Shown here: positions 1-21,530 of the stretch, one piece after another
Numbering within the stretch: the first letter of the stretch is position 1
Layout of the letters: every line of letters starts with the position of its first letter
IMG/VR virus record: IMGVR_UViG_3300008267_000465
Coordinates: 1 to 21,530 of that record
Length of the DNA: 21,530 nucleotides
Strand: one strand, 5' to 3'
From: a virus
The notes under the pieces: model-generated
The model's input: the letters and a program-made list of their open reading frames with translations, nothing else
Told to the model about the DNA's origin: nothing
Databases searched by the model: none
Translations under genes and position numbers: made by a program

Positions 1-1
1 G

Positions 2-499
2 AAAGTGGGCTTGGGCGTTGCTAATATCACGCTTGAATATCTTGAAAATCTTAATAGATTTACATTTACAGAAGACAAGACAGAAATCAAAAACAGAATG
101 GTTAAACAATTCCAGGCGTCTCAATCTGGAATTAGCCAAGATAAACTTGACGGCCGTGGTAAAATCCGTTTGGCTCACTATTTTGTGGAGATTGAGGTAT
201 ATGATTGGAGTGTAAGTGATGATGAAGAAGTAAACTTATCTAACGGAGTTAAAAATACAATGGTAACTCGCCTTGGTTTACAAGTTAGATTTACCGATGC
301 GGAAACAGGAGAAATTATAGCAGCATCAGGTTTAGGTGAAGCAAAAACAACTCGTGAATTAACATTCTTATCAGACGCAACAGTCGATCCAGTTAAATTT
401 AATCAATCAACAGTTTCAATAGCAACTAAAAAAGCTCTAGATATAGCTTGTGCTCGTATCTTAAAGCGTATGGTTACTAAAGGAGTATTCGAAAAATAA
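2..499 (+). CDS. CsgG-like secretion-pore protein, 3' part only
   Basis: The reading frame is open to the left edge, so the true start lies outside the window; the GTG at 5 is only the first possible start inside it. About 165 residues remain. The visible part resembles the C-terminal half of CsgG-family proteins: an acidic/aromatic strand region (AHYFVEIEVYDW), then a strand pair reading LGLQVRFTDAETGEIIAAS, which matches the CsgG pattern of a hydrophobic strand followed by a D-x-x-TGE-I turn, then a C-terminal helix ending ALDIACARILKRM. Known CsgG is a lipoprotein that forms the outer-membrane pore for curli export; the lipobox would be in the missing N-terminus. The downstream genes encode exported and outer-membrane proteins, which fits a role in the cell envelope. 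CsgG-like genes have been noted in marine phages. Family assignment is by motif resemblance only, so other CsgG-fold lipoproteins remain possible. Confidence 0.6.
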   Translation, partial: KVGLGVANITLEYLENLNRFTFTEDKTEIKNRMVKQFQASQSGISQDKLDGRGKIRLAHYFVEIEVYDWSVSDDEEVNLSNGVKNTMVTRLGLQVRFTDAETGEIIAASGLGEAKTTRELTFLSDATVDPVKFNQSTVSIATKKALDIACARILKRMVTKGVFEK

Positions 500-503
500 A
501 ATT

Positions 504-611
504 ATGGGAACAGCAGCAAAAAAGAAACGTCCAATGCGTAGTAAGCGCTCTGGAGTTAAAAAATTAGAACAAGTAAAAAAGAATTTAGCTATTCTTAGTA
601 AGTTAAAATAA
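504..611 (+). CDS. small basic hypothetical protein (35 aa)
   Basis: A 35-residue ORF (MGTAAKKKRPMRSKRSGVKK...) starts 5 bases after the CsgG-like gene and its TAA shares one base with the ATG of the next gene (TAATG). It is strongly basic (Lys/Arg rich, almost no acidic residues) with no signal peptide or membrane segment. The tight fit between two genes supports it being translated. The function is not recognised; a nucleic-acid or anionic-surface binding peptide is possible from charge alone. It has no Shine-Dalgarno sequence, only an A-rich upstream region, as for most genes here. Confidence 0.5.
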   Translation: MGTAAKKKRPMRSKRSGVKKLEQVKKNLAILSKLK

Positions 612-1420
612 TGAAAAAGTTATTACTTATATTATTGTTATCTCCATTATTTGTATTCTCACAAGATGCGAAGAATAGAGAAATGCAAATGCAAGTAAAT
701 AACTTACAACCACCTCCACCTCCACCCCCAGGACCTAAAGGTTCATTAGTTAAAACAAATGCATTTCTAACTTCATCTGATTTTGTATTCTTACAAAAAC
801 CAACTTATGTAGGTGGGTGGTTACAAGCAGTATCTTTGGGGTGGGGTAAATCATCAGCAAATGGTGTTTACTCTTATGGTGGTAATGGATTTATAACAAC
901 AGATGGTTCTCAAATAGGTATCTCAGGATTTGCATCTAAAGGTAATAATAACTTTTTTCTTTCTTATGTTGAGTTAGCTAAAAGTAGAACAACAACAATT
1001 ACTTATGCTAAATTATATAAAGGTAAATGGAATAAAGGATTTGGTATTAACTTGTCTTCATCATTTAGTCAAGTTGTAAAATCAGATTCATTACCACCAA
1101 TGCATATAGTGGCTCCTTCAGTAATGTTTTTTATTAATAGGCCATTTAGTGTAGGTAAATTTGTAATAACACCTGATTTATTACTTAGTTATTCAAATCC
1201 ATACTTCGATCCAGGTAAAAATTCAGTTACTTTTTTAGGTGCTGAAAGATGGGTAGGGTTTGAATGGGATCCAACATTTAATGCATTAGTAGGAACATCA
1301 GTAGGTTATAAAATAAGTAAACGATTTATATTATTAGTTGCTTATAAAGGCAACATTAATACTAATCCAAAATTTGGGTTAATGAATAATATTTCAATTG
1401 GTAACAAATTTAATTTTTAA
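611..1420 (+). CDS. predicted outer-membrane beta-barrel protein with Pro-rich N-terminus
   Basis: The 269-residue product starts with a clear signal peptide (MKKLLLILLLSPLFVFS|Q), with the likely cut before Gln18 as is common in Bacteroidota. A linker follows with seven consecutive prolines (residues 34-40). The rest is rich in alternating hydrophobic/polar strands with Gly, Ser, Asn and aromatic residues, and ends in Phe (NKFNF), as expected of an outer-membrane barrel recognised by the BAM machinery. Its C-terminal ~100 residues resemble those of the protein encoded at 1660-3009 (shared GYKISKRF / YSFKISKRF strand, and K/R-P-[FY] and NPY/SPY segments), so the two are probably paralogues. 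It is translationally close-packed with its neighbours. The precise function is unknown; pore, adhesin or surface-modifying roles are all open. Confidence 0.65.
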   Translation: MKKLLLILLLSPLFVFSQDAKNREMQMQVNNLQPPPPPPPGPKGSLVKTNAFLTSSDFVFLQKPTYVGGWLQAVSLGWGKSSANGVYSYGGNGFITTDGSQIGISGFASKGNNNFFLSYVELAKSRTTTITYAKLYKGKWNKGFGINLSSSFSQVVKSDSLPPMHIVAPSVMFFINRPFSVGKFVITPDLLLSYSNPYFDPGKNSVTFLGAERWVGFEWDPTFNALVGTSVGYKISKRFILLVAYKGNINTNPKFGLMNNISIGNKFNF

Positions 1421-1423
1421 AAC

Positions 1424-1660
1424 ATGAAACAAAAATCATTACTAATAACTGGTTTGTTGATTATATTATCTTTAATATTATTTGCTATGGTAGGGTGTGA
1501 GCCGGTTAGACACACTCGTATATCACATTCATATAGACCTAGAACATATGTTCAATTCGATCACTATTGGGTTAATAATAGACCTTATTATCAACCAAGA
1601 GTAATTATCATTCAACCAAAACAACCTCGTCGTCAGTCAAATAGGAGAGGCAAACACTAA
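1424..1660 (+). CDS. small predicted lipoprotein (78 aa)
   Basis: The N-terminus has two lysines, a long hydrophobic stretch and a lipobox-like M-V-G-C ending at Cys25, which predicts signal peptidase II cleavage and lipid attachment. The mature part is about 53 residues, rich in Tyr, Arg, His, Pro and Gln, and strongly basic at the end (QPRRQSNRRGKH). It has no recognisable domain. It sits 3 bases after the barrel gene, and its stop overlaps the next ATG (TAATG), so it probably belongs to the same operon and envelope assembly. It could be an accessory factor for one of the two barrels or for the CsgG-like pore; this is inference from context. Confidence 0.6.
   Translation: MKQKSLLITGLLIILSLILFAMVGCEPVRHTRISHSYRPRTYVQFDHYWVNNRPYYQPRVIIIQPKQPRRQSNRRGKH
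1643..1650 (+). promoter_or_regulatory. Shine-Dalgarno-like site before the stalk protein
   Basis: AGGAGAGG lies 9 bases upstream of the ATG at 1660. Most genes here have no such site, so it stands out. It also encodes Arg-Arg-Gly of the preceding gene, so it may be coincidental. Confidence 0.3.
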
Positions 1661-3009
1661 TGAAGAAATGGATATTACATTCATTAATATTAGTTTTGTT
1701 TTTATTGGCTAATAAAGCCAACGGCCAATCCATAATTCAAACATACATTGATCCCTGTGATAGCAAAGTCTACACAGTAGTAGTTCCCATCTCATCTAAT
1801 CAACCTGGAGTACTAGTGCTTATTAGAAATAAGTCTAGAATTTTTACATACGCTGACTTTACTTCAGGCACGGTAACTAAATGGATCAGTGAAATATTTG
1901 CAATACCATGTCCTGTAGCAACAACAGTATCACAAACAATAACTCAACAAGTATCTCAAGCAGCAGCTCAAGCAGCCTCATCAGCAGCAGGCGCAGCAGC
2001 TTCCTCAGCCGCATCCTCAGCAGCATCAAGTGCAGCAAGTGGAGCAGCTTCAGGAGCAGCATCAGGCGCCGCTTCAACATCTGCTTCGAGTGCATCAACA
2101 TCGGGAGCATCATCCTCCTCCCAATCTTCATCCTCATCTTCCCAATCCTCATCATCGGGTGGGGAGTCCTCTTCATCTACATCAAGTGGGGAGAGCAAAA
2201 GCGAAAGCTCAAGTTCAAGCAGCGAATCAAGCTCAGAGAGCAAAAGTGAAAGTAAATCTGAAAGTAAAGAAGAATCTAAATCTGAATCTAAAGAAGAAAA
2301 GAAAGAAGATAAAAAGGAAGAAAAAAAAGAGGAAAAGAAAGAAGAAAAGAAAAAAATAGCAATAAATCCTATAATGATAGGTTCAGATCTAACTGTAGGA
2401 CAAAACGCTACAGGTGGATTTACACCTGTTATATCACTTGGTGTGAACCAATCATCAGCCACAGGTGAATCAAGCTGGGGTGTAACAAGTATGATATGGG
2501 CTGATTTAAAGTCAATAGCGTTATCTGCTAATAAAAGTGAGTTAGTATTTAAAAACGGTCAATTAAAGTCAATTAACGCATATTCATACACTATAGCTCG
2601 TGTTAATGGTACTAATATGACATTTGGTGGTTACACATATATTAAACCTCATCCTAAGCATGGTACTTTAGGATTTAATGCTTCATATATTAATATTAAA
2701 TTAAAAGGAGAAAGTGACTACACATATTCATTTATGTCATCATTAACTGGATTTTGGACTAAACCATACCAAATAAACTTAAAAACAACATTATCACCAG
2801 GTGTATTCATAATGTCTTCACCTTATTCATACAATACAGGTACAGGCAATACTTGGAACTACAATATTAGTGGATTGGTTGGGTGTGGTTATTCATTTAA
2901 AATAAGTAAACGTTTTGGATTTCAAGCCGATTATAAAGTAATGGTATCTACAGTGCCAGGCTCTCCTATACTTAGTTTCTTCCTTATAGGTTCTAAGATG
3001 CAATTATAG
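1660..3009 (+). CDS. exported protein: A/S and E/K low-complexity stalk plus predicted C-terminal beta-barrel
   Basis: The 449-residue protein has a signal peptide (residues 1-22, cut likely before Gln23), a short N-terminal domain (about 24-95) with two cysteines (33 and 84) that could form a disulfide, then a long low-complexity region (100-232). That region passes from Ala/Ser repeats to Ser-rich, then Ser/Glu/Lys, then a Glu/Lys run. From about 233 to the end it has barrel-like alternating strands, similar to the C-terminus of the protein encoded at 611-1420. The architecture suggests an outer-membrane-anchored protein holding a flexible or helical stalk in the periplasm or outside the cell. 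Repeat content makes expansion and contraction by slippage likely. No exact family is recognised. The second barrel paralogue, the lipoprotein and the CsgG-like gene beside it suggest one envelope complex. Confidence 0.65.
   Translation: MKKWILHSLILVLFLLANKANGQSIIQTYIDPCDSKVYTVVVPISSNQPGVLVLIRNKSRIFTYADFTSGTVTKWISEIFAIPCPVATTVSQTITQQVSQAAAQAASSAAGAAASSAASSAASSAASGAASGAASGAASTSASSASTSGASSSSQSSSSSSQSSSSGGESSSSTSSGESKSESSSSSSESSSESKSESKSESKEESKSESKEEKKEDKKEEKKEEKKEEKKKIAINPIMIGSDLTVGQNATGGFTPVISLGVNQSSATGESSWGVTSMIWADLKSIALSANKSELVFKNGQLKSINAYSYTIARVNGTNMTFGGYTYIKPHPKHGTLGFNASYINIKLKGESDYTYSFMSSLTGFWTKPYQINLKTTLSPGVFIMSSPYSYNTGTGNTWNYNISGLVGCGYSFKISKRFGFQADYKVMVSTVPGSPILSFFLIGSKMQL
1957..2355 (+). 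repeat. low-complexity coding repeat (Ala/Ser to Glu/Lys)
   Basis: About 400 bases encode degenerate repeats: SSAA/SGAA units made of GCA/GCC/TCA/TCC codons, then Ser runs, then SES/KSE and EEKK units of GAA/AAA/TCT codons. The first half has more C and G than the flanking AT-rich DNA, while the second half is nearly pure purine. Long spurious ORFs in other frames and on the other strand result from this composition and are not genes. Confidence 0.85.
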
Positions 3010-3021
3010 ATATTTATATAC

Positions 3022-3654
3022 ATGAAGTATATATTATCATTATTGTTATTAATTACTGTTACATCTTATAGTCAAGATACAGTTACACTAGTTCATAAAG
3101 CGTATAAAACAACTTATAGTAAGTCAAAACACTATCCTGTTAAAGTAGAATGGTGGTTGACTAAAGCATCATTAACATGTGATGTTAAAGTTAAACGTGG
3201 GGATAAATTTATTCCTGATCCAAAATTATCATCTGAAACAAATTTACAAGCTGATTATACAGGTCAAGGATTTGATCGTGGTCATAACTTTCCTGCTGCT
3301 GATGCATCATGTGATCAAGTAGCAAATGAAGAATCATTTTATTTTAGTAATATGACTGCTCAATACCCAGCACTTAATCGTGGTGACTGGAAATCATTAG
3401 AAACATTAGCTCGTGATTACGCTATTAAAGAAGATTCAGTACATGTTTGGTGTGGCTCAGTAGGTGTAGCTAAAAAAATAGGCACAACATCAGTTCCAAC
3501 ACAATGTTGGAAAGTACTTTATTTTGTTAAGTCAAAAGAGTGGATGGCGTTTTTATTTGATAATAACACAACTAAAGCAGACGGACTTAAAAATAATGAA
3601 GCTACAGTCGCGGACATTGAAAAGCTAACTGGGTTTAAATTTAAAAAGAAGTAA
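3022..3654 (+). CDS. exported DNA/RNA non-specific endonuclease (NUC1/Serratia-type)
   Basis: The 210-residue protein starts with a signal peptide (MKYILSLLLLITVTSYS|Q, cut before Gln18). The nuclease signature DRGH is at 85-88, followed by N-F-P-A-A-D. Downstream, FSNMTAQYPALNRGDWKSLE (108-127) carries the conserved Asn110 and the Mg-binding-type Asn119. In this family the histidine of DRGH is the general base and the later Asn binds the metal; products are short 5'-phosphorylated oligonucleotides. Four cysteines in the mature part could form disulfides, fitting an oxidising compartment. The gene is 12 bases after the stalk-protein gene. An exported nuclease in a phage could digest released host DNA, extracellular DNA or the DNA of a superinfecting phage; the sequence cannot decide between these. 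Confidence 0.85.
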   Translation: MKYILSLLLLITVTSYSQDTVTLVHKAYKTTYSKSKHYPVKVEWWLTKASLTCDVKVKRGDKFIPDPKLSSETNLQADYTGQGFDRGHNFPAADASCDQVANEESFYFSNMTAQYPALNRGDWKSLETLARDYAIKEDSVHVWCGSVGVAKKIGTTSVPTQCWKVLYFVKSKEWMAFLFDNNTTKADGLKNNEATVADIEKLTGFKFKKK

Positions 3655-3662
3655 TTTTGGCT

Positions 3663-3687
3663 TGACCTAAATAATTTATTATATTTA
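3663..3687 (+). promoter_or_regulatory. phage promoter-like motif (TGACC-N12-TATATTTA)
   Basis: TGACC at 3663-3667 (as TTGACCT) and TATATTTA at 3680-3687 are separated by 12 bases. The ATG at 3692 begins 4 bases after the box. The same arrangement occurs before 4478, 5874 and, with a weaker upstream part, 9458. It resembles the Bacteroidota TTG / TAnnTTTG promoter with a short spacer. Confidence 0.6.
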
Positions 3688-3691
3688 GGAT

Positions 3692-4192
3692 ATGTATAAA
3701 GTCAAACAATTTTTCAAGCGCATTTATAATTTATATCGCTGGTTTCCAATTATATGGAATGACCAGGACTGGGATGACCATTATATATTTGAAATACTCA
3801 AGTTCAAATTAAAAAATCAAGCCGAGTACATTGGTGGCAAAGACAGATATATTGGAGCTAAACGTGATGCTGAAATAATGATGTTATGTACTCGTCTAAT
3901 AGATAAAGTACAAGATGAATGGTATGGTAGAGAATATCTTGACTACCAAAAATCAGAAATGAAATTCACCCCCAGTGAATCACATCCAGGTAGTTATGAA
4001 ATGGAATTTGAAGAATTATCAGAACATTATGATGATTACTTTAAAAAGTATCCATTAATATATAGAATGGTTCCTGATTTAAACGCATCTAAAGATAAAA
4101 TTGCTTTCCAAATAGCCAAAATAAACGAAGAACGAGCTCATAAATTATTATTCACAATACTAGAACAAAATATTAGAAGATGGTGGGATTAA
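3692..4192 (+). CDS. conserved-looking phage hypothetical protein (166 aa)
   Basis: The product starts MYKVKQFFKRIYNLYRWFPIIWND, followed by an acidic-aromatic segment (DQDWDDHYIFEILKFKL) and a predominantly helical body with many charged residues; it ends with two tryptophans (RRWWD). No signal peptide or clear membrane segment is present. I associate this kind of protein with conserved hypothetical proteins of T4-like phages but know of no function. It is the first gene after the exported-protein block and has its own promoter-like motif, so it probably opens a new transcription unit. The next small gene overlaps its end by 13 bases. Confidence 0.75.
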   Translation: MYKVKQFFKRIYNLYRWFPIIWNDQDWDDHYIFEILKFKLKNQAEYIGGKDRYIGAKRDAEIMMLCTRLIDKVQDEWYGREYLDYQKSEMKFTPSESHPGSYEMEFEELSEHYDDYFKKYPLIYRMVPDLNASKDKIAFQIAKINEERAHKLLFTILEQNIRRWWD

Positions 4193-4320
4193 TTATACCT
4201 GTAATATTTTCATTTGCTTTAATAGCATATGAAATGTATACAGCCCCAATGATGGATGACGATGGTCGTATAACACAAGAGGGTAAAAAATTATCTGATT
4301 TATTTAAAAAGAAAAAATAA
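4180..4320 (+). CDS. small single-pass membrane protein (46 aa)
   Basis: The ORF runs from an ATG inside the end of the preceding gene and ends in TAATG shared with the next gene. The N-terminal ~16 residues (VGLIIPVIFSFALIA) form a hydrophobic segment; the tail is hydrophilic and ends in four lysines. It is unrecognised. The chain of overlaps with both neighbours supports it being a real gene. Together with the next ORF it makes a pair of tiny membrane proteins. Confidence 0.5.
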   Translation: MVGLIIPVIFSFALIAYEMYTAPMMDDDGRITQEGKKLSDLFKKKK

Positions 4321-4463
4321 TGGGACTATTAATTGGAATTGGATGTAGTTTTATATTAGCCGCTATTATAGCTACACTTTGGGTACGTGGAATTGATTAC
4401 ATGAAAGAAAATCATGCTGATTATATTGGTGATGACTTTTTAAACAATGACCCCGACAAATAG
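4320..4463 (+). CDS. small single-pass membrane protein (47 aa)
   Basis: It begins in the TAATG overlap with the previous gene. Residues about 2-22 are hydrophobic (GLLIGIGCSFILAAIIATLWV), followed by a charged tail that ends DPDK. It is unrecognised. Its last codons contain the TGACC of the promoter-like motif that precedes the next gene. Confidence 0.5.
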   Translation: MGLLIGIGCSFILAAIIATLWVRGIDYMKENHADYIGDDFLNNDPDK

Positions 4464-4473
4464 ATTATATTTA
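4448..4473 (+). promoter_or_regulatory. phage promoter-like motif (TGACC-N13-TATATTTA)
   Basis: TGACC at 4448-4452 and TATATTTA at 4466-4473 are 13 bases apart, and the ATG at 4478 starts 4 bases after the box. The upstream element overlaps the end of the preceding coding region. Confidence 0.55.
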
Positions 4474-4477
4474 ATCT

Positions 4478-4705
4478 ATGAATCAACAACCAGTATATCC
4501 TAAAGACGATCCTGAATATAGGAAACGAATCATGGAAGCGTTTTATAAAACAGTTAGGGACACTAATTGGGGCGCTACTGATGATAGTGACTATCAAGGT
4601 AAGCCACGAGGTAGAAAGGCTAAAGTAAAGGAACATATTGAGGCAAAACCAAGAACTATAAGTGAACAAACAGCAGTAAACAAATTTTTTAATTATAATA
4701 AATAA
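4478..4705 (+). CDS. hypothetical protein (75 aa)
   Basis: The product is a charged soluble protein (MNQQPVYPKDDPEYRKRIMEAF...) with a helical N-terminal half, a central basic patch (KPRGRKAKVKEH) and a C-terminal FFNYNK. It is not recognised. A promoter-like motif ends 4 bases before its ATG, which fixes this start. The basic patch could bind nucleic acid, but nothing else supports this. Confidence 0.65.
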   Translation: MNQQPVYPKDDPEYRKRIMEAFYKTVRDTNWGATDDSDYQGKPRGRKAKVKEHIEAKPRTISEQTAVNKFFNYNK

Positions 4706-4708
4706 AAT

Positions 4709-5002
4709 ATGAACAAATCTACATTTATAATAGTAATTGCTCTTGTAGTTGTATTTGGGGTGATAACAGGTTATCAAAACTATAAAATCAACACTTTAGA
4801 AAGTCAAAGTAAAATAGAAGTTTTAGTAGGTGGTGATATTGTAAAGGATTCTCTAATTAAACTAACTGATAGTCTGAATGATGAATTATTTATTCGTCAT
4901 ATTGAAAATGGAAGATATGAATTAACTTTTGAACATTTAAAAGAAGTAAATCCAAAGTTAGGTAAAGAGATGGAAGAGTGGATGGCACACGAAACAGAAT
5001 AA
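4709..5002 (+). CDS. membrane-anchored hypothetical protein (97 aa)
   Basis: It has one N-terminal membrane segment (about residues 5-21, FIIVIALVVVFGVITGY) preceded by Lys, then a mostly helical, charged region up to residue 97. The likely topology is a short inside N-terminus with a soluble domain outside. There is no lipobox or cleavage site of the type seen in the other exported proteins, so it is probably anchored. It is not recognised. It lies 3 bases after the preceding gene and so in the same unit. Confidence 0.65.
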   Translation: MNKSTFIIVIALVVVFGVITGYQNYKINTLESQSKIEVLVGGDIVKDSLIKLTDSLNDELFIRHIENGRYELTFEHLKEVNPKLGKEMEEWMAHETE

Positions 5003-5017
5003 TTAAAATAAAAGGTT

Positions 5018-5842
5018 ATGAATATAATGTATAATATTGACTCAAATACTGGGTTAATGAATTTACGATTTAAGAGAAATGTCTTAGATCCATTAGCTAA
5101 TAAGGATATATTTGAAAAATATATTTTACCTATTTTAGCAATGAATGATAATTTTTGTTTAACAGGTAGTTTATCTCTTAAAATGTTAGGTTTTGAACCT
5201 ATGGGTGATGTTGGTGATTTTGATTTAGCATTAACAGATACATTTACTGAAGATGAGTATAACGCTATTAAAAATTTCTTTCAATTATATAATACTAATG
5301 AAGGGTATAATTTTGATAATGGTACTCCATTAACAAATAAATTTGATTCTAAAGCTCATATGTGGCAGTTGAGAAAGACATGGGAGGAGGAAGTAAATGA
5401 AGACTTAGGAAGATCTAGACACTTTAAATTAGATATTTTTAATGATGAAATGATTCGTAAAAGAGATATTATTGTGGTATATTATGATGATTTTCCTATT
5501 AAATTAGTTCATCCAAGTATTACTTTAAGTTATAGAATGAGATACGCTTTAGATACTAGATCGTCTACAACATTTAAGTATTGGGAGAAAATGAAAGCAT
5601 TCATGGACAATGCTAAAGCATATTATCAGCATGTTAAATTAATATCTAAAATGTATGCTCGTGTCCATGAACATAATGCTAATGTTGAGGGCAATGAAAA
5701 GAAAATTGAACAAATCAGGGCATTAATTGATAGAAGAAACTATAATATGGATGATTTCTTTAAAAAAGTATTTGAAGAAACATTAGATCCATTTACATTA
5801 CTAATAGAAAAAGAACGTGATCAATATATAAATAACAAGTAA
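5018..5842 (+). CDS. nucleotidyltransferase-fold protein (274 aa)
   Basis: Residues 47-74 carry a pattern typical of the Pol-beta-type nucleotidyltransferase fold: a hydrophobic strand then G50-S51, and downstream D67-F-D69-L, the usual two metal-binding acidic residues. The surrounding strand/helix pattern is compatible with the minimal MNT or AbiEii-like group. The C-terminal part (about 180-274) is helical and charged. Proteins of this fold transfer NMPs to proteins, RNAs or small molecules, and some are toxins or phage-defence factors; the substrate here cannot be named. An alternative start at Met4 is possible. It stands alone between small membrane proteins and a promoter-like motif, with no antitoxin-like partner beside it. 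Confidence 0.55.
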   Translation: MNIMYNIDSNTGLMNLRFKRNVLDPLANKDIFEKYILPILAMNDNFCLTGSLSLKMLGFEPMGDVGDFDLALTDTFTEDEYNAIKNFFQLYNTNEGYNFDNGTPLTNKFDSKAHMWQLRKTWEEEVNEDLGRSRHFKLDIFNDEMIRKRDIIVVYYDDFPIKLVHPSITLSYRMRYALDTRSSTTFKYWEKMKAFMDNAKAYYQHVKLISKMYARVHEHNANVEGNEKKIEQIRALIDRRNYNMDDFFKKVFEETLDPFTLLIEKERDQYINNK

Positions 5843-5843
5843 T

Positions 5844-5869
5844 TGACCTAAACTAGATTAATATATTTA
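5844..5869 (+). promoter_or_regulatory. phage promoter-like motif (TGACC-N13-TATATTTA)
   Basis: TTGACCT begins at 5843 (TGACC 5844-5848) and TATATTTA is at 5862-5869, 13 bases apart; the ATG at 5874 starts 4 bases after the box. It occupies almost the whole gap between two genes. Confidence 0.6.
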
Positions 5870-5873
5870 ATAA

Positions 5874-6608
5874 ATGAAAATAGTAGCAATATCAGATACT
5901 CACACGTTCCATGAACGTTTAACTAGCAATGCTAATTTTCCTAATAAATTGCCTTATGGTGACTTACTTATCCATGCTGGTGATTTTTCAAGTACAGGTA
6001 AAAAAGGTGAAGTAGAAGATTTTGCTAATTGGTTAAAACTAGTAGCACCTAACTACACTTATGGAGTAGTGTTTATTGCTGGTAACCATGATAAATCATT
6101 TGATCCGAAATTTAATTATGAAGACAATCAAAAAAATAAGCCGTCGTGGGTGGTTGATATTATATCTGATATTCAATCTAGCGGCAATATACATTATCTT
6201 GAAAACAGCTCAGTTAATATAAACGGTATTAATATTTGGGGCTCACCTATCACACCTTGGTTCCATGGTGACAGATGGGCGTTTAATAGATATAGAGGAG
6301 ATGATATTAAAGCAGTATGGGATACAATTCCAACTGATACTGATATTGTTGTTACTCATGGTCCTGTAGCTTATAAATTAGACTTTACAGTTTATGATAG
6401 ACTATATGTTGGGTGTGAAGATTTAAGAAACGCAGTTAATAAAATTAAACCTAAACTTCATATATCAGGGCATATCCATGAGGGACATGATGTTGAATAT
6501 GATGAATATACAACTTATGTTAATGCTAGTATTTGTACTTTAAGTTATGACCCAACAAACATGCCTTGGGAAATAGAATTATTAGATGGAGAAATTTTAA
6601 TTAAATAA
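5874..6608 (+). CDS. metallophosphoesterase (calcineurin-like)
   Basis: The 244-residue protein shows the full set of metallophosphoesterase motifs: D8-x-H10 (SDTH), G36-D37, G70-N-H-D73, T161-H162-G, and G199-H-I-H-E-G-H205. These residues bind a two-metal centre that hydrolyses phosphomono- or diesters. Length and order resemble the small MPPED/Rv0805-like group, which includes cyclic-nucleotide phosphodiesterases. No signal peptide is present, so it acts in the cytoplasm. Possible phage roles include nucleotide or nucleic-acid end processing and removal of a host signalling nucleotide used in defence; the sequence gives no substrate. It has its own promoter-like motif, and a small membrane gene follows after 6 bases. 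Confidence 0.85.
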   Translation: MKIVAISDTHTFHERLTSNANFPNKLPYGDLLIHAGDFSSTGKKGEVEDFANWLKLVAPNYTYGVVFIAGNHDKSFDPKFNYEDNQKNKPSWVVDIISDIQSSGNIHYLENSSVNINGINIWGSPITPWFHGDRWAFNRYRGDDIKAVWDTIPTDTDIVVTHGPVAYKLDFTVYDRLYVGCEDLRNAVNKIKPKLHISGHIHEGHDVEYDEYTTYVNASICTLSYDPTNMPWEIELLDGEILIK

Positions 6609-6614
6609 AAACAT

Positions 6615-6725
6615 ATGAAAAAATTTAAATGGCTAGAGTTTATAACTTCAATAGTTATACTTTCATTTTTAGGTTATGTATTATATTTTGGATTTAGAAT
6701 GTTATACTATGTCTGGACAGCGTAA
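6615..6725 (+). CDS. tiny single-pass membrane protein (36 aa)
   Basis: The ORF starts MKKFKWLEF and contains a hydrophobic helix (ITSIVILSFLGYVLYFGF), then MLYYVWTA. It has a positive N-terminus and an aromatic flank. It overlaps the next gene by 17 bases. It is unrecognised; the size and topology match small inhibitor-type or accessory membrane peptides, but function is unknown. Confidence 0.5.
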   Translation: MKKFKWLEFITSIVILSFLGYVLYFGFRMLYYVWTA

Positions 6726-6924
6726 ATCTAAGAAAAAAAACGAGAAACGAGATTGGTTTATAGTCTATAGTGACTATGGATACTTTAAGGGTTTGGCCAA
6801 CGGTGGACAACTTATATGGACGCAAGATGAAACCGAAGCTAAACCCTTAGATCATCCTAATAAAATGAGAATGATAAAATTTTTGGCTCCTAAAGATATT
6901 GAAGTTATATTAGAGAATATATGA
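6709..6924 (+). CDS. hypothetical protein (71 aa)
   Basis: The frame is open from an ATG at 6676, but the start at 6709 (MSGQRKSKKKNEKRDW) is preferred because the longer form would lie almost entirely inside the tiny membrane gene. The protein has a basic N-terminus followed by a compact domain (WFIVYSDYGYFKGLANGG) with aromatic strands. It is not recognised. Its TGA overlaps the ATG of the clamp-loader gene (ATGA), so the two are probably translationally coupled. Confidence 0.6.
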   Translation: MSGQRKSKKKNEKRDWFIVYSDYGYFKGLANGGQLIWTQDETEAKPLDHPNKMRMIKFLAPKDIEVILENI

Positions 6925-7805
6925 GTAAACATACATTGTGGGTTGAGAAATATAGACCCGATACATTAGAAGGTTATTTGGGTAATGAGGAATTTATATC
7001 TAGTCTAAATGAATGGATTGGAAAAAATGATTTTCCTAATCTATTACTTTATGGCTCTCCAGGTACAGGTAAAACTACAGCAGCTAAACTTATAGTTAAA
7101 AACATTAATTGTGACTATATGTACCTTAACTGTAGTGATGAGAATGGTATTGATATAATTAGAGATAAAGTAAAGCAATTTGCTTCAGGTGCTACATTTA
7201 AACCACTTAAAGTTGTTATATTAGATGAATCTGATTTCTTAACTATAAATGCTCAAGCAGCACTTAGAAATGTTATTGAGTCATTTAGTTTAACTACTAG
7301 GTTTATATTCACTTGTAATTTTGTAGAGCGTATTATTGATCCACTTAAATCAAGATTAAATTTATTTGCTCTAAACACTCCAGAACCTAAAACTATAGCT
7401 AAACGCTTAAAAGAAGTACTTGACACTGAACAAGTAGAGTATGATATTAAAGATGTAGTTGAAATAGTTAAGAAAACATATCCTGATATTAGACGAGCAT
7501 TAAATCTAATTCAAGGTTTATCTATTGGAGGTAAATTAGTAGTTAAGAAAATTGCTGATGGTAGCTATACTGAACAGATTATTAATGAGGCTAAGTCTAA
7601 AAAGAAAACATCGTTTAATGCTATTAGACAAATTATAGCTGACAACGATATAAATGATTTTACTGGACTATATAAGGAACTACATAACGCTTACTCAACT
7701 CCAGAGGCAACTATTATAATAGAAGAGTATTTATTTCATTCAACTACCATACCTGATAAAGAGATATGTTTTATGGGTTGTGTAGCTAAATTATTAAACA
7801 TATGA
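6921..7805 (+). CDS. 44: sliding-clamp loader AAA+ subunit (T4 gp44-like)
   Basis: The 294-residue protein is a clear RFC/gp44-type AAA+ ATPase. It opens with WVEKYRPDTLEGYLGN, typical of RFC small subunits. Walker A is G45-SPGTGK-T52, Walker B VVILDESD (98-105), sensor 1 TCN (131-133), the SR of the arginine-finger region 144-145, and the sensor-2 region DIRRALN (189-195). It hydrolyses ATP to open the sliding clamp and load it on primer-template DNA. In T4, four gp44 subunits and one gp62 form the loader; a gp62-like gene is at 8696. The length fits the family (T4 gp44 is about 320 aa). The gene overlaps both neighbours by ATGA. Confidence 0.95.
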   Translation: MSKHTLWVEKYRPDTLEGYLGNEEFISSLNEWIGKNDFPNLLLYGSPGTGKTTAAKLIVKNINCDYMYLNCSDENGIDIIRDKVKQFASGATFKPLKVVILDESDFLTINAQAALRNVIESFSLTTRFIFTCNFVERIIDPLKSRLNLFALNTPEPKTIAKRLKEVLDTEQVEYDIKDVVEIVKKTYPDIRRALNLIQGLSIGGKLVVKKIADGSYTEQIINEAKSKKKTSFNAIRQIIADNDINDFTGLYKELHNAYSTPEATIIIEEYLFHSTTIPDKEICFMGCVAKLLNI

Positions 7806-8470
7806 GTAAAATAGATTTTGTAAATAACTTTAAAGATATATGTGGTGATATAGAATTTACCACTGAGTATTCATGTAAAGTTACAAGTGAAAACATCATC
7901 ACAGATAAAGTTAATGTTGGTTTTAAAAAAGTAGATAGACAAACATTAATAGATCTAGCTAATGAAACTTTTGATAATGTAAATAATGTAATAACATTTA
8001 TCAACAAAATATATGACCAATATGAAGATATGATTTATATTATATTCTTTGGTTACACTGATGGAGCTAAGGAAATATATTTTGAAATTAGAGAACCAGG
8101 GGAATCATCTAATCTTATTTCATATGATGAAACTGAAGATAAAGAACATGAATATATGTTAGATGACATTAGTGATAAAGCTAAAGAATTAGCAGGTGAT
8201 ATATTAAATAAAACAGGTTTAGTAATACCATCAGTTGATACTTATTTTAAAGCAGGATGGATTAAAAATAACATAACATATTTCGCTATATTTGAACCAC
8301 TAAATGGATTAATACCTATTTTAAAAGCATATTGTAAACATATAAATCCTAATACTGATAGTTTAGATAATTGGTTAGATGAATACTCATCAGGCATGTT
8401 AACAACTATGGGTTATGAAAATATAGACAATAAAATATCTTTAAACATTTATACAAAAAACAAAATATGA
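7802..8470 (+). CDS. unrecognised protein inside the clamp-loader operon (222 aa)
   Basis: The product is an acidic soluble protein (MSKIDFVNNFKDICGD...) with alternating strands and helices, including YEDMIYIIFFGYTDGAKEI and a later hydrophobic region (ITYFAIFEPLNGLIPILKAY). No catalytic motif, zinc site, signal peptide or membrane anchor is seen. It does not resemble gp62. It is joined by ATGA overlaps to the gp44-like gene before it and the zinc-ribbon gene after it, so it is co-translated with replication genes. A replication accessory role is an inference from position only. Confidence 0.7.
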   Translation: MSKIDFVNNFKDICGDIEFTTEYSCKVTSENIITDKVNVGFKKVDRQTLIDLANETFDNVNNVITFINKIYDQYEDMIYIIFFGYTDGAKEIYFEIREPGESSNLISYDETEDKEHEYMLDDISDKAKELAGDILNKTGLVIPSVDTYFKAGWIKNNITYFAIFEPLNGLIPILKAYCKHINPNTDSLDNWLDEYSSGMLTTMGYENIDNKISLNIYTKNKI

Positions 8471-8709
8471 GTCAAGAACAAGTAAAATTAAACATTGACC
8501 TAAAGAAAACAACTTCCATCACTTGTGATGAGTGTGGTAAAACAGTTTTCCAAGAAGGTCTTATGCTTAGAAAAGCAAACAAGTTTCTAGCGGGTACAGC
8601 ACAAGATGCTCTTATTCCATTACCTGTATTCTCATGCGCCGCATGTGGACACGTTAATGAAGAGTTTTTACCTGAACCACTTAAAAATTTAGATAATGAA
8701 TCTATTTGA
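8467..8709 (+). CDS. zinc-ribbon protein (80 aa)
   Basis: Two CxxC knuckles are present, C20-x2-C23 and C57-x2-C60, which together would bind one zinc ion. Between them lies a conserved-looking segment (FQEGLMLRKANKFLAGTAQDALIPLPVF). I associate this pattern with small conserved proteins of T4-like phages that sit near replication genes; no function is established to my knowledge. It starts with an ATGA overlap and ends 14 bases into the gp62-like gene. Zinc ribbons commonly bind nucleic acid or protein partners such as polymerases. Confidence 0.75.
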   Translation: MSQEQVKLNIDLKKTTSITCDECGKTVFQEGLMLRKANKFLAGTAQDALIPLPVFSCAACGHVNEEFLPEPLKNLDNESI

Positions 8710-9103
8710 TTGGCTAAACGAAATAACATTTAGTAAACGTCCTTGGGGTAGTTTTACAGACGAAGATAAAGATGCATTTAATATCTTTATGATTCATCGT
8801 TTTGTAAGTATGGATCCTACTTATATTGAAGTAGTTAATATGATCCAACGTTACCCTAACGCGTCCCGTAGGCATGTGTATAATTTCTATTGTGATGTAT
8901 TACCTAAAAAGAAAACATTCTTTAGATATATTAAACCTAGCAATAAATGGGATAAGGAAATACTAAGTAAAGTAGCCGATTATTATAAGATTAGTACTAG
9001 GGAAGCTAAGGAATGTATATCAGCCTTAACAGATGAAAAACTTAAAACAATACTTAACGTGGGGACGTCAAGTACAAATAAAAAAAGGAGAAACAAAATA
9101 TGA
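8696..9103 (+). CDS. 62: sliding-clamp loader small subunit (T4 gp62-like)
   Basis: The 135-residue helical protein carries features I associate with gp62-type subunits of T4-like phages: a hydrophobic helix, then RYPNASRRHVYNFYCDVLPKKKTFF with the K-rich/aromatic R-Y-I-K-P stretch, and a C-terminal segment in which a K-W-D-K-E-I-L helix leads to YYKISTREAKECI. It is shorter than T4 gp62 (187 aa), which is common outside T4. In the loader, gp62 is a non-ATPase subunit that holds the gp44 tetramer together. Position two genes downstream of the gp44-like gene supports this call. It overlaps both neighbours. Confidence 0.7.
   Translation: MNLFDWLNEITFSKRPWGSFTDEDKDAFNIFMIHRFVSMDPTYIEVVNMIQRYPNASRRHVYNFYCDVLPKKKTFFRYIKPSNKWDKEILSKVADYYKISTREAKECISALTDEKLKTILNVGTSSTNKKRRNKI
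9087..9090 (+). promoter_or_regulatory. Shine-Dalgarno-like site before the coiled-coil gene
   Basis: GGAG within an A-rich run lies 9 bases upstream of the ATG at 9100. Such sites are rare in this window. It also encodes the basic C-terminus of the gp62-like protein, so coincidence is possible. Confidence 0.3.
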
Positions 9104-9414
9104 CAACATTCATACTAGGAATTTCAGCTGCGATGGCAGTTGGGATGCTTGTTTGGTTCACTATTGATACTATTAAGTCATCAAAACGAATCAAGCAATT
9201 AGAAGAACAAAAAGAACAATTATGGAGAGAAATTGAAGGACGCTGTGATTCAATTGAACGTACATTAGATGATATGATTCGAGAAGTTAATCTTCGTATT
9301 GACTCGGAACATAATTATGCTAATTCACGATTTGATAAATTCGCTAATGTAGTTGATCGTGACTACGTTAAGAAGAAGAATAAATTAGACAACACGATCG
9401 ATTATAATAACTAA
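9100..9414 (+). CDS. membrane-anchored coiled-coil protein (104 aa)
   Basis: An N-terminal membrane segment (about residues 3-22, GISAAMAVGMLVWFTI) is followed by a charged helix with heptad-like spacing (IKQLEEQKEQLWREIEG...IERTLDDMIREVNLRI), suggesting a dimeric or trimeric coiled coil in the cytoplasm or periplasm. It is unrecognised. It ends the run of overlapping replication genes, and a promoter-like motif follows in the 43-base gap. Confidence 0.65.
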   Translation: MTTFILGISAAMAVGMLVWFTIDTIKSSKRIKQLEEQKEQLWREIEGRCDSIERTLDDMIREVNLRIDSEHNYANSRFDKFANVVDRDYVKKKNKLDNTIDYNN

Positions 9415-9427
9415 TAAATAACTTGGC

Positions 9428-9453
9428 GTCCCCCATTAAGTTAACTATATTTA
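9428..9453 (+). promoter_or_regulatory. phage promoter-like motif, variant upstream element
   Basis: TATATTTA at 9446-9453 lies 4 bases before the ATG at 9458, as at the three other sites. The upstream part is GTCCC at 9428-9432 rather than TGACC, with 13 bases between; a TTG at 9423-9425 gives an alternative upstream box. The box position is convincing, the upstream match is weak. Confidence 0.45.
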
Positions 9454-9457
9454 ATTT

Positions 9458-9664
9458 ATGCAATTAGACTCAGTAGTAACATCAATAATTGAACAGTTCA
9501 AAGAACGTTCAGAACGAGGTAAAGCAAAATATGGAGTTGATTTAGACAGAACAGATCTATCATTATTAGAATGGATTGAACATGCTAAACAAGAACATAT
9601 GGACGCGATCCTATATTTAGAAAAAATTAAACAAGTTATAAGTGGCAAAGACAAAGTTGACTGA
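9458..9664 (+). CDS. MazG-like/all-alpha NTP-pyrophosphohydrolase-related small protein (68 aa)
   Basis: The short helical protein reads like many phage proteins of the form I-x-Q-F-x-x-R-S-x-x-G-x-x-K-Y-G-x-x-L-D-R-x-D-L-S, then W-x-x-H-x-x-x-E-x-x-D-A-I-L-Y-L-E-K. The last part (E46, D49 in EHMDAILYLEK) is the ExxD-type metal-binding helix of the all-alpha NTP-pyrophosphatase fold. At 68 residues it covers only part of a MazG domain and may need to multimerise, or may be a structural relative without activity. Phage MazG-like proteins are proposed to cleave dNTPs or alarmones. The start is set by the promoter-like motif 4 bases upstream. Confidence 0.65.
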   Translation: MQLDSVVTSIIEQFKERSERGKAKYGVDLDRTDLSLLEWIEHAKQEHMDAILYLEKIKQVISGKDKVD

Positions 9665-10583
9665 GATTGAACTTAAAATAAAAACATATCAACCTAAAGA
9701 AGTTGATTATAGATATCAGTCTACTGTATCTTACTCTCAATATTCAATGTGGCGTAGGTGTCCTCATCAATGGGCTTTAGCTTATCTTAAAGGCTTATCA
9801 CCATACACAGCCTCAATTCATACTATATTTGGAACAGCGGTTCATGAAACGATGCAACATTATTTACAAGTAATGTATGATCAAAGTGGTGCTGCTGCTG
9901 ATAGAGAAGATATAGTAGGAATGTTTAATGAACGTTTCAAAGCTATCTATAAAAGTGAGTTTGAAAAAACTAAACAACATTTCTCTAATCCAGATGAAAT
10001 GAGAGAGTTTTATGAGGATGGAATTAATATACTTGAGTGGTTTAAAAAACATCGCTCACAATTTTTCACTACACGTAATGTTGTTTTATTAGGTATTGAA
10101 ATGCCTTTAATGGTAGGTCTATCTAAAAATTTATTCCTTAAAGGGTATATTGACTTTGTATTATATGATAAGGATTTAGATAAAGTTTATATATATGACA
10201 TCAAAACATCCAGGTCAGGGTGGAATGATAAAGCTAAAAAAGATGATATTAAATTAGCTCAAATATTATTATATAAAGAATACTTTGCTAAACAATATAA
10301 TATTGATGTAGAAAAAATTGATGTTGAGTTCTTTATATTGAAGAGAAAAATATGGGAGAATGATGCATTTACTATACCTTATATTAGCTCGTTTAGACCA
10401 GCTAGTGGTAAAATTAAACGTAAACAGGCTGCTGATAAATTTAATACATTCTTAGTTGAGTGTTTTGATAATGAAGGCAAAATGATAAATAAAGACCATC
10501 CTAAAATAGTAAGTAAAGAATCTTGCACTTACTGTCCATTCAACAATAATAAAGAACTTTGTGATAAGAATGTCGCCTTATAA
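9642..10583 (+). CDS. PD-(D/E)XK nuclease with Cas4/RecB-like Fe-S cysteines
   Basis: Features of the Cas4/RecB nuclease group are clear: YSQYSMWRRCPHQW with C40, GTAVHE (64-69), GYIDFVL with D171, and YIYDIKTSRSGW with D186 and K188, followed by Q207. These supply the catalytic His, Asp, Asp and Lys. At the end, C295-x2-C298-x8-C307 joins C40 to give four cysteines, as in Cas4/AddB-type 4Fe-4S nucleases. Expected activity is metal-dependent DNA exonuclease in recombination or DNA processing. No ATG is available at the start: GTG at 9642 (23-base overlap with the previous gene) or TTG at 9657 are candidates, and residue numbers here use GTG. It lies among other DNA-metabolism genes. Confidence 0.85.
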   Translation: MAKTKLTEIELKIKTYQPKEVDYRYQSTVSYSQYSMWRRCPHQWALAYLKGLSPYTASIHTIFGTAVHETMQHYLQVMYDQSGAAADREDIVGMFNERFKAIYKSEFEKTKQHFSNPDEMREFYEDGINILEWFKKHRSQFFTTRNVVLLGIEMPLMVGLSKNLFLKGYIDFVLYDKDLDKVYIYDIKTSRSGWNDKAKKDDIKLAQILLYKEYFAKQYNIDVEKIDVEFFILKRKIWENDAFTIPYISSFRPASGKIKRKQAADKFNTFLVECFDNEGKMINKDHPKIVSKESCTYCPFNNNKELCDKNVAL

Positions 10584-10596
10584 TATTTGCTAATAT

Positions 10597-10911
10597 ATGA
10601 GAATAGCAATTTATGTTTTAAAAATGGATGATAATATAGTATATGTAGGTAAATCCCATCAACCTCAGAATAGATATAATTTACATATAAGCAGTAATCT
10701 AAAAGGTAAATTTAATAAAATGGAGATTATTGATGAATATAATGATCCGGAACAGGATTGGGTACAGCATTTTGAAAAACAAAATATTATTTTAGAGAAT
10801 AAAAATAAATCAAGTGAAGTAGAGTATTGGTGGAAAGTAGGGGATATAATAGATAGTGCGTCAAGTAAAACTAAAATAAAAAATAAAAGAAAACTTATTG
10901 ATATTCTGTAA
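10597..10911 (+). CDS. GIY-YIG-type nuclease-like protein (104 aa)
   Basis: The N-terminus fits the GIY-YIG fold: IYVLK (5-9) for the first strand, IVYVGKS (14-20) for the second with Y16 and G18, then R26 and H30. A glutamate in a downstream helix (E52 or E60, QDWVQHFEKQ) could be the metal-binding residue, followed by NIILENKN. The family cuts DNA with a single metal ion; phage members include homing endonucleases and repair-type enzymes. The protein is short and has no added DNA-binding domain, so it may be a free-standing minimal domain. Assignment is by motif only and the catalytic Glu is uncertain. Confidence 0.6.
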   Translation: MRIAIYVLKMDDNIVYVGKSHQPQNRYNLHISSNLKGKFNKMEIIDEYNDPEQDWVQHFEKQNIILENKNKSSEVEYWWKVGDIIDSASSKTKIKNKRKLIDIL

Positions 10912-10928
10912 TGTTTTGATATTCTGTA
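10898..10928 (+). repeat. 13-bp direct repeat upstream of the RHH gene
   Basis: TTGATATTCTGTA occurs at 10898-10910 and again at 10916-10928, 18 bases apart start to start. The first copy includes the last codons and part of the stop of the GIY-YIG-type gene; the second is in the gap. A TATATTTA follows at 10929-10936 and the RHH gene starts at 10959. It may be an operator for the RHH protein or a simple local duplication. Confidence 0.6.
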
Positions 10929-10958
10929 TATATTTATATATGCAAAATATTTAATATT

Positions 10959-11153
10959 ATGGATAAAAACAAATTAACAAGTGTAAAAGTAAATGAAGAC
11001 TTGTTTGAAGAATTTAAAGTGATGTGTGTTAGAACAAAGTTCTCACTTCAAAAATTAGTAGATAGAAGTATACATTCATACTTAACTAATGAGGAATTTA
11101 GAAAAGAAATGCATAACCACACTAATTTAGCATTATCAGGCAGTCAACAATAA
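10959..11153 (+). CDS. ribbon-helix-helix-like DNA-binding protein (64 aa)
   Basis: The sequence fits an RHH (MetJ/Arc) fold: a short strand (LTSVKVN, residues 6-12), a first helix (EDLFEEFKVMCVRTK), a turn (FS), a second helix (LQKLVDRSIHSYL), then a charged tail. RHH proteins dimerise, place the paired strands in the major groove and usually repress their own promoters. The 13-bp direct repeat just upstream is a candidate binding site. The gene is followed after 16 bases by the large glycan block, which it could regulate; this is inference. Confidence 0.65.
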   Translation: MDKNKLTSVKVNEDLFEEFKVMCVRTKFSLQKLVDRSIHSYLTNEEFRKEMHNHTNLALSGSQQ

Positions 11154-11169
11154 AAATCAATTAATCGTT

Positions 11170-12609
11170 ATGAAAGAAGGTTACATTCCGCAGGCGGACA
11201 GAAAAAAAATTATACTATTGAGTGACGACATTAGATTCACTTCAGGTATAGCTACAATAGCTAGAGAAATAGTAGTAGGCACATCACACAAATTTAATTG
11301 GGTTAACGTAGGTGGCGCTATTGATCATCCAGATAAGGGTAAACGTTTGGATTTAAGTGCTGATACTAATGGTCACAATGACATTGATGATGCTAGTGTT
11401 TTTATTTATCCAGTATCAGGTTATGGCGACGCTCAATTAATTCGCCAATTAATAAAAATAGAAAAACCAGATATGGTAATGTTCTTTACCGATCCGAGAT
11501 ATTGGACTTGGTTATTTCAAATTGAAAATGAAATTAGAAGAAAAGTACCGATGGTTTATCTTAATATTTGGGATGACTATCCAGTACCAATGTATAATGA
11601 AGCGTTTTATGAATCATGTGATGGTTTAATGGCCATATCAAAACAAACACTTAATATAAATAAAATAGCATTAGGTGATAAAGTAAAAGGTAAAGTATTA
11701 AGTTATGTACCACATGGTATAAATGAAAATATATTCTGCCCAGTTACTGATGAAATTAAATTAGATGAAGTTAGAAAAAATATCTTTGGAGATAGAAAAT
11801 ATGATTTTGTTTTAATGTTTAATTCTAGAAATATTAGACGTAAATCAGTTCCAGATACATTAGCAGCATTTAAAGTATTTTTAGATATGTTACCTAAAGA
11901 TAAAGCTGATAAATGTGCTTTTATATTACATACTCAACCTATTGATGAACATGGTACTGATTTATATGCAGTACGAGATATGTTATTTACAGAAGAACAA
12001 TGTAGCCAAATATATTTCTCAAGCGGTCGTATCCCATCTCATGATATGAATTTAATCTATAACATATCAGATGCTGCTATATTATTAAGTTCAAATGAAG
12101 GATGGGGATTATCATTAACTGAAGCTATGATGTGTGGTAAACCAATTATAGCAAACGTTACAGGTGGTATGCAGGATCAAATGAGATTTGAAAATGAAAA
12201 AGGTGAATGGGTTGATTTTGATGAGAACTTCTGTAGCAATCATTTTGGTACTTATAGAAAGCATGGTAAATGGGTGTTCCCAATATTCCCAAGTAATAGA
12301 AGTATTCAAGGTTCAGTTCAAACACCATATATATTCGATGATAGAGCTGATTTTAGAGACGCGGCAACAGCAATAGCAGAAGCATACGCTACTAAAATGC
12401 ACGGCCCAGAAGAATATAAAGAAATTTGTAAAGCCGCTCGTGAGTGGGTTACATCAGAAGAATCAGGTATGTCATCTTCAAACATGTGTAAGAATGTTAT
12501 AAATCATGTTAATGAAGTTTTGGCTACATGGGAACCAAAACATAAATTCGAGTTAATAAAAACAGAGCCACTTAAAAGAAAACATATTCGTCACAAATTA
12601 GTATATTAG
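11170..12609 (+). CDS. glycosyltransferase, GT-B fold, GT4-type (479 aa)
   Basis: The protein has two Rossmann-like halves. In the C-terminal half, YVPHGIN (179-185), FNSRNIRRKSVPDTLAAF (217-234) and SSNEGWGLSLTEAMMCGKPIIA with the E310-x7-E318 motif are hallmarks of retaining GT4 enzymes, where they bind the nucleotide-sugar donor. The N-terminal half (SDDIRFTSGIATIAREI) has the glycine-containing loop expected near the acceptor site. A C-terminal extension of about 100 residues follows the core. It would transfer a sugar from NDP-sugar in the cytoplasm. It begins the glycan block and is followed after 5 bases by another GT4-type gene. Donor and acceptor cannot be read from sequence. Confidence 0.85.
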   Translation: MKEGYIPQADRKKIILLSDDIRFTSGIATIAREIVVGTSHKFNWVNVGGAIDHPDKGKRLDLSADTNGHNDIDDASVFIYPVSGYGDAQLIRQLIKIEKPDMVMFFTDPRYWTWLFQIENEIRRKVPMVYLNIWDDYPVPMYNEAFYESCDGLMAISKQTLNINKIALGDKVKGKVLSYVPHGINENIFCPVTDEIKLDEVRKNIFGDRKYDFVLMFNSRNIRRKSVPDTLAAFKVFLDMLPKDKADKCAFILHTQPIDEHGTDLYAVRDMLFTEEQCSQIYFSSGRIPSHDMNLIYNISDAAILLSSNEGWGLSLTEAMMCGKPIIANVTGGMQDQMRFENEKGEWVDFDENFCSNHFGTYRKHGKWVFPIFPSNRSIQGSVQTPYIFDDRADFRDAATAIAEAYATKMHGPEEYKEICKAAREWVTSEESGMSSSNMCKNVINHVNEVLATWEPKHKFELIKTEPLKRKHIRHKLVY

Positions 12610-12614
12610 TAGTT

Positions 12615-13892
12615 ATGAAACCATTATTGTTTATTAGTTGTCCAATAGAGACAATGTCGGGGTACGGAGCAAGAAGTAGAGATATAGTTAAAGCAATCTT
12701 AAAACATGATAAGTACGATGTTAAAGTTTTATCTCAACGTTGGGGTAATACAGCGTATAATGCTTTAGATTTAAACAACCCAGATGATAAAATCTTATAT
12801 GATTTAATTTGGAAAGAACAGCATTTACCTAAACAACCTGATGTTTGGATTCAAATTACAATACCAAATGAATTCCAACCAGTGGGTAAATTTAATATTG
12901 GTATCACAGCAGGTATTGAAACTACTATATGTGACCCAAGTTGGATTGAAGGTTTAAATAGAATGAATTTAAATTTAGTATCATCTAATCATTCTAAAAA
13001 AGTATTTGAAGACTCAGCATTTGAACAACGTGATAAAAATACTAATCAGCTTATTAAAGCGATTAAATTAGAAAAACCAATAGAAGTATTATTTGAGGGA
13101 GCTGATTTAAATAAATATTTTTATATTGATGATAATGATCTAGAAGAAACAGATTTAATTTTATCATTAGATGAGATTAAAGAAGATTTTTGTTTCTTAT
13201 TTGTAGGCCATTGGCTGCAAGGACAAATAGGTGAGGATAGAAAGAATGTAGGCTATATGATTAAGGCATTCTTAGAAACATTTAAAAATAAAAAGAAAAA
13301 ACCAGCATTAATATTAAAAACAAGTAGTGCTAATAATTCTATATTAGATAGAGATGAGGTACTCAAGAAGATAGATGCCATTAAAAATACAGTTAAAGGC
13401 GATTTACCAAACGTTTATTTACTGCATGGTGATTTAGATGATAAGGATATGAATGACTTATATAACCATGATAAAGTTAAGACCATGATTAGTTTTACTA
13501 AGGGTGAAGGTTTTGGTAGACCATTATTAGAATTTAGTTTAGTTAAAAAACCTATTATAGCTAGTAATTGGAGTGGACATTTAGATTTCTTAAATCCAGA
13601 ATTTAACACACTTGTAGGAGGTGGTTTAACTAATGTACATCCATCAGTGGCTGTTGAAAATATGATATTAGAAGAAGCACAATGGTTTACACCTACTGAT
13701 GCTAGTGTAGCTGATGCTCTTGAGAATAATTTTAAAGATTATAACAAGTATGCTGAGTTGGCTAAACGTCAAACACATTATGCTAAAACTAACTTCTCAT
13801 TTGATAAAATGGCTGAGGCATTAGATACTATACTTGATAGAGTACCTAGACAAGTAGAAATTAAATTACCTAAACTTAAAAAACTATCATAA
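12615..13892 (+). CDS. glycosyltransferase, GT-B fold, GT4-type (425 aa)
   Basis: The start MKPLLFISCPIETMSGYGARSRDIV has the glycine-rich loop common in GT4 proteins. The donor half includes VGHWLQGQIGEDRKNVGYMIKAF (197-219), YLLHGDL (269-275) and FTKGEGFGRPLLEFSLVKKPIIA with E298-x7-E306, followed by SNWSGHLDFL. It is divergent from the preceding GT4-type protein, so it probably has a different donor or acceptor. It ends in TAATG shared with the next gene. A cytoplasmic enzyme is expected; no membrane segment is seen. Confidence 0.85.
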   Translation: MKPLLFISCPIETMSGYGARSRDIVKAILKHDKYDVKVLSQRWGNTAYNALDLNNPDDKILYDLIWKEQHLPKQPDVWIQITIPNEFQPVGKFNIGITAGIETTICDPSWIEGLNRMNLNLVSSNHSKKVFEDSAFEQRDKNTNQLIKAIKLEKPIEVLFEGADLNKYFYIDDNDLEETDLILSLDEIKEDFCFLFVGHWLQGQIGEDRKNVGYMIKAFLETFKNKKKKPALILKTSSANNSILDRDEVLKKIDAIKNTVKGDLPNVYLLHGDLDDKDMNDLYNHDKVKTMISFTKGEGFGRPLLEFSLVKKPIIASNWSGHLDFLNPEFNTLVGGGLTNVHPSVAVENMILEEAQWFTPTDASVADALENNFKDYNKYAELAKRQTHYAKTNFSFDKMAEALDTILDRVPRQVEIKLPKLKKLS

Positions 13893-14149
13893 TGACTAGT
13901 AAAGAGTTTATTATATGGTTAAGAGGATTTATAACAGGTTCTAATAATTATAATTTAACTCCATCAGGATGGGAAGCATTAAAAAGTAATTTAGAACAAG
14001 TAAACGATGTTAAAGTACCACCTTGTGTAGGACATGCTATAGCAAGTGATGAGGAAGAAAGTAATAAACGAATGGATATTATAGGACAAAATGGTAATGA
14101 AGGATTACATTATGATGTAACACCAATACCAAGTAAAAAAATATATTAA
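13892..14149 (+). CDS. small conserved-looking phage protein (85 aa)
   Basis: The N-terminal half (MTSKEFIIWLRGFITGSNNYNLTPSGWEALKSNL) resembles a short helical domain seen in many phage hypothetical proteins. The second half is acidic and Gly/Asn rich and probably flexible. It has no catalytic signature. It interrupts the glycan block together with the next gene; overlap with the GT4-type gene (TAATG) indicates co-translation. Confidence 0.7.
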   Translation: MTSKEFIIWLRGFITGSNNYNLTPSGWEALKSNLEQVNDVKVPPCVGHAIASDEEESNKRMDIIGQNGNEGLHYDVTPIPSKKIY

Positions 14150-14150
14150 T

Positions 14151-14579
14151 ATGAATGATAAATTAGTTATATGCGCTAAATGCGGTTCGGACGCTTGTTA
14201 CGAACATGGAATAGAAAAAATAACAGTTTGGAGTTGTATGGGATGTGGATTTACAACTAACGAACTAATGTTAGAAGGTAGTCAATTAGTAAATGAATCA
14301 GAAGAGGTAATGCCTGAACTGTATAAAGATATTAAGTTCATAGACAACAAAAAACAGGTTTGGTTTCCAACAGTTATAAATGTCCATGATAAAGGTACTG
14401 TGTTTGTAAATGGTACAAATAAAGATACTTGGGGATGGGCAGGCATTAAGGCTATTGAAACAACAGATGAAGAAAAAACTAAATTTAAGGGTGCTACTCA
14501 CAAATCAGATCCTACAACATTAAAAATGTTTGATCAAAATTCATTTGATGAGGCTTGTGCTTATATAGGATTAATTTAA
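14151..14579 (+). CDS. zinc-ribbon phage protein (142 aa)
   Basis: An N-terminal zinc ribbon is formed by C8-x2-C11 and C29-x2-C32 (AKCGSDACYEHGIEKITVWSCMGCGF), with C16 and H19 nearby. The C-terminal part (DIKFIDNKKQVWFPTVINVHDKGTVFVNGT...) looks like a small beta-rich domain with several tryptophans. I associate it with conserved proteins of unknown function in marine T4-like phages. There is no glycosylation signature, so its place in the sugar block may simply reflect phage gene order. Confidence 0.7.
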   Translation: MNDKLVICAKCGSDACYEHGIEKITVWSCMGCGFTTNELMLEGSQLVNESEEVMPELYKDIKFIDNKKQVWFPTVINVHDKGTVFVNGTNKDTWGWAGIKAIETTDEEKTKFKGATHKSDPTTLKMFDQNSFDEACAYIGLI

Positions 14580-14589
14580 AATTTAAGTT

Positions 14590-15198
14590 ATGGCTAATAT
14601 TAGTTTTGCAATTACAGCATGTAATGAGCATATTGAGTTAGATCGTTTATTAAAACAACTAACTAATAATATTAAAAAGGGAGATGAAATAGTAGTTCAA
14701 TTAGATATTACTGCAACACAAGAAGTTAAAGATGTAGTTAGTAAATATAAACTAATAAATTATATACATCCATTAAATAATGACTTCGCTACATTTAAAA
14801 ATAATCTTAAAAGTATTTGTGTTAACGAATGGATATTCTTTATAGACGCTGATGAACATTTAAGTGATGACTTATTAGACAACGTACATGGGATACTTGA
14901 TGCTAATAAAGGTATAGTAGATGTTATATCAGTACCTAGAATCAACACTGTAGAAGGTTTAACTAGAGATCATATTGACAAATGGAGATGGTTTGTAGAT
15001 GAAAATGGATATGTTAATTATCCTGATTATCAAACTCGTATATGTGCTAATAAAGATAGTATTGTATGGGTTAATAAAGTACATGAGCGTTTAACAGGAT
15101 GGAAAACAACAGCTAACTTGCCTTATGGATATGATTTAATTCATCCTAAAACAATTGAAAGACAAGAACGTCAAAACAACTACTATAACACTATATGA
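14590..15198 (+). CDS. glycosyltransferase, GT-A fold, GT2-type (202 aa)
   Basis: The start MANISFAITACNE is a typical GT2 first strand, and WIFFIDADEH (81-90) holds the D-x-D metal/donor motif at D86-A-D88. Later NYPDYQTRICANKDSIVWVNKVHERLTGW matches the Q-x-R and V-x-x-V-H-E motifs of small GT2 enzymes. At 202 residues it is a minimal catalytic domain. It transfers a sugar from an NDP-sugar; the acceptor is unknown. Its TGA overlaps the ATG of the deacetylase gene (ATGA), suggesting coupled synthesis. Confidence 0.85.
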   Translation: MANISFAITACNEHIELDRLLKQLTNNIKKGDEIVVQLDITATQEVKDVVSKYKLINYIHPLNNDFATFKNNLKSICVNEWIFFIDADEHLSDDLLDNVHGILDANKGIVDVISVPRINTVEGLTRDHIDKWRWFVDENGYVNYPDYQTRICANKDSIVWVNKVHERLTGWKTTANLPYGYDLIHPKTIERQERQNNYYNTI

Positions 15199-15887
15199 TC
15201 AACTTAACTATAGCTATTGATGATGTTAATCCTAAAAAGGATTGGAGGATATTTGGAGACAAAACTGAAAAGTATTTATTTGACTTAAATAAGCAGTTTG
15301 GAGCTAAATTTACTTTATTTGTACCTTCAAATCATCATGGTGATGCTAAATTATCTGATAATAAGAATTGGGTAAATGAATTACTCGATGCAGGTATATT
15401 TGAATTAGCATCGCACGGTCATTACCATCAAACAAGTAATAAAGATAGGTTGGGTGAAATGGAATTTTTTGAATTACAAGACCCAAAACAAATCACAGAT
15501 CGTCTCTTACTAATGCAAAATGAATGGAGAGAAGTAGGTGTTGATCCTAAAGGATGGAGGAATCCAGGTTGGATATGTTCGCCACAATCATGTGATCAAT
15601 TAAAACAGACATTTGAATACGCTGCTATACATTATGAACATAATAGAGGTTTAGATTGGGGTACATGTAAAACAGTTTATGGTGCGGATGGTATTCATCA
15701 AACTGATATTAATATACATAACAATGATGCTATAATGTTTCAATCTCATATATTTGGAGATTGGAATCATAATGTTTGGAATGAAGATAATTTTGATCAA
15801 TTTAAAGCAAGTCTTGATTATTTAGTTACTAATAATGAAATTAATTTTGTTACAATAAAAGAATTTATAGATGGTAAGAACACTTAA
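15195..15887 (+). CDS. polysaccharide deacetylase-like (NodB-fold) protein
   Basis: Motifs of the NodB/CE4-type deacetylase fold are in order: D9-D10 (AIDDVNP), SHGHYH with H74 and H78, RNPGW (122-126), and QSHIF with H185. The Asp and two His of the first motifs would bind a divalent metal, and the later His would assist catalysis. The 230-residue size fits a single domain. No signal peptide is present, so the likely substrate is a cytoplasmic precursor such as an N-acetyl sugar on a nucleotide or lipid carrier rather than cell-wall polymer. Neighbouring GT2-type and methyltransferase genes overlap it, pointing to stepwise tailoring of one sugar. Confidence 0.8.
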   Translation: MINLTIAIDDVNPKKDWRIFGDKTEKYLFDLNKQFGAKFTLFVPSNHHGDAKLSDNKNWVNELLDAGIFELASHGHYHQTSNKDRLGEMEFFELQDPKQITDRLLLMQNEWREVGVDPKGWRNPGWICSPQSCDQLKQTFEYAAIHYEHNRGLDWGTCKTVYGADGIHQTDINIHNNDAIMFQSHIFGDWNHNVWNEDNFDQFKASLDYLVTNNEINFVTIKEFIDGKNT

Positions 15888-16542
15888 ATCCAATCATGAG
15901 AATATTGAGAAATGGAATTATAAATTTTGGAATAGTTTTGGAATACCATTACAAGGTAGTCACTCATCTCATATGTGGGCTCAAGCATTAACTCACTTAG
16001 ATAAAGTATATGAGTTAATAAAATGGAAAACAATGGCTGATATAGGCTGTGGTTTCCCTCCTTTAGACTTACAAAAATTACCTATGTTCTCAGGTATTGA
16101 AACTGTAATTAGAGCTGATGGTAGTCAATATATAGTAGATAATTTACCTGACGCTCGTATATCTAATTTTAATAAAGAACCTTTACCATTACAAGATAAT
16201 GAAGTTGATTTTGCTATATCATTTGAAGTAATAGAACATATGTTTTCAACTCATGGTTTCTTAAGTGAGTTAGCTAGAATAAGTAAGTATGGGTTTATGA
16301 TTAGTAAACCAAATACAGACTATGATGGCTTAGACTCTCATTGGTATGGTGAAAAATATTTCTTCGATACAGGTACTCCTTTATTTGATGGTGATGTTAG
16401 ATTTGAACATATTAATTTTATTCCAAACTATGAATTATTTGGTTTTGGAAAAGTATTAGGTTATGATGTTACATTACTAGACCAACCAGATGAGGAAATG
16501 CAATTCTTCTTATTTGTTAAAAAAGAATTAATAGCAGAATAA
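15871..16542 (+). CDS. SAM-dependent methyltransferase (class I, Methyltransf_11-like)
   Basis: Motif I is MADIGCGFPPLD (DIGCG at 57-61), the post-I strand ends near RADGS, and the core motif FAISFEVIEHMF (114-125) is typical of small-molecule methyltransferases. The N-terminal ~50 residues (HENIEKWNYKFW...SHSSHMW) may form the substrate lid. It overlaps the deacetylase gene by 17 bases and shares TAATG with the next gene. Given this setting a sugar O- or N-methyltransferase is most likely, but fatty-acyl or other targets cannot be excluded. Confidence 0.8.
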   Translation: MVRTLKSNHENIEKWNYKFWNSFGIPLQGSHSSHMWAQALTHLDKVYELIKWKTMADIGCGFPPLDLQKLPMFSGIETVIRADGSQYIVDNLPDARISNFNKEPLPLQDNEVDFAISFEVIEHMFSTHGFLSELARISKYGFMISKPNTDYDGLDSHWYGEKYFFDTGTPLFDGDVRFEHINFIPNYELFGFGKVLGYDVTLLDQPDEEMQFFLFVKKELIAE

Positions 16543-17453
16543 TGAAAATAGCTTTTTTTACTGAAATGCTCTTTCAAGGTAAAATACCTCGTAATCATGA
16601 TAACATGAGAACTGAGTTTGCTTGGATGGTAGCTTTAGATGCTGATCACTATAATATAAAATCTATACCTGAAGAGAATTATGACTTAGGTATTGTTATT
16701 ATACCTAAAAAGAATCCTGACTTTAATATAGATAATTTAAAATTAAGTTGTACTAAAGTAGCTGTAATGCAAGAAGGACCTAATTGGTTTTGGCAAGACT
16801 ATGATTTGTCTAAACAAGTATGGTATTATAATACTTTAACATCAGCTGATATTATTTTTGTTCATAACACAGTTGATAAAACATATTATGAAGGTTTAAC
16901 CAATCATAAGGATGTTAGGGTACTTCAGTCACTAATGATTGAAGACGCTATTGATGTAGATGCTTTAATGCCTCACAAATATAGAGGTGAAGTAATAATA
17001 GGAGGTAATTTTGTTTCATGGTATGGTGGATTTGATTCTTATACTGTAGCAAATGAAATATCAGATAAAGTATTTGCTCCATCAATGGGTAGAAAACAAG
17101 TAGGTGAAGAACAATTATTAACTCACTTACCTTATTTAACTTGGAGGGATTGGATTACTCAATTAAGTAAATTCAAATATGGAGTTCATTTAATGAGAAC
17201 ACATGCCGCAGGTACATTTGCTCTAAACTGTGCTTACCTAGGTATACCTTGTATTGGTTATTATGGATTGGATACTCAAGAATTATGTCATCCTGATTTA
17301 ACAGTTGAGGTAGGAGACTTGGTTACTGCAAAGAAATTAATTAATTTACTTAAGAATGATTCTCAATTCTATGATGTTCAAAGTAGAGCAGCTAGATATG
17401 GTTACGAGAGAGAATATAGTGAGGAACAATTTATAAAACGATTTAACAAATAA
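16542..17453 (+). CDS. GT-B-like glycosyltransferase-related protein (303 aa)
   Basis: The protein has two alpha/beta halves. In the second, HLMRTHAAGTFALNCAYLGIPCIGYYGLDTQELCHPDLTVEVGD (216-259) has the layout of a GT-B donor site (helix, 'GIPCIGYYG' strand and loop), but the E-x7-E motif of GT4 enzymes is missing. It has no DxD either. It could be a divergent glycosyltransferase or a relative that has lost activity. Close overlap (TAATG) with a methyltransferase on both sides supports a glycan role. The family is not recognised with certainty. Confidence 0.6.
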   Translation: MKIAFFTEMLFQGKIPRNHDNMRTEFAWMVALDADHYNIKSIPEENYDLGIVIIPKKNPDFNIDNLKLSCTKVAVMQEGPNWFWQDYDLSKQVWYYNTLTSADIIFVHNTVDKTYYEGLTNHKDVRVLQSLMIEDAIDVDALMPHKYRGEVIIGGNFVSWYGGFDSYTVANEISDKVFAPSMGRKQVGEEQLLTHLPYLTWRDWITQLSKFKYGVHLMRTHAAGTFALNCAYLGIPCIGYYGLDTQELCHPDLTVEVGDLVTAKKLINLLKNDSQFYDVQSRAARYGYEREYSEEQFIKRFNK

Positions 17454-18091
17454 TGAAAGAAAGTCAAAATACACCAATTGAAGATTTAGATAGATTATCA
17501 TATCCAGCTTCATCAACGTCAGTAGATAGATATATATTTGCTAACCATTGGACTAAAGGTAAAACTGTATTAGATGCGGCGACAGGTAAAGGATATGGTG
17601 CTGGTATATTATTAAGTTTAGGAGCTAAAAAAGTAGTTGGAATAGATATTGATGTTGAAGGTATAGAGGAAGCTAAAACTAGAATGGCTAGTCCTAATTG
17701 TGATTATTTAGTTTGTGATATATTTAACTTACAAAACCATTTTAAAGAAAATGAATTTGAAGTTTGTACATCAATAGAAACATTTGAACATTTACCTCCA
17801 GAACGTATTGATGAGTATTTACAAAGTTTAAGACATTGTACATCAGAAACTATTGTTATTACTACTCCAAAACGTAAAACACCAATTTGGAAGTATGATG
17901 GTGGTACTCATTTATATGAGTATGATCAAAATGAAATGTATGATATATTAACTAAAAATTTTAAAGATGATGATGTGACAGCTATGGGATTAGTTGAACA
18001 TCGATTACCAAACGGACAGTGGGGTACTGATATCACTGCTGATTTAAGTCAAGCTTGGGTCTTCTTTTGTATAGTCAATCTAAAAAAATAA
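17453..18091 (+). CDS. SAM-dependent methyltransferase (class I)
   Basis: Motif I is VLDAATGKGYGAG (39-51), motif II VVGIDIDVEGI (61-71), then a likely adenine-binding VCDIF (D89), and motif IV-like TSIETFEHLPP (106-116). The later segment TPKRKTPIWKYDGGTHLYEYDQ resembles small-molecule and sugar methyltransferases. The N-terminal DRLSYPASSTSVDRY is a typical lead-in of this group. It is different from the methyltransferase at 15871, so two methyl transfers or positions are likely. It is followed after 2 bases by the epimerase gene. Confidence 0.8.
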   Translation: MKESQNTPIEDLDRLSYPASSTSVDRYIFANHWTKGKTVLDAATGKGYGAGILLSLGAKKVVGIDIDVEGIEEAKTRMASPNCDYLVCDIFNLQNHFKENEFEVCTSIETFEHLPPERIDEYLQSLRHCTSETIVITTPKRKTPIWKYDGGTHLYEYDQNEMYDILTKNFKDDDVTAMGLVEHRLPNGQWGTDITADLSQAWVFFCIVNLKK

Positions 18092-18093
18092 TT

Positions 18094-18945
18094 ATGAAAG
18101 CATTAGTAACAGGTGGAGCAGGGTTTGTAGGTACAAATCTAATTAGAGCACTACTAAAGAAAAATTATACTATAGTATCTGTTGATAATTATAAAACAGG
18201 TACTCAATTAAATCATCAACCTGGAGTTAGATATATTAACTTCGATATTAGAAGTATAACTGATTATTCAGCATGGGGTGAGTTTGATGTAGTGTATCAT
18301 TTAGCTGCTATAGCTAGAATACAACCATCATTTATAAATCCAATTGATTATTTTACAACTAACGCTAATGGTACTTTACAAATAGCTCAATATTGTGCTA
18401 ACAATAATATACCACTTGTATATGCTGGTAGTAGTTCTCATCACTCAGGTAAGTTTAAAAATCCTTATACATTTAGTAAAGACACAGGTGAGGAAATAAT
18501 TCATTTATATCAAGAACATTTTGGATTAAAAGCATCTATAGCTAGATTCTATAATGTATATGGTCCTCATCATTTAAAAGAAGGTGGTTATACTACCTTA
18601 ATTGGTGCTTGGGAAAAACAAGTTGAAGAACATCAACCATTAACTATATATGGTGATGGTACTAAACGTAGAGATTTTACTCATGTTAATGATATTGTAG
18701 ATGGATTAATTAAAATAGAGGAAAAACAAGCATGGGGTAATGATTTTGAATTAGGTAGAGGTAAAAACTATTCAGTTAAAGAAATAGCTGATATGTTTGA
18801 ACAAGAAGTAGAATATAAAGATGATAAACCAGGCGAAGCACAAAATACATTATGTACGGACACATTAGCTAAAACATTATTAGGATGGGAACCAAAACAT
18901 AATATTGAGGATTATATAAAAAATTATTTTAAATGGACAAAATAA
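18094..18945 (+). CDS. NAD-dependent sugar epimerase/dehydratase (extended SDR)
   Basis: Start at 18094 (MKALVTGGAGFVG) is preferred over an upstream ATG at 18055, because the NAD-binding strand should be at the N-terminus and the extra residues overlap the previous gene. Motifs: GGAGFVG (7-13), D31 for the adenosine ribose, YHLAAIA (68-74), catalytic Ser (AGSSS, 111-115), Y125-x3-K129, RFYNVYGP (151-158) and KRRDFTHVND (191-200), which binds the NDP-sugar in UDP-glucose 4-epimerase-like enzymes. The 283-residue length fits. It would epimerise, or oxidise and dehydrate, an NDP-sugar to supply a donor for the neighbouring glycosyltransferases. Which sugar cannot be told. Confidence 0.9.
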   Translation: MKALVTGGAGFVGTNLIRALLKKNYTIVSVDNYKTGTQLNHQPGVRYINFDIRSITDYSAWGEFDVVYHLAAIARIQPSFINPIDYFTTNANGTLQIAQYCANNNIPLVYAGSSSHHSGKFKNPYTFSKDTGEEIIHLYQEHFGLKASIARFYNVYGPHHLKEGGYTTLIGAWEKQVEEHQPLTIYGDGTKRRDFTHVNDIVDGLIKIEEKQAWGNDFELGRGKNYSVKEIADMFEQEVEYKDDKPGEAQNTLCTDTLAKTLLGWEPKHNIEDYIKNYFKWTK

Positions 18946-20105
18946 CATTTGTACTACCAAGTAGAAATAACTTAGAGTTTTTAAAGTTAGCTTATACTTC
19001 AATTCGTAATTTAGAAACCAAACATGAAGTATTAGTTTTAGATGATGCTAGTATAGATGGTACTCAAGAATGGATTAAGTCATTAAACGATGAAGACCTA
19101 ATTACATATCACAACCCAGGACCTGAACGTATTGGTATTGTAGGTATGTTTGATAAAGGTATTGAAATGGCTAGAACAGAAATTATATTTGCATTCCATG
19201 CTGATATGGTAGCGTGTAAAGATCTAGATAAAAACATTTTAAAACACTTAAAACCAGGTGTAGTAGTAAGTGCAACTAGAGTTGAACCACCATTACATCC
19301 ATCTGGAGTAGAGAAGATAACTGTTGATTTTGGAATTGAGGCTGATCAATTTGACTTTAATAAATGGTATACTGAAAGTGAATTATTAAAACAAGATAAA
19401 ACAACTGAAGGTATATTTGCACCTTGGTGTATGTATAAATCTGATTTCTTAGGACATGATGAGTTATTTGCTCCTCAGTCTAAAGAAGATAGTGACTTAT
19501 TTAATCGTTTTATTTTAAATGGTTATCAAGTAATTCAATCATGGGATGCTTTAGTTTATCACTTTACTAGTAGAGGAAGTAGATTTAATACACATGCTGG
19601 AGGCGCAGCAGGTAAGAATAGTGAAGAATGGATTCATACAACAAATAAAAACGCTAGAAACTTTATTCGTAAGTGGGGACATTTTGTTAAGCATGATGAA
19701 TATATGAAACCAATTGTACCTCATAAGTACAATATTGGATTTGTAGTTGAGAAATGTACTTTACAATTAATGACTGCTTTAGAACCATGGTGTAGTACTT
19801 TATATACTGATGATGAAATGTGTGTTATTGAATCACATTATTTAGATTTGGAACAACCCAGCACTAAAATTGACTTAAAACAACGTTTAAAGTTATTTAA
19901 ACACACTGCTCCTAATAATGACATAATAGTTGAGTTCGATGGTTCTAAGTTGGATCAAGAGCATTTTAATATATTAATGCAACTACCTGAAATTATAATG
20001 GAGTCAGGTGAAGTAGGTAAATTTGAATTAGGTATATTTAAAGTAGATATTCGCTCATTAACTACTTATGAACATGATTTAATTCATATTTATAACAAAC
20101 AGTAA
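18933..20105 (+). CDS. glycosyltransferase, GT-A fold, GT2-type, with C-terminal extension (390 aa)
   Basis: The start MDKITFVLPSRNNLEFL and VLVLDDASIDGT (33-44) are typical of GT2. The metal-site region is FAFHADM (86-92, an H-A-D form rather than D-x-D), and SKEDSDLFNRFILNGYQV with E185-D186 is the catalytic-base ED region. VYHFTSRGSRF (208-218) is a common GT2 ending. About 170 residues follow, including a possible second small domain (NIGFVVEKCTLQL...DIIVEFDGSKLDQEHFN) that looks beta-rich and may bind acceptor or partner. It overlaps the epimerase gene by 13 bases and ends the glycan block. Confidence 0.8.
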   Translation: MDKITFVLPSRNNLEFLKLAYTSIRNLETKHEVLVLDDASIDGTQEWIKSLNDEDLITYHNPGPERIGIVGMFDKGIEMARTEIIFAFHADMVACKDLDKNILKHLKPGVVVSATRVEPPLHPSGVEKITVDFGIEADQFDFNKWYTESELLKQDKTTEGIFAPWCMYKSDFLGHDELFAPQSKEDSDLFNRFILNGYQVIQSWDALVYHFTSRGSRFNTHAGGAAGKNSEEWIHTTNKNARNFIRKWGHFVKHDEYMKPIVPHKYNIGFVVEKCTLQLMTALEPWCSTLYTDDEMCVIESHYLDLEQPSTKIDLKQRLKLFKHTAPNNDIIVEFDGSKLDQEHFNILMQLPEIIMESGEVGKFELGIFKVDIRSLTTYEHDLIHIYNKQ

Positions 20106-20107
20106 AT

Positions 20108-20428
20108 ATGGCTAAGAAAACTGAACGAACTATACCTAAGATGATAGTCAATATTAAGGGTGAGGGTAAAGCAGATATTGAAGCGTTAAGCAACAATGAA
20201 GTATTCTCAACAGCTGTATTTAAAGAAGCATTTGAAGGTATTAAAGACGCTATTAAAACTAAATCTAAAACAGCAGTGTTATTTGAATTAGGACAAAGTG
20301 AATATTATATTGAACTTCAAAAACAAGACTGGAAGCAAGCCTTACAATCATGTATAGATAGATTTATCGAAACTGAAAACTATGAGGAATGTGTTAAGGT
20401 AAGAGACGTTATAGAAAAAATAAAATAG
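20108..20428 (+). CDS. hypothetical protein with C-terminal UVR-like helix pair (106 aa)
   Basis: The N-terminal half is a mixed domain (IPKMIVNIKGEGKADIEAL...). The C-terminal ~30 residues (ALQSCIDRFIETENYEECVKVRDVIEKIK) match the UVR/protein-interaction helical hairpin pattern, in which E-x-Y-E-x-x-x-x-x-R-D-x-I stands out. In UvrB and UvrC this hairpin mediates protein contacts. The gene follows the glycan block by 2 bases but seems functionally separate. No enzyme motif is seen; a partner-binding role is inferred. Confidence 0.65.
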   Translation: MAKKTERTIPKMIVNIKGEGKADIEALSNNEVFSTAVFKEAFEGIKDAIKTKSKTAVLFELGQSEYYIELQKQDWKQALQSCIDRFIETENYEECVKVRDVIEKIK

Positions 20429-20434
20429 AATATT

Positions 20435-20839
20435 ATGGAAGGTTATGATGATATAAAGAAAGCAGTTGATCAATTGCTTAAAGTAAACTCAACAGTTAAA
20501 CGAAAGAAAAAAGCATACTTAGATAAACAAAAGGATTTATTTATAAGCATTATAATGGCTATGCAAGCTGCTTTAGTTAGAACTGCTTTAGTTAATAGTG
20601 AGTTAAAAGTAGATTTTTCTACTTATGATGAAATGTTTTTACAACTTATAGATTCACTTATATTACTCCATTTTGGAAAAGATGGATTTGAAGTAATTAA
20701 TTTTTATTTATATGATAAATTCAATCCAGATGGATCAGTGAATGAATTATATGATGATGAAGATAAAGTAGTACCATCTGAAACACCTGAAGACATTTGG
20801 AATATATTGTCTAAACTAAAATCAGATAATGAAAAATAG
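20435..20839 (+). CDS. hypothetical phage protein (134 aa)
   Basis: A mostly helical protein with a basic stretch near residues 20-30 (VKRKKKAYLDKQKD), a hydrophobic helix (FISIIMAMQAALVRTALV), an aromatic-acidic middle (VDFSTYDEMFLQLIDSLILLHFGKDGFEVINFYL) and an acidic tail. It is not recognised, and I see no zinc ligands or catalytic motif. It is 6 bases after the previous gene and 2 bases before the next, so it is part of one unit. Confidence 0.65.
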   Translation: MEGYDDIKKAVDQLLKVNSTVKRKKKAYLDKQKDLFISIIMAMQAALVRTALVNSELKVDFSTYDEMFLQLIDSLILLHFGKDGFEVINFYLYDKFNPDGSVNELYDDEDKVVPSETPEDIWNILSKLKSDNEK

Positions 20840-20841
20840 TT

Positions 20842-21471
20842 ATGTTACCAAAACCGTTATTGAAATCTGATATTGAAAGAGCGATGGCTATGACTAAATC
20901 GAACCGCGCAGCGGCTAGATACCTTCATTGCTCATACATCCATTATAAAAAATGGGCTAAGAATTTCACTGACGACAATGGAATATTATTATTTGATAAA
21001 CATAAGAATCAATCAGGTAAAGGTATATCTAAGTTCTTAACTAATAAAGGTAAGGAACCAGCTTTAAAAGATATAATTGAAGGTAGAGTACCTATTGACT
21101 CATACACACCTGAGAAACTAAAGAATAGATTAATACAGGAAAGTTACTTACAGGAATGCTGTAATAAATGTCAGTTCCAAGAACGTAGAGTAACTGATTA
21201 TAAAGTACCATTAATACTTAATTTTAAGGATGGTAATAAGAAAAATTGGACGCTTAGTAATTTAGAATTACTTTGTTATAACCACTACTTCCTATATGTT
21301 GGTAATATCTTTACTAACAAACAAATACAACACATAGAAGATTATAACCCATCTACATTCCAATCTAAAGTTGATTGGGAAATGGATGACCACTTCAAAG
21401 AACATTTACAACAGCTAGGTATAGTTGATGATGACCATGAGTTAGGTTCAGAATTTATTTCTAAGGTCTGA
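20842..21471 (+). CDS. HTH plus HNH-like zinc fold, catalytic histidines absent (209 aa)
   Basis: Residues 8-40 look like a helix-turn-helix (DIERAMAMTKSNRAAARYL...IHYKKWAK). Residues 107-150 follow an HNH layout: C107-x2-C110, then LILNFKDGNKKNWTLSNLELLCYNHYF with C145 and H148 completing a likely zinc site, and the conserved N140. In active HNH enzymes the strand reads L-D-H-x-D-G and the end C-x-x-C-H; here these read L-N127-F128-K-D-G and C-x-x-H148-Y149, so both general-base positions are changed. The protein probably binds DNA but may not cut it by the usual mechanism. A promoter-like motif starts at its last codons. I associate the type with conserved T4-like phage proteins. Confidence 0.7.
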   Translation: MLPKPLLKSDIERAMAMTKSNRAAARYLHCSYIHYKKWAKNFTDDNGILLFDKHKNQSGKGISKFLTNKGKEPALKDIIEGRVPIDSYTPEKLKNRLIQESYLQECCNKCQFQERRVTDYKVPLILNFKDGNKKNWTLSNLELLCYNHYFLYVGNIFTNKQIQHIEDYNPSTFQSKVDWEMDDHFKEHLQQLGIVDDDHELGSEFISKV

Positions 21472-21494
21472 CCGTAAACCAATTATTATATTTA
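21469..21494 (+). promoter_or_regulatory. phage promoter-like motif (TGACC-N13-TATATTTA)
   Basis: TGACC at 21469-21473 and TATATTTA at 21487-21494 are 13 bases apart. Unlike the other copies, the next ATG is at 21514, 19 bases after the box, which would leave a short A/T-rich leader. The upstream element overlaps the stop codon of the preceding gene. Confidence 0.55.
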
Positions 21495-21513
21495 TTATAT
21501 AAAAATTTAGGTT

Positions 21514-21530
21514 ATGTTATACGATGTGAA
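21514..21530 (+). CDS. start of a gene cut by the window end
   Basis: An ATG preceded by 'ggtt', the start context seen at several genes here (for example 5018), opens a frame MLYDV that runs off the window. A promoter-like motif lies just upstream. Nothing can be said about the product. Confidence 0.45.

Follow-up and report, generated by a model that had tools for sequence, protein, structure and literature searches.

Gene layout at the start of the contig

The window analysed, 21,530 nt in length (positions 1 to 21,530 of IMG/VR record IMGVR_UViG_3300008267_000465), comes from the 5′ end of a phage contig of 37.4 kb that begins within its first gene. All ORFs noted at positions 2–3654 in the first-pass annotation were verified; they share a strand and follow one another almost head to tail:

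2..499, + strand: CsgG-fold exported protein, 5′-truncated by the contig start; full-length relatives are ca. 238 aa with a signal peptide
504..611, + strand: tiny basic ORF of 35 aa, MGTAAKKKRPMRSKRSGVKKLEQVKKNLAILSKLK, from sequence
611..1420, + strand: predicted 12-strand outer-membrane barrel of 269 aa with signal peptide (AlphaFold, VIA)
1424..1660, + strand: lipoprotein of 78 aa, with lipobox AMVGC and an Arg/Pro/Tyr/Gln-rich tail
1660..3009, + strand: stalked barrel of 449 aa, predicted from sequence, paralogy and partner conservation to consist of signal peptide, head, stalk and C-terminal barrel
3022..3654, + strand: exported DNA/RNA non-specific endonuclease of 210 aa (PF01223), with the DRGH...N...E pattern intact

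The stop codon of the tiny ORF overlaps the ATG of the 269-aa gene (TAATG). The first gene of the contig is short of approximately its first 73 residues, and the genes that sit upstream in relatives were lost with the contig end. The annotated run of consecutive envelope or exported genes plus a tiny ORF was confirmed, and signal peptides recur across the families: the median best 11-residue N-terminal hydropathy was 2.7–3.0 in the CsgG-like, barrel, cohesin/lectin and nuclease families, and −0.2 to 1.0 by the same measure for phage enzymes (NrdA/NrdB, thioredoxin). The small lipoprotein, likewise annotated at first pass, carries its lipobox and is weakly similar (E 1.7e-5) to the lipo97 family, which occupies the same place in relatives.

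Relatives were compared as a set of 55 diverged representative loci, Flavobacterium phage immuto among them. The nuclease matched Endonuclease_NS (PF01223) with an E-value of 4e-42, and its active-site motifs DRGH and LNRG.W..LE are present with the N and E positions kept. With this match and the signal peptide of its family, the annotation as an exported enzyme stands; the enzyme was rejected as a core cassette member, since a nuclease is found near the cassette in only 15 of the 55 loci and on either side of it.

Predicted structures of the barrels and the CsgG-fold protein

Paralogy links the C-terminal halves of the 269-aa and 449-aa proteins (residues 47–269 against 233–449 in BLAST, 24% identity, E 1.2e-6), and profile A3 matched the 269-aa family with E-values of 1e-9 to 1e-12. 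The AlphaFold model of the 269-aa protein (pLDDT 67.5, barrel mostly 70–88; pTM 0.63) forms 11–12 meander strands, and its VIA comparisons gave Z-scores of 16.6 and 16.5 to autotransporter translocator barrels, 14.7 to KdgM and 13.8 to FapF. The protein has a conserved N-terminal MQMQVNNLQ-polyproline segment, and no relative of it was found in annotated phage records. The 449-aa protein has a conserved head of ca. 75 aa with DPC...PC cysteines and a stalk of about 150 aa, Ser/Ala followed by Glu/Lys, with four large hydrophobic or aromatic residues among its 148 positions. The two related barrels of the first-pass annotation, one of them with a long stalk, are accordingly retained, the structure being modelled on the stalkless 269-aa paralogue and extended to the 449-aa protein by the BLAST relationship.

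An autotransporter-like stalked barrel, which would display its small cysteine-containing head on the flexible stalk and leave the remaining cassette incidental, is a quite improbable reading in our estimation. The order of signal peptide, head, linker and C-terminal 12-strand barrel agrees with it, as do the top VIA matches to type Va translocator barrels (Z 15–16.6); however, functionally unrelated 12-strand meander barrels (KdgM, NanC, FapF) also score 13–15, no autotransporter Pfam match was obtained, the barrel modelled is that of the stalkless paralogue, and the head could equally be periplasmic.

The first gene product (family A4) shares 51.5% identity over 99% with immuto26A_17, a protein of Flavobacterium phage vB_FspM_immuto_2-6A. 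The AlphaFold model of a relative (locus L005; pLDDT 77.9, pTM 0.71) returned CsgG for all of its 23 best PDB chains in Foldseek, with E-values down to 1.9e-7, and VIA aligned 180 residues with CsgG at Z 12.5 and rmsd 5.2, other members of the CsgG-type fold scoring 10.9 and less. Sequence comparison gave a different picture. No Pfam match, PF03783 included, was obtained for eight members of the family, and PF03783 gave no match in 20 phage records with the threshold relaxed to E≤10, at which control genomes did score; the profile search proposed together with the first annotation was in this respect negative. When the family was aligned profile to profile with 12 genuine CsgG proteins, the matches were collinear and not significant (probability 0.3–5%). 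Pfam, PHROGs and NCBIfam yielded nothing meaningful for the CsgG-like and barrel proteins, stalk matches being low-complexity noise, and a PDB sequence search with the two family profiles likewise returned only noise. On the modelled structure, the product of gene 2–499 is CsgG in fold and not in family. In 47 of the 55 loci there is also a second, small protein of the CsgG fold, a paralogue that hhalign matched to the first at 96%.

The segments equivalent to the CsgG membrane hairpins are 20–21 residues (about 34% charged) and 16–18 residues long, compared with 27 (7–19% charged) and 28 residues in real CsgG; by this sequence criterion, applied to single chains, both hairpins are 6–12 residues shorter and approximately twice as charged. 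A lipobox-like motif was found in nine of the 55 CsgG-fold proteins, the signal peptide of most ending in ..AQ (the window copy is truncated), and CsgF (PF10614) was not above cut-off in any of the 20 phage records. Of the "CsgG-like pore" annotated at first pass, the fold therefore holds, and the pore is not supported, because PF03783 is silent, CsgF is absent, and the hairpins are shortened and highly charged. The same observations, together with the rarity of the lipobox and the absence of curlin repeats from the Pfam matches listed for cassette proteins, make it unlikely that the set is a diverged curli system, in which a self-sufficient CsgG-type channel would export unfolded low-complexity substrates such as the Ser/Ala stalk protein, even though CsgG is the best Foldseek match and outscores the other fold members, the stalk is almost without aromatic residues, and cassettes of CsgG plus CsgF exist in pelagimyophages and Melnitz.

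CsgG genes in phages have long been puzzling, and channels, amyloid "sibling capture" and lysis have all been proposed for them. Pelagimyophage HTVC008M and methylophage Melnitz have curli-type CsgG/CsgF cassettes (PMC7029224, PMC9004378) that, like the present one, are phage operons in which a CsgG-fold protein is encoded together with other exported proteins. Their CsgG is, however, recognisable (39–44% identical to that of E. coli) and accompanied by CsgF, curlin-repeat proteins and a cyclase, whereas the present cassette lacks CsgF and PF03783 signal, has shortened hairpins, and instead contains barrels and cohesin/lectin proteins. With the bacterial curli channel CsgG (T8SS) the likeness is that of the fold; the phage sequence is at or below profile-profile detection, its membrane hairpins are not conserved, and it is mostly not a lipoprotein. 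PelC–PelB and LptE–LptD also combine a CsgG-type or alpha-beta periplasmic protein with a beta-barrel (fold Z 9.8 and 8.8), and by analogy the phage protein may work with the barrel from the periplasm, perhaps as a ring, and not be a pore of its own; the phage barrel differs in having about 12 strands and one stalked paralogue, and the putative partnership is suggested by operon coupling. If this reading is right, the cassette shows that in phages the CsgG fold need not imply a pore.

Occurrence of the cassette and its secreted partners

Among 31 loci ascertained by the CsgG-fold gene and not by the barrel, the stalked barrel was downstream of that gene in 28 and upstream in none; among loci ascertained by the barrel, the CsgG-fold gene was upstream in 20 of 20. 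Spacing between the two is often −3 to +5 bases. The gene order anticipated in relatives at first pass is thus conserved. At least 560 candidate cassette loci were present in the viral collection, and when 84,980 species genomes were scanned, the cassette was found on two MAG contigs. The cassette is phage-borne, and the same set is carried by the isolated phage vB_FspM_immuto_2-6A, which has a cultured host, Flavobacterium sp. LMO8, as genes immuto26A_12 to _19, existing annotation of which names only hypothetical, lectin, cohesin and nuclease proteins.

In 53 of the 55 loci, the cassette includes a secreted cohesin/dockerin/C-type-lectin family. Pfam searches of 89 proteins of this family identified Cohesin in 46 (Pfam's count is used, as the iterated home-made COH profile may drift), Lectin_C in 28, the T9SS sorting domain in 25 and Dockerin_1 in 22; several of these matches exceed curated cut-offs, and those to dockerin are weak, with E 2.3e-4 at best. 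A signal peptide combined with a C-terminal type A sorting domain (TIGR04183/PF18962) above the curated cut-off, as expected of T9SS cargo, was found in proteins of loci L009, L013 and L144 and in immuto26A_15. The domain was present in 11 of 20 phage records, always as a single copy, and those that could be checked were all inside the cassette. A diversity-generating retroelement behind the C-type lectins was considered and rejected, no reverse transcriptase being found in the 20 phage records.

About half of the relatives are without a sorting domain on the scaffold. Sorted by state, 25 of the 55 loci have the sorting domain, 27 have CTD-like lipoproteins, none has both and three have neither. 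Alignment of the two by hhalign gave probabilities of 91% and 78%, with 25 control families at ≤3.3%, and Por_Secre_tail was the commonest family matched by the CTD-like lipoproteins, below cut-off (15/36 in Pfam, 8/36 in NCBIfam). All ancestry-corrected contrasts with a change in the lipoprotein run opposite to the sorting domain, as a swap predicts; with four well-supported independent contrasts the sign test was not significant (p 0.25).

The window contig contains no cohesin, dockerin, lectin or T9SS genes, its upstream part being cut off. For this reason these parts are predicted for its phage from relatives, and the first-pass annotation missed the cohesin, dockerin and lectin partners with their T9SS sorting domain. 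The nearest relatives (L211, L225, L240) carry the lipoprotein form and have no sorting domain on the scaffold.

Phage-borne T9SS cargo has been described in the cryoconite "Cryophage" (PMC7468147), and in gut phages proteins with a T9SS domain are encoded close to BACON genes (PMC6949934). These also are phage genes with type A sorting domains, carried by or adjoining scattered enzymes, PA14 or BACON genes; in the present phages, in contrast, the domain is on a single cohesin scaffold within a conserved envelope cassette, with CTD-like lipoproteins in other lineages. Cellulosome-type assemblies are similar in having cohesin and dockerin on separate secreted proteins, here of one cassette, together with sugar-binding domains, and differ in that the phage set is phage-encoded, no cellulolytic enzymes were seen, the dockerin assignment is weak and the pairing putative. 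Nothing relevant on phage cohesin-dockerin was found in the open-access literature searched.

Possible role at the host surface

Because the conserved set encodes exported outer-membrane and probably surface proteins, a large and widespread group of Bacteroidota phages probably rebuilds the exterior of the host cell during infection; the role at the host surface considered at first pass is judged likely here. We give about even chances to the more specific reading that the genes at 2–3654 are the 3′ half of an outer-surface display cassette, used at infection time together with the T9SS of the host, for superinfection exclusion or adhesion. The cohesin scaffold would be sent to the surface by the host T9SS and hold the dockerin-tagged lectin by cohesin-dockerin pairing, with the barrels and the lipoprotein anchoring the surface layer. 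Most likely, the infected-cell surface would be coated or altered either to keep other phages from adsorbing or to let cells adhere to polysaccharide or to one another ahead of lysis.

Against display counts the GH19 endolysin located within 8 kb of the cassette in 24 of the 55 loci, as would be expected of a lysis module, in which barrels, lipoprotein and CsgG-fold protein would open or weaken the outer membrane late in infection, as its last step, together with endolysin, holin-like small membrane proteins and spanin-like proteins, and the nuclease would thin the released host DNA. A small 2-TM protein in 40 loci and a spanin-like protein in 11 point in the same direction, and lysis has also been suggested as the function of CsgG in methylophage Melnitz (PMC9004378). 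Lysis is the main rival to display; we nevertheless regard it as rather unlikely: it leaves the cohesin, dockerin, lectin and T9SS domains unexplained, no small membrane protein matched a holin family, and the endolysin varies in position, up- and downstream, whereas the CsgG-fold gene and the barrel keep almost the same arrangement throughout.

Phage tails often contain lectin, PA14 and laminin-G-type domains, which would agree with virion-associated adhesins; these, or unselected host-derived cargo, are very improbable given the signal peptides and lipoboxes throughout the set, the sorting domain for host secretion, and an order conserved across strongly diverged phages.

The complete version of the display reading, a surface-assembly machine in which a CsgG-fold/barrel complex in the outer membrane is combined with a T9SS-exported cohesin-dockerin lectin layer, the sorting domain being either fused to the scaffold or provided on a separate lipoprotein, is put forward tentatively, at somewhat below even chances. 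Such a machine would add a new way in which viruses remodel the surface of their hosts, and under the display reading viruses would build an extracellular protein layer on the host with the host's own secretion system. The domains make predictions that can be tested: export should depend on the T9SS, cohesin should pair with dockerin, and the CsgG-fold protein should have a barrel as its partner. The nuclease would in turn be an optional exported companion, destroying free or incoming DNA.

Position, gene content and distribution of the cassette

The window covers the first 21,530 bases of a 37,362-base IMG/VR virus record and begins at its base 1, so the cassette opens the contig, and its gene 1 is truncated. 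All ORFs described in the first-pass annotation were found, on the + strand and in the order stated there (CsgG-like gene, 35-aa ORF, 269-aa barrel, 78-aa lipoprotein, 449-aa stalked barrel, 210-aa nuclease), with the following features:

504-611, + strand: basic 35-aa ORF, stop shared with the next start as TAATG
449-aa protein, + strand: conserved head of ca. 75 residues with a DPC...PC pattern, then stalk, then predicted barrel
210-aa protein, + strand: Endonuclease_NS (E 4e-42), DRGH, N and E positions intact

The 148-residue stalk consists nearly entirely of Ser, Ala, Glu, Lys, Gly, Thr and Gln. The remaining window genes are of phage type (clamp loader, exonuclease, phosphoesterase, glycosyltransferases, HNH endonuclease). 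A 97-aa one-TM protein (4709-5002) weakly matched Rz-like spanins (phrog_739, E 0.007), and 3′ of the cassette, glycosyltransferases, methyltransferases, a nucleotide-sugar epimerase and a polysaccharide-deacetylase-like ORF form one block (11170-20105), which could alter host surface sugars or phage DNA.

Relatives were retrieved by the 269-aa barrel (12 viral contigs), by the stalked barrel (124) and by the CsgG-like family (candidate loci numbering at least 560, and more when a distant member was the query). When 84,980 species genomes of bacteria and archaea were scanned with a pattern-based method, only two metagenome-assembled contigs came up, and the cassette is therefore regarded as phage-borne. 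The only isolates found were Flavobacterium phages vB_FspM_immuto (51.5% identity over 99%). One 254 kb contig (CAIWBA010000291.1) is binned as an uncultured Bacteroidetes genome yet has a phage-type cassette protein, and probably represents a jumbo phage that was sorted into a bacterial bin.

The CsgG-fold protein and the barrels

PF03783 gave zero matches to members of the CsgG-like family. In the AlphaFold model of a full-length relative (52 sequences; pLDDT 77.9, pTM 0.71), the protein is nevertheless predicted to have the CsgG fold, because the top 23 PDB chains in Foldseek were all CsgG (E from 1.9e-7), our in-house structure aligner placed CsgG highest (Z 12.5, rmsd 5.2, 180 residues) above Cj1090c (10.9), PelC (9.8) and LptE (8.8), and the top viral match was likewise annotated CsgG. 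Of the CsgG-like pore proposed earlier, the fold was thus retained and the identity as a CsgG transporter dropped, since CsgF was looked for and absent and, in place of the two barrel hairpins (27 and 28 residues with far fewer charges in CsgG), the protein has stretches of 20-21 and 16-18 residues, of which about one third are charged. A better fit would be a role as periplasmic partner of the adjacent barrel, as PelC is for PelB and LptE for LptD. A second, smaller CsgG-fold paralogue (145-160 aa; 96% by profile comparison with the first) was present in 47 of 55 diverged loci.

CsgG and CsgF genes have been described in phages (PMC7029224, PMC9004378). The 1,499-base GenBank entry OR851715.1, "Salmonella phage S.Kent 1-2-1", carries a csgG 95.8% identical to E. 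coli CsgG and is probably host DNA deposited as phage.

The proposed relatedness of the two barrels was borne out by paralogous C-termini of the 269-aa and 449-aa proteins (24% identity, E 1.2e-6). The 269-aa model has 11-12 meander strands, and local confidence was mostly 70-88 over the barrel. Its best structural matches were type Va autotransporter translocators (Z 15-16.6), followed by KdgM, NanC and the amyloid exporter FapF; as sequence identities to these were 4-13%, the protein is read as a predicted 12-strand outer-membrane barrel and nothing more specific.

Gene order and secreted proteins in relatives

Gene order was compared in the 55 loci, whose CsgG-like proteins are <92% identical to one another. 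The genes commonly run from the small CsgG-fold paralogue through a secreted cohesin/lectin protein, one or more lipoproteins, the 105-aa one-TM protein and more small TM proteins to the CsgG-fold gene, and then on to the stalked barrel; a lipoprotein and an extra barrel can lie between these last two, and a nuclease, a second lectin protein and an endolysin can follow. The stalked barrel lay 3′ of the CsgG-fold gene in 28 of the 31 loci retrieved by CsgG alone, and the CsgG-fold gene 5′ of the barrel in all 20 retrieved by barrel; the two genes often overlap or abut, and their order was reversed in none. The arrangement is therefore conserved in relatives, and the first-pass annotation holds on this point. 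The 105-aa protein (L101:8419-8742 and relatives in 51/55 loci), nearly as constant as the CsgG-fold gene, has a single TM segment, a stretch rich in Gln and Asn, and a Trp that is conserved at the C-terminus.

Pfam domains were counted in 89 secreted proteins from relatives, the equivalent region being lost beyond the window's contig end: Cohesin in 46 (best E 1.4e-12), Lectin_C in 28 (2.6e-17), the T9SS sorting domain in 25 (1.7e-11) and Dockerin_1 in 22 (2.3e-4). The usual set is a cohesin protein with sorting domain and a separate lectin-dockerin protein. Isolated T9SS cargo genes are known from phages (PMC7468147, PMC6949934); a search confined to the open-access literature found neither cohesin-dockerin proteins of phages nor this cassette described.

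The sorting domain exceeded the cut-off in 11 of 20 phage records (up to 336 kb), with one copy in each and never more. In loci without it, the equivalent position is taken by small lipoproteins of 113-130 aa, one or two per locus, with a C-terminal domain similar to the sorting domain (hhalign 91% and 78%; 25 control families ≤3.3%); Por_Secre_tail was their most frequent match in two libraries, below cut-off. Among the 55 loci, 25 had the sorting domain, 27 the lipoprotein form, none both and three neither. The tree requires at least five switches between the forms, and mutual exclusivity is suggestive, because only four well-supported contrasts were left after ancestry correction. The lipoprotein form is the one present in L211, L225 and L240, the loci most closely related to the window.

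Surface alteration as the probable role, lysis as its rival

The analysis shows the domains, signals, gene order and fold; we infer the probable location, partnership, timing and purpose as follows. During infection, the phage would export the cassette proteins via Sec; the barrels and lipoprotein would insert in the outer membrane, and the CsgG-fold protein would prop the stalked barrel from the periplasmic side. The cohesin scaffold would be put on the surface by the host T9SS and hold the dockerin-lectin protein there, and the surface so altered may mask receptors, or bind polysaccharide and adjacent cells. The alternative that the cassette is a lysis module has real support, since 24 of 55 loci have a GH19 endolysin no more than 8 kb away.

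At two loci (L248:10713-11324, L252:4217-4825) a protein of about 200 aa adjoins the GH19 endolysin. It had no match in the searched libraries. A transmembrane segment or lipobox at the N-terminus is followed by a long, extended central part and a strand-rich C-terminal end, which gives it the look of a one-piece spanin extending to both membranes.
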